Below, in pieces: positions 1 to 64,000 of a stretch of DNA of 64,000 nt. The DNA comes from Sneathiella chinensis (GTDB lineage: Bacteria > Pseudomonadota > Alphaproteobacteria > Sneathiellales > Sneathiellaceae). Under the pieces are notes generated by a model. The model saw only the letters and a program-made list of their open reading frames with translations, had not been told where the DNA came from and did not search any database. Position 1 is the stretch's first letter. Every line of letters starts with the position of its first letter. Where the stretch lies: contig NZ_VNWN01000002.1 of assembly GCF_012720115.1 (NCBI RefSeq), forward strand, positions 682,001 to 746,000, written 5' to 3'. The translations under genes and the position numbers were made by a program.

Positions 1-619
1 CCCGGTTCTGAAAATGGGCCTTCGAGATCACCGGCAGCATCTGTCCGACAATTTGCGGCAATTCCCGGTTGGGCGGGCCGGAGAAATGGAACTTGATCCG
101 CTGCGGTGACAGGATTTCGCCCCGCTCCACGTTGGCGTAGTAATAGCGGAACAGGGGCGCGCCTTTTTCCTTTACGGTTTCAAGGCTGAAGGCCAGATCT
201 TCGGCCGTGACAGGGGTGCCATCCTGAAAGCGGGCTTCGGGCCGGATGTTGAAAATGGCATAGCTGAGATCGGCGGGGACCTCCACGCTTTCCGCAACCA
301 GACCATATTCCTGACTGGCCGTGTCATTGGGCTGGGCCATCAGGGTATCGAAGGTCAGGCCAAGGCCGCTGGCCGACTGGCCGCGGGAAATGAACGGGTT
401 CAGGTTGTCAAATCCGCCAAGCGCGGACAGCTTCAAACTGCCGCCTTTGGGGGCGTCGGGGTTGGCATAATCCAGATGGGTAAAGTCGGGGCCGTATTTC
501 AGCGGTCCGGCGAGGGACAGGCCATGACTTTTCGTCACCGGGACGTCGTTTGCGAAGGAGAGGGAGGCCGCCATCATGAAAGCCGTCCCCAGTACAATCG
601 ATGCCTTTAGCGTGCGCAT
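1..619 (-). CDS. YejA-like ABC transporter substrate-binding protein, N-terminal part
   Basis: This is the first 206 codons of a periplasmic solute-binding protein of family 5 (SBP_bac_5); the rest lies beyond base 1. The start is the ATG complementary to 617-619, preceded by AGGGG at a good distance. A signal peptide covers about residues 1-24 and ends in SFA-ND. The segments DYANPDAPKGG and FDNLNPFISRGQ match the subgroup of E. coli YejA, which binds peptides or the peptide-nucleotide microcin C for the YejBEF importer. The segment FQDGTPVTAEDLAFSLE is the usual family 5 core. The permease and ATPase genes would be downstream of it, outside the window, so the substrate is inferred from family only. 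Confidence 0.8.
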   Translation of the reverse strand, partial: MRTLKASIVLGTAFMMAASLSFANDVPVTKSHGLSLAGPLKYGPDFTHLDYANPDAPKGGSLKLSALGGFDNLNPFISRGQSASGLGLTFDTLMAQPNDTASQEYGLVAESVEVPADLSYAIFNIRPEARFQDGTPVTAEDLAFSLETVKEKGAPLFRYYYANVERGEILSPQRIKFHFSGPPNRELPQIVGQMLPVISKAHFQNR

Positions 620-703
620 TTTACCCCTGTTGGTTGCGTATTTTGACATACGTCAACATGGGACCAAACGGCCAAGACATCAAGATTAAAAGACTTTTTT
701 CCG

Positions 704-1486
704 TTAGTCCCGGGACAGCAGGGCGAGGGCCTGCTGGTGCAGGGCTTCATTGCCGGACGCCAGAACATAACCCGGCGTGGTCAGGGTCAGGGGATTGCCA
801 TCCCAATCGGACATGACACCCCCGGCATTCTCGACGATGGGGACGAGGGCGCAATAATCAAATGGCTTCATGTCGAAGTCGGCAACCAGATCGACAAAAC
901 CGTGTGCCAGCAGGCCATAGGCGTAACTGTCGTAACCGAAGCGTTTACGGGCGGCTGAGGTGCAAAGGCGCTCGTATTCCGGGCCGCGGTCACTCTTGAA
1001 CAGTTCGACCCCCCATGAGAAGAGGGAGGCCTGCTCTACCGTGTTGATGGCATCACGGGTCTGGATGGGAACATCATTGAGGGTGGTGACGCCATTGGCG
1101 CCAACCCAGCGTTCCCCGGAAATGGGCTGGTACATCAATCCCATCACCGGTGCCCCGTTTCTGACCAGCCCGATCAGGCAGGTAAAGGTCGGGGACCCGG
1201 AAATAAAGGAATGGGTGCCATCAATGGGGTCCAGAACCCAGACATATTCCGCATCGGTGCGAACCTGTCCGTGTTCCTCTCCGTAAATCCCGTGATCGGG
1301 AAATTCGGCCTCGATGATTTTTCGCATGGCCATTTCGGCGTTCCTGTCAGCGATGGTGACAGGGCTGGCATCTTCCTTGCTGATGATGTCCAGCTTTTGC
1401 CGGTAAAGAGGGCGGATCACCTCACCCGCAGCGTCGGCAAGACGGTGGGCGAGGTCAATAAAGCTCCGAGGGCACTCTTTTGTCAT
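704..1486 (-). CDS. hisN: inositol monophosphatase family protein, probable histidinol-phosphatase
   Basis: A 260-residue Mg-dependent phosphatase of the IMPase fold. Metal-binding motifs are visible: E70/E71 in GEEHG, the DPIDGT box at 86-91, and a third aspartate in the segment KPFDYCALVPIVENAGG, followed by SDWDG. The HisN-type members of this family (histidinol-phosphate to histidinol, histidine biosynthesis) are the closest by overall look, including the short THSF stretch after DPIDG. Inositol-1-phosphate or another sugar phosphate remains possible. It lies 21 bp behind the cytochrome gene on the same strand and may be co-transcribed with it. No other histidine gene is in the window. 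Confidence 0.72.
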   Translation of the reverse strand: MTKECPRSFIDLAHRLADAAGEVIRPLYRQKLDIISKEDASPVTIADRNAEMAMRKIIEAEFPDHGIYGEEHGQVRTDAEYVWVLDPIDGTHSFISGSPTFTCLIGLVRNGAPVMGLMYQPISGERWVGANGVTTLNDVPIQTRDAINTVEQASLFSWGVELFKSDRGPEYERLCTSAARKRFGYDSYAYGLLAHGFVDLVADFDMKPFDYCALVPIVENAGGVMSDWDGNPLTLTTPGYVLASGNEALHQQALALLSRD

Positions 1487-1507
1487 GCGAAAAGCCGATC
1501 AGGTTGC

Positions 1508-2056
1508 TTATTCAGCAGCCGGAAGAGGGGTGGACTCGGTTCCCAGTGTCCGAAGATAGGCGATCAGGTCCGCGCGATCGTCAGCCTTTTTCAGGCCAGC
1601 GAAGGACATTTTCGTACCGTTGATGAAATCTTTCGGTTTTTTCAGGAAAGCATCCAGATCCTCATAGGTCCAGGTGCCGCCGTGGGAAACCATGGCATCA
1701 GAGTAGGAGAACCCTGCGTGGGATGCCTTGGCGCGATCCAGAACAGCATAGAGGTTCGGGCCGATCTTGTTGGCTCCGCCTTCCTCGGTTGTGTGGCAGG
1801 CGCTACACTTTTTGAAAACTTTTTCACCCTTGGCCACATCGGCAGAGGCCAACAGGGCACCCAGTGACGGGCCTTCTTCCTTGACTTCTGCAGCGGCTGA
1901 GCTATCCCCACCCGTACTTGCGACCTCAATTGCGTAGGCGTTCTGTTCCGGGAAAGTAGGGGAAACCGCGATGTTGGCGATCTCGCTGATAGCGACAACT
2001 GCGAGCGCTCCGCCAAGCACGGCACCTGCGATTTTGTTTAGCTCAAAATTATCCAT
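1508..2056 (-). CDS. cycM: membrane-anchored class I cytochrome c (CycM type)
   Basis: A 182-residue protein with one uncleaved N-terminal membrane helix (about residues 9-31), a low-complexity periplasmic linker (about 45-75), and a mitochondrial-type cytochrome c domain. The haem site is CSACH at 84-88, and the sixth ligand is likely M150 in NGTKMSFAG. In alphaproteobacteria such CycM proteins carry electrons from the bc1 complex to the aa3 oxidase. The start has GAGGT just upstream. It is divergent from kdsB; the cycM-kdsB-pheA neighbourhood is a familiar alphaproteobacterial arrangement. Confidence 0.9.
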   Translation of the reverse strand: MDNFELNKIAGAVLGGALAVVAISEIANIAVSPTFPEQNAYAIEVASTGGDSSAAAEVKEEGPSLGALLASADVAKGEKVFKKCSACHTTEEGGANKIGPNLYAVLDRAKASHAGFSYSDAMVSHGGTWTYEDLDAFLKKPKDFINGTKMSFAGLKKADDRADLIAYLRTLGTESTPLPAAE

Positions 2057-2229
2057 TGCTTACCTCAGCTCATGATTTCTGCGTAGCTCTAGCAAACGCA
2101 GTAAAAAAAAGCGAGTGGAATTTAACGGCTTTCACTTCAAAAGCGCAAGCCGTATATATTCTTTCTTGAAAAGTTTCCGCTGAAATGCGGCTGTATCATT
2201 GTTTTCGTATCAAAGAGCAGGGTCCCACC

Positions 2230-2979
2230 ATGGCTGCTGGTAAAAGTCCGATCATTGTTATCCCCGCCCGCATGGCCTCTACCCGTTTGCCGGGTAAACC
2301 GCTGGCGGAAATCGACGGCAAACCGATGATTGTGCAGGTTCTGGATCGCGCCCGCGAGGCGGATGTGGGGCCGGTGATCGTCGCCTGTGCCGAGCCGGAA
2401 ATTGCTGCCGCCGTGACCGAGGCGGGCGGGCAGGCCGTGCTGACGCGGGTGGATCATCCGTCTGGGTCCGACCGGGTTCATGAGGCCGTTGAGCTTTTTG
2501 ATCCCGAGGGTCGCCATGATGCGATCATCAATTTGCAGGGGGATCTTCCCGCCCTTGATCCGGCGGCGGTGTCGGCTGCCCATGAGGCGCTGATCCGAAA
2601 TAATGCGGATATCGCGACGCTGGTGGCGGAAATTACCGATCCGGCGGAACTGGATGATGAAAATGCGGTGAAGGCGGTGGTTAGCCTGTCCGAGGGGGCG
2701 CGCATGGGGCGGGCCATCTGGTTCAGCCGCCTGAAGGCCCCGTGGGGCGAAGGGCCGCATTATCACCATATCGGAATCTATGCCTATCAGCGTGCGGCGC
2801 TGGCCCGCTTCGTCAGCCTGCCGCCGTCCCCGCTGGAGCAGCGCGAGAAGCTGGAGCAGTTGAGGGCCCTTGAAGCGGGTATGCGGATTGATGCAGCTCT
2901 CGTTGACACGGTGCCGCTGGGCGTTGATACTTCCGACGACCTTGCGCGTATTCGTGCATTGTTCGAATCCCGCCGGTAA
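2230..2979 (+). CDS. kdsB: 3-deoxy-manno-octulosonate cytidylyltransferase
   Basis: Activates Kdo with CTP to CMP-Kdo for lipopolysaccharide core synthesis in the cytoplasm. The nucleotidyltransferase start IPARMASTRLPGKPL (residues 11-25) and the motif RVDHPSGSDRVHEAV are diagnostic. I take the ATG at 2230 (249 residues, the normal family length) rather than an in-frame ATG at 2185: the protein then begins MAAGKSPIIVIPAR, and AGGG lies upstream. It is followed by pheA after a 65-bp gap that could hold its own promoter. Confidence 0.93.
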   Translation: MAAGKSPIIVIPARMASTRLPGKPLAEIDGKPMIVQVLDRAREADVGPVIVACAEPEIAAAVTEAGGQAVLTRVDHPSGSDRVHEAVELFDPEGRHDAIINLQGDLPALDPAAVSAAHEALIRNNADIATLVAEITDPAELDDENAVKAVVSLSEGARMGRAIWFSRLKAPWGEGPHYHHIGIYAYQRAALARFVSLPPSPLEQREKLEQLRALEAGMRIDAALVDTVPLGVDTSDDLARIRALFESRR

Positions 2980-3044
2980 AACGGCATTCCCGATCACATA
3001 CCAACTTATTTATCGTCAATACCCATAATAATCGGATTAAAATC

Positions 3045-3905
3045 ATGGCCGAAATAGACCCAGAAAAGTCAATTGCCTTCCAGGGCGTCCCGGGTGCGTA
3101 TGGACATTTGTCCTGCAGCAACGTTTTTCCGGATATGGAGGCAATCGCCTGCGAGACCTTTGCAGATGCGCTGGCCATGGTGTCCGAGGAACGGGCAAAA
3201 TATGCGATGATCCCCATTGAAAATTCGCTAGGCGGACGTGTGGCGGATATCCATCATCTGCTGCCTGAATCCGGTCTGTATATTATTGGTGAGCATTTCC
3301 AGCCGGTCCAGCATCAGTTGCTGGGAGTTCCGGGGACAAAGCTGACGGATATCAAGAAGGCCCACAGTCACGAACAGGCCCTGTCCCAATGCCGGAACTT
3401 CATCCGCGAACTGGGGATTGAGGCGGTTATCCATGCGGATACGGCAGGCTCTGCCAAGATGGTCGCAGAAATCGGCGATCCGACACAGGCGTCCATCGCC
3501 TCCAGTCTGGCCGGGAAAATCTATGGTCTGGATGTGATCCGCGAGCGGGTCGAGGACCGGCTGGGCAACACCACGCGGTTTGTCATCATGTCCCGGACCC
3601 GCAAGGACCCGACCCCGCGGGACGGCGATTGCATGACCAGCCTTGTGTTTCAGGTGCGCAGCCAGCCTGCGGCCCTTTACAAGGCTCTTGGGGGGTTTGC
3701 GACGAACGGCGTTAACGTGACCAAGCTGGAAAGCTACATCACGGATGCCAGTTTCGAGGCCGCGCAGTTCTATATTGATGTGGAAGGGCATCCTGAAGAG
3801 GCCCCTCTCGCCCGGGCGCTGGAGGAATTGCAGTTCTTCTCGGCCAAGCTGAAGATGCTGGGAGTTTATCCGAAGCATCCCTACCGGACCGAATATAGCG
3901 CATAA
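3045..3905 (+). CDS. pheA: prephenate dehydratase
   Basis: Converts prephenate to phenylpyruvate in phenylalanine synthesis. This is a monofunctional 286-residue enzyme without a chorismate mutase domain. The catalytic domain shows FQGVPGAYG near residue 12, IENSLGGRV near 58, and NTTRFVIM near 175. The ACT domain that senses phenylalanine starts near residue 200 (SLVFQVRSQPAALYKAL). The ESRP motif of other families reads ESYI here, as in other alphaproteobacterial PheA proteins. Confidence 0.93.
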   Translation: MAEIDPEKSIAFQGVPGAYGHLSCSNVFPDMEAIACETFADALAMVSEERAKYAMIPIENSLGGRVADIHHLLPESGLYIIGEHFQPVQHQLLGVPGTKLTDIKKAHSHEQALSQCRNFIRELGIEAVIHADTAGSAKMVAEIGDPTQASIASSLAGKIYGLDVIRERVEDRLGNTTRFVIMSRTRKDPTPRDGDCMTSLVFQVRSQPAALYKALGGFATNGVNVTKLESYITDASFEAAQFYIDVEGHPEEAPLARALEELQFFSAKLKMLGVYPKHPYRTEYSA

Positions 3906-4036
3906 GGCTTGAAAGGCAGGGTCAGACTGTCATATAAGCGCTTTCGAATGTCGGGGTTCCTGTTTTGGAGCCCCGCCTTGCATCCTGCTGGCGAGAGCCC
4001 TTGCAGGTTGAGGATCCTGTAAACGGAAGATACGGC

Positions 4037-4606
4037 ATGAATGAGAAAACCGAAGCCCCGGCGAGCCGGGCCCGCGCCCTGTTTCTGGTGACCGGCGTGA
4101 TCGCCATGGGGATCGTTGTCACAGCGTCCAACATTCTGGTGGAAATGCCCATCAATGACTGGCTCACATGGGGGGCGCTCAGCTATCCGTTTGCCTTTCT
4201 GGTGACGGACCTGACCAACCGGGCGCTGGGGGCGGGCAAGGCCCGGATTGTTGTTCTGGTCGGGTTCCTGTTCGCGGTTGTGATGTCGCTGTTGCTGGCC
4301 GATGCGCGGATTGCAGTGGCTTCCGGGGCGGCCTTCCTGATTGCCCAGTTGCTGGATGTCTTCCTGTTTGACCGCCTGCGTCAGGCCACATGGTGGAAGG
4401 CGCCTGTTTTCTCGTCGGTTATCGCGTCTTTTGTGGATACCCTGATTTTCTTCATTCTGGCCTTTGCCGGAACCGGTTTGCCGTGGGAAACATGGGCGCT
4501 TGGGGACTATGGCGTGAAAATCTTCATGGTTGCCGTGTTGATCCTGCCGTTCCGGGGGCTGTTGAAATACACAGACCCATTGACACTGGCAAGCACTGCC
4601 CGCTAA
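4037..4606 (+). CDS. VUT/YhhQ family queuosine-precursor transporter
   Basis: A 189-residue inner membrane protein with five to six hydrophobic segments. ASNILVEMPINDWLTWGA and YPFAFLVTDLTNR are typical of the VUT family (DUF165), whose E. coli member YhhQ imports queuosine precursors preQ0/preQ1. The start at 4037 (MNEKTEAP) is preferred over the in-frame ATG at 3965, because the extra N-terminus is not membrane-like and GGAAG lies before 4037. Transport substrate is inferred from the family. Confidence 0.82.
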   Translation: MNEKTEAPASRARALFLVTGVIAMGIVVTASNILVEMPINDWLTWGALSYPFAFLVTDLTNRALGAGKARIVVLVGFLFAVVMSLLLADARIAVASGAAFLIAQLLDVFLFDRLRQATWWKAPVFSSVIASFVDTLIFFILAFAGTGLPWETWALGDYGVKIFMVAVLILPFRGLLKYTDPLTLASTAR

Positions 4607-4617
4607 TCTGGGTGCCA

Positions 4618-4795
4618 TAAAAAAAGGCCGCGTAAAAACGCGGCCTAAGTAGGGAGGAAACGCCCTCAATCATAAGGGCTGTCAGTGTGTGCTGACTGTT
4701 TTTATATTGCACTTGCGAACAAAAATCGCAAGTGCAAAACTCCTTCATCGATCATTTTTCCCAAATAAATCTGTCATTGCCTGCGGAATGATCGC
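4618..4795 (-). ncRNA. candidate trans-acting small RNA with CCUCCC motif
   Basis: No convincing gene lies between 4607 and 5115, but the minus strand carries an ordered RNA-like structure. A -35/-10 pair TTGCGA-16 bp-TATTTA (4829 to 4802) would start a transcript near 4795. Then come a perfect hairpin (arms TTGCACTTGCGA/TCGCAAGTGCAA, 4710-4740), a GTCAG/CTGAC hairpin, a GCCCT/AGGGC hairpin, an unpaired GTTTCCTCCC stretch, and a stem GGCCGCG/CGCGGCC (4626-4645) followed by seven Ts. Exposed CCUCC-type motifs between a hairpin and the terminator are a mark of several alphaproteobacterial sRNA families. The 4830-5115 remainder shows nothing I can name. Confidence 0.45.
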
Positions 4796-5115
4796 GTCGC
4801 CTAAATAGCGGGCAGACTTTTGGTCGCAATTTGTGCAATTCCCTTACATTTCAATCGCTTGAAGTTTCTGTGTCGGCCACATGTCGGGCTTTCCGGGGCG
4901 GAATGACAGCCGATTCGGTGAACTTGGACAGCGCGGTGAAAGTGCGCTGTGTCCCATGTTGCAGGGGTGCTGAATTGTGCGACGCACAATTTTGGTAAGA
5001 GGTGATTTGGGGTGCGAGGCTGGTGGTGTTGCAGCCCGCACGGATCGGAAAGGGTATCTCGATCAGCGCGGACGTGCAGTGGTGGCAGGCGATTGCCGTT
5101 AGGGGCGAGGGGTGG

Positions 5116-6036
5116 TTACTCCGCCACCCACGCTGCCGCCAGTTGGTGGGCAATGGCAAGGGGCGGGGCCAGTCGCGGGATGTCCCGGGTCACTGACTTT
5201 GCCAGCATGTCGATCACTTCCGCCCGTGTGAACCACCGGGCATCAGAGAGTTCTGTCTCGTCCAGTGTGATTTCCTCGCTGGTGGCTTCGGCAAAGCAGC
5301 CGATCATCAGCGATGAGGGGTAGGGCCACGGCTGGGAGGAATGGTAGGTGACGTTGGTGGCCGTAATGCGGGTTTCCTCATACACCTCGCGCAGGACGGC
5401 CTGCTCGATGGTTTCGCCGGGCTCCACAAAGCCGGCCAGACAGGAATATTGCTGTTCCGGGAAATTGTGGCCGCTGCCCAGCAGGCATTTGTCGCCTTTT
5501 GTGACCATCATGATGACAACCGGGTCGGTGCGCGGGAAATGCAGGGCGTTACAGGTCTCGCTTGAACATTTCCGGGAATAGCCCGCTTCCTGAAGGTGGG
5601 TCTTTGCCCCGCACTGGGCGCAAAATCCGTGGGTCTTGTGCCAGGACAGCATGGACCGGGCCTGGGCCAGTGCCCCTGCTTCGCCGGGGCGCAGATTGGA
5701 GGAAATGTTGCGGACATCGATAAACTTGCCCCAGTCGCTGTTCGGAAGCTGTTTCGGGTTCTCGATGGTGGAGACATCAACCGCGAAATGGCAGGCGAAA
5801 TCGGCCGTGCCAAGGAAGACCAGCGTGGCACCGGCATCGATGAAGGACCGGACATCGGTATAGCCCCGCCAGTCGATTTCCGGCCCGCCCGCAAGGTCAA
5901 TCAGGGCGCGCAGGTTGTGCATGGGAAGAAAACGGGTAGACGGGTTTTCCAATTTCTCCGCCAACCAGTCGGAATCACTCCGATGATCGGCAGACCGGTC
6001 AAATCTGTTGCCGGTAAAAACTAATGGTTTGCTCAT
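5116..6036 (-). CDS. nudC: NAD(H) pyrophosphatase / RNA-deNADding Nudix hydrolase
   Basis: A 306-residue NudC. It has a zinc ribbon with Cys 139, 142, 157 and 162, a complete Nudix box at 202-224 (GFVEPGETIEQAVLREVYEE...), and the family signature SQPWPYP at 234-240. NudC cleaves NAD(H) to NMN(H) and AMP and removes NAD caps from RNA. The ATG at 6036 (MSKPLVF) is preferred; a longer frame begins with TTG at 6075 and has no better ribosome site. NudC in this neighbourhood next to pheA fits other alphaproteobacteria. The usual Phe of SQPWPFP is Tyr, a mild change. Confidence 0.9.
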   Translation of the reverse strand: MSKPLVFTGNRFDRSADHRSDSDWLAEKLENPSTRFLPMHNLRALIDLAGGPEIDWRGYTDVRSFIDAGATLVFLGTADFACHFAVDVSTIENPKQLPNSDWGKFIDVRNISSNLRPGEAGALAQARSMLSWHKTHGFCAQCGAKTHLQEAGYSRKCSSETCNALHFPRTDPVVIMMVTKGDKCLLGSGHNFPEQQYSCLAGFVEPGETIEQAVLREVYEETRITATNVTYHSSQPWPYPSSLMIGCFAEATSEEITLDETELSDARWFTRAEVIDMLAKSVTRDIPRLAPPLAIAHQLAAAWVAE

Positions 6037-6220
6037 ATCAGGCGGAACTTTGGCACAACTTTTCCGCCATCGCAATCGTCAAGCGAATGGGGATGAAGGT
6101 GCCGGGTGTCGGGTATTTACCCCTTTGGGGAGGATGGGCGGGGGCGGAATGGGGCTGCGTCCGGCTTTTTTCCCAAAAAGGTCTTGATAATTGCCCTCAC
6201 ATGTCAGATATAGGCGGTGG

Positions 6221-6311
6221 AAGGCTGGTGATGGACGTGCTCCTCGCTAACCCGGTCAGGTCCGGAAGGAAGCAGCCGTAACGAGTTTCGGCGCGGGTCG
6301 TTGCCAGTCTT
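6221..6311 (+). ncRNA. ffs: signal recognition particle RNA (4.5S, small bacterial type)
   Basis: The conserved SRP domain IV core GGTCAGGTCCGGAAGGAAGC is at 6254-6273, with the following AGCC closing it. The ends pair: AAGGCTGGTGA (6221-6231) with TCGTTGCCAGTCTT (6298-6311), using a few G-U pairs. About 91 nt, the small type without an Alu domain. It partners with Ffh in co-translational protein targeting. Placement just before dnaX-ybaB-recR is a common bacterial arrangement. Exact ends are uncertain by a few bases. Confidence 0.93.
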
Positions 6312-6403
6312 CTTTATCACGGCAGTTGAGTGCCGCTCTCCCCTCTTCATTTTTATTCTCTTAGGCTTTGATTTGACAGATATCTGTCTGGTATGCTCCG
6401 GCC

Positions 6404-8248
6404 ATGTCAGAAGATAAGTCAAACAACGCGTATCGCGTCCTTGCCCGCAAGTACAGGCCGTCGAATTTCGATGACCTGATCGGCCATGAAGCCATGGTGC
6501 GAACCCTGTCCAATGCGCTGGACAAGGGGCGGCTTGCCCATGCCTTTGTGTTGACCGGGACGCGGGGAATCGGCAAGACAACCACCGCCCGTATTATCGC
6601 TCGCGGCCTGAACTGTATCGGGCCGGACGGGCAGGGCGGACCGACGGTGCATCCATGCGGGCAATGCGTGAATTGCGTGTCCATTGCCGAAGACCGGCAT
6701 CAGGACGTTCTGGAAATGGACGCCGCCAGCCGTACCGGTGTGGATGATATTCGGGAACTGATTGACGGGGTTCGGTACCTGCCGGTCAGTGCCCGGTACA
6801 AAATTTACATCATCGACGAAGTGCACATGCTGTCCAAGAACGCGTTTAACGCGCTTTTGAAGACGCTGGAAGAGCCGCCGGAGCATGTGAAATTCATCTT
6901 TGCGACAACGGAAATCCGGAAAATTCCGGTTACCGTCCTGTCGCGCTGTCAGCGGTTTGACCTGAAGCGGGTCGATGCCGAAACACTGGCCGCCTATTTC
7001 GCGACCATTGCGGAAAAGGAAGGGGCCGAAATCGAAGGTGATGCGCTGGCCCTGATTGCCCGCGCCGCCGAAGGCTCGGTCCGGGACGGGTTGTCCCTGC
7101 TGGATCAGGCGATTGCCCATGGGGATGGCACGGTGACCGCCACGCAGGCCCGCGACATGCTGGGCCTTGCGGACCGGACACGGATGCTGGACCTTCTGGA
7201 AACGGTATTCAAGGGCGAGATTGCCGAGGCCTTGGGGATTTTGCGCAGCCAGTATGACAGCGGCGCAGACCCGGTGGTCGTGATGCAGGACCTCCTGGAA
7301 CTGACCCATTGGCTGACAACCCTGAAAGTGACCCCCGAGGCCGCCAATAATGTTGCCATGGCGGGCGGCGATGTGTCGCGTGGTCAGGACATGGCCACCG
7401 CCCTTGGGATGCCCACCTTGGCACGGGCCTGGCAGATGCTGCTGAAAGGGCTGGATGAGGTGCGGGGTGCCCCCATGGCCATCAGCGCCGCGGAAATGGT
7501 TCTTGTGCGTCTTGCCTATGCCAGCACCCTGCCGAGCCCGGAAGAACTGGCGAAGAAACTACAGGATGGGCAGTATACCGGCGGCGCGCCGGGCTCCGGT
7601 GCTCCGTCTGGCGGCGGCGGCGGTGGCGGCATGCGGGCCGCAGCGGGCGGCGGCGCAGCGGCAACCCTTGCGGTTTCCAACGCCATGCCCGATCCGGTGC
7701 ATCGCCCGGACAGTGCGCCGCGGGCGCATTTGTCCCTGGTTCAGAATGCTGCCCCGGAACGGGAACAGCAACCGCAGGCGGTCCCGGCCACCGAGGTAAC
7801 CCCGCCAACCCCGGAGCCGGCCCAAAAGGACGCGGTTGCCGATCTTGAGGATATCGTTGACCTGTTGTCGGATCGCAAGGATGTGATGCTGCGCGGTCAG
7901 GTGATTAATTTTATTCGGCCGGTGAAGTTTGAAGCGGGGTATCTGGAATTCAGCCCCGCGCCGGGGGCCCCGGCGGATTTGCCCGCCAAACTGGGCATGC
8001 GCCTTCGGGAACTGACCGGAGAGCGGTGGCAGGTCAGCATGACGGCCGAGGCGGAAGGCGCCCCGACACTGGCGGAAAAACGTCAGCTGGACAGGGCCGC
8101 CATGATCGCCGCCATTGAAAAGCATCCGCTGGTTCAAAATATCAAGGAAATCTTTGGCGGTGCGACAGTGAGCGAGGTTCGGGACCTTGCGCCGACTTTT
8201 GAACCTGCGTCCGATGACTTCGCGTCTGGTGACGACGATCTTGATTAA
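6404..8248 (+). CDS. dnaX: DNA polymerase III subunits gamma and tau
   Basis: The clamp-loader ATPase of the replicative polymerase, 614 residues. Walker A is GTRGIGKTT (52-60), the zinc-binding cysteines are C71, C85, C88 and C91, and Walker B is IIDEVHML (136-143). The sensor region has IPVTVLSRCQRF near 175. A Gly/Ala-rich linker (about 395-420) leads to the tau-specific C-terminal part (about 480-600), which binds DnaB and the polymerase. First gene of dnaX-ybaB-recR. Confidence 0.95.
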   Translation: MSEDKSNNAYRVLARKYRPSNFDDLIGHEAMVRTLSNALDKGRLAHAFVLTGTRGIGKTTTARIIARGLNCIGPDGQGGPTVHPCGQCVNCVSIAEDRHQDVLEMDAASRTGVDDIRELIDGVRYLPVSARYKIYIIDEVHMLSKNAFNALLKTLEEPPEHVKFIFATTEIRKIPVTVLSRCQRFDLKRVDAETLAAYFATIAEKEGAEIEGDALALIARAAEGSVRDGLSLLDQAIAHGDGTVTATQARDMLGLADRTRMLDLLETVFKGEIAEALGILRSQYDSGADPVVVMQDLLELTHWLTTLKVTPEAANNVAMAGGDVSRGQDMATALGMPTLARAWQMLLKGLDEVRGAPMAISAAEMVLVRLAYASTLPSPEELAKKLQDGQYTGGAPGSGAPSGGGGGGGMRAAAGGGAAATLAVSNAMPDPVHRPDSAPRAHLSLVQNAAPEREQQPQAVPATEVTPPTPEPAQKDAVADLEDIVDLLSDRKDVMLRGQVINFIRPVKFEAGYLEFSPAPGAPADLPAKLGMRLRELTGERWQVSMTAEAEGAPTLAEKRQLDRAAMIAAIEKHPLVQNIKEIFGGATVSEVRDLAPTFEPASDDFASGDDDLD

Positions 8249-8267
8249 AACAGTGAATTAGCAGTCT

Positions 8268-8305
8268 ATCACCCCCTGCAGGGCTTGGGTCCGCTGCGGG
8301 GTGAT
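8268..8305 (+). other. stem-loop between dnaX and ybaB
   Basis: ATCACCCC (8268-8275) pairs with GGGGTGAT (8298-8305), and GCAG (8278-8281) with CTGC (8294-8297), leaving a CT bulge and a 12-nt loop. No T-run follows, so it is not a plain terminator. It ends 19 nt before the ybaB start and could set mRNA stability or translation of ybaB-recR relative to dnaX. Confidence 0.55.
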
Positions 8306-8324
8306 GCAGCAACGGAGACAGAGT

Positions 8325-8648
8325 ATGAAGAATCTTGGCAATCTGATGAAACAGGCCAAGGAAATGCAGGCCAAGATGGCAGAAATGCAGAAAGCCCTGG
8401 AAAGTCACGAACTGACCGGCGCCTCCGGTGCCGGCATGGTCGAGATCACCCTGAACGGGAAGGGCGAAATGCGGGGGATCACCATCGACCCCAGCCTGAT
8501 CGACGCCGAGGAAAAGGAAATGCTGGAAGACCTGATCAAGGCGGCCCATGCGGACGCACGGGCGAAAGTGGATGCCTATTCCCAGGAAAAAATGAAGGAA
8601 ATGACCGGCGGCCTTCAGCTTCCCCCCGGCATGCAGATGCCGTTCTGA
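8325..8648 (+). CDS. ybaB: YbaB/EbfC family nucleoid-associated protein
   Basis: A 107-residue small basic/acidic helical protein (MKNLGNLMKQAKEMQAKM...), the standard YbaB length and N-terminus. These dimers bind DNA as tweezers and affect chromosome organisation; the gene accompanies recR in most bacteria. The start at 8325 has GGAGA seven to eight bases upstream. An in-frame ATG at 8301 lies inside the preceding stem-loop and is rejected. Confidence 0.93.
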   Translation: MKNLGNLMKQAKEMQAKMAEMQKALESHELTGASGAGMVEITLNGKGEMRGITIDPSLIDAEEKEMLEDLIKAAHADARAKVDAYSQEKMKEMTGGLQLPPGMQMPF

Positions 8649-8673
8649 TTGTTTCTTTTACGTGTGAGCGTTT

Positions 8674-9276
8674 ATGAGTACGTCCGATATTGACCAGTTG
8701 GTCCATCTTCTGTCCAAACTGCCGGGACTGGGCGCCCGGTCGGCGCGGCGTGCCACGCTTTATCTGATCAAGCACCGGGAAAGCCTGCTGACGCCGCTTG
8801 GCAATGCCATGGCGACAGCGGCCGCCAATGTGCGGACCTGCTCCGTTTGCGGAAATCTGGATACGTCCGACCCCTGCCATATCTGCCGGACAGAAACGCG
8901 GGACAAGACCACCATTTGTGTGGTGGAGGATGTGTCCGACCTTTGGGCGCTGGAGCGGGCAGGGGCCTTTTCCGGCTATTATCATGTGCTGGGCGGAACG
9001 TTGTCGGCGCTGGATGGTGTCGGCCCGGAAGACCTGTCAATTGAACCCCTGCTGAACCGGGTGTCCGATACCGGGGTGGAGGAGGTCATTCTGGCCCTGA
9101 ACGCCACGGTGGATGGTCAGACAACCGCCCACTACCTGAATGACAGGCTGTCTGACCTTGGGGTCCGCGTCAGTCACCTTGCCCATGGTGTGCCCGTGGG
9201 CGGGGAGTTGGATTATCTGGATGACGGGACCCTTGCAACAGCGCTGCGGTCCCGCCGCAGTATCGATCAATCCTGA
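8674..9276 (+). CDS. recR: recombination mediator protein RecR
   Basis: A 200-residue RecR, which acts with RecF/RecO to load RecA on gapped DNA. There is an N-terminal helix-hairpin-helix ([14 protein letters not shown], 13-26) and a four-cysteine zinc finger (C56, C59, C68, C71). The Toprim domain begins near 79 with [14 protein letters not shown]. The 3' end overlaps convergent rmuC by 10 bp. Confidence 0.95.
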
Positions 9277-10388
9277 TTGAGAAGTTCCGCCGGACGGGAG
9301 AGCAGGTCTTCGGTGTTGCTTTCCCCCAGTTGCAAATCCTCGATTTTTTCAGCGCGACTTGTGATTTTGCGGCTGGACGTTTCGATCAGGCCGATATCCT
9401 TTGAGGCCTGTGCAAAATGCTTCGATAGGTTCTCCACGCGGGTGTCCAGTCGTTCCACATCCTTGATCAGGACGCCGACCTCTTTCTGGATAACCCCGGC
9501 CTGTTCCCGCATCTGGCTGTCCTTGAGGACGGCGCGAACCGTATTGAGGGTCGCCATCAAGGTGGTGGGAGAGACAATCCACACCCGGGCCTGATAGGAT
9601 TTTTCCAGAACTTGCGGAAAGTTGGCGTGAAGCTCGGCGTAGACGGCCTCGGACGGCATGAACAGCAGGGCTGATTCGGCGGTCTCCCCATCAATGATAT
9701 ATTTCTGGCTGATGTCTGCGATATGCTTGGTCATGGCGGTCACAAAGGCGCGGCTGGCGGCGGCCTTCTCGCTGTCGGTCTCGGCGTTGCGCAGCATGTG
9801 ATAGCTTTCCAGCGGAAATTTCGCATCCACGACGATGGACCCCGGAGGGTTCGGCAGCTTGATCAGGCAGTCGGCTCGCCGACCATTGCCCAGTGTCACC
9901 TGAAACTCGTACGAGGATGGCGGCAGGGCGGATTTGACCAGATCGTTCAACTGGATTTCGCCAAAGGCCCCGCGGGCCTGCTTGTTGGCCAGAATGTCCT
10001 GCAGGCCGACGACCTGACTGGACAGGGTGGTCAGGTTGTCCTGTGCCTTGTCGATAATGGCAAGGCGCGCCTGCAGTTCGCTCAGGGATTTGCCGGTTTT
10101 CTCGGTGGATTGGTTGAGGCTGTCGCCAAGGCGCTTGGTGACATTGTCCAACCGGTCGGCAAGGGTCTTGGTGATCTCGGACCGGCTGGCGGCACCATCG
10201 GCGGACATTTGCTTGAGCTGTCCTTCCAATTGGGCCTGCTGGTTCAGCAATCCCTCGGTCAGGCGTGTCATGTTTTCACTGTTGGCGGTAATGCTGGACA
10301 TCAATTGTTCAGACCGGTTGACCTTGAGCAGCAGGAAAATGGTCACAGCGACCAAGGCCACAACAACAGCAACAAGCAAATATTCCAT
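9267..10388 (-). CDS. rmuC: RmuC-domain DNA recombination protein
   Basis: A 373-residue RmuC-type protein. An N-terminal membrane helix (about residues 4-22) is followed by a long coiled coil (about 25-125) and the RmuC nuclease-like domain from about 130 ([20 protein letters not shown], then [13 protein letters not shown]). RmuC limits inversions at inverted repeats in E. coli; its biochemical activity is still inferred from a PD-(D/E)XK-like fold. It is divergent from def. Confidence 0.88.
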
Positions 10389-10433
10389 GGATCGAGCCTC
10401 CTCAGCCCGGAAATCAGTAATTCTTCAAGAACC

Positions 10434-10462
10434 TTGACGGATACGCCCTTGCGTAATACCTA
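10434..10462 (+). promoter_or_regulatory. probable sigma-70 promoter of def-fmt-truA
   Basis: TTGACG (10434-10439), a 17-bp spacer, then TACCTA (10457-10462). The -35 is near consensus, the -10 weak. It lies 53 bp before def in the def/rmuC divergent spacer. Confidence 0.4.
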
Positions 10463-10514
10463 AGGTGTGAAACCGCGATTTCCCGTAATGTAACTTGAAG
10501 ATCCTTGGAAGACT

Positions 10515-11036
10515 ATGGCCCTTTTGCCCATTTTGACCGCGCCTGACCCACGCCTGAAAACCATTTCCGAACCCGTTGAGGCCGTGACAGATGAAATCCG
10601 CAGTTTTGTGGATGACATGTTTGAAACCATGTATGACGCCCCCGGTATCGGTTTGGCCGCAATTCAGGTCGGTGTCGAGAAGCGCATTCTGGTCATGGAT
10701 GTGGTTGGAAAGGGTCAGGAAGACAGCGAGCCGCAACCTATCGCCATGATCAACCCGGAAATCACATGGGTTTCCGACGATGATGCGGTGTATGAGGAAG
10801 GCTGCCTGTCCGTTCCCCAGCATTATGCGGATGTGGTGCGCCCCGCCGAGGTCAAGGTCAGCTATCTGGATACGGACGGAAAATCGCAGGAAATCCATGC
10901 GGGCGGTCTTCTTGCCACCTGTGTTCAGCATGAACTGGACCATCTGGATGGTATCCTGTTTGTGGATCACCTGTCGGCGTTGAAGCGCAACATGATCTTG
11001 CGCAAACTTTTGAAACAGAAGAAACAAGCCAGCTAA
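10515..11036 (+). CDS. def: peptide deformylase
   Basis: Removes the N-formyl group from nascent proteins. 173 residues. Motif 1 is [10 protein letters not shown] (44-53), motif 2 EGCLSVP (95-101) with metal ligand C97, motif 3 QHELDH (138-143) with H139, H143 and catalytic E140. Motif 1 has Ile where many enzymes have Pro, which is seen in alphaproteobacterial deformylases. First gene of def-fmt-truA. Confidence 0.95.
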
Positions 11037-11046
11037 GAGGATCGTC

Positions 11047-11970
11047 ATGAGCGCTCTCAGACTTGCGTTCATGGGAACGCCTGATTTTTCCTGTTCGGTT
11101 TTGAAGGCTTTGCTGGCGTCCCCGCACGAGGTTGTTTGTGTCTATTCACAGCCGCCGCGACGCGCCGGACGGGGCAAGGCCCTGCGTCCGACCCCGGTTC
11201 ACCAGATGGCAGAAGACGCCGGGATCGAGGTTCGGACCCCTGTTTCCCTGAAGCCGGCGGATGTACAGGCGGAGTTCGCCGCCCTCGATCTGGACGTTGC
11301 CGTGGTCGTTGCCTATGGCCTGATCCTGCCAAAAGCGGTGCTGGACGCGCCGAAATATGGCTGCCTGAACCTGCATGCGTCGCTGTTGCCGCGCTGGCGG
11401 GGGGCGGCCCCGATCCAGCGGGCCATCATGGCCGGGGATACGGAAACGGGCGTTGGCATCATGCAAATGGCGGAAGGGCTGGATACCGGGGATGTGTTGG
11501 CCGAGCGGCGCTGCCCGATCACCCCCGAGACAACCGCTGGAAGCCTGCATGACACATTGGCCGCCCTTGGCGCCGACCTGATGGTGGAGACACTGGGCCA
11601 GCTTGGAAGCGCGGCTGTAAAGCCGGTTCCGCAGCCCGAGGAAGGCGTGACCTATGCGGCCAAGATCGACAAGGCCGAGGCCGCCATTGACTGGACCCGC
11701 CCCGCCGCGGAACTGGATTGCCATATTCGCGGCCTGTCGCCGTTTCCGGGCGCCTATTTCGAGCATGACGGAACCCGGATCAAGGTCCTGCAGGCGTCGC
11801 CTGTCGCGGGCAAGGGCACGCCGGGTGAGGTTCTGGATGACAGCTTGACCGTGGCCTGCGGTGACGGTGCCCTGTCCCTTGTCAGTTTGCAGCGGGCCGG
11901 TAAGGCCCCCATGTCGGCAAAGGTTTTGCTGAACGGTTACAAGATCGGTAAAGGGGAGGTTCTCTCCTGA
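11047..11970 (+). CDS. fmt: methionyl-tRNA formyltransferase
   Basis: Formylates initiator Met-tRNA using 10-formyltetrahydrofolate. 307 residues: N-terminal formyltransferase domain with FMGTPDFS near residue 8 and the catalytic segment [16 protein letters not shown] near 108-123, then a C-terminal tRNA-binding domain from about 205. It lies 10 bp behind def, and its stop TGA shares its last base with the truA start. Confidence 0.95.
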
Positions 11971-12722
11971 TGCCCCGCTACAGGATTACCATCGAGTATG
12001 ACGGCCGCCATCTGGTCGGTTGGCAACGGCAGGTCAATGGCCCGTCGGTGCAGCAGCATATTGAGGAAGGCATCCTGAAATTCTGCGGCGAGGATATCCG
12101 CATTCAGGGCGCCGGGCGCACGGATGCGGGGGTCCATGCCCTTGGGCAGGTGGCCAGTTTTGACCTGACGCGGGATTTCGAGCCGCGCACCGTCATGAAT
12201 GCCATCAACCAGCATATGAAACCGGCCCCGGTTGTCATTCTGGACTGTGAGCGGGTGGACGAGGAATTCAACGCCCGCTTTTCCGCGACGGGACGGCATT
12301 ACCTGTATCGCATGATCAATCGTCCGGCCCGCCTGACCCTTGACAAGGGGTTTGCGTGGCACGTGAAAAAGGATCTCGATCACGAGGCCATGCACGATGC
12401 CGCCCAGGTTCTGGTGGGGAAACACGATTTTTCCAGCTTCCGGGCGGCGGCCTGTCAGGCCAACTCACCGATCAAGACCCTGACCCGGCTGGATGTCAGC
12501 CGATATGACGACGAGGTTCAGATCAGGGCGTCCGCCCCATCCTTCCTGCACAATCAGGTGCGGGCCATGGTGGGTAGCCTGTATCTGGTGGGCACCGGAC
12601 AATGGACCCGGCAGGATCTGGAACAGGCCCTTGCCGCACGGGATCGCCAGAAAGCGGGCCCCAATGCGCCGCCCTATGGCCTGTATCTGACGGATGTGGA
12701 TTACCCCGCCTACCCCAACTGA
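11970..12722 (+). CDS. truA: tRNA pseudouridine(38-40) synthase
   Basis: Makes pseudouridine at positions 38-40 of the tRNA anticodon arm. 250 residues; the catalytic aspartate is D52 in [14 protein letters not shown], and the N-terminal [12 protein letters not shown] is typical. Overlaps fmt by one base (TGATG), so translation is probably coupled. Its 3' end overlaps convergent astB by 13 bp. Confidence 0.95.
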
Positions 12723-14059
12723 AAATCATAGACGGCCCCAAGGCCGAGCAGGCTGGTCAGTTCGTCAAGGGCCTGCTGGCTGCCGACCAGAAGGTCCGGG
12801 TCTTTCAAATCGTCCGGGGAGAGCCTGTCCCGGTAGTGGGTCATGATCCAGCTTTTCAAATCCTCGTACAGCGTATCGGTCAGGAAGACACGCGGTGCGA
12901 TGGAATGTCCCGCTTCCTCGCTGAGGACAACACGAAGGCGCAGGCAGGCAGGACCGCCGCCGTTTTTCATGCTTTGGCGGATATCCAGATAGGTCACGCT
13001 TTGTACCGGGGTGCCCCGCGTCAGGAGTTTTTCCAGATAGCGGTGGACGTGGTGGTTTTCCCGGCATTCCAGCGGTGCAATTAGGTGCATGGTCTGGCGG
13101 GTTTCATCCAGACTGACAAGCTGGCTGTTGAACAGGTAGCTTTGTACCGCATCGGCCACGGAAACCTCGCTGCGGGGAACCTCGATGAAATGGAGCGATG
13201 TGCCGTGCAGGCGCGCCTGAAGGTCGCGCTGAAGTTGCTCCGGGTTCAGGAACGCATCCTGATGATAGAATAGGCACGGGCCGTTCCCGACAGCGATCAC
13301 GTCATTGTGGAACACGCCCTTGTCGATTACCTCCGGGTTCTGCTGGACAAACAGGGCATGTTCATCGGTCAGACCATGCAGGCGGGCGACAGCGCGGGAG
13401 GCTTCAAGGGTCTGGCGGGCGGGAAAGCGGTCCGGGTGTGGCAGGCGGCTGTCAAAGGCGGACCCGCCAAAGACAAACAACTCGACCCCCGGTTCCCCAT
13501 ATGAAGCACACAGCCGGGTATGGTTGGCCGCGCCTTCGTCACTGAAATGGGCGGTGCCGGGCAGGGCCGGATGATGAACGAAATAGGTCTCGTCCTCAAA
13601 GATGCGGCTTAACATGCGGCCCGTAACCTGGGGTTCCAGCGACCGGTGAAACATGGAGGCCAGATTGGCCGGTGTGAAATGGGTGCGTCCGTCCAGTGTA
13701 TCCGGGGCCGGGGAAACCGTGGCGGCATTGGCAACCCACATGCTGGACGCGGACGAAACCGCCGCCAGCAAATGCGGCGCCGTTTTCTGGACAAGGGCAA
13801 TGATATGGGCGTCCGATCCCTGATACCCCAAGGCCCGAAGGGTGGGAAGGTGGGGGCGCTCATGGGGCGGCAGGATGCCTTGTCGCAGGCCCATCTTCAT
13901 CAGGGAGTGCATTTTCTCCAGCCCCTGCAGGGCTGCCTGTCTGGGGTTGGAGATTTCAAGCGCATTCCCGGTGGAGGCCAGATTGCCATGGGACAGACCG
14001 GCGAAATTGTGCGTGGGCCCAACAAGACCGTCAAAGTTGGCTTCGTAATATATGGTCAT
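12710..14059 (-). CDS. astB: N-succinylarginine dihydrolase
   Basis: Second step of the arginine succinyltransferase pathway: succinylarginine to succinylornithine, CO2 and two ammonia. 449 residues, full length. The start [20 protein letters not shown], the histidine-rich segment [20 protein letters not shown], and the C-terminal [13 protein letters not shown] with the catalytic Cys are family hallmarks. It is the last gene of the leftward ast operon; its ATG overlaps the astD stop as ATGA. Confidence 0.95.
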
Positions 14060-15525
14060 AGGATCATTCCCGGTGGCAGGGTTTCAGGCAGATCAGGGCT
14101 GTCGGCCTCAAGCGAGGCGACGGGATAGGCGCAATAGTCGGCTGCGTAATAGGCGCTGGGCCGGTGGTTGCCGCTTTTCCCGATGCCGCCAAACGGGGCC
14201 GCGCCGCTGGCCCCGGTCAAGGGACGGTTCCAGTTGACGATGCCAGCGCGGATTTCTGTGCGGAACCGGTCATAAAGCGCCTTGTCATCGGTGAAGATGC
14301 CAGCCGACAGGCCATAGGCCGTGGCGTTGGCCTCGGTCATGGCGGCATCAAAATTGTCCATATGGATAACCTGCAGGAAGGGGCCGAAATATTCCCGGTC
14401 GGGCCGGTCCCGGATCGCCGTGACATCCATGATCCCGGGGCTGAGATAGGGCAGGCCCGGAACAAGGCGCTTCATTTCAAGCAGGGGGCGTCCGCCTTCC
14501 TCTTGCAGATGCGTTTGCGTGGCCAGCAGGCTGTCTGCGGCGTCATTGGAAATGAGGGACCCCATAAAGGGTTCCTGTCCATCCGCTTGCGGCCCGACCA
14601 GCAATCTTTCCGCCGCCTGTACAAGGGTATCCAGAAAGGCGGCGGTGTCCGGCCCTTTCGGCAGGATCAGGCGCCGGGCGCAGGTGCATCGCTGGCCCGC
14701 AGTCAGGAAGGCAGATTGAAGCGTATGACAAACGGCCCCCTTTATGCGGGATGTTTTGGTCACGATCAGGGGATTGTTGCCGCCCATTTCCAGGGCCAGT
14801 ATTTTTTCAGGATGACCGGAAAACTGTCTGTGCAGTTCGCTTCCGGTCGCGGAACTGCCGGTAAAGAACAATCCGTCCAGTTGCGGATGGTTGCTGAGGG
14901 CGACGCCTGTCTGGGTTTGCCCCTGCACAAGATTGAGAACCCCGTCCGGCAGCCCCGCCTTTTCCCAGCATTGAACCATTTTTTCCGCAACCGCAGGCGT
15001 TTGTTCGCTGGGTTTGAAGACAACTGAGTTCCCCGCCAACAGGGCGGGAACCATATGGCCGTTTGGCAGGTGGCCGGGAAAATTGAACGGGCCAAAGACG
15101 GCGACGACCCCGTGGGGGCGGTGGCGCAATCGGGCGGTGGCGCCGGGCAGGCTGGTTTCCTGTTCGCCTGTGCGGTCGTGATAGGCGCGGATGGACAGTT
15201 CGATCTTGCCGATCATGGTGGCAACCTCGGTCCGGGATTCCCACAAGGGTTTGCCCGTTTCAAGGGCGATCAGGGCGGCGATTTCCTCTTTGTCCGTTTC
15301 CAGTTCCTTCCGGTATCGGGCCAGCAGGTCCAACCGGAAGGAAAGAGGGCGCCGGGACCATGGGCCAAAGGCCTGCCTTGCCGCCGTGAGGCTTCTGTCG
15401 ATATCGGCGCTGGAGGCGGCGGCCCCTTCCCAGACGATGACCTCGGTTCCGGGGGAGCGGGAGACAAAAGGTGAGGCGGTCCCTTCCACCCATTGGCCGC
15501 CGATAAATAGATGTCCTCGTGTCAT
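14056..15525 (-). CDS. astD: succinylglutamate-semialdehyde dehydrogenase
   Basis: NAD-dependent oxidation of succinylglutamate semialdehyde to succinylglutamate, the fourth AST step. 489 residues of the aldehyde dehydrogenase superfamily: FGPFNFPGHLPNGH, the catalytic Glu in LALEMGGNNPL, and the nucleophilic Cys in TAGQRCTCARRL. Start at 15525 (MTRGHLFIGG) is preceded by GAGGAG; an upstream in-frame start at 15600 lies inside astA. Overlaps astB by 4 bp. Confidence 0.93.
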   Translation of the reverse strand: MTRGHLFIGGQWVEGTASPFVSRSPGTEVIVWEGAAASSADIDRSLTAARQAFGPWSRRPLSFRLDLLARYRKELETDKEEIAALIALETGKPLWESRTEVATMIGKIELSIRAYHDRTGEQETSLPGATARLRHRPHGVVAVFGPFNFPGHLPNGHMVPALLAGNSVVFKPSEQTPAVAEKMVQCWEKAGLPDGVLNLVQGQTQTGVALSNHPQLDGLFFTGSSATGSELHRQFSGHPEKILALEMGGNNPLIVTKTSRIKGAVCHTLQSAFLTAGQRCTCARRLILPKGPDTAAFLDTLVQAAERLLVGPQADGQEPFMGSLISNDAADSLLATQTHLQEEGGRPLLEMKRLVPGLPYLSPGIMDVTAIRDRPDREYFGPFLQVIHMDNFDAAMTEANATAYGLSAGIFTDDKALYDRFRTEIRAGIVNWNRPLTGASGAAPFGGIGKSGNHRPSAYYAADYCAYPVASLEADSPDLPETLPPGMIL

Positions 15526-15535
15526 GTCAGGCTCC

Positions 15536-16558
15536 TCATGGGGCAAAGCTGATGCGGTCAAGGGGCTGGACCTGCAGGTGCCGGGCGGTTTCCTCGCCAA
15601 TGACAGCCTGCCCGTCCCCGTCGATCCGCAAGGGTTGGCAAACCAGCCGATAGGATGTCAGGTTTCCGTTGCTGATGATGTAGGGCGTCTCGGCCCCGAT
15701 TTCCCTGTCGGGAACAATCCGGCCAACCGGGTGATGCGCGGTCTGGCGCAGGGTCTGGATGTTGACCCGCTGGCATTGCACCGTGGGGCCGCCATCAAAG
15801 ATGTCGATATACCCCGCATTGCGAAACCCTTCCTTTTCCAAAAGCGACAGGGCAGGCCTTGACGCATCATGGGGCTTGCCGATCGCATGGCGCGCCTCTT
15901 CGGGGAGCAGGTCCACGTAAATCGGGTGGCGGGGCATCAGGTCGGTAATGAACTGGTTGCCCTTCACCGCGCTCATGTAATCCGCATTCTCGAAACCCAG
16001 CCCGAAAAACTTGCGGCCCAGATGCTCCCAGAACGGGGATTTTCCAGCGGCATTCTGCCAGCCTCGCATCTCGGCGATGATGGTGTCCCCGAAGCGTTCC
16101 GGAAAGTCGGCCAATAACAGAAACCGGCTGCGGGACAGAAAGCGTCCGTTTCCATCCCGCCGATAGTCCGGGCTGAGATAAAGGGAGCCGATTTCCGTGC
16201 AGCCGGTGTAGTCATTGACCAGATAGAGAACCCCCATGGTGTTCTTCTTGCCAAGCTCTGCCGAGTGGGACACAAGGGTGGAGACCTTGTAGGAATAAAA
16301 GGGCTGGTCCAGCCCGACGCCCGCATAGACGGCGGCGGTGCCGACAATCTGGTCCGTCTCCCCATCCACCATGACAAGGAAATAGATTTCCCCTTCCGGG
16401 GCGGTGACACGTTTGGAAAAGCTTTGCTCGCTGACGCTCAGTTTATGCTGCCATGTCTGCCTGTCGGTGGGCATGGAGGACATGCCGCTGCCAACCGCGT
16501 TTGATATGCGCATCAATGTCTCGATATCGGCGGGGGTGGCCGGGCGCATATAGATCAT
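15536..16558 (-). CDS. astA: arginine N-succinyltransferase
   Basis: Commits arginine to the AST pathway by succinylating its alpha-amino group with succinyl-CoA. 340 residues with the expected start MIYMRPATPADIETLMRIS and the family segments YSYKVSTLVSHSAELG and GFENADYMSAVKGNQFI. Single-subunit form. The ATG at 16558 overlaps the stop of the upstream hydrolase as ATGA; a longer in-frame start at 16753 lies wholly inside that gene and is rejected. 10 bp separate it from astD. Confidence 0.94.
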   Translation of the reverse strand: MIYMRPATPADIETLMRISNAVGSGMSSMPTDRQTWQHKLSVSEQSFSKRVTAPEGEIYFLVMVDGETDQIVGTAAVYAGVGLDQPFYSYKVSTLVSHSAELGKKNTMGVLYLVNDYTGCTEIGSLYLSPDYRRDGNGRFLSRSRFLLLADFPERFGDTIIAEMRGWQNAAGKSPFWEHLGRKFFGLGFENADYMSAVKGNQFITDLMPRHPIYVDLLPEEARHAIGKPHDASRPALSLLEKEGFRNAGYIDIFDGGPTVQCQRVNIQTLRQTAHHPVGRIVPDREIGAETPYIISNGNLTSYRLVCQPLRIDGDGQAVIGEETARHLQVQPLDRISFAP

Positions 16559-17784
16559 GATGGTCTCTCCCGTTCGGGGAAGGGGCTGGCGCCTGATGCC
16601 AGTTTCAACAGGATCAGCGCGGTCAGCTTCGCCCGTTCGGTCAGGCTGTCCTTGATCATATATTCCTCGGCGGAATGGATATGGGCACCGCGTACGCCAA
16701 GGGTATCCACCGTGGGCAGGCCGGTTGCCGCCATGTTGTTGCCATCGCAGCATCCGCCTGTGGGCTGGTCGGACAGGGACAGGCCAAGGTCCCTGCCGCA
16801 GTCCTGCACCAGATCAAGCAACTGGCGAAGACCGGGTGTCATGGCTTTTGGCGGGCGACTGAAACGGCCATGCAGGGTGACCTGAATGCCGTCCTGCCGG
16901 TTTGCGTTGGTGACCAGATGATCCAGCCTCGCCTGAAACCAGTTCTGATCCGCCGGTTCCTGCATGCGCACATTCAGGCGCAGAATGGCAAGGTCGGGAA
17001 CCACATTCAAGGCACCGCCGCCTTCCACCTTGCCCATATTGACGGTAAGGCCGGGACGGCCACCGTTCAGCGCATCCAGTTCAAGTGTCAGGCGGGCGGC
17101 TGCGGTGATGGCGTTTCGCCCCAGATGAGGTTCCCGTCCTGCATGGGCGCTCCTCCCTCTGACAACCAAGGTGAAATTGCCGCTGCCTTTTCGGGCCCCG
17201 ACCAGTGTGCCATCCGGCAGAGACGGTTCAAACCCAAGGCCCACATGGGCGCGGGTGGCGCTTTCCGCTATCAGGTGGGCAGACCCGAAGGAGCCGGTTT
17301 CCTCGTCCCCGTTGATCAGGACTTCCCACCCGATCCTGTCGGCAACCGGGCTGGCCTCAAAGGCGCGGAGGGCGGCAAACATCACCAGAAGGCCACCTTT
17401 CATGTCGGCGACGCCGGGGCCTTGCAACCGACCATCCCCAAGGTCCGTGCAGGTCTGGAACAGATCGTCGGCAGGGAAGACCGTATCCATATGCCCGACC
17501 AGAAGAACCTGACGATCGGCCGCCGGACGCTTTCGGATGCGCAAGATCTGACCTGCAGTCTGGTGCTGGGTGGCCCCGCCGGATGTCACAATTTGCAGGG
17601 GGGCGGCTTCGATCAGTTCGGCGGTGCCGCCAAGAGGGTGAAAGGTTTGCGTCAATTGCCGGGCCATGGTGGCCAGCCCTTCCCGGTGTGTGCTGCCCGA
17701 ATTGATCATGGCCCATTCCTCAAGAAGGGAGAGGAGGGAGGCGCGGCTTTGGTCGATCCGGGACAGGAGGGGTTGGTAATCCAT
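16555..17784 (-). CDS. M20 family metallohydrolase inside the ast operon
   Basis: A 409-residue di-zinc hydrolase of the M20 family (ArgE/DapE/carboxypeptidase G2 type). Metal ligands are visible: H98 and D100 in VGHMDTVFP, D127 in GVADMKGG, E161/E162 in GDEETGSFG, and a late His in GVRGAHIHSAEEY. It is sandwiched between astC (4 bp) and astA (4-bp overlap), so it is almost certainly co-translated with the pathway. The normal last enzyme, AstE (M14 fold, succinylglutamate to succinate plus glutamate), is not found anywhere in the window. I infer that this protein does the AstE step or hydrolyses a related N-acyl amino acid. The family assignment is firm, the substrate is not. Confidence 0.85.
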   Translation of the reverse strand: MDYQPLLSRIDQSRASLLSLLEEWAMINSGSTHREGLATMARQLTQTFHPLGGTAELIEAAPLQIVTSGGATQHQTAGQILRIRKRPAADRQVLLVGHMDTVFPADDLFQTCTDLGDGRLQGPGVADMKGGLLVMFAALRAFEASPVADRIGWEVLINGDEETGSFGSAHLIAESATRAHVGLGFEPSLPDGTLVGARKGSGNFTLVVRGRSAHAGREPHLGRNAITAAARLTLELDALNGGRPGLTVNMGKVEGGGALNVVPDLAILRLNVRMQEPADQNWFQARLDHLVTNANRQDGIQVTLHGRFSRPPKAMTPGLRQLLDLVQDCGRDLGLSLSDQPTGGCCDGNNMAATGLPTVDTLGVRGAHIHSAEEYMIKDSLTERAKLTALILLKLASGASPFPERERPS

Positions 17785-17788
17785 GGCC

Positions 17789-18970
17789 TTACCCGGATTG
17801 CCAATCGGTCAGGACAGTGTCCATGAGGGTGAGGGCCTGATCAATTTCTGCGGTCGAGACATTCAGCGGCGGCAGCAGGCGAAGAATGTCCGATCCGGCC
17901 CGCCCGGTCAGAAGCCCGGCCTCCCGCAGGCAGTCCAGCAGGCGGGTGTTGGAAATGTGGGTTTGCAGGCCCAGCATCAACCCGCGCCCCCGAACACCGG
18001 CCAGCTTGTCCGGATGGCGGGTGACCAGTGCCTCCAGTGCGCCTTTCAGATACTGGCCGCGCTCATAGACCGTTTCCAGAAATCCTTCGGCCAGAACCAG
18101 ATCAAGAACAGCATTGCCAACATTGGTTGCCAGCGGGTTCCCGCCAAAGGTCGAACCGTGGGTGCCGACAATCATGCAGGCGGATACCTGCTCCGTTGCG
18201 AGGCAGGCCCCGATCGGAAAGCCGCCCCCCAGCCCCTTGGCAGAGGCCAGAATGTCTGGCTTGATCTGGTCCCATTCATGAGCAAACAGTTTTCCCGTCC
18301 GTCCCATGCCGCACTGGATTTCGTCAACCATGAACAGGGTTCCAGTCTGACTGCAAAGGTCTCGCACCGCCTTCAGGTATCCATCCGGGGCGGGCATGAT
18401 GCCGCCTTCCCCCTGAATGGGTTCAAGGATGATCCCGGCTGTTTTGTCGGTAACGGCTTCCTGCAACGCATCAATATCGCCAAAGGGCACATGATCAAAC
18501 CCCATATCGCCCTCGAAAAACCCCTTGGTGTGGGCCGGGTTCCCGGCGGCGGCAATGGTGGCAATGGTGCGCCCGTGGAAGGCGTTATGCATTCCGATAA
18601 TACGGCTTCGGTGCGGTTGCCCCCTGTCATAGTGATAGCGGCGCATCATCTTCAGGCCCGCTTCTACGGCCTCGGCCCCGGAATTGCAGAAAAAGACACG
18701 GTCGGCAAAGCTGTTGTCCGTAAGGCGGCGGGCCAGTTTTTCTGCCCCCTCTACCCGGAACATGTTGGAACTGTGCCAGTATTTGTCGGTCTGTTCTTTC
18801 AGGGCGGCCACAAGATGGGGGTGTTCATGACCAAAGGCGGTTACGGCAATGCCGGAAATGAAATCAAGATAGCGATCCCCTTCCCGGGTGATCAGCCACG
18901 ATCCTTCGCCCCGTTCAAAAAGAATATCCGGCGGGGCGTAGGTTGCCATCAATGCGTTGCTGTCTGTCAT
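17789..18970 (-). CDS. astC: succinylornithine/acetylornithine aminotransferase
   Basis: A class III PLP aminotransferase, 393 residues, first gene of the ast operon. It moves the delta-amino group of succinylornithine to 2-oxoglutarate. Visible: GAEAVEAGLKMMRRYHY, HGRTIATIAAAGNPAHTKGF, LEPIQGEGGIMPA, the PLP region FMVDEIQCGMGRTGK, and the Schiff-base lysine in ASAKGLGGGFPIGA. Start at 18970 (MTDSNALMATY) has a perfect AGGAGG; an in-frame ATG at 19147 would add a non-conserved 59 residues. The same enzyme could serve as ArgD, and the operon decides the name. Confidence 0.9.
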   Translation of the reverse strand: MTDSNALMATYAPPDILFERGEGSWLITREGDRYLDFISGIAVTAFGHEHPHLVAALKEQTDKYWHSSNMFRVEGAEKLARRLTDNSFADRVFFCNSGAEAVEAGLKMMRRYHYDRGQPHRSRIIGMHNAFHGRTIATIAAAGNPAHTKGFFEGDMGFDHVPFGDIDALQEAVTDKTAGIILEPIQGEGGIMPAPDGYLKAVRDLCSQTGTLFMVDEIQCGMGRTGKLFAHEWDQIKPDILASAKGLGGGFPIGACLATEQVSACMIVGTHGSTFGGNPLATNVGNAVLDLVLAEGFLETVYERGQYLKGALEALVTRHPDKLAGVRGRGLMLGLQTHISNTRLLDCLREAGLLTGRAGSDILRLLPPLNVSTAEIDQALTLMDTVLTDWQSG

Positions 18971-19085
18971 AAGGCCTCCTGCTGTTGGGATGGAATGCCT
19001 GTTCACAAGGGTACGGAAAAAGCCACGAAACAGGGTGCGGAAGTTCAGGGACGGAGACGAATAATCTGCGGATATCAAGGCAGTA

Positions 19086-19102
19086 GCCGAATAAAATTCG
19101 GC
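19086..19102. promoter_or_regulatory. inverted repeat in astC/lrp spacer (candidate operator)
   Basis: GCCGAAT-AAA-ATTCGGC, two perfect 7-bp arms around an AT centre. It is 116 bp upstream of astC and 128 bp upstream of the divergent Lrp-type gene. Size and AT core fit an Lrp/AsnC site. Confidence 0.4.
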
Positions 19103-19144
19103 GGCTGTTTTCGGTCCTGTAAACGAGTTAGGGGAAAGCAGGGG

Positions 19145-19161
19145 CAAGTCAACAAGACTTG
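19145..19161. promoter_or_regulatory. second inverted repeat in astC/lrp spacer (candidate operator)
   Basis: CAAGTC-AACAA-GACTTG, perfect 6-bp arms, also 17 bp overall. It starts 59 bp (about 5.6 helical turns) from the start of the first repeat. It lies 69 bp before the Lrp-type gene. Confidence 0.35.
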
Positions 19162-19229
19162 AAAAGGGGCGCTTTATCTGCCCTTATTTCAGAATAGGAT
19201 ATGTCCGTACCGACTTTTTGGGGGGCAGT

Positions 19230-19715
19230 ATGGCCGAGAAACGATCTCTGGACCGGATTGACCAGAATATAATTTCGATTTTACAGAAGAACGCCCGTAT
19301 CAGTAACAAGGCCTTGGCGGAGCAGGTGGGCCTGTCCGCCAGTTCCTGCCTGAACCGGGTCCGCAAACTGGAGGAAGATGGCTGTATCGGTCCCTATCTT
19401 GGGCATGTGACGCTGGAACGGCTGTGCCGCTCGATCACCTGTATTGCCATGGTGACGCTGGAACATCATACCCAGCAGGATTTCCGAACCTTTGAGCAGT
19501 TCGTCCAGACCCTGCCGGAAGTGGTGCAATGCGACACGGTCAGCGGGTCCTGTGATTTCATCCTGCGGATCGTTTGCGCGGATATGGAACGATATCATCA
19601 GGTGAATGAATTGCTGCTGAATTCGGGGGCCAATGTGGTGAATATCAGCACCCATGTGGTGATGACTGAAAACAAGCGCTTTCAGGGCTTTCCGCTGAAC
19701 AGACTGTTGCCGTGA
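19230..19715 (+). CDS. Lrp/AsnC family transcriptional regulator
   Basis: A 161-residue Lrp-type regulator: winged HTH at about 10-60 (LDRIDQNIISILQKNARISN, then LSASSCLNRVRKLEEDG), and a RAM/ACT-like ligand domain from about 70. Divergent from the ast operon, so a role as arginine- or ornithine-responsive activator of ast is a reasonable inference. The ATG at 19230 follows a G-rich site; a TTG at 19218 is possible but less likely. Confidence 0.88.
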   Translation: MAEKRSLDRIDQNIISILQKNARISNKALAEQVGLSASSCLNRVRKLEEDGCIGPYLGHVTLERLCRSITCIAMVTLEHHTQQDFRTFEQFVQTLPEVVQCDTVSGSCDFILRIVCADMERYHQVNELLLNSGANVVNISTHVVMTENKRFQGFPLNRLLP

Positions 19716-19746
19716 CGGCGTGCTGAAAGGGGCTGGCGGGGGGCCG

Positions 19747-20325
19747 TCAGGCGGACGGGGCGAAAATCAGGTTCTGAAAGGCCATCTGGACAAAAATGGC
19801 GATGATGAATTCCAGAAAGGCCAGCGCGGCGGCAGTGGGGCCGGGGACGGCCAGTGTCACCACCAGAATATACCAGAGGTAAACATAGCTCAGCCCGATG
19901 AACAGCAGGCGGAACACGGCCATGGTTTCCGGCCCCATGATCCCCAGTAGCAGGATGGACAGAGGCAGCCAAACCAGCATCAGGGCCAGTTGGGCCCAGT
20001 TATAGACAATGACGAAGGGGACAAACCGGTCTGACAGGTCAAGAGCGCGGGCCGCAATGGCCATGGCGGCCAGATAACAGCACCAGCTTGTGATCAGGGC
20101 AATGGAGATGACAAGAAGGTAGGTTCCCGTATCCACCTTCAGGTCCACGAGGCTGAGATCAATGCCGTTGCTGAGCGCAAAGACGGGAACCGACAGCAGG
20201 ATCGCGGTGAAGGAGGCCCAGAACCCCTTTTCGGACAGGTTAAAAAAGGAAAGCGCGTCCTTATCCCGGAGCGCAAGCCGGTAACAGCCGAAAAGGGACC
20301 AGATGATTTCTGTCAGGCCTGCCAT
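19747..20325 (-). CDS. Yip1-like multi-pass membrane protein
   Basis: A 192-residue protein with five to six hydrophobic segments and almost no soluble part; I see no catalytic motif. The layout (N-terminal amphipathic stretch, then regularly spaced helices) resembles small Yip1-domain membrane proteins found next to dapE in alphaproteobacteria. It begins two bases after the dapE stop and is surely co-transcribed with it. Function unknown. Confidence 0.7.
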   Translation of the reverse strand: MAGLTEIIWSLFGCYRLALRDKDALSFFNLSEKGFWASFTAILLSVPVFALSNGIDLSLVDLKVDTGTYLLVISIALITSWCCYLAAMAIAARALDLSDRFVPFVIVYNWAQLALMLVWLPLSILLLGIMGPETMAVFRLLFIGLSYVYLWYILVVTLAVPGPTAAALAFLEFIIAIFVQMAFQNLIFAPSA

Positions 20326-20327
20326 GA

Positions 20328-21500
20328 TCAGTCCGCGAAATACCCTTCCAGTATGGAGGTGTAGATATCGGCCAGCATCTCGATATCCCCAACGGGGACA
20401 TGCTCGTCGATTTTGTGCATGGTCTGCCCGACAAGGCCAAATTCGACCACCGGGCAGTAGTTCTTGATGTACCGGGCATCGGATGTGCCGCCGGTGGTGG
20501 ACAGTTCCGGGCGGAGACCCACATGCTTTTCGATGGAGCCGGCCACCAGTTTGCTGAAGTCCCCTTCCTGTGTCAGGAACGGTTCCGAGTTTTTCAGAAC
20601 CTTCAGCGTATAGCTGGCGCCGCGTTCCGCCGCGATACCGTCCAGCAGGGCGCGGATTTTTTCGTCCAGACCGTCAAGGCTGTGATGGGTGTTGAACCGG
20701 ATATTGAACGTGGCCCGGGCAAATTTCGGGATCACATTGGTGGCCGGGTTGCCCACATCGGCGGTGGTGAATTCCAGATTACTGGGCTGGAAATGCTCGC
20801 TGCCGTCGTCCAGATGCATCTGGTCAAGCGCCTGCATCATGGCCACCAGATGGGGAACGGGGTTGTCCGCCAGATGGGGGTAGGCCACATGCCCTTCGGT
20901 GCCTTCCACCGTCAGGAAACCGGTGAAGGAGCCACGACGACCGATTTTCACCATTTCGCCCAGTTCATTGGGGTTGGTCGGCTCACCAACCACACAATGG
21001 TCGATATGCTCGCCCTGTTCGGACATCCATTCCAGAACCTTGCGGGTGCCGTTGATGGCGGGGCCTTCCTCGTCGCCGGTGATCAGCAGGCTGATGGAAC
21101 CGTCAAAGGCGCCCTTGCGGGATTTGACAAAGCGTTGGGCCGCTGCCGCAAAGCAGGCAACCGCTGCCTTCATGTCCGCTGCGCCGCGGCCATACAGCTT
21201 GCCGTCGCGGATAATGGAATCGAACGGGTCCACAGTCCACGCATGCAGATCCCCGGGGGGCACCACATCCGTATGACCCGCGAAACAGAAATTCGGGCCC
21301 TTGGTCCCGAAGCGGGCGTAAAGATTTTCAACATCTGGCGTATTGTCATCGGAAAAAACGAGGCGGTGACATTCAAAGCCGATTTTTTCAAGCGCCGCCT
21401 GAAGGACATTGAGGACCCCGGCATCCGTGGGGGTGACGCTGGGGCAGCGCATCAATTCCTGTGTCAGGTGGACGACATCAATTTCATCATTATAGCTCAT
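20328..21500 (-). CDS. dapE: succinyl-diaminopimelate desuccinylase
   Basis: Releases succinate from N-succinyl-LL-diaminopimelate in lysine and peptidoglycan precursor synthesis. 390 residues, M20 fold, with zinc ligands H76 and D78 ([11 protein letters not shown]), D109 (GRGAADMKA), E144/E145 (TGDEEGPA) and the late Met-His ([13 protein letters not shown]). Start at 21500 ([10 protein letters not shown]); the longer frame to 21893 runs into the divergent gene's upstream region. dapD, the preceding pathway step, lies 1.1 kb away. Confidence 0.95.
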
Positions 21501-21659
21501 GGTCAAATCATTACCCCCGCCCAGCGGAAGGGTCAATGCGCTTTCCTGATATGGCGCGAAATCCGCTGTTTTATAAGGGAAGTGCGATCTGCAATGGTTG
21601 ATCATTTCCCGGGAAACGTCTATGGCTGGAAGTTCAATCGTGAAACGAGTACCTCCCCG

Positions 21660-22571
21660 ATGAAAAACACTAATGAATTCAGCAGCAATAATGTGCATGG
21701 CATCATCTATATGATGCTGGCGATCCTGATGCTGTCTTCCATGGATGCGGTGGCAAAATGGCTGGTTGAGGCGGATTATTCCCCCTTCCAGATCATTTCC
21801 CTGCGCGGCATGATCAATCTGGTCATCCTGATGATGATCCTGCCTTTCATGGGCGGGATTGCCAGAATAAAGACCTCCCGGCCGTGGGCGCATGGGGGCC
21901 GGTCAGCCATCGGGTTCTTCGCGCCGATCTTCTTTTACGCCTCTCTCTCCTCCATGGCGCTGGCCGAGGCGACGGCGGTGTTTTTTGTCTCGCCTTTCAT
22001 CATGACGGCGTTGTCGGTTCCCCTGTTTGGTGAAAAGGTGGGCATTCACCGCTGGGCAGCGATCCTGATCGGGTTTGCCGGGGTTCTCTATATTGTGCAG
22101 CCGACCAGTGATGTTTTCAATCCGGCGGCCTTGCTGGTTCTGGGGGCGGCGCTCTGTTATTCGCTGATGATGCTGTGGAGCCGGTCGCTCGGCCGGACGG
22201 AGCATACCATCACCATCATGTTCTATATCAATGTGGGAAGTGCCGTTCTTGGCGGGGTGGCGCTGCCCTTTGTCTGGAAATCCATGTCGGTGCCGGATAT
22301 GGGTGTCATTGGCCTGATGGCCTTGCTCTCCATGGCCGGGCACTATTTCATCATCAAGGCCTTTACCACCGGCGAGGTGGGCGTGATCACGCCGTTTGAA
22401 TATACGGGCCTGCTGTGGGCGGTCCTGCTGGGATATGTGATCTTTGGAGAGATTCCGGCAGAGGTTGTCTGGACCGGTATGGCGCTGATCGGGGGGAGCG
22501 GCCTGTATCTGGTTTACCGCGAAAATCGGGCCCATAGAGCCAATAGAGCTCATAGAAAAGGGCGGGATTAG
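21660..22571 (+). CDS. DMT superfamily (EamA) permease
   Basis: A 303-residue drug/metabolite transporter with ten predicted helices as two EamA repeats (about 15-145 and 155-285). Hallmarks are [18 protein letters not shown] and the end-of-repeat [19 protein letters not shown]. Substrate cannot be told. Start at 21660 gives a normal N-terminus, although the ribosome site is poor. The C-terminus has a small repeat, [13 protein letters not shown], from near-duplicated 10-bp units. Confidence 0.85.
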
Positions 22572-22579
22572 ACCCGCCC
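22560..22579. terminator. bidirectional terminator between DMT permease and dapD
   Basis: GGGCGGG (22560-22566) pairs with CCCGCCC (22573-22579) across the permease stop codon. On the minus strand TTTTCTAT follows; on the plus strand the T-run is weak (TTGTTCC). It suits two convergent genes. Confidence 0.65.
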
Positions 22580-22604
22580 TTGTTCCCTGTTTCCGGTTCG
22601 CGGA

Positions 22605-23450
22605 TCAGTCGCGAAGCAGATCGTTGATGGATGTCTTGGAGCGTGTCCGCTCGTCCACTGTTTTCACGATAACCGCGCAGTAGAGGCTGGGGCCCGGTGT
22701 TCCGTCCGGCAGCGGCTTGCCCGGCAGGCTGCCCGGTACAACAACGGAGTAGGCCGGAACGCGACCGACGTGGATTTCACCGGTTTCGCGGTTCACGATT
22801 TTTGTGGAGGCGCCAATATAAACACCCATGGACAGGACAGAGCCTTCCTCGACGATCACACCTTCGGCAACCTCGGAACGGGCACCGATGAAGCAGTTGT
22901 CTTCAATGATGACCGGACCGGCCTGCAGGGGTTCCAGAACACCGCCGATGCCGGTACCACCGGACAGGTGGACGTTCTTGCCGATCTGCGCGCAGGAGCC
23001 AACCGTGGCCCATGTGTCGACCATGGTGCCGCTGTCTACATAGGCGCCGAGGTTGACGAAACTTGGCATCAGGACCGCGCCCGGTGCGATATAGGCGCTT
23101 TTACGGACAATACAGTTTGGAACCGCCCGGAAACCGGCTTCCTTGAAACGCTCTTCGCTCCAGCCTTCGAACTTGCTGGGAACCTTGTCGTACCAGTTGC
23201 AGTTGTCGCCGGGGCCGCCCTTGATGGTTTCCATATCGTTCAGGCGGAAAGACAGAAGAACAGCCTTTTTCAGCCACTGGTTCACCTGCCAGCCTTCGGC
23301 GGTTTTTTCCGCAACACGGGCTTCGCCCTTGTCGAGGGCTTCCAGTGTGGCCTCGATGGCGTTCCGTACGGCGCCGGTAGTGGCTGGTGAGATGTTGTCC
23401 CGGTCGTCCCAAGCGGCGTCGATAACCGGCTGCAATTCGGTCAAACTCAT
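22605..23450 (-). CDS. dapD: tetrahydrodipicolinate N-succinyltransferase
   Basis: Succinylates tetrahydrodipicolinate in the lysine/diaminopimelate pathway, feeding dapC and dapE. 281 residues with a left-handed beta-helix of hexapeptide repeats (about 100-240; for instance [20 protein letters not shown]). Two tandem ATGs exist; 23450 is chosen because AGGA sits seven bases before it and abuts the other at 23456. Confidence 0.95.
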
Positions 23451-23557
23451 TGTCATTCCTTAAAGAGAGGTTGGAAAACTGTTGTCAGAAACATACCCTG
23501 CCGGTGGTTCAAGTCAACACATGCGACACCGCAGGGGATGTTTTCTGGTGGTGGGTG

Positions 23558-24250
23558 TCAGAAACCGGGGCGCGTCTCCAGCAGGGAGTGCAGCCAGTCC
23601 GGCAGGTCTTCGGCAACGTGATGAATATGATCCCCGTCCGACAGGTCGTGCGACCAGTGTTCCTGCGTCGGTATCCAGACCGTTTTCATGCCCATCTCAT
23701 GGGCCGGCTTCAGGTTCTTGGCCATATCCTCGAACAGGACGGCCTGTTGGGGGTGGATTTCCAGGTCACTGACCAGCTTCTGGTAGACGGACAGTTCCGG
23801 CTTGGGCAGGAAATCACACTGGCGGATATCGAAGATATGCTCGAAATGATGGTCAATACCCAGTTGGCGGGACACATTGGTAGCGTGCTCGCAAGTGCCG
23901 TTGGTAAAGATGATCTTTCGTCCCTCTAGCTGGTCAAGCGCCAGACTGAGCCGTTCCGCCTTCTCAAGGTTGCTGACATCAATGTCATGCACATAGTCAA
24001 GAAAGTCATCCGGCGGCATCCCGTGCACTTTCATCAACCCGTTGAGGGTGGTTTTGTGTTCCCGGAAATACTTTTTCTGAATGGCCTTTGCTTCGGCCAG
24101 TTCCACCTGCAGGTAGCGGGAGACAAACTCCCCCATCTTCTGGTCGATCTGCGCAAACAGATTGCTGTGGGATGGGTATAATGTGTTGTCCAGATCGAAG
24201 ATCCAGACATTGATGTCCTCGAATTCGGACCAGTGCGCTGTGTTACTCAT
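23558..24250 (-). CDS. HAD-superfamily pyrimidine 5'-nucleotidase
   Basis: A 230-residue HAD phosphatase with the nucleophile/acid pair D19/D21 in FDLDNTLYP, motif II in IFTNGT, motif III lysine in DFLPKPELSVYQ, and motif IV in VLFEDMAKNL. The pattern matches the SDT1-like pyrimidine 5'-nucleotidase group (UMP/CMP dephosphorylation). It lies 107 bp upstream of dapD, on the same strand but behind it. Confidence 0.82.
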   Translation of the reverse strand: MSNTAHWSEFEDINVWIFDLDNTLYPSHSNLFAQIDQKMGEFVSRYLQVELAEAKAIQKKYFREHKTTLNGLMKVHGMPPDDFLDYVHDIDVSNLEKAERLSLALDQLEGRKIIFTNGTCEHATNVSRQLGIDHHFEHIFDIRQCDFLPKPELSVYQKLVSDLEIHPQQAVLFEDMAKNLKPAHEMGMKTVWIPTQEHWSHDLSDGDHIHHVAEDLPDWLHSLLETRPGF

Positions 24251-24401
24251 GAGGTGATTGTGCGCTGCGGGACGGTTGCGGACAAGTCAAATTTCCATCC
24301 GGGCAGTTGAATAGCCGTAAACTTTAAGGCGCTGTTAAGGATTGCGAGTAAAAAATATAGACTGTTCAATTAAAACTGTCGGAGGCCGGGGGGAGGGCCG
24401 C

Positions 24402-25658
24402 ATGAAAATCAGCCGTTTGTTCAGGCGCGCCAGAAAGCCCGGGCCGGTTGGCTATGAGGAAAGCAAGCGTCTGGCCACAAATCGTGATGAGGAGGTTCGG
24501 GCCGAACTGGCCGCCAGTCCTTCCGTCAAGCCGGAGGTCCTGTATTACCTGACCGATGACGGTTCGGAAGTGGTGCGCAGGAATGTGGCAGGCAATGCAA
24601 ACACGCCGGTGCTGGCACAGAAAAGACTGGCCACCGATGAAGCACCGGAAGTGCGGGCGGAACTGGCGCGAAAAATCGGCAAGGTGATCCCCGACCTGAC
24701 CGGCGAGGAGGCAGAACAGCTTCGCGAACAGACCATCGAGGTTCTGGAAATGCTGGCAGCGGACCAGCTTCCTTCTATCCGGGCGATCCTGTCGGAAAGC
24801 CTGAAGGACAGCCTTCAGGCCCCAAGGCATGTGATCCTGCGTCTGGCCCATGACGTTGAGGAAATTGTCGCCAGCCCGGTTCTGGAATATTCCCCCCTTT
24901 TGTCAGAGGTGGACCTTCTGGAAGTGATCGCCAGTGGGGTGGCCGTCGGGGCGCTTCCGGCCATTGCAAGGCGGAAAGATATTAGCGAAACCCTGTCCGA
25001 GGCGGTCGCGGCCTCCCTTGACATGCCCGCCGTGGCGGCGCTTCTTGCCAATCCGTCTGCGCATATTCGGGAAGAGACGTTGGACCAGATCATCGAGCAG
25101 GCGGAATATGTGAAACCCCTGCACGAGCCGCTGGTGATGCGGTTGGATTTGTCCGTTCGGGCCTTGCGGCGTATTGCCGGCTTTGTCGGGGCGTCGTTGG
25201 TGGAAAAGCTGGTGGAGCGGCATAACCTGTCGGCCGAGATCGAAAACGAACTGAAACGATCCGTGCGCAGCCGGATCGAGGAAACCGATGACTTTTCCGA
25301 ACCAAAAGAAGACAAGGGGCAGATGAGGGCGCAGGACATGTTTGCTGGCGGCCGTCTGGATGAAAGCGCAATGCTGAGCGCGCTTGAGGCCCGGGACATC
25401 AGTTTCCTGCAAACCGGGCTGTCGCTGTTAAGCCGGGTGGAGCCGGGGACCGTGCGGGCCATTCTGAAATCAAGAAACGGCAAAGTGATTGCCGCCTTGT
25501 GCCGCCGGGCCGATCTGTCCATGCGCACGGCCTTGCGGGTTCAATCTGAAATTGCCCATGTGCCCCACGGAAAACTGGTCAATGCCCGAAACGGGGTGGA
25601 ATATCCGTTGACGGACAAGGAAATGGACTGGCAGCTTTCTTTCTATACGGGGGATTGA
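24402..25658 (+). CDS. DUF2336 protein
   Basis: A 418-residue, mostly helical protein of the alphaproteobacterial DUF2336 family. The N-terminal 160 residues read like HEAT/leucine-rich-variant repeats: EVRAELAASPSVKPEVLYYL, VVRRNVAGNANTPVLA, and EVRAELARKIG follow each other about every 24-30 residues. No catalytic motif is visible. The start at 24402 follows GGGAGGG; an in-frame start at 24342 is rejected. In Caulobacter, proteins of this family have been linked to signalling and motility, but I claim no function here. Confidence 0.8.
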   Translation: MKISRLFRRARKPGPVGYEESKRLATNRDEEVRAELAASPSVKPEVLYYLTDDGSEVVRRNVAGNANTPVLAQKRLATDEAPEVRAELARKIGKVIPDLTGEEAEQLREQTIEVLEMLAADQLPSIRAILSESLKDSLQAPRHVILRLAHDVEEIVASPVLEYSPLLSEVDLLEVIASGVAVGALPAIARRKDISETLSEAVAASLDMPAVAALLANPSAHIREETLDQIIEQAEYVKPLHEPLVMRLDLSVRALRRIAGFVGASLVEKLVERHNLSAEIENELKRSVRSRIEETDDFSEPKEDKGQMRAQDMFAGGRLDESAMLSALEARDISFLQTGLSLLSRVEPGTVRAILKSRNGKVIAALCRRADLSMRTALRVQSEIAHVPHGKLVNARNGVEYPLTDKEMDWQLSFYTGD

Positions 25659-25694
25659 TCCGGGCCTGATTCCGAAAGGGGGGCCAGATAAAAG

Positions 25695-25716
25695 AAGGGG
25701 GCGCTGCGGCCCCCTT
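25695..25716. terminator. bidirectional terminator between DUF2336 gene and argB
   Basis: AAGGGGGC (25695-25702) pairs perfectly with GCCCCCTT (25709-25716), loop GCTGCG. TTCTTTTATC follows on the minus strand. Confidence 0.65.
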
Positions 25717-25724
25717 GTTCATGC

Positions 25725-26636
25725 TCAGTCGATGTCGTTTCGGATCATGGTGCCGATACCATGCTCGGTAAAGGCTTCCAGCAGCAGCACATGGGGAATG
25801 CGCCCGTCCAGAATGTGCGCCGCCTCAACACCGCTTTCCAGGGCGAACAGGCAGGTTTCCAGTTTGGGGATCATGCCGCCCACAATGGTACCATCTTTCT
25901 GCAGGCGCTGGACATCGGACGGGGTCAGCCGGTTGATCAGCTTCTTTTCCTTGTCCAGAACGCCTTCAACATCGGTCATCATGATCAGCTTGCTGGCGCC
26001 GATAGCCGCCGCAATATGACCGGCGGCCGTATCCGCGTTGATGTTGTAGGTCTGGCCATTGGGGCCAACACCGATGGGGGCGATCACGGGAACCACGTCG
26101 ATATCCTCGAAACTTTCAAGGATTTCCGGGTTGATGTTGGACGGTTCGCCAACAAAGCCCAGATCCAGAATCCGTTCAATATTGCTGTCCGGGTCCCGTT
26201 TGGTGCGGGTCAGTTTCTGAACCTCGATCAGGCGTCCGTCTTTCCCGGACAGGCCAATGGCAAGGCTTCCGGCCGCATTGATGTCCAGAACGATCTTCTT
26301 GTTGATGGACCCGCTCAGGACCATTTCGGCAATTTCAACGGTGGCCTGATCGGTAACCCGCAGGCCGTCCACGAACTCGCTCTTGATTTTCAGGCGGTCC
26401 AGCATGGCCCCGATCTGGGGGCCGCCACCATGAACCACAATCGGGTTGATCCCGACCTGTTTCATCAGGGCGATATCCCGGGCAAAATCCTGCGCCAGGG
26501 TTTCGTCGCCCATGGCATGTCCGCCATATTTGATGACGAAGGTCTGGCCGGCGAACCGGTGCATGTATGGCAGGGCTTCAGAAAGAATTTTGGCTTTCTT
26601 CAACTGCTCTTCCACGGTCATTTCCGCATCACTCAT
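25725..26636 (-). CDS. argB: acetylglutamate kinase
   Basis: Phosphorylates N-acetylglutamate in arginine biosynthesis. 303 residues: [11 protein letters not shown] near 34-44, [10 protein letters not shown] near 67-76, and the ATP-site segment near the C-terminus. I choose the ATG at 26636 ([12 protein letters not shown]) with AGGA upstream; another ATG at 26657 overlaps the engB stop by one base. Last gene of the rpmH operon. So this genome both makes arginine and, through ast, burns it. Confidence 0.94.
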
Positions 26637-26656
26637 TATCACTGTCCTGACTTTCA

Positions 26657-27307
26657 TTATTCAGCCAAAGAAGCGATCTCGGCCCGAAGTTCCTCAATCC
26701 CAATTCCCTTGTGGGAACTGGTCAGAAAGACATTGGGGTGAGCCGCTGGCCGTTTGGCGAGCTCTTTCTCTGTTATTTCAATGACAGATTTCAATTCCGA
26801 TTTACTGCTCTTGTCAACCTTCGTCAGAATGATCTGATAACTGACGGCAGCGGTATCCAACATGGACATGATCTCGCGGTCACTGTCTTTCAGGCCGTGA
26901 CGGCTGTCCACCAGCAGGCAAACCCGGCGCAACTTGGGGCGGCCTCTCAGATAGGTATTCACCAGCCGTGTCCAGGCTTCCACCTTGGACTTGGAGACCT
27001 TGGCGTAGCCATGCCCCGGCAGGTCGACCAGATAGAGCCGTCCGCCCAGTTCAAAGAAGTTGAGCTGTTGGGTGCGGCCCGGTGTGTTGGAGGTTCTGGC
27101 CAGTGTGTTGCGGTTGGTCAGCGCGTTGATCAGGCTGGATTTACCCACATTGGATCGACCGGCAAACGCAATTTCGTTGAGTGGCAGGTCCGGCAGCATC
27201 TCAAGCGTGGCCGCACCGGCAACGAAAACACATTCCTTGGCAAACAACAGGCGACCCTCTTCAAGAAGGGCCGCCTGCTCCTGTTTCTGCTTTTCTGTTT
27301 CTGTCAT
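26657..27307 (-). CDS. engB: ribosome biogenesis GTPase EngB/YsxC
   Basis: An essential GTPase needed for assembly of the large ribosomal subunit. 216 residues from ATG 27307. G1 is GRSNVGKSS (50-58), G3 DLPGHG (95-100), G4 TKVD, and the switch region has [17 protein letters not shown] at 27346 would overlap yidC and is less likely. 10 bp separate it from yidC. Confidence 0.92.
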
Positions 27308-27317
27308 GGAAGACCGA

Positions 27318-29057
27318 TTATGCTTTCTTTTCAGCTTCCCCGCCAATGGGGACGCCCATCCGTTTCATGATCCACCACTGCTGGGCAATGCTCAGGATGT
27401 TGTTCCATGTCCAGTAGATCACCAGACCGGCCGGGAAACTTGCCAGCAGGAAGGTAAAGAAGATCGGCATGAACATGAACACCTTGGCCTGAATTGGATC
27501 CGCCGGTTGCGGGTTCAGTTTCTGCTGCAGATACATGCTGATACCCATCAGAAGCGGCAGGGCGCCGATCATCAGGAATTCAGGCGGTGAGAAGGGCAGC
27601 AGGCCGAACAGGTTGAAAATGGTGGTCGGATCCGGTGCAGACAGGTCGGTAATCCAGCCATAGAACGGCTGGTGACGCATCAGCAGGGTCACGAACAGCA
27701 CCTTGTAGAGAGAGAAGAAGATTGGGATCTGCAGCAGGATCGGCAGACAGCCAGCCGCAGGGTTGGCTTTCTCTTTCTTGTAGAGGGCCATCATCTCCTG
27801 ATTCAGGCGCTGGCGGTCCTCGCCAAATTGCTCGCGCAGCTTGACCATTTCCGGTTGCAGCTTCTTCATCTTGCTCATGGACACATAGGATTTATGTGCC
27901 AGCGGCAGCAGCAGCAGCTTGATACCAACTGTCAGCGCCAGAATGGCAAGGCCCATGTTGCCGATCAACTTGTCGAGGAAGTCGAGGGCAAAATAGATCG
28001 GCTTGGTCAGGAAGTAGAACCAGCCCCAGTCGATGGCCAGTTCCAGCCGGTCGATGCCGTATTTTTCTTCATAGGCGTCCAGAACGTCCACTTCCTTGGC
28101 GCCCGCAAACAGGCGGTTGGTGGCTTCTGCGCTGCCGCCTGCCGGAATGACAACACCGGCGGTATCCAGATAGTCGGTCTGGTAGCGGTCGGCTGTGGCA
28201 ACGTAGTTATAGCGTCCCTTGAACTGGACAGTCTGGTCGGGCAGTAGGGCTGTCAGCCAGAATTTGTCGGTAATCCCCATCCAGCCACCGGTGGAGGTGA
28301 AATTCTGTCCGCCATCGTCAACCAGATCGCCGTAGTCGATTTCCTCAAGGGTGGCATTCAGGACGCCGATCGGCCCTTCGTGAAGAATGTAGAAGTCGGT
28401 GGTTTCCGGCTTGCCTGTCCGGGAGATCAGGCCATAGGGATACAGGGTGACGTCTGCCGCTGTGGTGTTCTCGACTTTCTGTTCCACGGTGAAGAGGAAG
28501 TTTTCATCGAGGGTGTAGGTGCGGACAAAACGCAGGCCTTCGCCGTTGTCCCACGTCAGAACCAGAGGCTTGCTCGGGGTGAATTCGTCATTTTCCGTGC
28601 TCCAGACCGTGTCGCTGTTCGGAAGGTTGACAGACTGACCGCTGGCCACACTCCAGCCGAATTCGGCATAGTAGGGGGCCGGGCTTCCCGCCGGGGAGAG
28701 CAGCTTGACTTCCGGGCTTTCCGGGTCGACTTCTTCGCGATAGTTGATCAGCGTCAGATCGTCGATCCGGGCCCCTTTCAGGGAGACCGAACCGTGCAGG
28801 GACGGGGTGTTGATCTTGATGCGGGGGGCCTTGCTCAGGCTTTCCTCGCGGGTCATGGCACCCGCAGCGCTCATACCGGCAGAGGGGGCGGATGCATCAC
28901 CCGGAGCCTGTCCCGGTTTGGGTGCGGACCCTTCGGCTGAGGTCTGTTCAGCGGTCTGCTGTTCTTCGATTTGCGGGGTTTCAACGAAATACTGAAATCC
29001 GAAAATAATCAGAAAACTCAGTATAACCGCAAGGATAACATTCTTCTGGTCTGACAT
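27318..29057 (-). CDS. yidC: membrane protein insertase YidC
   Basis: Inserts and folds inner membrane proteins, alone or with SecYEG. 579 residues: an N-terminal signal anchor (NVILAVILSFLIIFGFQYFV), a Pro/Ala-rich linker (about 30-70), a large periplasmic beta domain (about 75-340), and the conserved five-helix core from about 355 (YFALDFLDKLIGNMGLAILA; hydrophilic-groove Arg likely within FLTKPIYF...). The basic C-terminal tail has KRMGVPIGGEAEKKA. Confidence 0.95.
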   Translation of the reverse strand: MSDQKNVILAVILSFLIIFGFQYFVETPQIEEQQTAEQTSAEGSAPKPGQAPGDASAPSAGMSAAGAMTREESLSKAPRIKINTPSLHGSVSLKGARIDDLTLINYREEVDPESPEVKLLSPAGSPAPYYAEFGWSVASGQSVNLPNSDTVWSTENDEFTPSKPLVLTWDNGEGLRFVRTYTLDENFLFTVEQKVENTTAADVTLYPYGLISRTGKPETTDFYILHEGPIGVLNATLEEIDYGDLVDDGGQNFTSTGGWMGITDKFWLTALLPDQTVQFKGRYNYVATADRYQTDYLDTAGVVIPAGGSAEATNRLFAGAKEVDVLDAYEEKYGIDRLELAIDWGWFYFLTKPIYFALDFLDKLIGNMGLAILALTVGIKLLLLPLAHKSYVSMSKMKKLQPEMVKLREQFGEDRQRLNQEMMALYKKEKANPAAGCLPILLQIPIFFSLYKVLFVTLLMRHQPFYGWITDLSAPDPTTIFNLFGLLPFSPPEFLMIGALPLLMGISMYLQQKLNPQPADPIQAKVFMFMPIFFTFLLASFPAGLVIYWTWNNILSIAQQWWIMKRMGVPIGGEAEKKA

Positions 29058-29072
29058 TCTCAAGCCTTCGGT

Positions 29073-29354
29073 TTACTCTACGCTGGCGTCGTCGGAGGAC
29101 TGTGTACGACAACGATGACAGTTTTGCTTCCCTGGTGGAACAGGATCATATCCATGTCCGCCAAACGGATGACACCGTAACAGGCGTCGTAACGTCAGCC
29201 ATGCTCCAAAAAAAGGCCCGTGAACCTTCAGGGCCTCATTTGCATAGGCTGAACAGGTTGGATAGTAACGGCAGTTTGCGGGAAGATAGGGGGAAATACC
29301 ATATTGGTAAATCTTGATCAGTCCCTGCAGAAAATACGTTACCAGCCTACTCAT
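29073..29354 (-). CDS. yidD: membrane protein insertion efficiency factor YidD
   Basis: A 93-residue YidD (DUF37), which assists YidC-dependent insertion. Conserved YQYGISPYLPANCRYYPTCS and FGGHGYDPVP, an amphipathic N-terminus, and a Cys-containing tail. Starts inside the rnpA end (8-bp overlap), so translation is probably coupled. Confidence 0.94.
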   Translation of the reverse strand: MSRLVTYFLQGLIKIYQYGISPYLPANCRYYPTCSAYANEALKVHGPFFGAWLTLRRLLRCHPFGGHGYDPVPPGKQNCHRCRTQSSDDASVE

Positions 29355-29730
29355 TGGATTGGCCGGATTTGAGCGCGCCGACCTTTTTCAAGGCAAACAG
29401 CAGGTCCTTCTTCAAATCCGCAAAATCCCTGTCCGGCGTCTTCTGGCGTCCGATAAGAACATAATCCCAGCCGCTTTCGGCATGTGCGGGAAGAATCTCG
29501 TCGGCGATGGCCCTCAGGCGCCTTTTTATTCTGTTGCGGACGACGGCATTGCCCGTTTTCTTGGTTGCCGTAAAGCCCACACGCATCCCCAAACACGAAC
29601 GGCCCGCATCCACGTGCGACGGATCGCGCGCGGCTTGCAGGACCATTCCGGGGGTCGCCCATTTGCGACGAACGGCAGCAACGCGGAGGAAATCCGCGCG
29701 GCGTTTCAGTCGTTCGACGCCCATTGGCAT
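29347..29730 (-). CDS. rnpA: ribonuclease P protein component
   Basis: Protein subunit of RNase P, for 5' maturation of tRNAs. 127 residues with the RNR signature TGNAVVRNRIKRRLRA and the N-terminal RLKRRADFLRV. It lies 11 bp behind rpmH and overlaps yidD by 8 bp. Confidence 0.94.
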   Translation of the reverse strand: MPMGVERLKRRADFLRVAAVRRKWATPGMVLQAARDPSHVDAGRSCLGMRVGFTATKKTGNAVVRNRIKRRLRAIADEILPAHAESGWDYVLIGRQKTPDRDFADLKKDLLFALKKVGALKSGQSNE

Positions 29731-29741
29731 AACATCAAAAG

Positions 29742-29876
29742 TTACGCAGAAAGGCTCTTACGGCCTTTGGTGCGACGATTGGACAGAACACGGCGACCAC
29801 CGACAGTGGCGCGGCGTGCACGAAAACCATGGCGACGTGCACGAACGAGTTTGCTCGGTTGATATGTACGTTTCAA
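29742..29876 (-). CDS. rpmH: 50S ribosomal protein L34, TTG start
   Basis: A 44-residue L34. The frame reads (M)[20 protein letters not shown] and ends GRKSLSA-TAA, exactly the family length. The initiation codon must be TTG at 29876-29874: no in-frame ATG exists before the conserved KRTYQPS. GGAGA lies seven bases upstream. First gene of rpmH-rnpA-yidD-yidC-engB-argB. Confidence 0.95.
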
Positions 29877-29933
29877 GAGACTTCTCCGTCAGTCATCCGC
29901 ACGAAAACGCGCAGAGAGAAAATTAAGCCCCGC

Positions 29934-29962
29934 TGTATAAGGTCTCAAGGGAGTGAAGTCAA
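29934..29962 (-). promoter_or_regulatory. sigma-70 promoter of the rpmH operon
   Basis: On the minus strand: TTGACT (29962-29957), exactly 17 bp, then TATACA (29939-29934). The -10 ends 57 bases before the TTG of rpmH. This is the best-matched promoter in the window. Of the 452-bp stretch 29877-30328, this and the hairpin at 30229-30249 are the only elements I can name. Confidence 0.75.
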
Positions 29963-30228
29963 TGCAGGAGATGCGGATAAAGTCTCGCAGGCCGATATCC
30001 TGCCCGAATTTCCCTTTCAACTTGTCTCACGAATAGGTGAAGGGTGCTTTTGAAATTCCCAAAGCAGGATAAGTTCAGGGAAAGGAATGGTGCGGCGAAA
30101 AAGGGGCGTGTCCCCCGCTAAAGCGTTGTTCTGTGGGTTATTTCGGTGGAATATGATGGGCCAAGGGATTAAAAAGAGGGAAAGGGGCGCGGATCGATTC
30201 GCACGGGGGATGTGTCCGGCCGGATTGC

Positions 30229-30249
30229 AAACCGGTCTCCGTCCGGTTT
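30229..30249 (+). other. hairpin in the leader of the TVP38 gene
   Basis: AAACCGG (30229-30235) and CCGGTTT (30243-30249) pair perfectly around a 7-nt loop. Flanking GTCC and GGAC can extend it as an outer helix. It lies 80 bases before the start codon and is not followed by a T-run. Confidence 0.4.
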
Positions 30250-30328
30250 GGACATGCCGGCGAAGGCGGGAAGAGGAAAGCCTGACCGTGACGAATCGCA
30301 AATGGAGGGCCTTTCCCGGGGCAGAGCA

Positions 30329-31102
30329 ATGAGTGGAAACAGTGTGTTTGTAAAAAGAATCATCCCGCTTGTGGTCCTGCTGGCCCTGTTCGCCGGGTTT
30401 TTCTGGTTCGACCTTGACCGGTATCTCACCTTTCAGGCCCTCAGTGACCATCGGGATTCCTTGCTGGCCTTTGTGGCAGATCACTACCTGACGGCGCTGG
30501 CGCTTTACTTTGTCCTTTATGCGGTCAGTGTCGCGGCCTCGATCCCTGGCGGGGTGCTGATGACGGTCACGGGCGGGTTCCTGTTTGGCTGGTGGATCGC
30601 GGGGCTGGTCACCGTGGTGTCCGCCACCTTGGGGGCGACCCTTGTGTTCCTTGTGGCCGAAACCGCACTGGGGGAGCCGCTGCGCCGGAAGGCCGGGCCG
30701 TGGCTTCGCCCGCTGGAGGTCGGGTTTCAAAAGAATGCCCTCAACTATCTTCTGTTCCTGCGGTTGGTGCCGGCCTTTCCTTTCTGGCTGGTCAATATCG
30801 CGCCTGCCTTTTTGGGTGTGCCGCTACGGACCTATGTGGTTGGCACCTTTGTAGGGATCATTCCGGGCACCTTTGTCTTCGCCTTTTTGGGCACGGGGCT
30901 GGACAGTGTCATTCTGGAACAACAGCAGCGATACGCCGATTGCCTTACCAGTGGGGCGACCGATTGTACCCGCGCCTTTCAGATTTCCTCGCTTCTGACA
31001 CCAGAGGTGATCGTGGCCTTTGTTGCGCTTGGTTTGATCGCGCTGTTGCCGGTTATTCTTGATAAAATCCGTCGGGCAAAGCCTGACGGGACGTTGCGGT
31101 GA
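30329..31102 (+). CDS. TVP38/TMEM64 (DedA-like) membrane protein
   Basis: A 257-residue inner membrane protein of the SNARE-associated/VTT family: about six hydrophobic segments, with the core SIPGGVLMTVTGGFLFGWW and the second half FLRLVPAFPFWLVNIAPAFL, then GIIPGTFVFAFLGTG. Family members are thought to move or scramble lipids or undecaprenyl phosphate. It lies 16 bp before a flavin disulfide reductase; in several bacteria the two are fused into one protein. ATG 30329 is taken; 30302 is possible. Confidence 0.85.
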   Translation: MSGNSVFVKRIIPLVVLLALFAGFFWFDLDRYLTFQALSDHRDSLLAFVADHYLTALALYFVLYAVSVAASIPGGVLMTVTGGFLFGWWIAGLVTVVSATLGATLVFLVAETALGEPLRRKAGPWLRPLEVGFQKNALNYLLFLRLVPAFPFWLVNIAPAFLGVPLRTYVVGTFVGIIPGTFVFAFLGTGLDSVILEQQQRYADCLTSGATDCTRAFQISSLLTPEVIVAFVALGLIALLPVILDKIRRAKPDGTLR

Positions 31103-31118
31103 ACAGGAGATCGCGCCA

Positions 31119-32549
31119 ATGGGAACGTTGATTACAGGAGATATCTGTATCCTTGGCGGGGGATCCGGTGGGTTGAGTGTGGCCGCCGGGGCCAGCCAGA
31201 TGGGCGCGAAAACCATCCTGATCGAAGGCGGAAAGATGGGCGGCGATTGCCTGAATTATGGCTGTGTCCCGTCAAAGTCGCTGATTGCCGCCGCTAAAAA
31301 GGCGCATGGATATCATGATGCCGCCGACTTTGGTATTTCCGCAGCCGCGCCCGAGGTGGATTATGGCCGGGTGATGGATCATGTCGAGGACGTGATCGCG
31401 GGGATTGCCCCCCATGATTCTGTTGAACGATTCGAGGGGCTGGGGGTCACGGTCCTGAAAGGATACGGGCGGTTCGTGGGGCGCGGGGAAGTGCAGGTTG
31501 GTGAAACGACGGTGCGGGCCCGCCGGTTTGTCATTGCCACGGGCTCCCGCCCTGCCATTCCGCCCGTGCCGGGGCTGGAGGAAACCCCCTACCTGACCAA
31601 CGAGACCCTGTTTTCCAATCGGATCCGCCCGGACCACCTGATTGTGATCGGGGGCGGTCCGATCGGGATGGAACTGGCGGCGGCCCATGTGCGATTGGGC
31701 TGCAAGGTTACCGTTCTGGAGGCATTTACCGCCCTTTCACGGGAAGACCCAGAACTGCGGCAGGTGGTTCTGGATTGCCTGCGAGAGGAAGGCGCCGACA
31801 TCCGGGAGGGAGCCGAGATTGTCCGCGTGGCCCCAAAAGGAGGCAATCAGATCGAGGTGGTCCTGAACGGCCCGGCGGGAGAGGAAACCCTTGCAGGGTC
31901 GCATTTGCTGGTGGCGACCGGCAGGACCACAAATATCGAAGACCTTGATTTGCAGGCCGCCGGGGTTGAGACAACGCGGACCGGGGTGGTCGTGGATGCC
32001 CGCCTTCGGACAACCAATCGGAAAATCTTTGCCATTGGCGATGTGGCGGGGCCTTACCAGTTTACCCATGCCGCTTCCTATCATGCCGGAATTGTCCTTC
32101 GGAATGCCCTGTTCCGGTTGCCAGCGAAAGTGGATTACGCGGCCTTTCCAAGGGTGACCTTTACAGACCCCGAAATCGCCAGTGTGGGCATGGATGAGGA
32201 TGCCGCACGAAAGGCGTTTGGCGCCGATATTACGGTTTTACGCTTTCCCTATGCGGAGAATGACCGGGCCCGGGCCGACCGCAAAACCACCGGGCTTGTC
32301 AAGGTGATCACCAGCCGGAAAGGCCGGATACTGGGGGCGGGGATTGTTGGCTATCAGGCCGGCGAGTTGATACAGCTTTGGGGGCTGGCAATCTCGAAGG
32401 GGTTGAAGATTGGCGCGGTTGCCAGCCTGATTGCGCCCTATCCCACTTATGGGGAAATCAATAAACGGGCGGCTGGCGCGTTTTATACGCCGAAGCTGTT
32501 CAGTAAGGGAACGGCCCGTCTTGTCCGCTTCCTCGGGTTGTTCGGCTGA
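31119..32549 (+). CDS. FAD-dependent dithiol/pyridine-nucleotide disulfide oxidoreductase (MerA/Lpd-like)
   Basis: A 476-residue flavoprotein disulfide reductase. FAD site ILGGGSGGLSVAAGA near residue 11, redox pair in GGDCLNYGCVPSKSL (CxxxxC) near 41-55, NAD(P) site VIGGGPIGMELAAAH near 180, and second FAD motif IFAIGDVAGPYQFTHAA near 308. It looks like mercuric reductase but has no N-terminal HMA domain and no C-terminal vicinal cysteines, so it should not detoxify mercury. It also lacks the C-terminal His-Pro (here APYPTYGE) of lipoamide dehydrogenase. Electron acceptor unknown. Paired with the TVP38 protein. Confidence 0.85.
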   Translation: MGTLITGDICILGGGSGGLSVAAGASQMGAKTILIEGGKMGGDCLNYGCVPSKSLIAAAKKAHGYHDAADFGISAAAPEVDYGRVMDHVEDVIAGIAPHDSVERFEGLGVTVLKGYGRFVGRGEVQVGETTVRARRFVIATGSRPAIPPVPGLEETPYLTNETLFSNRIRPDHLIVIGGGPIGMELAAAHVRLGCKVTVLEAFTALSREDPELRQVVLDCLREEGADIREGAEIVRVAPKGGNQIEVVLNGPAGEETLAGSHLLVATGRTTNIEDLDLQAAGVETTRTGVVVDARLRTTNRKIFAIGDVAGPYQFTHAASYHAGIVLRNALFRLPAKVDYAAFPRVTFTDPEIASVGMDEDAARKAFGADITVLRFPYAENDRARADRKTTGLVKVITSRKGRILGAGIVGYQAGELIQLWGLAISKGLKIGAVASLIAPYPTYGEINKRAAGAFYTPKLFSKGTARLVRFLGLFG

Positions 32550-32614
32550 TCGGCATCGGTCAGACACCGTGAAGGGTGTGTTTCTGTGCGTTTTTTGCGT
32601 ATATAGTGGGAAAA

Positions 32615-34012
32615 ATGGGGATTTTACGGAACATCAAGTCAGCCTTGAGCAGCCTGTCCGCACGGTTGCTGGTCCTGACCATCATCTTTGTGATGCTGGC
32701 CGAGGTGCTGATTTTCGTGCCGTCCGTCGCGTTTTTCCGCCTGAACTACCTGACCAAGAAAACCGAGTTTGCCCATCTGGCGGCGCTGTCCCTGCTGGCA
32801 TCTCCGGACAATATGGTATCCGAGGAACTGCGCGAGGAGTTGCTGTTTCGCGTCGGGGCGCGGTCTGTGGCGCTCAGAAGTCCCAATACCAAGATGCTGA
32901 TGCTGAGAGAGGATATGCCGGCATCGGTGGATGCCAGTTTTGACTTGTCCGAACAAAGCCCCCTGATTCTGATCGAACATGCGCTGGAGGCGCTGGTGGT
33001 GCGGGAAGAGAGAATTGTCAGGATCATTGCACCCATCCGGGATGCGCCGCTGTCATCCATTGAGGTGGTGATCGACGAGGCGCCGCTGGTGAAGGCCATG
33101 CTTGAATATGCCGGGAATATTTTCTGGTTGTCGCTGGTGATCTCGGTTCTGACGGCCGTTCTGGTGTTCCTGTCCCTGCAGTGGCTGATGGTGCGGCCCA
33201 TGCGGCGGCTGAGTGAAAGCATGATCGCCTTTCGCCGATCGCCCGAGGATATCACCGCCAGCATCACCCCGTCGGGGCGCCACGATGAAATCGGAACGGC
33301 AGAGCGGGAACTGGAGATCATGCAGTCCCGCCTGCGTTTTGCCTTGAAACAGAAAGAACATCTGGCCGCGCTTGGGATGGCGGTGTCCAAGATCAGCCAT
33401 GATTTGCGGAATATCCTGTCCACATCCCATATCGTCAGTGACGGTCTGGCCGAGGTGGATGATCCCCATGTGCAAAAGGTTGTGCCCAGATTGGTAGCCA
33501 GTATCGATCGGGCCATTCAACTTTGTACCGAGACATTGAAATTCGGCAAGGCGGATGAGCGGGTGCCGCAGCGATCCCGTTTTCCCCTGCTGCCCTTGAT
33601 GCAGGAAGTGGAATTGACCATTTCTGCGCCAAAAAGTGCGAACCTGCTTTGGAAAATGGAGTTTGACCCCGATTTCAGCCTGTATGCGGATCGGGAGCAG
33701 TTCTTTCGGATCATGGTCAACCTGTGCCGGAATGCCGCGGAATCACTGACTGGCCCCGGCGAGATCACCATCTCGGCCAGGCGGGAAGGGGCGCAAACGG
33801 TTCTGTATGTCCGGGATACCGGGCCGGGGATACCTGCGCGGGCCATGGATCACCTGTTTGAACCGTTCACGGGATCGGTCAAGGCGGGCGGAACAGGGCT
33901 GGGGCTGTCCATCGCCCGGGAGTTGGTCACCGCCCACGGAGGGACCATCGCGGTCGACAGCACGTCGGAGGCCGGAACGGTGTTTCGCCTTTGCCTGCCC
34001 GACTGGAAATAG
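32615..34012 (+). CDS. membrane sensor histidine kinase, orphan
   Basis: 465 residues: TM1 about 18-42, a periplasmic sensor of about 125 residues, TM2 about 170-197, HAMP about 198-250, H-box SKISHDLRNILSTSHI with H272, then an HATPase domain with N-box MVNLCRNAAESL, G1 VRDTGPGIP and G2 GGTGLGLSIAREL. All kinase motifs are intact. There is no response regulator gene beside it, so its partner must be elsewhere. The start at 32615 (MGILRNIK) is preferred over 32576. Confidence 0.9.
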   Translation: MGILRNIKSALSSLSARLLVLTIIFVMLAEVLIFVPSVAFFRLNYLTKKTEFAHLAALSLLASPDNMVSEELREELLFRVGARSVALRSPNTKMLMLREDMPASVDASFDLSEQSPLILIEHALEALVVREERIVRIIAPIRDAPLSSIEVVIDEAPLVKAMLEYAGNIFWLSLVISVLTAVLVFLSLQWLMVRPMRRLSESMIAFRRSPEDITASITPSGRHDEIGTAERELEIMQSRLRFALKQKEHLAALGMAVSKISHDLRNILSTSHIVSDGLAEVDDPHVQKVVPRLVASIDRAIQLCTETLKFGKADERVPQRSRFPLLPLMQEVELTISAPKSANLLWKMEFDPDFSLYADREQFFRIMVNLCRNAAESLTGPGEITISARREGAQTVLYVRDTGPGIPARAMDHLFEPFTGSVKAGGTGLGLSIARELVTAHGGTIAVDSTSEAGTVFRLCLPDWK

Positions 34013-34141
34013 CCGCAGGGCGGATGGGGCTTGTTCGGGATGTTCGGGGTTAACGGTTTCGAAATATACCGTCTTTAAGATGGTCGCCAAGCGGGTGTGC
34101 CAAGACACCCTGATTGTTGCCTATAGCGTTGGGAAAAAAGG

Positions 34142-34537
34142 ATGATCCGACTTCTGTCAAGCCTGCTGCTGTTCACCATTCTCGGGGTGACGTCCGGCTG
34201 TACAACGGCAGCTGTCGCGGTGATCGACGAGAAAGTTTCCCAGGTGATGGAGGAGGACTGCTCCACCGTCAACGTCATGCTGGGGGAAAGCTATTGCCGT
34301 CCCCGCCTCAAGGAACTGGTGCAGGAGCAGGTCTATTGCTATCGCACCCTTGGGGGTGTTGATTGCTATGCGCGGGAAAACCCGTATCAGACCAATGCCT
34401 CACCACGGGTTCGTCCGCAAGAGGCCTTGGGCACGACCGGTGCGCGGGTTGTGGACATGAGTGAGGTTGCCGTTGACCCTGCCCGCGAAACCGACGGGTA
34501 TGTGGAGGCCAGCTACGGCAAGGCCGAGGCCGACTAG
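34142..34537 (+). CDS. small lipoprotein of unknown function
   Basis: 131 residues with a clear type II signal peptide: lipobox VTSGC, lipidated Cys20. The mature part is about 110 residues with five further cysteines (in EDCSTV, SYCRP, VYCYR and VDCYAR among others), suggesting disulfides in the periplasm. The C-terminal third is low complexity. No known domain recognised. It follows the kinase by 129 bp and may be unrelated. Confidence 0.72.
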   Translation: MIRLLSSLLLFTILGVTSGCTTAAVAVIDEKVSQVMEEDCSTVNVMLGESYCRPRLKELVQEQVYCYRTLGGVDCYARENPYQTNASPRVRPQEALGTTGARVVDMSEVAVDPARETDGYVEASYGKAEAD

Positions 34538-34663
34538 TCAAAGCGTCGCTACCAGCGGATCAGCACAGCGTTTTCCCCTCTCGGTACAGGGCGGACCAGA
34601 ATACGGTTCAGGCCCGGCCCATAACCTGCTATTAAGGAAGGGTCTTGAAAGGGAGGGTCGTTC

Positions 34664-35437
34664 ATGAACTGGAATCCGGACCATTATCACCTTTACACGG
34701 ACCACAGGCTGCGCCCGGCGCTGGACCTGCTGGGGCAAGTGGCATTGGCTTCCCCCATGGTTATCTATGATTTGGGATGCGGAACCGGCCATGTGACATC
34801 CCTGCTGTCCAAACGCTGGAACACAGCCATTGTGACGGGCATCGACACATCGGAAGAGATGCTGGACCGGGCCCGGCAGGATCATCCCTCCATCGAATGG
34901 AAGAACGAGGATATCCGGGATTTCAATCCTGCCAGCAAGGCCAATCTTATTTTCAGCAACGCGGCCCTGCATTGGCTGGATGACCACGAAGAACTGTTCC
35001 CCCGCCTGATAAGTCAGCTTCGTCCCGGCGGGGTGTTCGCGGTTCAGATGCCCAACAATTTCACGGCACCGTCCCACAGTCTTTTGTTTGATCTGGCAGG
35101 GACCGACAGGTGGTTTGACAAGCTGGGGCATCTTGTCCGGCCTGCGCCGGTTCACAATATCAACTGGTATTATGATCTTCTGTCCGCCTATGAGGGCAAT
35201 CTGAATATCTGGGAAACCACCTATTTTCAGGTTCTGAAGGGCAAGAACGCGGTTCTGGAATGGACACGGTCAACGGCGCTGCGCCCGTTCCTTGCCGCAC
35301 TGGAGGGAGAGGACATCAAGGCCTTTGAGCAGGAATACGCGGAACGACTGCTGGAGGCCTACCCTTTGAAACGGGATGGATCGACCATTTATCCGTTTTC
35401 CCGCCTGTTCATCGTTCTGGAGCTTGCCGAGGAATAG
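34664..35437 (+). CDS. tam: trans-aconitate 2-methyltransferase
   Basis: A 257-residue SAM-dependent methyltransferase. Start MNWNPDHYHLYTDHRLRPA is typical of Tam; the SAM site is VIYDLGCGTGHVTSLL (33-48), then GIDTSEEMLDRAR and FSNAALHWLDDHEEL. Tam methylates trans-aconitate, an inhibitor of aconitase. It is followed after 12 bp by a SAM hydrolase. Confidence 0.9.
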   Translation: MNWNPDHYHLYTDHRLRPALDLLGQVALASPMVIYDLGCGTGHVTSLLSKRWNTAIVTGIDTSEEMLDRARQDHPSIEWKNEDIRDFNPASKANLIFSNAALHWLDDHEELFPRLISQLRPGGVFAVQMPNNFTAPSHSLLFDLAGTDRWFDKLGHLVRPAPVHNINWYYDLLSAYEGNLNIWETTYFQVLKGKNAVLEWTRSTALRPFLAALEGEDIKAFEQEYAERLLEAYPLKRDGSTIYPFSRLFIVLELAEE

Positions 35438-35449
35438 GGGCGGGCCTGC

Positions 35450-36172
35450 ATGATTCTTCTGTTTACGGATTTTGGGGCCGAAGGGCCCTATCTGGCCCAA
35501 ATGACGGCCCGACTGCGCCGCGCGGGATATACCGGCGAGGTTCTGTCCCTGTTTGCGGATGCCCCGGTATTCTCTCCCAAGGCGAGCGGCTATCTTCTGG
35601 CGGCCTATATGGCGGATTTTGAGCGGGACAGCGTCTTTCTGTCTGTGGTCGATCCGGGGGTGGGCGGCCACCGCAAACCGGTGGTGGTGCGCAGTCAGGG
35701 GCGCTGGTTCGTCGGGCCGGATAACGGCCTCTTTTCACGGGTTGTGGCGATGGATGCGGGGGCGCGGGCGTGGGAAATAGTCTGGCGTCCCGATCAATTA
35801 TCGAACAGTTTTCACGGGCGCGACCTGTTCGCTCCGGTCGCGGCCCGGCTGGCCATGGGCGACGCGGAGGAGTTGCTGGTTGAGATTCCGACGGACAGTT
35901 TGGCCGGGAAAGCCGTTCCGTCGCAATTGGCAGAAGTGATCTATGTGGACAGGTATGGCAATGTCATGACCGGGCTGGATGCGGGGGCCGGGGTGCGCGC
36001 CCTGATCATTGGCGGGACGGTGCTGCCCCTTGAAACAACCTTTTCCAGCGTGCCAGAGGGGGAGCCGCTGGCGTATCTCAACGCCAACGGCCTGATCGAA
36101 ATTGCGGTGAACAAGGGACGGGCCGATGACTTTTTCGGCCTGTCCGTTGGTGACAGCATCGCCTTTGACTAG
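35450..36172 (+). CDS. S-adenosyl-L-methionine hydrolase (SAM hydroxide adenosyltransferase, DUF62)
   Basis: 240 residues with the family start LLFTDFG (the Asp binds the ribose hydroxyls), VVDPGVGGHRKPVVVR, GPDNGLFS, and a C-terminal beta-barrel domain with YVDRYGNVMTGL and YLNANGLIEIAVNKG. These enzymes split SAM (or SAM stereoisomers) into adenosine and methionine. Probably in one transcript with tam. Confidence 0.88.
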   Translation: MILLFTDFGAEGPYLAQMTARLRRAGYTGEVLSLFADAPVFSPKASGYLLAAYMADFERDSVFLSVVDPGVGGHRKPVVVRSQGRWFVGPDNGLFSRVVAMDAGARAWEIVWRPDQLSNSFHGRDLFAPVAARLAMGDAEELLVEIPTDSLAGKAVPSQLAEVIYVDRYGNVMTGLDAGAGVRALIIGGTVLPLETTFSSVPEGEPLAYLNANGLIEIAVNKGRADDFFGLSVGDSIAFD

Positions 36173-36192
36173 GGGCGGTTTGGCGTGCCCGC

Positions 36193-37905
36193 CTAATTCC
36201 CCAGCACGATGCCTTCCCGCCGGGGGTCTGCCCCGCCGCGAAGGCCGTCCCCCGTCACCTCGATGGCGTGAAGGCCGCTATTGAGGGTTCGGGCCGTGAC
36301 CTTGAAGCCCTGTTTCTCAAGGGCGGGTTGCAGGGCCTCAATCGGGGTGCCAGCCTCAAGATCAAGGGTGCCGTTGCGGTTGATATGGTGGGGCAGGTTG
36401 ATGGCCGCCTGTACCGTCAAACCCCAATCCAGGACGCCAATGACGGTCTTTGTGACATAGCCGATGATCCGGCTGCCACCGGGAGAGCCAACCACCAGCC
36501 TGAGGGACCCATCCCCATTGAACGCCATTGTCGGGCTCATGGAACTGCGCGGCCGTTTGCCGGGTTCAATGCGGTTGGCAACAGGCCCGTCCTCCCCGTG
36601 GGGACGGAAGGAAAAATCCGTCAGTTGGTTATTCAGGATGAAGCCGCCCGCCATCAGGCGCGACCCGAACACATTTTCCACCGACGTGGTCATGGAGACC
36701 GCGTTGCCATCCCCGTCAACAATGCTGAAATGACTGGTGGACGGCAGCTCAAGCGCGTTGTCGTCCGATAAGGCCCCGTCGCGACCGGCAGGCTGCCCCG
36801 CCTTATAGGGCAGAGAGGCGGCCGTATCCTCGATCAAAGCGGCTCGGGCGGCCAGATAGCCGCCGTTCAGCAAGCCTTCAGTGGGGACGGGGACAAAATC
36901 ACTGTCCGCCAGATATTTGCCCCGGTCCGCAAAGGCCAGCGCGCTTGCTTTTGAAATCAGGGATACCGCGTCAAGGCTGCCGGGTTTTGCGGCGGACAGG
37001 TCCCATTTTTCAAGGATCTTGAGGATTTGCAGGCTTGTAATCCCGCCGGATGTGGGTGGCCCCATGCCGCAGACAGAAGTGATGCGGTATTCAATGCAGA
37101 CAGGCGGGCGTTCCTTTGCCCGATAGGCGGCAAGGTCGGGCAGGGAGATCAGGCCGGGATTGTCCGGGTCCGATTGGGCCGCGGCCACAATATCGCGGGC
37201 AATGGCGCCAGTATAGAAGGCCTTGGCCCCGTCTTTGGCGATTGCACGGAAGGATGCGGCAAGGGCGGGGTTTTTCAGCATATGCCCGACCGGATGGGGA
37301 CTGCCATCCGCATCATAGAAATAGGCGGCTGCGACGGCCTTTGTGCGAAGATGTTTGTCCGTGTCGAGCAGATAGAAAAGGCGCGGCGATACGGCAAAGC
37401 CCTGTTCGGAAAGGGCGATTGCCGCCTCGAAAAGTTCCGCCCAGGGGCGCTTGCCGTACTTTTGGTGGGCCTGTTCCAGCATGGCGAGAACACCCGGCAC
37501 ACCAACGGCCCGGCCGCCCACAACGGCCTCATAGAATTTATAGGGCGTGCCGTCGTCTTTCAGGAAGTAGCTTTCGTCCACTTGCGCAGGCGCGGTTTCA
37601 CGGCCGTCAAATGTGGTCAGGGTCTTGCTGCCCCCATCGAAATGCAGCATGAAGGCGCCCCCGCCGATCCCGGACGATTGCGGTTCCACAAGTGTCAGGA
37701 CCATCTGGGTGGCAATGGCGGCATCCACGGCGCTTCCCCCGCGGGCCAGAATGTCGTGTCCGGCCTGTGCGGCATGGGGATTGGCCGCCGAAATCATGAA
37801 GCGGTTTTCTGCCTGCGCAGGGGAAAAGACGGTCGCCAGAAGCAGGAAAGGGGCGGTGAATATGGCCAGTCTGACAATTATATCTTTAAATAAGCGCGAA
37901 ATCAT
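36193..37905 (-). CDS. ggt: gamma-glutamyltransferase, periplasmic
   Basis: A 570-residue Ntn-hydrolase proenzyme. Signal peptide about 1-32, ending SPAQA-EN. Large-subunit motif SGGSAVDAAIATQ-like ARGGSAVDAAIATQMVL, and IGGGAFMLHFDG. Autocleavage before the nucleophilic Thr in LPSTSHFSIVDGDG, and the small-subunit motif GSPGGSRIIGYVTKTV. It transfers or hydrolyses gamma-glutamyl groups of glutathione and similar peptides. The ATG at 37905 has GGGGGAGA before it. Divergent from the P1 peptidase. Confidence 0.93.
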   Translation of the reverse strand: MISRLFKDIIVRLAIFTAPFLLLATVFSPAQAENRFMISAANPHAAQAGHDILARGGSAVDAAIATQMVLTLVEPQSSGIGGGAFMLHFDGGSKTLTTFDGRETAPAQVDESYFLKDDGTPYKFYEAVVGGRAVGVPGVLAMLEQAHQKYGKRPWAELFEAAIALSEQGFAVSPRLFYLLDTDKHLRTKAVAAAYFYDADGSPHPVGHMLKNPALAASFRAIAKDGAKAFYTGAIARDIVAAAQSDPDNPGLISLPDLAAYRAKERPPVCIEYRITSVCGMGPPTSGGITSLQILKILEKWDLSAAKPGSLDAVSLISKASALAFADRGKYLADSDFVPVPTEGLLNGGYLAARAALIEDTAASLPYKAGQPAGRDGALSDDNALELPSTSHFSIVDGDGNAVSMTTSVENVFGSRLMAGGFILNNQLTDFSFRPHGEDGPVANRIEPGKRPRSSMSPTMAFNGDGSLRLVVGSPGGSRIIGYVTKTVIGVLDWGLTVQAAINLPHHINRNGTLDLEAGTPIEALQPALEKQGFKVTARTLNSGLHAIEVTGDGLRGGADPRREGIVLGN

Positions 37906-38040
37906 GTTTATCTCCCCCTTCTCTTTTTGATAGAATATTGTTTGTTGCCAAACCAATTAACCGGTCCGCCCTGCGATAAGCGAGGGGCCTGTTTCCGGGT
38001 TCGGCACCCCATTGCAAGAGAAACAACAAAAGTAACAAGA

Positions 38041-39030
38041 ATGATCAAGCCGGGCGCAAAAAACCTTATCACGGATGTCGATGGTATCAGAGTGGGAAAT
38101 GCTCACCATGAGGGTGTTATCTCTGGCGTGACAGCCATCATCCCCGATGAACAGGCGGTTGCCGCCGTGGATGTGCGGGGCGGAGGCCCCGGCACGCGGG
38201 AGACCGAGGTCCTGAAACCCGACTGTCTGGTGGACCGTGTGGATGGTATTGTCCTCAGCGGTGGATCGGTTTTCGGACTGGATGCGGCATCGGGCGCGGT
38301 GAATGTTCTGGCCACGCAGGGGCGGGGCTTCAAGATTCATGACATGACCGTACCGATTGTGCCGTCGGCCATTTTGTTCGACCTGATCAATGGCGGGGAC
38401 AAGAACTGGGGCGACACCCCGCCCTACCACGAGCTTGGCCGTCAGGCGGTCCTGTCGGTTTCCCATGACTTTGAATTGGGGAATGTTGGCGCCGGTTTCG
38501 GGGCGACGGCGGGCCGCATCAAGGGCGGCCTCGGCAGTGCCTCGGCTGTTTCAGAGGATGGCCTTCAGGTTGGTGCCCTGATTGCGGTGAACCCGGTGGG
38601 AAGCGTGACGGTTCCGGGAACCGACAGTTTCTGGGCGTGGGAGCTGGAACAGGGGCAGGAGTTTGGCGGCGTTGGGGCCCCGAAACTGGAAGGTGATGTG
38701 GTCATGGATCTGCCCGCAGAAGGGCGGATTGGCGGTAATACCACCATTGGGGTTGTTGCCACCAATATGGCCCTGACAAAATCACAGGCCCAGCGGGTCG
38801 CGATCATGGCCCAGGATGGCTATGCGCGGGCAATCCGGCCTGTACATACCCCGTTCGATGGGGATACTATATTTGTACTATCGACTGAGAAAAAACAATT
38901 GGAAGAACCGACGCCGCTGAGTTTGGCGAAAATCGGCTCCATCGCAGCGGATTGTGTTGCCCGGGCAGTTGCGCGGGCGGTATATCATGCAGATAGTATC
39001 GGGGGAATCCCGGCCTATCGGTCCAAATAA
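38041..39030 (+). CDS. P1 family peptidase (DmpA/BapA type aminopeptidase)
   Basis: A 329-residue self-processing Ntn-type hydrolase of MEROPS family S58. ITDVDGIRVGNAHHEGV, the Gly-rich LSGGSVFGLDAASGAVNVL, GAGFGATAGRIKGGLG, and the probable processing site GGNTTIGVVATN with a Thr nucleophile. DmpA/BapA members take D-amino-acid amides or beta-peptides. No signal peptide, so cytoplasmic, in contrast to ggt. The start at 38041 has a poor ribosome site; 34 bp separate it from the binding-protein gene. Confidence 0.85.
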   Translation: MIKPGAKNLITDVDGIRVGNAHHEGVISGVTAIIPDEQAVAAVDVRGGGPGTRETEVLKPDCLVDRVDGIVLSGGSVFGLDAASGAVNVLATQGRGFKIHDMTVPIVPSAILFDLINGGDKNWGDTPPYHELGRQAVLSVSHDFELGNVGAGFGATAGRIKGGLGSASAVSEDGLQVGALIAVNPVGSVTVPGTDSFWAWELEQGQEFGGVGAPKLEGDVVMDLPAEGRIGGNTTIGVVATNMALTKSQAQRVAIMAQDGYARAIRPVHTPFDGDTIFVLSTEKKQLEEPTPLSLAKIGSIAADCVARAVARAVYHADSIGGIPAYRSK

Positions 39031-39063
39031 AGAGCTACCAAAGAGAACTACAGGGAGACAGGT

Positions 39064-40542
39064 ATGAAAAAGTTGTTTGTCGCAGCAGCAGTCGCATCCG
39101 CCGTTCTGGCGCCGATGACGGCAAATGCGGCCAAGGATACCGTGAATTTTTCACAGCGGCTGGAACCACCGGGGCTGGACCCGCGGACAGGTGCGGCTGC
39201 GGCGATTTCGCTGGTGACCCTCTACAACGTCTATGAAGGGCTGACCCGGATCGACATCAACGGCAAGGTTGCGCCCTTGCTGGCCAAAAGCTGGACCGTC
39301 AGCCCGGACGGGTTGGTCTACACCTTCAAGCTGGTTGAAGGCGCAAAGTTCCATGATGGCGCCGATTTTGACTCTTCCGACGTGAAATACACGTTCGAGC
39401 AGAACGCCGCAGAAGGCAGCCAGAACAAGCGGAAAGACCGTTTCACCAATATTGCCAGCATCGAAACACCGGATGCGGCCACTGTTGTCCTGACCTTGAA
39501 AGAGCCGCGGGGCGATTTCCTGGCCCAGCTTGGCGAATCAACAGCCGTGATCGTTGATCCGGCCAGCGACGCAAACAACGCAACGACCCCGGTTGGAACC
39601 GGCCCGTATAAGGTTGTCCGTTGGATCAAGGGCGATTCCATCCAGATGAAGGCGGCGGAAACCTACCGCGATCTGGCCAACCTGAAGATCAAGACAGCCA
39701 ACTTCCGCTTTATCAATGATGCGGCTTCGCGCATGGCGTCCCTGCTGACCGGTGACGTGGATTATGCGGTTGTTCCCAATGAAACACTGGACCAGTACAA
39801 GCTGGGCGGACAGTTCGAAATCCTGTCCGGTAACTCCAACGGTGAAACAATCCTCAGCACCAATAATGCCCGCGAGGCCCTGTCAAAGCTGAAGGTTCGT
39901 CAGGCTATTGCCCATGCCATCAACCGTCAGGAAATCATTGATGGTGCCATGTTTGGTTACGGCACACCGATCGGCTCTCATTTCGCGCCGCATCACCCGG
40001 ATTATATCGATCTGACAGATACCTATCCGTACAACCCGGAAAAGGCCAAGGCCCTGCTGGCAGAAGCCGGTTACCCGAACGGTCTTGAACTGTCCCTGAA
40101 GTTGCCTCCGGTTGATGACTACGCCCGTAAAGGCGGACAGATTGTTGCCGCACAGCTTGAGAATATCGGTATCAAGGTCAAGATCGAGAATGTGGACTGG
40201 CCGAAATGGCTGGACGAGGTCTACAAGAACAAGAACTACGACCTGACGATCGTCAGTCACGTGGAGCCGATGGACATCAACATCTATGCCCGTGACAACT
40301 ACTATTTCAACTATCACAACGAGACCTTCAACAAGGTCATGAGTGACGCTGAAACAGCCATCAACCCGGAAATCCGGACTGCCAAGCTGCACGAAGCGCA
40401 GCGGATTCTGGCCAACGATGCCGTCAATGGCTTCCTGTTCCAGTTGCCGCGTGTTGCCGTGATCCGCAAGGGCCTGAAAGGCGTTTGGCCGGACTTCCAC
40501 CTGTTCGCAACGGACATCGCCCGCATGGAATGGGAAGACTGA
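39064..40542 (+). CDS. ABC transporter substrate-binding protein, family 5 (peptide type), orphan
   Basis: 492 residues with a Sec signal peptide (cleavage near TANA-AK, 22) and the family 5 core KFHDGADFDSSDVKYTFEQN and LKVRQAIAHAINRQEIIDG. Family members bind di/oligopeptides, glutathione or nickel. It follows the P1 peptidase by 33 bp and ends in a strong terminator, so the operon has no permease or ATPase genes. It must borrow or share a transporter encoded elsewhere. AGGGAGA lies before the start. Confidence 0.9.
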   Translation: MKKLFVAAAVASAVLAPMTANAAKDTVNFSQRLEPPGLDPRTGAAAAISLVTLYNVYEGLTRIDINGKVAPLLAKSWTVSPDGLVYTFKLVEGAKFHDGADFDSSDVKYTFEQNAAEGSQNKRKDRFTNIASIETPDAATVVLTLKEPRGDFLAQLGESTAVIVDPASDANNATTPVGTGPYKVVRWIKGDSIQMKAAETYRDLANLKIKTANFRFINDAASRMASLLTGDVDYAVVPNETLDQYKLGGQFEILSGNSNGETILSTNNAREALSKLKVRQAIAHAINRQEIIDGAMFGYGTPIGSHFAPHHPDYIDLTDTYPYNPEKAKALLAEAGYPNGLELSLKLPPVDDYARKGGQIVAAQLENIGIKVKIENVDWPKWLDEVYKNKNYDLTIVSHVEPMDINIYARDNYYFNYHNETFNKVMSDAETAINPEIRTAKLHEAQRILANDAVNGFLFQLPRVAVIRKGLKGVWPDFHLFATDIARMEWED

Positions 40543-40567
40543 TCCCGTTCCTTCAGGTAAAAACAGA

Positions 40568-40600
40568 AAACCCGCCGGCATCCCGGCGGGTTTTTTTTAT
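40568..40600 (+). terminator. Rho-independent terminator after the binding-protein gene
   Basis: CCCGCCGG (40572-40579) pairs with CCGGCGGG (40584-40591), 4-nt loop, followed by eight Ts. Confidence 0.92.
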
Positions 40601-40648
40601 GCGTTCTGCTTGAGGCGCTAATCCTCGCTTCTGCCTTAGGCGGGGGCC

Positions 40649-41341
40649 TTAAAGGCGGCTGCTCATGCGGAAGCCTTCCGTATAGTACATTTTCAGGGTG
40701 GTGATGGGGGATCCGTCCATCCAGGTGGTTCGCTCTACCAGAAAGAGGGGGGTGCCAACCTTCACCTCCAGAAGTTCTGCAACCCGTTCATCGGCGGCGC
40801 AGGCGGAAAAGCTGATTTCCCCATCGGAATAGGGGACCTCTTGCACCAGCCATTCATTGGGGCTGATTTTATCAAAGGGGGCCGTCTTGATATGGGGGGC
40901 CGCGTCCACATTGACCCAGCGATCCTCAACCATGTAGGGGCGATTGTCCGACAGGTGCAGGGTTTCCAGATGCAACAGGTCCTGATCCGGCAGTCCCAGC
41001 TTGGCATAGACGAAAGCAGGCGCAGGGGCCATTTCCTGCAGCAGGATATGGTGGCTGTAGTCGCCGCCCCGGTCGGTCACTTCCTGACGGATGATCGGGA
41101 TTTCAAGGGTGGTGCGGGCGACGGGCGTGGGGTTCACACGGGTCCCCCTTTTCCGGCGGCGCTCAACAATCCCGGCTTCGGCAAGTTGTCTGAGGGCCCG
41201 GTTCACCGTGGTGCGGGAGCAGCCATATTCAACAGCAAGGTCCGCTTCGACCGGAATAATCGCACCCGGCGCCCATTCCCCTGAATGAATACGTTTCAGG
41301 AGGAGTTTTCTCACTGTATGGTGGGATAACGGGCGTTGCAT
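40649..41341 (-). CDS. GntR family (HutC/UTRA) transcriptional regulator
   Basis: 230 residues: GntR winged helix about 8-72 (GCSRTTVNRALRQLAEAGIV) and a UTRA ligand domain about 85-228. HutC-type regulators repress uptake and catabolic genes until a small metabolite binds. It is divergent from a TRAP transporter operon, the likely target. A TGTGCACA element lies in the shared spacer. Confidence 0.88.
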   Translation of the reverse strand: MQRPLSHHTVRKLLLKRIHSGEWAPGAIIPVEADLAVEYGCSRTTVNRALRQLAEAGIVERRRKRGTRVNPTPVARTTLEIPIIRQEVTDRGGDYSHHILLQEMAPAPAFVYAKLGLPDQDLLHLETLHLSDNRPYMVEDRWVNVDAAPHIKTAPFDKISPNEWLVQEVPYSDGEISFSACAADERVAELLEVKVGTPLFLVERTTWMDGSPITTLKMYYTEGFRMSSRL

Positions 41342-41358
41342 TTCAATCCGGTTTCACA

Positions 41359-41387
41359 TTGACTTTTATGTGTGCACATATTAGCAT
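41359..41387 (+). promoter_or_regulatory. promoter of the TRAP operon with TGTGCACA element in the spacer
   Basis: TTGACT (41359-41364), 17 bp, TAGCAT (41382-41387). The spacer contains the palindrome TGTGCACA (41371-41378 with neighbours ATG and TAT on each side), a plausible GntR-type operator that would block this promoter. The leader to dctP is about 135 nt and holds a small TGCGGC-GTG-GCCGCA hairpin at 41486-41500. Confidence 0.5.
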
Positions 41388-41528
41388 AAATTATCCTCAT
41401 ATCAAATAGCTTCTTGTAATGAGAAGCAAGAATCAAAGTGAAGATTTGGGGCTGACAGAAGCAAGAAGGCTCTTTAACAGGGGCATGCGGCGTGGCCGCA
41501 CTAACAGGTCTATCGCAAGGAGATCAAA

Positions 41529-42614
41529 ATGAAACGCAGGGATTTTATCAAAACAGCCGGTGTCGGTGCTGCCGCGGCAACCTTTGCCTCGCCTGCTCTG
41601 GCCAGTGGCAAACGTCAGTGGAAAATGGTAACGGCATGGCCGAAAAACCTTCCCGGACCGGGGGTTGCTGCCCAAAAACTGGCTGATCGCATTACGGCCC
41701 TGTCTGGTGGCCGGATCGAAGTAAAATTGTACGCAGCCGGTGAATTGGTGCCGGGCCGCGGTGTTTTTGATGCTGTTTCACAGGGAACCGCAGAACTCTA
41801 TCACGCTGTTCCGTCCTACTGGGGCTCCAAGTCCAAGGGGATTTTGATGTTCGGTTCGCAGCCTTTCGGCCTGCGTGCGGACGAACAGGTTGGCTGGCTC
41901 ACCCATGGCGGTGGTCAGGCGCTGTATGATGAAATGTATGGCCGCTTTGGTCTGAAACCTTTCCTGTGCGGGAACTCCGGTCCCCAGTGGCAGGGCTGGT
42001 TCAAGAATGAAATCAATTCCGTGGATGACCTGAAGGGTCTTCGTTTCCGGACCACCGGCCTTGCCTCTGAAATGTGTGCGAAGCTGGGCATGGCTGTTCA
42101 GGCCATGGGTGGCCGCGACATGTTCCAGGCTCTGCAGTCCGGCGCGCTGGATGCGGGTGAGTTCATTGGCCCCTGGACCGACAGTGCGCTCGGTTTCTAT
42201 CAGGTTGCCAAGAACTACTATTGGCCGGGTGTGGGCGAGCCGTCTTCCGCCGAGGAATGCGCCGTCAACGCCAAGGCGTATGAGGAACTGCCGGAAGACC
42301 TGAAACAGGCTGTGACCTATGCTTGTGAAAGTCTGTATAACCCGGTCTGGACCGAATATACCACCAAGCATGCCATGGCGCTGCGCCAGTTGGTTGACGA
42401 GCAGGGTGTCCAGGTCAAGAAGCTGCCTGATGACGTGCTGGTTGCCATGGGTAATGCCGCCGGTGAGGTGATCGCGGAACTGCGCGAGAATGACGACGAT
42501 CTGGTACGCCGTATCGTTGACAGCTTCCTCGCCTACCGGTCTTCTGTCTCCGACTACATGACCTATGCGGATAACGGCCAGATGAACGCCCGTTCGCTGG
42601 ACTACAAGTACTAA
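41529..42614 (+). CDS. dctP: TRAP transporter substrate-binding protein (DctP family), Tat signal
   Basis: 361 residues. Twin-arginine signal peptide MKRRDFIKTAGVGAAAA, cleavage near PALA-SG. WKMVTAWPKNLPGPG, FGSQPFGLRADEQVGWL and GLRFRTTGLASEMCAKLG fit the DctP subgroup of TakP-like proteins, which bind 2-oxo acids; the Arg in GLRFRTTG would hold the carboxylate. AAGGAGA lies upstream. First gene of dctPQM. Confidence 0.9.
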   Translation: MKRRDFIKTAGVGAAAATFASPALASGKRQWKMVTAWPKNLPGPGVAAQKLADRITALSGGRIEVKLYAAGELVPGRGVFDAVSQGTAELYHAVPSYWGSKSKGILMFGSQPFGLRADEQVGWLTHGGGQALYDEMYGRFGLKPFLCGNSGPQWQGWFKNEINSVDDLKGLRFRTTGLASEMCAKLGMAVQAMGGRDMFQALQSGALDAGEFIGPWTDSALGFYQVAKNYYWPGVGEPSSAEECAVNAKAYEELPEDLKQAVTYACESLYNPVWTEYTTKHAMALRQLVDEQGVQVKKLPDDVLVAMGNAAGEVIAELRENDDDLVRRIVDSFLAYRSSVSDYMTYADNGQMNARSLDYKY

Positions 42615-42627
42615 GGAATAACCAAAT

Positions 42628-42655
42628 GTTGCGGGCTCCAAAGTGAGCCCGCAAC
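42628..42655 (+). terminator. intercistronic stem-loop (attenuator) between dctP and dctQ
   Basis: Perfect 11-bp stem GTTGCGGGCTC (42628-42638) and GAGCCCGCAAC (42645-42655), loop CAAAGT, followed by TCTTTTG. A partial terminator here would give more binding protein than permease. Confidence 0.8.
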
Positions 42656-42677
42656 TCTTTTGAGTGGAATGCCGACC

Positions 42678-43181
42678 ATGGAGAAAATGGCTGACAGCCT
42701 CGACCGGATCAACCGAGCCGTAGGAGACATCATCAGGTGGTGTGCCCTTGCAATGGTTCTGCTTCAATTCGGCATCGTCGTTTTGCGGTATGTCTTCGGA
42801 ATCAGTTTTATTTTTCTGAACGAAGGCGTCCTCTATCTTCACAGTACCCTGTTTATGCTGGGGGCCGGATATACCTATCTGGTCAATGCTCATGTGCGGG
42901 TTGATATTTTCTATGCCCGACTGTCGGATCGGGGAAAAGCCAAGATTGACCTGTTCGGTCATGTCCTGTTTCTGTTCCCGGCCATGATTGTCCTGTTATA
43001 CTGGTCGTGGCCCACGGTCCGCACATCATGGGCCATTCTGGAAGGCCCCATTTCGGTTGGGGGGATCCCGGCCTCGTTCCTTCTGAAATCCTTGATTCCC
43101 GGTTTTTGTATTTTGATCCTGATTCAGGGGCTGTCCGCCCTGATCCGCGATCTGTTGCGTATTAAGGAGGCAAAATCGTGA
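42678..43181 (+). CDS. dctQ: TRAP transporter small permease subunit
   Basis: 167 residues, four membrane helices (about 20-40, 50-70, 92-115, 130-155), with the conserved N-terminal FGIVVLRYVFGISFIFLNE and NAHVRVDIFY. DctQ docks the large permease. Start choice between ATG 42669 and 42678; GAGTGGA is well placed only for 42678. Its stop overlaps the GTG of dctM. Confidence 0.9.
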   Translation: MEKMADSLDRINRAVGDIIRWCALAMVLLQFGIVVLRYVFGISFIFLNEGVLYLHSTLFMLGAGYTYLVNAHVRVDIFYARLSDRGKAKIDLFGHVLFLFPAMIVLLYWSWPTVRTSWAILEGPISVGGIPASFLLKSLIPGFCILILIQGLSALIRDLLRIKEAKS

Positions 43182-44728
43182 GCCTTCCCCTTGATTTATT
43201 GATGTTCGCCGCCCTCATTGGCGGCATCCTTCTGGGCTATCCCGTTTCTTTTTCCATCGCCGGTGTGGCAACGCTTTTTGCTTTTCTCGGCTGGATGACC
43301 GGAATTTTCGACCTGTCGCTTCTGGGGGCCCTTGGTCAGCGGGTGTTTGGTGTTCTGACCAATGATGTGCTGATCGCCATTCCGCTGTTTGTGTTCATGG
43401 GCATCGTCCTTGAGAAAAGCCGTATTGCCGAAGACCTTCTGGAAACGATGGGCCGTCTGTTCGGTTCCGTTCGCGGGGGCTTGGGTGTGTCGGTGGTGCT
43501 GGTCGGTGCGTTGCTGGCCGCGTCCACCGGGATTGTCGGGGCGACGGTTGTTGCCATGGGCATGATTGCCCTGCCGACCATGCTGCGCAATGGATACAGC
43601 CCGAAACTGGCGTCCGGTGTTGTCTGTACCTCGGGAACGTTGGGGCAGATCATTCCGCCGTCCACCTTGCTGATTATCCTGTCGGATGTGATGTCCAATG
43701 CCTATCAGCAGGCCCAGTTCGCACAAGGGAAATTCACCATCGAGACCATCTCCGTGGGGCAGATTTTCGCAGCGGCGCTGATACCGGGTCTGGTGCTGGT
43801 CGGGATTTATATCCTGTATCTTCTGGCACGGGCTTGGTTGCGCCCCGAAGATGCCCCGGCCATGAGCGAGCATGTGGACAAGCCCAGCCGGATCGAGATC
43901 ATGCGGGCCATTGTTCCGCCGGTCCTGTTGATCGTTGCTGTGCTTGGCGCGATTCTCGGGGGCATCGCAACACCCAGTGAGGCCGCAGCGGTGGGCGCCG
44001 TTGGCGCGCTGTTGATGGCAGGTCTTCGCAAGGGGGCATCGCCGACCCTGATCATTGTCGGGGGCGGGGCGTTGATCCTGCTGGCGATCCTGTCCGGCAT
44101 TGCCCCGATCCGGATGCAGCGATCCGATACAGGCGTCTTCGAATATATGGCCGCCGGGTTCTATATCCTACTGGTGTTGATTGGCTCTACGGCGATCTTC
44201 ACCTCCCTTCGCAAGATTGCGCTGGCGCAAATCCTGCGCCCGGCCCTGACCTCGACCATGACCGTGACCGCCATGATCTTTGCCACGATCCTGACGGCCA
44301 GCGTGTTCAGTCTTGTGTTCGTCGGTCTGGGCGGTGAGGACCGCATTGCGGATATCCTGAAATCCATGCCGGGCGGTGCCACCGGGGCGCTGGTGTTCAG
44401 CATGCTGATCATTTTTGTGTTGGGCTTCTTCCTTGATTTCGTCGAGATCACGGTCATTCTGCTGCCACTGGTGGCGCCGGCCCTGATCCTGATGGGGCAC
44501 GATCCCATGTGGTTGGCCGTTCTGATTGCGATCAACCTGCAAACCTCCTTCCTGACGCCGCCTTTCGGCTTCTCGCTGTTCTATCTGCGGGGGGCTGCCC
44601 CGAAAGAGGTGACAACAGGACAGATTTATCAGGGGGTCATCCCGTTCATCCTGTTGCAGATCTTTGCCGTGGTGCTGATCTGGTTGCTGCCGGATGTGGC
44701 GGTATGGCTGCCAAAGCTCATTTACTAA
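43178..44728 (+). CDS. dctM: TRAP transporter large permease subunit
   Basis: 516 residues, twelve or more helices, the sodium-coupled transport subunit. Conserved GYPVSFSIAGVATLFAFLG, the first repeat STGIVGATVVAMGMIALP, and FLDFVEITVILLPLVAP. Longer than the usual 430 residues because of an extra pair of hydrophobic segments (about 285-345), as in the fatty-acid/mannitol-type subgroup. Starts with GTG, overlapping dctQ as GTGA. Confidence 0.92.
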   Translation: MSLPLDLLMFAALIGGILLGYPVSFSIAGVATLFAFLGWMTGIFDLSLLGALGQRVFGVLTNDVLIAIPLFVFMGIVLEKSRIAEDLLETMGRLFGSVRGGLGVSVVLVGALLAASTGIVGATVVAMGMIALPTMLRNGYSPKLASGVVCTSGTLGQIIPPSTLLIILSDVMSNAYQQAQFAQGKFTIETISVGQIFAAALIPGLVLVGIYILYLLARAWLRPEDAPAMSEHVDKPSRIEIMRAIVPPVLLIVAVLGAILGGIATPSEAAAVGAVGALLMAGLRKGASPTLIIVGGGALILLAILSGIAPIRMQRSDTGVFEYMAAGFYILLVLIGSTAIFTSLRKIALAQILRPALTSTMTVTAMIFATILTASVFSLVFVGLGGEDRIADILKSMPGGATGALVFSMLIIFVLGFFLDFVEITVILLPLVAPALILMGHDPMWLAVLIAINLQTSFLTPPFGFSLFYLRGAAPKEVTTGQIYQGVIPFILLQIFAVVLIWLLPDVAVWLPKLIY

Positions 44729-44744
44729 AGCTGCAATGATATCG

Positions 44745-44779
44745 AAAAAAAAGGCGATCCGGACGGGTCGCCTTTTTTG
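44745..44779. terminator. bidirectional terminator after dctM
   Basis: AAGGCGATCC (44751-44760) pairs with GGGTCGCCTT (44765-44774), loop GGAC, with A8 before and T6 after, so it works for dctM and for the convergent monooxygenase gene. Confidence 0.9.
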
Positions 44780-44786
44780 TATCTGA

Positions 44787-45134
44787 TTACCCGCCGTGAA
44801 CGGAGCGCGAATCGTCCGGTGTCTCGCCCCGGTCGTCCAGTCCGTAGTCTCGCAGCACATGGGCAACCCGCAGGCGATAGTTCTGGAAAATGCCTGCCCG
44901 CCCTTCTTTCTGGGCCTGCCGGTGATGTTCCCGTTGTCGCCATTGCCGGACGGCCTCCTCGTCTCGCCAGAAGGACAGGGACAGGTATTTCCCTTCCTCG
45001 CTCAGGCTTTCAAAGCGTTCAATGGACAGGAATCCGTCCATGCCGGCCAGTTCCTCCTTGAGGGAGGCCGCCAGTTCGAAATACCGCTCTTTCCGGTCGG
45101 GGTGGGGGAGGAGTTCAAAGATAACCGCAATCAT
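44787..45134 (-). CDS. antibiotic biosynthesis monooxygenase (ABM) domain protein
   Basis: 115 residues. MIAVIFELLPHPDRKERYFELA, then FLSIERFESLSEEGKYLSLSFWRDEEAVRQWR is the standard ABM dimer fold; these proteins include haem-degrading and quinol-type monooxygenases and many of unknown role. Start at 45134 (GCAGGATC before it); the longer frame to 45266 is Pro-rich and not conserved-looking. Short C-terminal tail DDRGETPDDSR is extra. Confidence 0.82.
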   Translation of the reverse strand: MIAVIFELLPHPDRKERYFELAASLKEELAGMDGFLSIERFESLSEEGKYLSLSFWRDEEAVRQWRQREHHRQAQKEGRAGIFQNYRLRVAHVLRDYGLDDRGETPDDSRSVHGG

Positions 45135-45196
45135 GATCCTGCATACCTTTCCTGTATCTGAAGAGAAGGGCGCGCCAGCATCCTTCGGAACAGGGA

Positions 45197-45210
45197 TGAG
45201 TATATACTCA
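45197..45210. promoter_or_regulatory. 14-bp perfect palindrome TGAGTATATACTCA
   Basis: It lies 63 bp upstream of the ABM monooxygenase start. The minus-strand half includes TATACT, which could serve as a -10 element, so a bound repressor would hide the promoter. No consensus -35 is obvious. Confidence 0.4.
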
Positions 45211-45270
45211 GGTTTCAGGATTGGGAGAGGGGATGGGCTTTTGCGTGGCAGCAGGGGTTCAGGCATAAAA

Positions 45271-45299
45271 AAAGCGGCAGAAAATCCGCCGCTTTTTTG
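45271..45299. terminator. terminator between lipoprotein gene and ABM gene
   Basis: AGCGGC (45273-45278) and GCCGCT (45288-45293) with T-runs on both sides. It ends transcription of the lipoprotein gene at 45317 on the minus strand. Confidence 0.85.
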
Positions 45300-45316
45300 A
45301 AACTCTGTCCGAAGGA

Positions 45317-46498
45317 TTACCGGACGTAGATATGAACCTCGTTGCTGGCTGCCTGATTGCTGGAAGAGGCAGACAGGCTTACGCGGGAGGCCGGAAGACC
45401 CATATCCGTCAGGGACCGCAGGACACGCTGCGCATTGCGGGTGGCCTTGGTCTGGTTAAGGGCGACATTGGCCGCACCGCCCTGCATGGGGCTGATGGCG
45501 ACAACATCAAAGACAGACTGTGGCCGGGACTGCAAGGTACGGTTGACCGCTGTATACAGGGCTTGTTCATAAGGAACGTCGGCCCGGTCAAAACGGATAA
45601 CCACCAGCGGCTGGCGGTTGCCGGCATCAAAGCTGCGGGTACCTGTGCCAAGAACAGGGCTGGTCGAGGCGACAGGTGCTGTTGACAGATAGGCCCGGCT
45701 GCCAAGGCTGGCCCCCAGAAGTTCACCATTCTTGATGGAATGGGACAGGGTGGTCAGGTTGGACCGCTCGTTGGCGATATAGGTTGTCTGGCGGCTGATG
45801 TCTTCTGACAGTTCGTTCAGGATGCGATCGACCAGAACCACGGTGCGGTTTGTCTCGTCTTCCAGAATGGCCAGCTGGCGGTGATCTTCCTCGATGGCAC
45901 CGGACAGGCCATAGGCGGCCCGGGTGGATTCCAGAAGATAGGCGGACATGCTTGAATCGCTGGCCACCGCATTGGCGAGGCTGTTCATGGAGGAAATATC
46001 CCCCGCGATCCGTTCAAGCTGCAACTGGGCCTGGTTCCACTGGTTGATCAGAACCGGGTTTCCAGGGGTTGTCCCGACCTGAAGCCGTGTATTGATGGCC
46101 GCAACCGTGCCGTGATAGGCCTGCGAGTTGGCTGTTGTGGTGGTGCGGATCTGCTGTAGCTGCTGGTTCCGGAGCTGCAGGCGTTCCTGAAGCGCAGAAA
46201 GTTCACCGCGCAGGACTGCCACTTTCTGGCCGACAAATGTCCCCGTATTGGGTGCCGGGGTGACCCCGGGCGTGACAAAGTTTGTCGATCCCAGAGCAGG
46301 AGGTGCACCAGCACCGCTGACCGTGGGGTCCGGATTGTTTTCCGCCTCTGATGGTTGGATCTGTACGGGTTGCCCTTCAGCCGTTGCATTTGCCTCATCC
46401 CCTGTCAGGGCAGGCATAAGAGATTCATCGACGAATGAGCAACCAGCTGCCAGCAAGGCAGCACTCAACACGAAAGGTCGGGTAATGCGAAATACCAT
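45317..46498 (-). CDS. coiled-coil lipoprotein with OmpA-like C-terminus
   Basis: 393 residues. Lipobox LLAAGC, lipidated Cys20; a Pro/Gly/Thr-rich linker (about 35-88); a helical coiled-coil region (about 90-270, e.g. LRGELSALQERLQLRNQQLQ); then a domain of about 110 residues. In its last 60 residues (KATRNAQRVLRSLTDMGLPA, SRVSLSASSSN, NEVHIYVR) it follows the OmpA C-terminal pattern, but the strict NxxLSxxRA form is degenerate. Probably an outer-membrane protein reaching toward peptidoglycan. Not recognised beyond that. Confidence 0.75.
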   Translation of the reverse strand: MVFRITRPFVLSAALLAAGCSFVDESLMPALTGDEANATAEGQPVQIQPSEAENNPDPTVSGAGAPPALGSTNFVTPGVTPAPNTGTFVGQKVAVLRGELSALQERLQLRNQQLQQIRTTTTANSQAYHGTVAAINTRLQVGTTPGNPVLINQWNQAQLQLERIAGDISSMNSLANAVASDSSMSAYLLESTRAAYGLSGAIEEDHRQLAILEDETNRTVVLVDRILNELSEDISRQTTYIANERSNLTTLSHSIKNGELLGASLGSRAYLSTAPVASTSPVLGTGTRSFDAGNRQPLVVIRFDRADVPYEQALYTAVNRTLQSRPQSVFDVVAISPMQGGAANVALNQTKATRNAQRVLRSLTDMGLPASRVSLSASSSNQAASNEVHIYVR

Positions 46499-46772
46499 AT
46501 TCTAAAACACTCTGTTGTTTTGCCCGTATGTACCCGACGACGGGTATACGAAGCCCCCTGTTCGAACACGTCCTTGACGTAAATACAGTAAAACCTTTCA
46601 GAATACTAGTCATTGAAGTGCGGCGGGACAAGTTTGGATTTATTTTCTGATTTTTGAAAAAATTTTAAAATCTGTCCTTGCAATGCGCTTCTGTTTTGAT
46701 TAGGTTCCCGATCCACAGCAGACAGGAACATTTCTTGTCACCCAGTTTCCCAAGAACTGGAACATGGTTTAA

Positions 46773-46849
46773 GCACCGGTAGCTCAGCTGGATAGAGCAC
46801 TAGACTACGAATCTAGGGGTCGGGAGTTCGAATCTTCCCCGGTGCGCCA
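46773..46849 (+). tRNA. tRNA-Arg (ACG)
   Basis: Full cloverleaf: acceptor GCACCGG/CCGGTGC, D arm AGCTCAGCTGGATAGAGC, anticodon stem CTAGA/TCTAG with loop CTACGAA (anticodon ACG at 46807-46809), T arm GGGAGTTCGAATCTTCCC, discriminator G and encoded CCA. The A34 is expected to become inosine to read CGU, CGC and CGA. Confidence 0.97.
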
Positions 46850-47204
46850 TACCTCAAATTTTAAGCTATACTTCCTTTTAAGGTTTTGATTTCGAGATCA
46901 GGCGCGGCTGGTTTTAGCTTGAGGCCCTTGCTCGAGAAACGGCTGTAACCAGCAGACTATCATGGGTTCCGGGTGGCGGTTGCGCCTTATCATCCGGCTC
47001 TTGAGGATCGCGACCATTGTGACCGCGATATCGCCAGAGGCGCGCCCGGTGAGGCCACGCTCTTCCTTTGCATCCCTCCGGTTTGGTTAACTCCAATTGC
47101 CCATCCCTTGAATTTGGGGGAATTATTTGCAGAGAAATAGGGCTTCACTCAGACTCTGTCAGTATACAATCGTTCAAGTTGCTACTTCCTTATGGTGATA
47201 CTCT
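46850..47204. other. intergenic stretch between tRNA-Arg and SulP gene
   Basis: 355 bp with no convincing gene. Short frames on the minus strand (for example 46914-47096, rich in Arg and Pro) look non-coding. No integrase remnant, tRNA 3'-end copy or inverted repeat is obvious. The last 90 bp are AT-richer and probably contain the sulP promoter. Confidence 0.5.
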
Positions 47205-48470
47205 ATGCGCCGACCCAAAATTCTCACCACTCTCAAGACTTATGATCGAAACCAGTTCGTTGCCGATCTTATTGCCGGCACAACAGTGGCTATGGTTGCG
47301 TTGCCTCTCAGCTTGGCCATTGCCATTGCTTCGGGAGCGGACCCGGCAACAGGCCTCGTCACGGCAATCGTTGCCGGTTTCCTGATTTCTGCACTAGGCG
47401 GAAGTCGTGTTCAGATTGGGGGTCCGACGGGCGCATTTATCGTCGTTGTTTTTGGGGTCATCGCCAATCACGGTTATGACGGGTTGGTGATAGCAACATT
47501 CATGGCCGGTTTTATCATGCTTGTTGCCGGATATTTCAGGGCGGGAAACCTGATTTCTTTTGTTCCTGAAGCTGTCGTCAACGGGTTTACGATAGGTATT
47601 GCCATTATTATCGCGACAAGCCAGTTGAAAGACTTTCTGGGATTGGCCGTCGAAAACGTGCCCGCTGATTTTCTTGAGAAAATACCGGCGCTTTGGGCCG
47701 CCCGTGAAAGCCTGAGCCTCTCAGCGCTTTTGATTGCGGTTCTCGGAGTTGGGCTGATTGTTGTTCTTCGCCGTGTTGCACCGCGTGTTCCCGGACTGAT
47801 TGTCGCGGTCGCTATCTGTTCGGCGCTTGTCATCTTCTTGGGGCTGCCTGTCGATACGATAGGCTCCCGCTTTGGTGCGTTGCCCAACACCTTGCCCGCC
47901 CCCCACATACCTGATCTGTCATGGGCAAGGATCGTCGAACTGTTTCCTTCTGCTGTTGTGATTGCGTTTTTGGCTGGCGTTGAATCGCTGCTGTCCGCGA
48001 TGGTGGCTGATCGTATGATTGCCGGTCAGCATCGCCCCAATGCCGAGCTTACAGCACAAGGGGTGGCCAATATCGGGTCAGCCTTGTTTGGAGGTTTGCC
48101 TGCAACGGGTGCGATCGCGCGAACGGCTACCAATATCCGTGCAGGCGGTAAAACGCCTGTCGCTGGATTGATACATGCCGCTGTCATTCTTCTGGTTTTG
48201 CTGCTGGCTGCGCCACTTGCTGGTTATCTTGCAATGCCAGCCTTGGCCGCATTGCTCATGGTTACGGCATGGAATATGAGCGAACCACACAAATGGTCGG
48301 AATATGCACAAGGGCGAAACAGCGACAAGTTTCTCCTGTTGTTGACCATGGTTTTGACGGTTTTGGTTGACCTGACTGTCGCTATTGGTGTCGGGGTAGC
48401 GATAGGACTTGCCATGCGTCTAAACCGCCGAAAGTCTGTTGAAAGCGATTGGACTGAGCCTGACCGATAA
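47205..48470 (+). CDS. SulP family anion permease without STAS domain
   Basis: 421 residues, all membrane part: VADLIAGTTVAMVALPLSLA, the motif VQIGGPTGAFIVVVFGV, and PEAVVNGFTIGIAIIIATSQ place it in SulP (sulfate, bicarbonate and similar anions). Usual members have 500-580 residues with a cytoplasmic STAS domain; here the frame stops right after the last helix (LAMRLNRRKSVESDW). Third positions carry visibly more A/T than in the flanking genes, and it sits next to a tRNA, so transfer is possible. Ends one base before the convergent DMT gene. Confidence 0.88.
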   Translation: MRRPKILTTLKTYDRNQFVADLIAGTTVAMVALPLSLAIAIASGADPATGLVTAIVAGFLISALGGSRVQIGGPTGAFIVVVFGVIANHGYDGLVIATFMAGFIMLVAGYFRAGNLISFVPEAVVNGFTIGIAIIIATSQLKDFLGLAVENVPADFLEKIPALWAARESLSLSALLIAVLGVGLIVVLRRVAPRVPGLIVAVAICSALVIFLGLPVDTIGSRFGALPNTLPAPHIPDLSWARIVELFPSAVVIAFLAGVESLLSAMVADRMIAGQHRPNAELTAQGVANIGSALFGGLPATGAIARTATNIRAGGKTPVAGLIHAAVILLVLLLAAPLAGYLAMPALAALLMVTAWNMSEPHKWSEYAQGRNSDKFLLLLTMVLTVLVDLTVAIGVGVAIGLAMRLNRRKSVESDWTEPDR

Positions 48471-49379
48471 TTAAGTACTGGTTGATGTCTCTTGTTCCGG
48501 TCGCTGGCGCCGGTTTTCCCGGTGCAGGATATAGAGACCGCTGGCAACGACAATGCTGATGCCGGTCCAGGTTGCCATATCGGGGAAGTTTCCAAATACC
48601 ACCAATCCGAACAGGGTTGCGCTGATGATTTCCGCATAGGAGAAGGGCGCAAGTTGGGAGGCGCTGCCGATTTCAAGCGCCTTGATAATGCAAAAGTGAC
48701 TGATGGTTCCAAGGGCGCCGGTGGCAACAAGCAAAGCCCAGCCCCGCCCATCGGGCATCACCCAGTGGAAGGGGAGAAACAGGGACATGATCAGGGTGCC
48801 GAACAGGGCGGTATAGAGCAGGGACATGAGCGGCGGTGCACTGCTGGACAGCTTGCGGGTCATCAACAGATAGAGGGCATAGAGAAATGCCGATCCCAAG
48901 GCGAGGGCATATCCGATAGACAGACCGGAGGCTTCGGGTTTCAGGATGAACAGGGTGCCGGTAAAGCCGATCAGGACCGCTGCCCATCTGTGACGACCGA
49001 CCCGTTCACCCAGCATAAGCGGGGCAAGGGCCGTCATGATCAGCGGAGAGGCAAAGAACACGGCCTTGCCATTGGCCAGCGGAATAAAGAAAAGCGCCGC
49101 GAAAAAGAGAGCGGTATCCCCCAGCAGGAAAAGGGCGCGGGAGAGTTGCAACGAGAATCGCGTCCGGGAAAAGCGGAGCCGTTGCCGCAACAGCAGAAAC
49201 AGGGGCAGCAGGGTCAGCAGATTGAAGGCGTATCGGCCCCACACCACCTGGGCAACGGGATAATCGGCAACCAGTATCTTGGCCGTCCCATCCATCAGCG
49301 GAACAAGCAGCATACCCAGAATCATGAAAAGGGGCGCTCGCCCCGCAGGTGACCGGATGGCCCGTACAATCGCTGTCAT
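48471..49379 (-). CDS. DMT superfamily (EamA) permease
   Basis: 302 residues, ten helices in two EamA repeats (about 18-145, 155-290): MILGMLLVPLMDGTAKILV and HRWAAVLIGFTGTLFILKP. A paralogue of the permease at 21660-22571, with the same layout and a similar end (SGLYILHRENRRQ against [13 protein letters not shown]). Substrate unknown. 49380-49563, upstream, shows nothing. Confidence 0.87.
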   Translation of the reverse strand: MTAIVRAIRSPAGRAPLFMILGMLLVPLMDGTAKILVADYPVAQVVWGRYAFNLLTLLPLFLLLRQRLRFSRTRFSLQLSRALFLLGDTALFFAALFFIPLANGKAVFFASPLIMTALAPLMLGERVGRHRWAAVLIGFTGTLFILKPEASGLSIGYALALGSAFLYALYLLMTRKLSSSAPPLMSLLYTALFGTLIMSLFLPFHWVMPDGRGWALLVATGALGTISHFCIIKALEIGSASQLAPFSYAEIISATLFGLVVFGNFPDMATWTGISIVVASGLYILHRENRRQRPEQETSTST

Positions 49380-49563
49380 GATGTTTTGTACGGAGAAACC
49401 GTCAGACTGACAACTGTTTATGATGAAAATGTCATTAGATCTGTCCGGCGCAGCGGAACAGGTTCCGCCGCGTCAGTCAGAGGGAATGGGATTGGCCGTG
49501 GTCCGGGAGAGGGGCTGCGCCGCCGTTTCCCGCCCAAAGGGGGTCTGGTCCCGAAGAAGTCGC

Positions 49564-50010
49564 TTAGTTCGCTGTGGCCCGGATGCCCGCATAGTCGAGC
49601 TTGATATTCGGCTGTCGCGGGACGGCCGTATAATCGGCAAACATCCTGATTTTTGAAATCTTGTCCTTATCGAAGGTCCAGATCTGCATCCAGCCGGAGA
49701 CCCAGCCCTGCCCATTGGCGATCAGGCTGCATTCCAGATCACCGCGCACAATCAGCTTGTGACCTTCAAGATGATATTCTGCAGGGGTAATGTGGGTAAA
49801 ATCGAACATTTGCCGGCACATTTTCAGAAAATTCAGGGTGCCTTTTTCACCAATATAGGTGGCCGAAAAACTGTCTGAATTCAGCTGGTTCCCAAGACAG
49901 ACGTGAATCTCGCTGTCATTGGTAAACATTTCCGGCAGTTGATACGTGTCCCCATTGATAACGCGACTGAGCAAGCAATCCACTGTTTTTTCATAGGTCG
50001 TGTTCGACAT
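49564..50010 (-). CDS. NTF2/SnoaL-like protein
   Basis: 148 residues with the cone-shaped NTF2-like pattern: N-terminal helices, then FTNDSEIHVCLG, a middle helix, and C-terminal strands with WVSGWMQIWTFDKDKISKIRMFADY. The fold holds isomerases, dehydratases and scaffold proteins; no catalytic pair can be assigned. It is transcribed with the same polarity as the CoA-transferase cluster but separated by a terminator. Confidence 0.75.
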   Translation of the reverse strand: MSNTTYEKTVDCLLSRVINGDTYQLPEMFTNDSEIHVCLGNQLNSDSFSATYIGEKGTLNFLKMCRQMFDFTHITPAEYHLEGHKLIVRGDLECSLIANGQGWVSGWMQIWTFDKDKISKIRMFADYTAVPRQPNIKLDYAGIRATAN

Positions 50011-50056
50011 GTGTATGCCCTCGTTTGAAGAGTGGAGCGAATTTACACAACAAGAA

Positions 50057-50081
50057 ACACTAATTTATAAATACACTAATT
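50057..50081. repeat. direct repeat ACACTAATT upstream of the NTF2-like gene
   Basis: ACACTAATT at 50057-50065 and again at 50073-50081, 16 bp apart, in a very AT-rich stretch 47 bp before the gene. Could be a regulator site or just an UP-element-like promoter region. Confidence 0.35.
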
Positions 50082-50115
50082 AATAGTAACGTGTTTGCGG
50101 GAGAAGAAAAGAAAA

Positions 50116-50150
50116 AAATACCCCGAAAGGTTGTTTTTCGGGGTATTTCT
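50116..50150 (-). terminator. terminator of the CoA-transferase operon
   Basis: AATACCCCGAAA (50117-50128) pairs with TTTCGGGGTATT (50136-50147); on the minus strand it is followed by seven Ts in TTTTTTTCTTTTCTT. It ends the transcript that reads caiB. Confidence 0.88.
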
Positions 50151-50180
50151 GCATTTAAGTGTTTGCGAACAGAGGCTTAG

Positions 50181-50318
50181 CTAGCCTTTTGCAAGAGGTT
50201 CCAGACCTTGTACACCAAATTTCACCATTTTCTTGTTCCCAGTTTTCGGGATGCCTCCTGTTCTGGCATCCGGAATGTTAAAGTTCCTCTGCGCCCGGAA
50301 AAAATAGTACTGTTGTGG
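50181..50318 (-). other. open 45-codon frame directly behind the caiB-family stop codon
   Basis: After the TAG of the family III CoA-transferase, the same frame stays open for 45 codons, to a TAG at 50183-50181. It ends in GVQGLEPLAKG. There is no ATG near its beginning. Either chance, an old longer C-terminus, or readthrough. The rest of 50011-50318 holds the repeat and the terminator listed separately. Confidence 0.3.
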
Positions 50319-51518
50319 CTATGACTTCGGCTGCTCCCACAATATGCCGTCCTCAAGCAGGCGTTCCACCTCGTCAGGACTGTACCCCACATCAGACAGA
50401 ATGTCGCGTCCATCCGCACCGAAGGCGGGCGGGGGGCTGACAACAGCGCCGGGGGTCCGGCTCATCTTGACGGCGACACCGGTTCCCCGGTAGCCATCCA
50501 TCTCGACAACCATTTCCCGGTGACGGGTATGCGGATGTTCAAGGGCTTCGGGGACGGACATGGCCGCCCCTGCCGGGACGCCGGCGTCCAGCAGGCGGGT
50601 GGCAAACTCGATCCCGTCCTTGTCATGAAGCGCCTCGTTAATGAGGGCATTCAATTCATCCCGATGCTGTAGACGGCTGGCATTGTCGCCAAAACGCGGA
50701 TCGTCCGCCATGTCGCTGCGGCCCAGTTCGGCGCACAACTTGCGGAACTGTCCATTGTTACCGATCCCGAGGAAAATCGGGGCGGTCGCTGTCTGGTACA
50801 GATCGTACGGTGCGATATTGGGGTGTGAGTTGCCGGTCAGGCGCGGGGCGTTCCCTGACATCAGGGTGTTGGCGGCATGAGGATGCTGCAACTGGATGCC
50901 GGTGTCATAGAGGGATGCCTCGACGGATTGTCCCTTGCCGGATACATGCCGTTCGTTCACGGCCAGCAGGATGCCGATGACGGCGTTCATGCCGGTGCCA
51001 AGATCCACCAGCGGAATGCCGACGCGAACCGGTCCGGAATCCGGGGACCCGTTGACGCTGATCAGCCCGGCCCAGGCCTGGATCACGGCGTCATATCCGG
51101 GGAAGCCCCCGAACGGTCCGTCCGCGCCAAAGCCGGTGACCCGGCAATGGATCAGGCGGGGGAATTCGCGGGACAGGACATCCTCATATCCAAGGCCCCA
51201 TTTTTCCATGGAGCCGGTCTTGAAATTCTCGACCAGAATATCGGCGTCCCTGAGCAGCTTGAGCAGGATTTCCTTGCCTTCCGGCGTCCGGATATCAAGG
51301 GCAATGGAGCGCTTGTTCCGGTTGGCGCCGGAAAAATAGGCTGACAGGCCTTCCTCGTTGAAGGGAGGACCCCATGTGCGTGTTTCATCGCCTTGCGGAG
51401 GCTCCACCTTGATCACCTCTGCCCCGTGGTCGGCGAGAATCTGGGTGCAGAACGGTCCGCCCAATACACGCGACAAATCAACTACTTTCAGGCCTTTGAG
51501 TGCACCTTTAAGAGACAT
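50319..51518 (-). CDS. family III CoA-transferase (CaiB/BaiF/Frc)
   Basis: 399 residues, full length. LKVVDLSRVLGGPFCTQILA, VIKVEPPQGDETRTWGPPF, and the catalytic Asp D172 in VGIPLVDLGTGMNA, which forms the anhydride with the acyl-CoA. It moves CoA between carboxylic acids; carnitine, formyl/oxalyl, succinyl/benzylsuccinate and others are known, and this one cannot be specified. Follows the family I CoA-transferase subunits by 51 bp. Confidence 0.9.
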   Translation of the reverse strand: MSLKGALKGLKVVDLSRVLGGPFCTQILADHGAEVIKVEPPQGDETRTWGPPFNEEGLSAYFSGANRNKRSIALDIRTPEGKEILLKLLRDADILVENFKTGSMEKWGLGYEDVLSREFPRLIHCRVTGFGADGPFGGFPGYDAVIQAWAGLISVNGSPDSGPVRVGIPLVDLGTGMNAVIGILLAVNERHVSGKGQSVEASLYDTGIQLQHPHAANTLMSGNAPRLTGNSHPNIAPYDLYQTATAPIFLGIGNNGQFRKLCAELGRSDMADDPRFGDNASRLQHRDELNALINEALHDKDGIEFATRLLDAGVPAGAAMSVPEALEHPHTRHREMVVEMDGYRGTGVAVKMSRTPGAVVSPPPAFGADGRDILSDVGYSPDEVERLLEDGILWEQPKS

Positions 51519-51569
51519 GACTTTCCTTTTTCCTATGGCGGGTTTTTCCCGCTTGTTTCTAAAAGCGTA

Positions 51570-52304
51570 TCAGGCGGTTGGCGCGAAAACGGATTCGGCG
51601 AACTGCGGATACACTTCCCTTACTTTTTCCCTTACCTCCGTTTCCAGAATATTGAGGAGGCCGGCATCCGGCGCTGGTGTAATCGGGGTGTCCTTCGAAT
51701 AGTCGAATTCAAACCCGGTATTATCCAGAATATCCTCAAGTGAACTGGAGGGATGTATGCTTTGCAGTCTAAACTTTCGTGCTTCCCTGTCAAAACGGAA
51801 AAAGGCCTTGTTGGTCAGCAGGCCGTAAGGACCGCCGGTGCGATAGATATTGTCCTCGGAGGTACCCGGGCTGCTGATGAAGTTTACCTTGTCGACCAGA
51901 ACGCGGCGCGTGTGTTCCTCGCGGAACAGGATGACCTTGGGCACCAGATAGTAAAGATAGGCAGACCCGAACGTTCCCGGCCAGCGCGGGGCGTTGTTGG
52001 GATAGTCGCCCATGCCCATCAGGTTGATATTGGCCTGACCATCAATTTCACCGCCGCCCAGGAAAAAGGCGTCAATTCGGCCCTGTGCCGCACAATCGAA
52101 CAGTTCAACTGATCCGTTGGTGAAGAAGTTGTGCTGGGTGGAGCCCAGAATATTCACGTGACTGGGGGCATTCCACGCGGCCTTGCCCAGCAGGGCAGCT
52201 GCCCCCGGAATAGGCGAGGAGGCGCCGACAGCCACATGGCGGCAGTCTTTCAGAAGATTGGCGATAAAGCAGATCAGGGCTTTTTTCTCGTCTGCAATGG
52301 TCAT
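51570..52304 (-). CDS. family I CoA-transferase, beta subunit
   Basis: 244 residues, resembling subunit B of glutaconate CoA-transferase and the IpdB hydrolase of sterol ring degradation: AVGASSPIPGAAALLGKAA, RIDAFFLGGGEIDGQANINL and SSPGTSEDNIYRTGGPYGLL. In true transferases a Glu of the beta subunit carries CoA; the GGGEIDGQAN segment is the candidate place, but I cannot prove it. Starts one base after the alpha subunit stop (TAACATG). Confidence 0.87.
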   Translation of the reverse strand: MTIADEKKALICFIANLLKDCRHVAVGASSPIPGAAALLGKAAWNAPSHVNILGSTQHNFFTNGSVELFDCAAQGRIDAFFLGGGEIDGQANINLMGMGDYPNNAPRWPGTFGSAYLYYLVPKVILFREEHTRRVLVDKVNFISSPGTSEDNIYRTGGPYGLLTNKAFFRFDREARKFRLQSIHPSSSLEDILDNTGFEFDYSKDTPITPAPDAGLLNILETEVREKVREVYPQFAESVFAPTA

Positions 52305-52305
52305 G

Positions 52306-53112
52306 TTACTTGCCCCCCTTGAAAACAAACTCGTTCAGATACTGATCAAACCCTTCCTGACTGCGGGCCATGCTGCGATACTGGGACAGGTTTTCGGAAT
52401 CCTCGCCGTCCCCCTGCCAGAAGGCCAGTGGCCACGTGCCCTTCGGACAATGGGCAACACCCCCCACATACAGGTCCGGAATAACACCGGCGGCCATGGT
52501 CTCGTCCTCAAGAAGCGGGGTGTCGGTGATTTTCTCAACCGTGATCAGTGCGGTTTTGGAGGCCTGTGTCATGTTGACCAGTTCGCGGCGACGGCCGGCC
52601 CAGACATTGCCGTTCCGATCGGCAAGCGGGGCGTGGAACAGGGCCACATCCGGCCGGATGGCCGGGATGGCCACAATGGGGTCATTGTCGGCGAACGGGT
52701 TGTCGATAACCTTCCAGTCCGGGTGATGGGTCAGGATATCACTGCCGATAATCCCGCGGAGCGGCATAAACGGCAGCCCCTTCTGGGAGGCCTGCAGCGC
52801 GGCGTGAATGGCCGGGCAGGTGGCGTCCACCAGTTTGATGGTGCCATCCTTGACGGCCTGATTGAAGCGGGGCGGCGGGTTGTATTCGCCAAGGGTCAGG
52901 GCGGAGCTTTCAAAGGTTTTGACAAGTCCGGCCCCGATCAGAAGTTCTGATTGCAGGCCGCTTGTGGGGATCCCCACAAGGTGAAGATCGGAAATGCCCT
53001 GCCGGATGATTTCGCGGGTCGCCTCCATGGCTACCCCTGCATAATCGGAGGGCACGGCGATCTTGGCGCCGTTCGGTATCTTCTTGATCAGATCTTCAAT
53101 TGAATAGATCAT
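52306..53112 (-). CDS. family I CoA-transferase, alpha subunit
   Basis: 268 residues paired with the beta subunit. MIYSIEDLIKKIPNGAKIAV, then HLVGIPTSGLQSELLIGAG and ALFHAPLADRNGNVWAGRRR match glutaconate/IpdA-type alpha subunits. The usual GGF after the first strand is not obvious. An in-frame start at 53166 exists but 53112 has the better context. Confidence 0.87.
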   Translation of the reverse strand: MIYSIEDLIKKIPNGAKIAVPSDYAGVAMEATREIIRQGISDLHLVGIPTSGLQSELLIGAGLVKTFESSALTLGEYNPPPRFNQAVKDGTIKLVDATCPAIHAALQASQKGLPFMPLRGIIGSDILTHHPDWKVIDNPFADNDPIVAIPAIRPDVALFHAPLADRNGNVWAGRRRELVNMTQASKTALITVEKITDTPLLEDETMAAGVIPDLYVGGVAHCPKGTWPLAFWQGDGEDSENLSQYRSMARSQEGFDQYLNEFVFKGGK

Positions 53113-53137
53113 CTGATTTCCATCCCTTTTTGTTTGT

Positions 53138-54373
53138 TTATCTGATGGTGCGAATGTCTTTGACAAGCAGGAACGGCAGCGCGCCGCTGATCAGGCATGT
53201 CAGGGAGAAGAGAAAGACGGCGGAATAACTTCCCGTCGTGTCGAATATCCAGCCGCTCAGGAAAGAGCCGGTCGCGGTGCCGAGGCCCCCGCCGATATAG
53301 ATGAAGCCATAGATGGAGCCAAAATTTGGCCCGGCAAAAAAGCGGGCGGCGACAGAGCCGTTGATCGGGGCGCGGGTTCCCATGGTGAGGCCGAACAGGG
53401 CCACGAACAGATACAGCTTCCAGATTTCGCCGGGGTCGTCAAAGCTCCACAGAAACAGCGCCCCGGAAATGGTGGTGACAAAGGTGCCGATGGCCACAAC
53501 GCTGACGCGGTACCGGGTCAGGAGATATCCGCAGGTAATCATGCCGATCGGGATGAACAGCCCGGTCAGGCCCACATGCAGGGACGCATCCACCGGGGTT
53601 AGTTGGTGGTCGATCAGATAGGTCACGCTTTGGATCATGATTGAATAAATGCCATTGGCGGTGACAAAGAACACTAGAAACAGTCCCCAGAAATTGGTGG
53701 TTCTGATGGCACTGGACAGCGTGTTGCGGGGGCGGCTGGCGTTCATTTCCGCCGCCCGGCTTTCAACGTGAAGGCGGCTGCCGGCGGCCAGTGTTTTCCA
53801 GGGCAGGGCAAGCAGGATGGGGATCATCGCAAGCAGGAAACAGCCGAGGATGATTTCCGCCTGTCGCCAGCCAAAGGTGCTGATCAGAAGCTGGGAGCCG
53901 AACAGGCCTGCAAAACTGCCCGCGCCAAGAGAGGAGAACACAACGCTCATGGCCAGCGGCAGCTTGGTCTTGAACCAGCGGCTGACCAGGGCGGATGTGG
54001 GCACATTCCCGCAACAGGCTGTGGCGAACCCGACCATGACGCCAAGGCCGATATAGAAACTCCACAGATTGTTGGAATATCCCGCAAGGACAAGGCCCGA
54101 GCCGCCGGACAGCAATCCGATGGTGAAGATATTCCGGGGGCCCAACCGGTCGAACAGAAACCCTGCGATGGGGCCGGACAGGCCGGTGGACAGGGCGCAA
54201 ACCGAATAGATAGAGGTGACGGAACTCCGGGACCAACTGAATTCATCGATCAGGGGAGACACGAGGTTCGGGAAATGCTCCGGCGCCATCCGTGTGATGA
54301 GGCTCAGCACAAAGCAGATAACAACAATGCTGATGGACAGCATTGTCAGCTCGGATTTTTGGCCTTGTGACAA
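53138..54373 (-). CDS. MFS transporter (monocarboxylate/oxalate-formate-like)
   Basis: 411 residues, 12 helices. PIAGFLFDRLGPRNIFTIG is the MFS motif A region; the general pattern resembles the OFA/MCT-like carriers of organic acids. Probably brings in the acid that the CoA-transferases activate. The TTG at 54373 is chosen because GGAG precedes it; ATG 54343 is an alternative that still keeps helix 1. It lies 25 bp before the alpha subunit gene. Confidence 0.87.
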   Translation of the reverse strand: MSQGQKSELTMLSISIVVICFVLSLITRMAPEHFPNLVSPLIDEFSWSRSSVTSIYSVCALSTGLSGPIAGFLFDRLGPRNIFTIGLLSGGSGLVLAGYSNNLWSFYIGLGVMVGFATACCGNVPTSALVSRWFKTKLPLAMSVVFSSLGAGSFAGLFGSQLLISTFGWRQAEIILGCFLLAMIPILLALPWKTLAAGSRLHVESRAAEMNASRPRNTLSSAIRTTNFWGLFLVFFVTANGIYSIMIQSVTYLIDHQLTPVDASLHVGLTGLFIPIGMITCGYLLTRYRVSVVAIGTFVTTISGALFLWSFDDPGEIWKLYLFVALFGLTMGTRAPINGSVAARFFAGPNFGSIYGFIYIGGGLGTATGSFLSGWIFDTTGSYSAVFLFSLTCLISGALPFLLVKDIRTIR

Positions 54374-54495
54374 AGTACAGGCTCCGCTTGGGGCGACTAG
54401 AAGCCCAGATTATTATTCTTATTGATTTGGCGAGATGCCGTTTTCCCAAAACTAGCAGAGTAAAGCGCGGGAAAGGAAGCTATTTTTCAGCGCCG

Positions 54496-55284
54496 CTATT
54501 CTTTTCGGAAGATCGCCGATGCCACCCAACCGGCAATCAGGGCGATGATAATGGCCGCCAGACCATGCCACGCCGGATGGTTTTGGGCAAAGTCATAGAT
54601 CTGCCTGCCAAGCCCGGATTTCTTGATAAACAGGGGCGAGGATTGGGCGCTGATCAGGTCTCCGTTCTTGAACAGGTAGAATTCCGCGGTATAGGTCCCA
54701 ACCGGGACATTGGCCGGAAAATGAATCGTTGTCCTGAACAGGGAGGGGCCGAGGAAATAGACCTTTGACTGCCCGTCCGTGTAGAGCTGTTCAGCCTGCC
54801 GCTGGCGCACGATGGCCCGTTTGAAGTCAACCGCATCGCTGCGGCTCTCCAGTTCGCGAAAGGCAATCCGTTCCGGCCCGATCCGCAGTCGGTCAAGGGT
54901 GTTGCCAGAGGTAATCTCGCGGACCGGTCGGTTCGAGGCAGAGGCATAGAAGCCCGGCACCTTGTCGATCTCAAGGGCGTCCGTATTGGCCCAGATGCCC
55001 GCGATTCGCTCCTTCTTGCGGACAATCACCTCGGTTTCCGGGCCGCGGATAACAACAATGATATCGCCATGTTCCTGTCCGTCCGAGGCAATGTCGCCGC
55101 GCACCGTCCCGAACAACAAAAGGTCGGTGCCGGTAAAGTCGGAAGTGACGGAAATCAGGTGGGACGAGATGTCGGTGACCAGCGAGCCATCAGCACGGGA
55201 CAGGCTTGTATGGGCCAGCAGGGTGCCTGTAAAGGTCAGCAGGAAAAGGAGCGCCTGGCTGTGCTGTATCAGGGATGCCTTCAT
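54496..55284 (-). CDS. TIGR02186 family membrane-anchored protein
   Basis: 262 residues: signal peptide about 1-31 (ending SRA-DG), a periplasmic part with two domains (SHLISVTSDFTGTDLLLFG opens it), and a C-terminal membrane helix (about 235-256, AAIIIALIAGWVASAIF). This family is found almost always behind a TauE/SafE permease; here the gap is 4 bp. Likely a periplasmic partner in export of sulfite or sulfur-containing compounds. GGGAGG before the ATG. Confidence 0.82.
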   Translation of the reverse strand: MKASLIQHSQALLFLLTFTGTLLAHTSLSRADGSLVTDISSHLISVTSDFTGTDLLLFGTVRGDIASDGQEHGDIIVVIRGPETEVIVRKKERIAGIWANTDALEIDKVPGFYASASNRPVREITSGNTLDRLRIGPERIAFRELESRSDAVDFKRAIVRQRQAEQLYTDGQSKVYFLGPSLFRTTIHFPANVPVGTYTAEFYLFKNGDLISAQSSPLFIKKSGLGRQIYDFAQNHPAWHGLAAIIIALIAGWVASAIFRKE

Positions 55285-55288
55285 GTGG

Positions 55289-56206
55289 TTAGCCTCCCAA
55301 CAGTCCGATCGTGTACAGGTCTTCCGGCCTGAGCACCAGATCAACGGCCAGTTTCAGGCAGACAGCAAGAACCAGTAGGGCCAGCAGGGAGCGGAGTTGC
55401 TCGCCTCGCAGCTTGGCACCGATCCTTGTGCCGAACTGGGCGCCGATTACGGCACTGCTCATCAGCAGCAGGGCCAGCATGACATCCACGGTCTGGGTAG
55501 CGAATGAATGCAGGAAGGTGACGTTCGCGGTGACAAAGATAATCTGGAACAGGGAAGTGCCAATCACCACGGAAGTGGGCATTCCCAACAGATAGATCAT
55601 GGCGGGAACCATGATGAAGCCGCCGCCAACCCCCATGATGGCGGACAGGATGCCTACAAGGACGCCGAGACCGATGGGGAGCAGGGCGCTGATATACAGC
55701 TTGGATTTACGGAACCGCATCTTGAACGGCAGGCCGTGAATCCAGTAATGCTGGTGCAGTTTCTTGCGCCGGACGACACCTTGCTTGCGGCGGATCAGGG
55801 CACCGATGCTTTCGACCAGCATCAGGCCGCCAATCACGCCGAGAAACAGGACGTAGGAAATGGAAATCAGCAGGTCAACCTGCCCCTGTTCCTTGAGGAG
55901 GGTAAAGATCCAGGTGCCAAAGAAGGAACCGATGACGCCGCCCACCAAAAGGACGGTTCCCATTTTCAGGTCCACATTCCCCCGCCGCCAATGGGCAAGG
56001 ACGCCGGAGACGCTGGCTGCGACAAGCTGGTTCGCGCCGGTCGCCACCGCCACCGCTGGCGGGATGCCCGTAAAGATCAGAAGGGGGGTCATGAGGAACC
56101 CGCCGCCAACGCCGAACATGCCGGACAGCAACCCCACGGCACCGCCCATGCCCAGAATCAGGAACAGATTCACTGAAATCTCGGCGATGGGAAGATAGAC
56201 GGGCAT
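55289..56206 (-). CDS. TauE/SafE family sulfite exporter-like permease
   Basis: 305 residues, about eight helices in two inverted halves, each with the Gly motif (SGMFGVGGGFLMTPLLIF near 30 and SAIMGVGGGFIMVPAMIY near 190). TauE/SafE proteins export sulfite, sulfoacetate and thiosulfate-like anions. In the ArsR-TauE-TIGR02186 unit. Confidence 0.88.
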   Translation of the reverse strand: MPVYLPIAEISVNLFLILGMGGAVGLLSGMFGVGGGFLMTPLLIFTGIPPAVAVATGANQLVAASVSGVLAHWRRGNVDLKMGTVLLVGGVIGSFFGTWIFTLLKEQGQVDLLISISYVLFLGVIGGLMLVESIGALIRRKQGVVRRKKLHQHYWIHGLPFKMRFRKSKLYISALLPIGLGVLVGILSAIMGVGGGFIMVPAMIYLLGMPTSVVIGTSLFQIIFVTANVTFLHSFATQTVDVMLALLLMSSAVIGAQFGTRIGAKLRGEQLRSLLALLVLAVCLKLAVDLVLRPEDLYTIGLLGG

Positions 56207-56244
56207 GGAATGGATTTGCCTCTAGGTTAGCGAAAAGTAAAGCA

Positions 56245-56264
56245 AGTATACTCCAGCCTATACT
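56245..56264. promoter_or_regulatory. inverted repeat AGTATA-N8-TATACT between arsR-type gene and tauE
   Basis: Perfect 6-bp arms at 56245-56250 and 56259-56264, 39 bp upstream of tauE. AT-rich repeats of this kind are typical ArsR/SmtB sites, so it may be the operator of the neighbouring regulator. Confidence 0.45.
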
Positions 56265-56323
56265 ATAAACCGGTGGGGAATGTAATATCTCCCTTGAAAA
56301 AATGCTGCTAAATGTCTGAAAAA

Positions 56324-56644
56324 TCAGGAGCGCGATACGGTTACATGTATCGAGCGCAGTAATTGCAGGATACTGTCACTGTAAAGCGAGTAATAGATGG
56401 TCTGTGCCTCGCGCCGCGTGGTGACGATATCGTCCCGGCGCAGGCGGCCCAGATGCTGGGACAGAGCCGACTGACTGATCTGGATGGTGCGTTCCAGTTC
56501 CCCAACCGACATTTCCCGTTCCGACAGGCATGCCAGTATCTGCAACCGTCTTTGGTTGCCCAGTGACTTCAGGATCTTGCTGGCCCGAGGCAGTTCGCTC
56601 TCCATCGCCTTGAAGTCCCTTGCCGTACTCTCCGTTGCTCCCAT
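56324..56644 (-). CDS. ArsR family transcriptional regulator
   Basis: 106 residues, winged HTH with QRRLQILACLSEREMSVGEL and ISQSALSQHLGRLRRDDIV, and a wing TTRREAQTIYYSL. It resembles the sulfide-sensing BigR/SqrR branch, which switches by a Cys-Cys bond, but only one cysteine (C39) is present and the C-terminal one is absent. No metal-binding ELCVCDL motif. GGGGGAGG upstream. Probably controls tauE and the TIGR02186 gene. Confidence 0.87.
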   Translation of the reverse strand: MGATESTARDFKAMESELPRASKILKSLGNQRRLQILACLSEREMSVGELERTIQISQSALSQHLGRLRRDDIVTTRREAQTIYYSLYSDSILQLLRSIHVTVSRS

Positions 56645-57098
56645 TTGTGTGCCTCCCCCGAGTTATACACTATTGGTCAGTTTGCGCCCGCCATTGTTTG
56701 TTCCCTCTCAAGGAAATCAGCGATGTGCAAAGGTCTGCGGAAAACCGCCGTCCATGATTTCGAAAAATCCCCTGTACGATCCCGGGATGCCCTTCTGAAG
56801 CAAGACGCATCGGGTTCGGACCGTGGGACGGATGTGGGCAAGACTTGTGGTGGCGTGGCCCGGTTTCTGGTTGTTACAAAAAGAACATGGCCCGCATCCG
56901 CTGTTTGATTTTCAGCGGTATGGAGCCACCCTTTGCCAGATCCTGGTTGTTCTTCTGGCCTGTAAGTCCAAAAATCCCTGCAATTGATCATTGTGGGGTC
57001 CACATACACCGTCTCGCCAGCATGCCTTTGCTCGCCGACGCCCAAATACTAGCAAAAGTTTTGTGTCAATGCACGTCTTTGTGATCCCTCACACAAAA

Positions 57099-57142
57099 AA
57101 ACTTGACGTTTACGTAAAGGAAACTTGACGTTTACGTAAAGG
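57099..57142. repeat. perfect 22-bp tandem repeat carrying the MerR-type operator
   Basis: The unit AAACTTGACGTTTACGTAAA plus GG occurs twice back to back (57099-57120, 57121-57142) with no mismatch. Each copy holds the near-palindrome TTGACGTTTACGTAA, of the kind bound by LiuR-like MerR regulators of acyl-CoA catabolism (from memory of that motif, TTTACGT/ACGTAAA halves). Confidence 0.85.
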
Positions 57143-57153
57143 GAAACTAATCT
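57125..57153 (+). promoter_or_regulatory. promoter of the merR-thiolase operon
   Basis: TTGACG (57125-57130) inside the second repeat copy, exactly 17 bp, then TAATCT (57148-57153). The operator covers the -35 and half of the spacer, so binding should repress. Confidence 0.6.
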
Positions 57154-57206
57154 TCAGGGGTATCGCATTGCTGCGGGCAGGGTAAATTTTTGGGAATCGG
57201 TCGCAC

Positions 57207-57620
57207 ATGGAAGACGTATTTTATTCTATCACGGATTTGGCGGAAGAGTTCGGGGTTACCTCCAGAACCATCCGTTTCTATGAGGATAAGGGGCTTGTGA
57301 CGCCGCGGCGGGACGGGTTGACCCGGATTTATTCCAGAAGTGATCGGGCCCGGCTCAAGCTGATTTTGCGGGGGCGGCGCCTTGGGTTCAGTCTTCAGGA
57401 TATCAAGAAGATGATCGATCTTTACGACCCTGAAAATGACTCCATGGAGCAGCTCAAATACACGAAGCAGAAATGCGAGGAGCAACTGGAAAAGCTGAAA
57501 GTCCAGCGCGAGGATATCAACGAGGCGATTGCCGAGTTGGAGGAAGGCCTCTCGGATATGCAGGAATATATGGCGCGGGGCGGTGCCGAAGGCGGTGCTT
57601 TCGTCAAGAAGCTGGCCTGA
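57207..57620 (+). CDS. MerR family regulator of acyl-CoA catabolism (LiuR-like)
   Basis: 137 residues: HTH FYSITDLAEEFGVTSRTIRF-type N-terminus (residues 4-23), EDKGLVTPRRDG wing, GFSLQDIKKMIDLYD, and a long C-terminal dimer helix (about 78-118). No metal-binding cysteines, so of the LiuR-type branch that responds to acyl-CoA rather than metals. It heads the operon with thiolase, dehydrogenase/hydratase and acyl-CoA dehydrogenase, and probably represses it through the repeat just upstream. Confidence 0.87.
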   Translation: MEDVFYSITDLAEEFGVTSRTIRFYEDKGLVTPRRDGLTRIYSRSDRARLKLILRGRRLGFSLQDIKKMIDLYDPENDSMEQLKYTKQKCEEQLEKLKVQREDINEAIAELEEGLSDMQEYMARGGAEGGAFVKKLA

Positions 57621-57756
57621 CGGAGCAATATCCGTCTTTTTCGTGTCATTTTTAAAGGTTCACATGGAGGCTCGGGAGCGGGCCTCCCAACTCTGAAATT
57701 CTTACGGTTCCCGGCGAGGAGCAGGGATCAAGGAAAGTTTGAAAGGAAACTGGATC

Positions 57757-58893
57757 ATGAAGAATGTGGTCATTGCAGGGTATGCGCGTTCACCCTTCAC
57801 GCTTGCGAATAAGGGCGAGATGACAAAGGTCCGTCCGGATGAAATGGCCGGACAGGTCGTCAAGGGCCTCATCGAGCTTACAGGGGTCAATGTTGAGGAT
57901 ATCGAGGATATCATCATGGGCTGCGCCTTCCCGGAAGCCGAGCAGGGCTTCAACGTGGCGCGGATCATCAGTTTCCTGGCCGGTGTGCCGAAAACAGCCG
58001 CCGCAACAACCGTGAACCGTTTCTGTGGCTCGTCCATGCAGGCCATCCATATGGCCGCCGGTGCGATCCAGATGGGCGCGGGCGAGGTATTTGTCTGCGG
58101 TGGTATCGAAAGCATGACACGGGTGCCCATGGGTGGCTTTAACCCGGCCCCGCATCCCGGTTTGTACAAGTCCTATCCAGAGGCCTACGTCTCCATGGGG
58201 GTGACGGCTGAAAATCTGGCGAAGCAGTATAATATCTCTCGCGAGGAGCAGGAGGAAATGGCCGTGGAAAGCCATGCCCGTGCCGCTGCCGCCCGCGAAG
58301 CTGGCAAGTTCGTCGATGAAATCATTGCCATTCAGGATGGCAACAAGCGGATTGAGCTGGATGGTTGCATCCGTCCCGGCACCAGCATGGAAGGGTTGGC
58401 CGGTCTGAAGCCGGCGTTTGATGCCAGCGGAACGGTCACGGCGGCCACATCCTCGCCGCTGACAGACGGGGCGTCTGCCACCCTGATTTGCTCCGAGGAA
58501 TATGCCGATGCCAACGGACTGACCAAGATGGCGCGGATCAAGTCCATTGCGGTTGCCGGCTGCGGCCCGGAAGTCATGGGCATTGGCCCGGTCCCGGCGA
58601 CAGAAAAAGCATTGAAGCGGGCTGGTCTGACCTTGGCTGATATCGATATTATCGAACTGAACGAGGCCTTCGCCGCCCAGTCGATTGCCGTGCTGAAGGA
58701 AAGCGGCATGAAATATGACAACACCAATATCGATGGCGGCGCCATTGCCATGGGGCATCCCATGGGGGCAACCGGCGCCCGGATCACCGGTAAGGTGGCC
58801 AGCCTGCTGCAGCGGGAAGGCAAGTCGCTTGGCCTCGCGACCCAGTGTATCGGTGGTGGTCAGGGGATTGCGACAATTCTGGAGGCCTGCTGA
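57757..58893 (+). CDS. acetyl-CoA C-acyltransferase (thiolase)
   Basis: 378 residues. Nucleophile C90 in VNRFCGSSMQAI, IALNEAFAAQ-like IELNEAFAAQS, GGAIAMGHPMGATGARI with the catalytic His, and TQCIGGGQGIATI with the second Cys. Cleaves 3-ketoacyl-CoA in beta-oxidation (FadA role) with the next gene. ATG 57757 is chosen over a TTG at 57739. The stop comes 2 bp before the next ATG. Confidence 0.93.
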   Translation: MKNVVIAGYARSPFTLANKGEMTKVRPDEMAGQVVKGLIELTGVNVEDIEDIIMGCAFPEAEQGFNVARIISFLAGVPKTAAATTVNRFCGSSMQAIHMAAGAIQMGAGEVFVCGGIESMTRVPMGGFNPAPHPGLYKSYPEAYVSMGVTAENLAKQYNISREEQEEMAVESHARAAAAREAGKFVDEIIAIQDGNKRIELDGCIRPGTSMEGLAGLKPAFDASGTVTAATSSPLTDGASATLICSEEYADANGLTKMARIKSIAVAGCGPEVMGIGPVPATEKALKRAGLTLADIDIIELNEAFAAQSIAVLKESGMKYDNTNIDGGAIAMGHPMGATGARITGKVASLLQREGKSLGLATQCIGGGQGIATILEAC

Positions 58894-58895
58894 TC

Positions 58896-61229
58896 ATGGC
58901 CATTGAAAAAGTCGCCGTGATTGGTGCCGGTGTCATGGGTGCTGCGATTGCCGCCCATGTCGCCAATGCGGGCCATCCCGTGGTTCTGCTGGATATTGTC
59001 CCGGACGGGGCCGATAACCGGAACATGCTGGCGGAAGGGGCGTTGAATGCCCTGCTGAAAACCAAGCCCGCCCCGTTTATGCACAAAAAGAATGCCCGTC
59101 TGGTCACGACGGGCAACCTTGAGGACAATCTGGATCTGGTGGCGGACTGCGACTGGATCGTTGAAGCCATTATCGAGCGGCCGGACCTGAAGCAGGATCT
59201 GTATCGCAATTTGGAATCCGTTCGCAAGGAAGGCTCGATCGTTACCTCCAACACCTCAACCATTCCGCTGAATGTCCTGATGGAAGGCATGCCGGAGCGG
59301 TTGCAGAAGGATTTTGCGATCACCCACTTTTTCAATCCGCCGCGCTATATGCGCCTGTTCGAACTGGTGAAAGGGGCCGAAACCCGCCCGGACGCCATTG
59401 AGGACCTGCGGCAGTTTGCGGATGTCAAGCTGGGGAAAGAGGTTGTCGATTGTTACGACACGCCGGGCTTTATCGGCAACCGCATCGGGATTTACTGGTC
59501 CTTCGTGGCGATCAAGTCGGCCTTTGATCTGGGGCTGAGTGTGGAAGAAGCAGACGCGGTCTGCGGCAAGCCCATGGGCATTCCCAGTACCGGTATTTTC
59601 GGTCTTGGCGACCTGACAGGGATCGATCTGGGCCCGAAGGTCAACGAATCCATGCTGAAAGAGCTGCCGGACAGCGACCCGTTCTGTCAGGAATATGATC
59701 CGGATCATCCCATGGTATCGACCATCGCCACCATGATTGACGAAGGGTATACCGGCCGGAAGGGCAAGGGCGGCTTTTACCGGATCAACAAGGATGGCGG
59801 GCGCAAGGTCAAGGAAGCCCGCAACCTGAAAACCGGTGACTATGCCAAGGCGGCCAAGCCTGACCTTGGTTCCGTCAAGGCAGGGCGCAAGGGGCTTCGG
59901 GCGCTTGTGGAATATGATGACGCCGGTGGGCGCTATGCGTGGGCAATCCTGTCCCGCGTTCTCAGCTATGCCGCGTCTCTGGTCGGTGAAATCTCTGATG
60001 ATATCATTGCCATCGATAACGCCATGAAGACGGGCTACGCGTGGAAATATGGCCCGTTTGAGCAGCTTGACCAGTTGGGTGTCCAGTATTTTGTGGATCG
60101 TCTGACCGCAGAGGGCCTGCCGGTTCCTGCCTTCCTTGAAAAAGTGGGCGATCGTCCCCTCTACAAGGAAGAAGGCCGCGATGCCTTGTATATGACGGTT
60201 GAAGGTGAGTATGCCAAGGTTCCTGTTGCAGACGGGGCGTGGGCGCTTGCCGATATCAAGCGCGGGAGTGAGCCGGTCCTGTCCAACAAGGGTGCCAGCA
60301 TCTGGGACCTTGGGGATGGGGTTGCCTGTCTTGAAATCCATACCAAGATGAACAGCATCGATCAAGACGTTGTTGCCATGCTGCGCGAGGCTGGCAAGAT
60401 CGACAAGAAAGGGTTCAAGGCCCTTGTGATCGGCAGTGATGCGGACAACTTCTCTGTTGGTGCCAATGTGGGGCTCGCCCTGTTCGCGGCCAATGCGGCC
60501 ATGTGGCCGGTGATTGAAAATTCAATCACGGAAGGCCAGAACGCCCTGATGAAGTTGAAGTATGCCCCGTTCCCGGTGGTTGCGGCCCCGGCGGGCATGG
60601 CCCTTGGCGGCGGCTGTGAAATTGTTCTGGCTGCCGATGCCGTGCAGGCCCATTCTGAAAGCTATATGGGACTTGTCGAGGTGGGCGTTGGCGTTATTCC
60701 GGGCTTTGGTGGCTGTAAGGAACTGGTGTTCCGGGCCATGACCAACAAGAAACGTCCGGGCGGCGCCATGCCGGCACTGGCCACTGTGTTCGAGAATATC
60801 TCGACCGCCAAGGTGGCGACCAGCGCGGCAGAGGCACGGGATATGCTGATCCTGCGGGATGGGGATGACGTGACCATGAACCGGAAACGGGTTCTGGCCG
60901 ATGCCAAGGCCAAGGCGCTGGCCCTTGCCGAGAATTACGAGGTGCCCGAGCAGGTGGAAATTTATCTGCCCGGCCCCACCGCAGCAGCCGCCTTCGATAT
61001 GGCCGTATCGGGCTTTGTCACCATGGGCAAGGCAACCGCCTATGACGCGGTGGTCAGTGTCGAGGTCGGGCGGGTTCTGTCCGGCGGGGATACGGATATC
61101 ACCGAGCCGATCACGGAAAAGAAAATGCTGCAGCTTGAGCAGGAAGGGTTCATGACCCTTATCCATAACCCGAAGACGCTGGACCGGATCGAGCATATGC
61201 TGACAACCGGCAAGCCGCTGCGTAATTAA
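58896..61229 (+). CDS. 3-hydroxyacyl-CoA dehydrogenase / enoyl-CoA hydratase fusion (FadN type order)
   Basis: 777 residues. NAD site [20 protein letters not shown] (6-25), dehydrogenase catalytic region [17 protein letters not shown], second dehydrogenase domain to about 400, then a crotonase-like domain (about 475-700) with [18 protein letters not shown] and [17 protein letters not shown]. The order dehydrogenase-hydratase is that of Bacillus FadN and many alphaproteobacteria, the reverse of E. coli FadB. It carries out two steps of beta-oxidation. GGAGG precedes the ATG inside the thiolase end. Confidence 0.92.
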
Positions 61230-61242
61230 GGGAGTTCAAAAA

Positions 61243-63033
61243 ATGCCAATTTATAACGCCCCTGTAAAAGACATCAAATTTGTCCTGAACGACCTGCTGG
61301 GTCTGGACAAGATGACGAACCTGCCGGGTTTCGAGGACGCCACGCCGGACATGGTGGACGCCATTCTTGAGGAAGGCGCCAAGATGATGGAAGGGGTTAT
61401 CCAGCCCCTCAATCAGGTGGGCGACCGGGAAGGCTGCACATGGAAGGACGGGGAGGTTACAACCCCGACCGGTTTCAAGGAAGCCTATGACCAGTATCGC
61501 GAAGGCGGCTGGATGGGTATTGATGCCGATCCGCAATATGGCGGACAGGGTTTGCCGCATGTGGTGGGGATCGCCCTCGCCGAGATGATGAGTTCTGCCA
61601 ACATGGCCTTTGGCATGTATCCGGGCCTGACCCATGGTGCCTGTGCCGCGATTTCCAAGCATGGAACAGACGAGCAGAAACAGACCTGGCTGCCGAACAT
61701 GATCAGCGGTGAATGGACCGGGACCATGAACCTGACCGAGCCCCATTGCGGGACGGACCTCGGCCTGATGCGGACAAAAGCGGTCCCGCAGGAAGACGGC
61801 TCCTACAAGGTGACCGGGACCAAGATCTTCATTTCCGCCGGTGAGCATGACATGGTCGATAATATCGTCCATTTGGTGCTGGCGAAAATTCCGGGTGGCC
61901 CGGACGGCATCAAGGGGGTTTCCCTGTTCATCGTGCCGAAATTCATTCTGGACGAGAACGGCAATCCGGGAGCCCGCAACGGGGTTTCCTGTGGCTCGAT
62001 CGAGCACAAGATGGGTATTCACGGCAACTCCACCTGTGTGATGAACTATGAGGAGGCCACGGGCTATCTTCTTGGTGAGGCGCATAAGGGAATGCGGGCC
62101 ATGTTCACCATGATGAATGCCGCCCGTCTTGGTGTGGGTATTCAGGGTCTCAGTCAGGCGGAAGTTGCCTATCAGAATGCGGTGGCCTATTCCAAGGACC
62201 GGTTGCAGGGACGTTCCATTTCCGGCGTCAAGGAGCCGGAGAAGGCTGCGGACCCGATTATCGTGCATCCGGACATCCGGCGGAACCTGCTGATGTGCCG
62301 GGCCTTTACCGAAGGCGCGCGCGCCCTTGGCCTCTGGGCCGGATTGCAGGTCGATCTGGTGGATAAGCACCCCGATGCAGACGCCCGGAAAGCGGCGGAT
62401 GAGGCCCTTGGCCTGCTGACGCCTGTGATCAAGGCCTATTTCACGGATATGGGGTTCGAGCTGTCTGCCACGGCCATGCAATGTTACGGCGGCCACGGTT
62501 ATATCAGCGAGTGGGGCATGGAGCAGTTCGTGCGCGATGCCCGGATCACCCAGATTTATGAAGGTGCCAACGGTATTCAGGCGCTGGACCTTGTCGGGCG
62601 GAAACTGCCTGCCAATATGGGGCGGGCGCTGCGCCAGTTCTTCCATCCCGTTGATGCGTTCCTGCAGGCCAACATGACCAACCCGCAGTTGAAGGATTTC
62701 ATCCTGCCGCTGGCCAAGTCTTTTGCCAAGTTGCAGCAGGCAACCGTCCTGATCGGGGAAAAGGGCATGAAAAACCCGGACGAGGCAGGAGCCGCGTCAA
62801 CGGAATATTTGCGTATGTTCGGTCTGGTGGCGCTGGGGTATTTCTGGGCGCAGATGGCGAAGATCGCTGCGGAAAAACTGGAAGCGGGAACGGATGATCC
62901 CGAGTTTTTCAAGACCAAGCTGGTCACAGCCCGGTTCTTCTTTGAACGGATGCTGCCGGATGTTTCCTCGCTGCTGGTGAAAATGAGCGCCGGGGCAAAA
63001 ACAATGATGGAGCTGGATGCGGACGCATTCTAG
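61243..63033 (+). CDS. acyl-CoA dehydrogenase, long form (FadE-like)
   Basis: 596 residues, the large type with an extra C-terminal domain (DUF-type, about 470-590). [20 protein letters not shown] is FAD/substrate motif 1, [20 protein letters not shown] motif 2, and the catalytic Glu sits in [19 protein letters not shown]. First oxidation of beta-oxidation, electrons to ETF. Only 13 bp after the fusion gene; last gene of the operon, ended by a strong terminator. Confidence 0.93.
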
Positions 63034-63038
63034 TTAAA

Positions 63039-63107
63039 CGCGTATTGAGCTGGCGGCGATATTAGTAAAGACTGGTATCGTCGCAGCGCTCATAACGCGA
63101 GTTTTTT
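63039..63107 (+). terminator. Rho-independent terminator of the beta-oxidation operon
   Basis: A long imperfect stem: CGCGTATTGAGC (63039-63050) with GCGCTCATAACGCG (63086-63099), extended inward by GGCGATA/TATCGTC, then TTTTTT (63102-63107). Confidence 0.85.
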
Positions 63108-63118
63108 GTGTCCAGAAA

Positions 63119-63149
63119 TTGACAAATTGTCATTTTCTTAAAATATCAT
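63119..63149 (+). promoter_or_regulatory. promoter with 13-bp palindrome before the last acyl-CoA dehydrogenase
   Basis: A consensus TTGACA (63119-63124) overlaps TGACAA-A-TTGTCA (63120-63132), a perfect palindrome. Candidate -10 elements are AATATC at 17 bp or TATCAT at 19 bp. A regulator bound to the palindrome would cover the -35. Confidence 0.45.
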
Positions 63150-63180
63150 AATAATTACAATACTTTGAGAGGGAATAGGG

Positions 63181-64000
63181 ATGATACCGCGCACCATATT
63201 CAGTGAAGAGCACAATATTTTCCGCGAATCCGTCCGGCGGTTTTACGAGGAACATATCACCCCGTATCACGCGCAATGGGAAAAGGACGGGCAGATCAGC
63301 CGGGAAGCCTGGCGGGAAGCAGGGCGTCAGGGATTGCTGTGTATGCCGATCCCGGAAGAATATGGCGGTCTTGGTGCGGATAAACTCTACAGTATCATCA
63401 TGATGGAAGAACAGGCCCGTGCCGGTGCATCCGGCCCCGGCTTTGGCCTGCATTCCGAAATTGTCGCCCCCTATATCCTGCATTACGGCACGGAAGAGCA
63501 AAAGAAAAAGTATCTGCCGAAACTGGCGACAGGGGAAATGATTGGCGCCATCGCCATGACCGAACCCGGCGCCGGTTCTGACCTGCAGGGGATCAAGACC
63601 CGGGCCATTCGCGACGGGGACGAGTATGTGATCAACGGTTCAAAGACCTTCATCACCAACGGTTTCATGTCCGATCTGGTCATTGTGGTCACCAAAACCG
63701 ACCCGGAAGCCGGCGCCAAGGGAACAAGCCTGTTCCTTGTCGAGGCGGGCACCAAGGGATTTGCCAAGGGGAAGAATCTGGAAAAACTGGGCCTGAAGGC
63801 ACAGGATACGGCAGAGCTGTTCTTTGATGATGTCCGGGTCCCGGCCAGCAGCATGCTGGGCGGAGAGGGACAGGGCTTTTTCTGCCTGATGAAGGAACTG
63901 GCGTGGGAGCGCCTGCAAATTGCCATCGGGGCAACGGCCACTATGGAAGCCATTCTGGACGAAACCATTGAATACACCAAGGAGCGTAAGGCCTTTGGGC
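63181..64000 (+). CDS. acyl-CoA dehydrogenase, N-terminal part
   Basis: First 273 codons of a normal-length (about 380) acyl-CoA dehydrogenase, cut by the window end. FSEEHNIFRESVRRFYEEHI, IPEEYGGLGAD, motif 1 GAIAMTEPGAGSDLQGIKT, and GSKTFITNGFMSDLVIVVTK are intact. It resembles the long-chain/LCAD-like group. Separate from the preceding operon by a terminator and its own promoter. GAGGG before the ATG. Confidence 0.93.
   Translation, partial: MIPRTIFSEEHNIFRESVRRFYEEHITPYHAQWEKDGQISREAWREAGRQGLLCMPIPEEYGGLGADKLYSIIMMEEQARAGASGPGFGLHSEIVAPYILHYGTEEQKKKYLPKLATGEMIGAIAMTEPGAGSDLQGIKTRAIRDGDEYVINGSKTFITNGFMSDLVIVVTKTDPEAGAKGTSLFLVEAGTKGFAKGKNLEKLGLKAQDTAELFFDDVRVPASSMLGGEGQGFFCLMKELAWERLQIAIGATATMEAILDETIEYTKERKAFG

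Follow-up and report, generated by a model that had tools for sequence, protein, structure and literature searches.

The 64,000-nt window of Sneathiella chinensis that we analyzed contains an AST operon, read leftward, with the gene order astC-M20-astA-astD-astB and without astE. The M20 gene (16555..17784, minus strand) is an intact ORF of 409 aa with an ATG start, and its reading frame, HMM matches, residues and context mark it as an M20 di-metal hydrolase (NF005602/PRK07338), which we propose to be the N-succinyl-L-glutamate desuccinylase. It lies 4 bp from the end of the astC-type gene (17789..18970, minus strand), and its stop shares 4 bp (16555-16558) with the start of astA (15536..16558, minus strand). 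If its ATG start is taken, astD (14056..15525, minus strand) begins 10 bp past astA (an alternative, longer TTG reading reaches 15600), and it overlaps astB (12710..14059, minus strand) by 4 bp. A gene for an Lrp/AsnC-type regulator (19218..19715, plus strand) is divergent from astC and may regulate the operon.

The products of astB (N-succinylarginine dihydrolase; TIGR03241, 663 bits vs a cut-off of 538) and astD (succinylglutamate-semialdehyde dehydrogenase; TIGR03240, 743 vs 579) were identified by their HMMs. The astA product, an arginine (or ornithine) N-succinyltransferase, was assigned using the subfamily model TIGR03243 (391 vs 284) and falls below the cut-off of the AstA equivalog TIGR03244 (358 vs 391). 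The class-III aminotransferase in the astC position (succinylornithine/acetylornithine transaminase) is called astC by position alone, because argD models score it best (NF002325, 556 vs 372), while the astC model TIGR03246 gives only 403 vs 610; its ATG start was taken, and a longer TTG reading reaches 19147. Genes astA, astB, astD and an astC-type aminotransferase were therefore all found together, as the sequence-only reading of this DNA had described them, and its placement of the M20 gene, 4 bp from astC and with a 4-bp overlap with astA, agrees exactly with our coordinates. Upstream of astC, and ~1.4 kb from its start, is a genuine dapE, an M20 paralog at about 20328-21500 (minus strand; 447 vs 361.8 bits), and a dapE is also found near the operon in loci L003 and L118.

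The M20 protein carries PF01546 and PF07687 (catalytic and dimerization domains), together with the M20 metal ligands H, D, E, E and H and the catalytic E. In the NCBIfam comparison, which covered 25 of the 51 families among the matches listed, it is a full member of NF005602/PRK07338 (555 bits vs a curated cut-off of 357), a model that is named only "hydrolase" and carries no function. It fails the equivalogs for ArgE (TIGR01892, 84.8 vs 297.7) and DapE (TIGR01246, 52.5 vs 361.8) and is below the cut-off of the glutamate carboxypeptidase subfamily NF004788 (215 vs 349). It is also outside the AstE family, as Pfam gives no PF24827 match and the best BLAST hit to E. coli AstE has an E value of 3.5, with no meaningful alignment.

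We searched the whole 3.55 Mb assembly (19 contigs, 99.27% complete) for AstE. TIGR03242 gave no match at E <= 1 anywhere in the genome, with E. coli matched as the positive control, and the earlier description of an operon without AstE thus extends to the genome. Two proteins, L001 and L002, are above the cut-off of the AstE/AspA superfamily (PF24827), and we considered whether a distant member of this superfamily, of the L002 type, performs the AstE step, with the M20 protein as an accessory. We regard this as very unlikely. L001 is DoeB-like (TIGR02994, 396.6 bits, just short of the cut-off of 402.7), and its neighbors, examined by eye, are ORFs resembling ornithine cyclodeaminase and threonine dehydratase. 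L002 is a weak, unassigned PF24827 member (44.5 bits) and a marginal match to the AstE model (22 vs 170 bits), and it adjoins a LysR-type ORF (again by eye), not ast genes. Across 37 genomes with the M20 protein, 12 (including S. chinensis) have one or more PF24827 proteins, which could do the step there, but the other 25 have none at E <= 0.001. Given the whole-genome TIGR03242 result and the scores of L001 and L002, we rejected an AstE elsewhere in the S. chinensis genome.

To place the gene among its relatives, we compared the best 80 of 164 loci in the genome collection that encode a relative of the M20 protein. At least one ast-type gene was present in 23 of the 26 closest loci (at least 44% identity), while none of the 54 more distant ones (at most 41% identity) had an ast gene beside it. 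No E. coli AstE-like sequence was found in the 26 closest loci, and AstE was above its cut-off in 0 of 20 genomes searched from this set; a SAR324 genome (L006) gave a 35-bit AstE fragment match. The arrangement of the window, with divergent Lrp followed by astC, M20, astA, astD and astB, recurs in 10 of the 36 loci laid out, and two more of the 36 have divergent Lrp, astC and M20. With a divergent Lrp homolog before astC in 12/36 M20 loci, arginine catabolism may be under the control of a regulator of the Lrp type. The sequence-only reading had suggested looking for this gene order in other alphaproteobacteria; the M20 gene is beside ast genes there, and also in Gammaproteobacteria and in one SAR324 genome.

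The M20 gene is also retained where the operon is split. Nine genomes with M20 loci that lack a nearby astB were searched, and AstB was encoded elsewhere in seven and absent from G590 and G624. Nitrococcus has an M20-astA pair (L025) apart from astD-astB-astC (L150). G590 (L148) has M20-astA-astD, no AstB in the genome, and an agmatinase-family gene ~0.6 kb away; this indicates that M20 goes with the shared late steps there, and the layout might suit entry into the pathway through ornithine. A search of 72,556 plasmid records found five that hold a relative (E <= 1e-60), two of them with annotation over the stretch concerned, from Sphingomonas and Legionella adelaidensis. Both call the protein "hydrolase", and its gene precedes those for arginine N-succinyltransferase and N-succinylarginine dihydrolase. 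In three Sphingopyxis loci (L011, L013 and L015), the M20 gene has no ast genes beside it; the L011 copy is near ORFs resembling threonine dehydratase and a methyltransferase (by eye). These were rejected as counter-examples and considered second copies, because each genome has another M20 stretch, partly within the fetched piece, adjoining astA (L157, L152 and L153).

Co-occurrence was assessed in a phylum sample of 398 Pseudomonadota genomes and a class sample of 240 Alphaproteobacteria, which overlap in at least G000, G012, G063, G110, G145 and G183. In the phylum sample, with thresholds of E <= 1e-85 for M20 (all above the NF005602 cut-off) and E <= 1e-10 for AstE, AstB was found in 102 genomes, M20 in 36 and AstE in 77 (58 above cut-off). 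AstB was accompanied by M20 in 35/102 genomes, by AstE in 65/102 and by neither in 2/102; M20 and AstE were found together in 0/398. M20 without AstB occurred once (G590), and AstE without AstB 12 times. Where M20 and AstB co-occur, astB is within 3.2 kb of the M20 gene in 32/35 genomes and on another contig in the other 3. Fisher p values for these associations are extreme but take no account of relatedness. A chance neighborhood of M20 and ast genes was rejected given the co-occurrence across the phylum and the comparison of loci.

Among AstB-bearing Alphaproteobacteria of the phylum sample, 33/35 have M20 and 0/35 have AstE, so the M20-for-AstE arrangement is wider than earlier supposed; M20 and AstB occur together in two genomes outside this class (G427 and G524). 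Because no AstE was found in the sampled Alphaproteobacteria, the mutual exclusion of AstE and M20 is partly confounded by phylogeny. In the class sample, AstB was above its cut-off in 9 of 240 genomes and M20 in 6, all within those 9. The six M20 proteins scored 552-573 bits, over the cut-off, and the next best scored 255. TIGR03242 was above its cut-off in 0 of the 11 class-sample genomes given, including all nine with AstB; G168 had one partial 24-bit match. Within the genus Sneathiella, G000 and G168 have both M20 and AstB and G041 has neither.

Four genomes have AstB above its cut-off and neither M20 nor AstE: G110 and G571 in the phylum sample and G116 and G220 in the class sample (G110 belongs to both). 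G116 (L115) and G220 (L116) have astA-astD-astB clusters, with neither AstE nor M20 found in the genome, and genomes of this type may have a third desuccinylase. In G571 (L149) and G110 (L117), the stretch fetched around the AstB homolog has no further ast genes. We listed the ORFs around astB in these four genomes and checked four neighbors in three of them by Pfam or by reading, and among these saw no obvious candidate to replace the desuccinylase. Of the twelve phylum-sample genomes with an AstE-like protein and no AstB, 8 belong to genus g296, and in 9 the protein is below the AstE cut-off; these proteins possibly act on another N-acyl substrate.

In a quick tree of 81 rows, which carried a long-branch warning, the M20 proteins linked to AST group in a single clade with SH-aLRT support of 100. 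We also built a tree of AstB with 45 rows, of which 26 are M20-type, 17 AstE-type and 2 have neither; it left out L117, L149, L004, L008, L155-L158 and AstB matches of at most 390 aa. On this tree the M20 label needs 4 changes, and supported branches force 3. M20-type rows L006 and L009 are nested among AstE-type rows; both come from metagenome-derived genomes, so the absence of AstE is less secure in L006, with its fragment match, and in L009, whose genome is 1.3 Mb. The tree gives 3-4 independent pairs, with 3 on supported branches and an average of 2.8/3 in the expected direction; with so few pairs, a sign test lacks significance. On balance, we favor the view that this clade represents a second type of desuccinylase dedicated to succinylglutamate, which in Alphaproteobacteria is the standard enzyme for the final AST step and which was exchanged several times with AstE in Pseudomonadota. 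In that case, G116 and G220 would hold a third solution.

The AlphaFold model of the M20 protein has a mean pLDDT of 94.2 and a pTM of 0.91. Carboxypeptidase G2 (CPG2) is the closest solved protein by sequence (E = 9.7e-31) and also by fold, as the top Foldseek hit and with a VIA-align Z of 45 (the next protein has a Z of 37); 383-384 residues align with an rmsd of 4.3 and about 27% identity. CPG2 releases C-terminal glutamate from N-acyl conjugates (N-acylglutamates), which is the chemistry that the proposed succinylglutamate step requires. Sequence and predicted fold thus both point to a glutamate-releasing N-acyl hydrolase.

We compared residues between 55 AST-clade proteins and 75 outgroup M20s, leaving out the duplicates L118-L122, the truncated L027, L008 (which runs off its contig end) and outgroup rows of at most 360 aa. 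H98, D127, E161, E162, E186 and H370 are invariant in the AST clade (55/55), as are R198, H214, N260, R273 and R310. Nine positions reach at least 97% conservation within the clade but stay below 20% in the outgroup: G70, A126, G152 and six polar residues. The polar residues N28, R217, K313, C346 and T361 (100% each) and N350 (98%) reach at most 5% in the outgroup, and all six recur in five further full-length sequences (L175, L176, L179, L180 and L181). R310 also occurs in 61% of the 75 outgroup proteins, and the glutamate pocket that we propose is thus not confined to the clade.

R198, H214, N260 and R273 align with residues of the window's own DapE. Passages of two papers on H. influenzae DapE place Arg178, His194, Asn244/245 and Arg258 where the substrate or a sulfate is bound (PMC5919655, PMC4012986). 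Judging by motif, the residues of the window's DapE probably correspond to these. R310 aligns with CPG2 Arg324, where DapE has a serine. In CPG2, Arg324 holds the glutamate, and Lys208 and Ser210 contact the substrate; the latter two are not conserved in the M20 protein. The metal ligands, base, H229, N275 and R324 of CPG2 have conserved counterparts in the M20 protein, but CPG2 differs at the positions of N28, R217, K313, C346, N350 and T361.

Considering the place in the operon, the absence of AstE, the mutual exclusion, the retention of M20 when the operon is split and the conserved metal and catalytic residues, the M20 protein is very probably the N-succinyl-L-glutamate desuccinylase of the AST pathway and a non-orthologous displacement of AstE. 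The sequence-only reading had proposed such a displacement, and the missing AstE, the exclusion and the CPG2-like fold all favor it. Elsewhere, desuccinylation of succinylglutamate is carried out by the M14-like AstE. The M20 protein would hydrolyze the amide of N2-succinyl-L-glutamate, the product of AstD, to succinate and L-glutamate. It is predicted to be a dimeric two-zinc enzyme, with metals held by H98, D127, E162, E186 and H370 and with E161 as the base. H214 from the partner subunit would polarize the amide carbonyl, N260, R198 and R273 would hold the alpha-carboxylate, and R310 (at the CPG2 R324 position) and K313 would hold the glutamate side chain. R217, with N350/N28, may read the succinyl carboxylate. 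These pocket roles were assigned by alignment.

Even less probable than a distant AstE/AspA protein is a reading in which the M20 protein accompanies the operon as an N-acetylornithine deacetylase of the ArgE type or as an additional DapE. ArgE and DapE do belong to the M20 enzymes, and the neighboring aminotransferase has its best scores with argD models; however, the M20 protein misses both equivalogs by far and its occurrence tracks AstB. ArgJ is present in 34/37 M20 genomes, including S. chinensis (it is absent from G490, G590 and G427), making an ArgE role unneeded in those genomes. We rejected both roles given the model scores, the separate dapE and ArgJ. Least probable of all is desuccinylation of an earlier intermediate (succinylarginine or succinylornithine) as a shunt or detoxification: the bond type is identical and members of the M20 family act on a variety of N-acyl amino acids, but the pathway would be futile, its last step would be without an enzyme, and R310 and K313 would suit an acidic rather than a basic side chain.

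We return to the M20 protein as the probable desuccinylase, and file it as a known pathway (AST) with its last step done by another fold. The proposed reaction and operon role are identical to those of AstE/AruE (TIGR03242, M14-like fold), but the sequences are unrelated (PF24827 vs PF01546/PF07687). DapE has the fold and the succinyl-amide chemistry in common with the M20 protein but differs at the R310 position, and the M20 protein is far below the DapE cut-offs. As a member of NF005602/PRK07338, it belongs to a family for which a function is newly proposed here. Among the titles and abstracts of the matches listed from open-access full text, we found no report of an M20 protein as AstE or of a missing AstE in Alphaproteobacteria. 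PRK07338 was not mentioned in the open-access full-text literature searched, and the term succinylglutamate was not found in the main text of PMC9007349.

Strong genomic evidence suggests that in S. chinensis and many of its relatives an unrelated "hydrolase", with an activity that we infer, has taken the place of the enzyme that ends the AST pathway. If so, a large bacterial group would gain the step now lacking at the end of textbook arginine catabolism, a family named only "hydrolase" in NCBIfam and in the RefSeq-derived plasmid records examined would gain a function, and a single reaction would offer a case of exchange between two metalloenzyme folds that are unrelated. Caulobacter vibrioides, a model organism that we included as a control genome, carries AstB and an M20 protein above the cut-off, without AstE, so that the proposal can be put to a direct test there.
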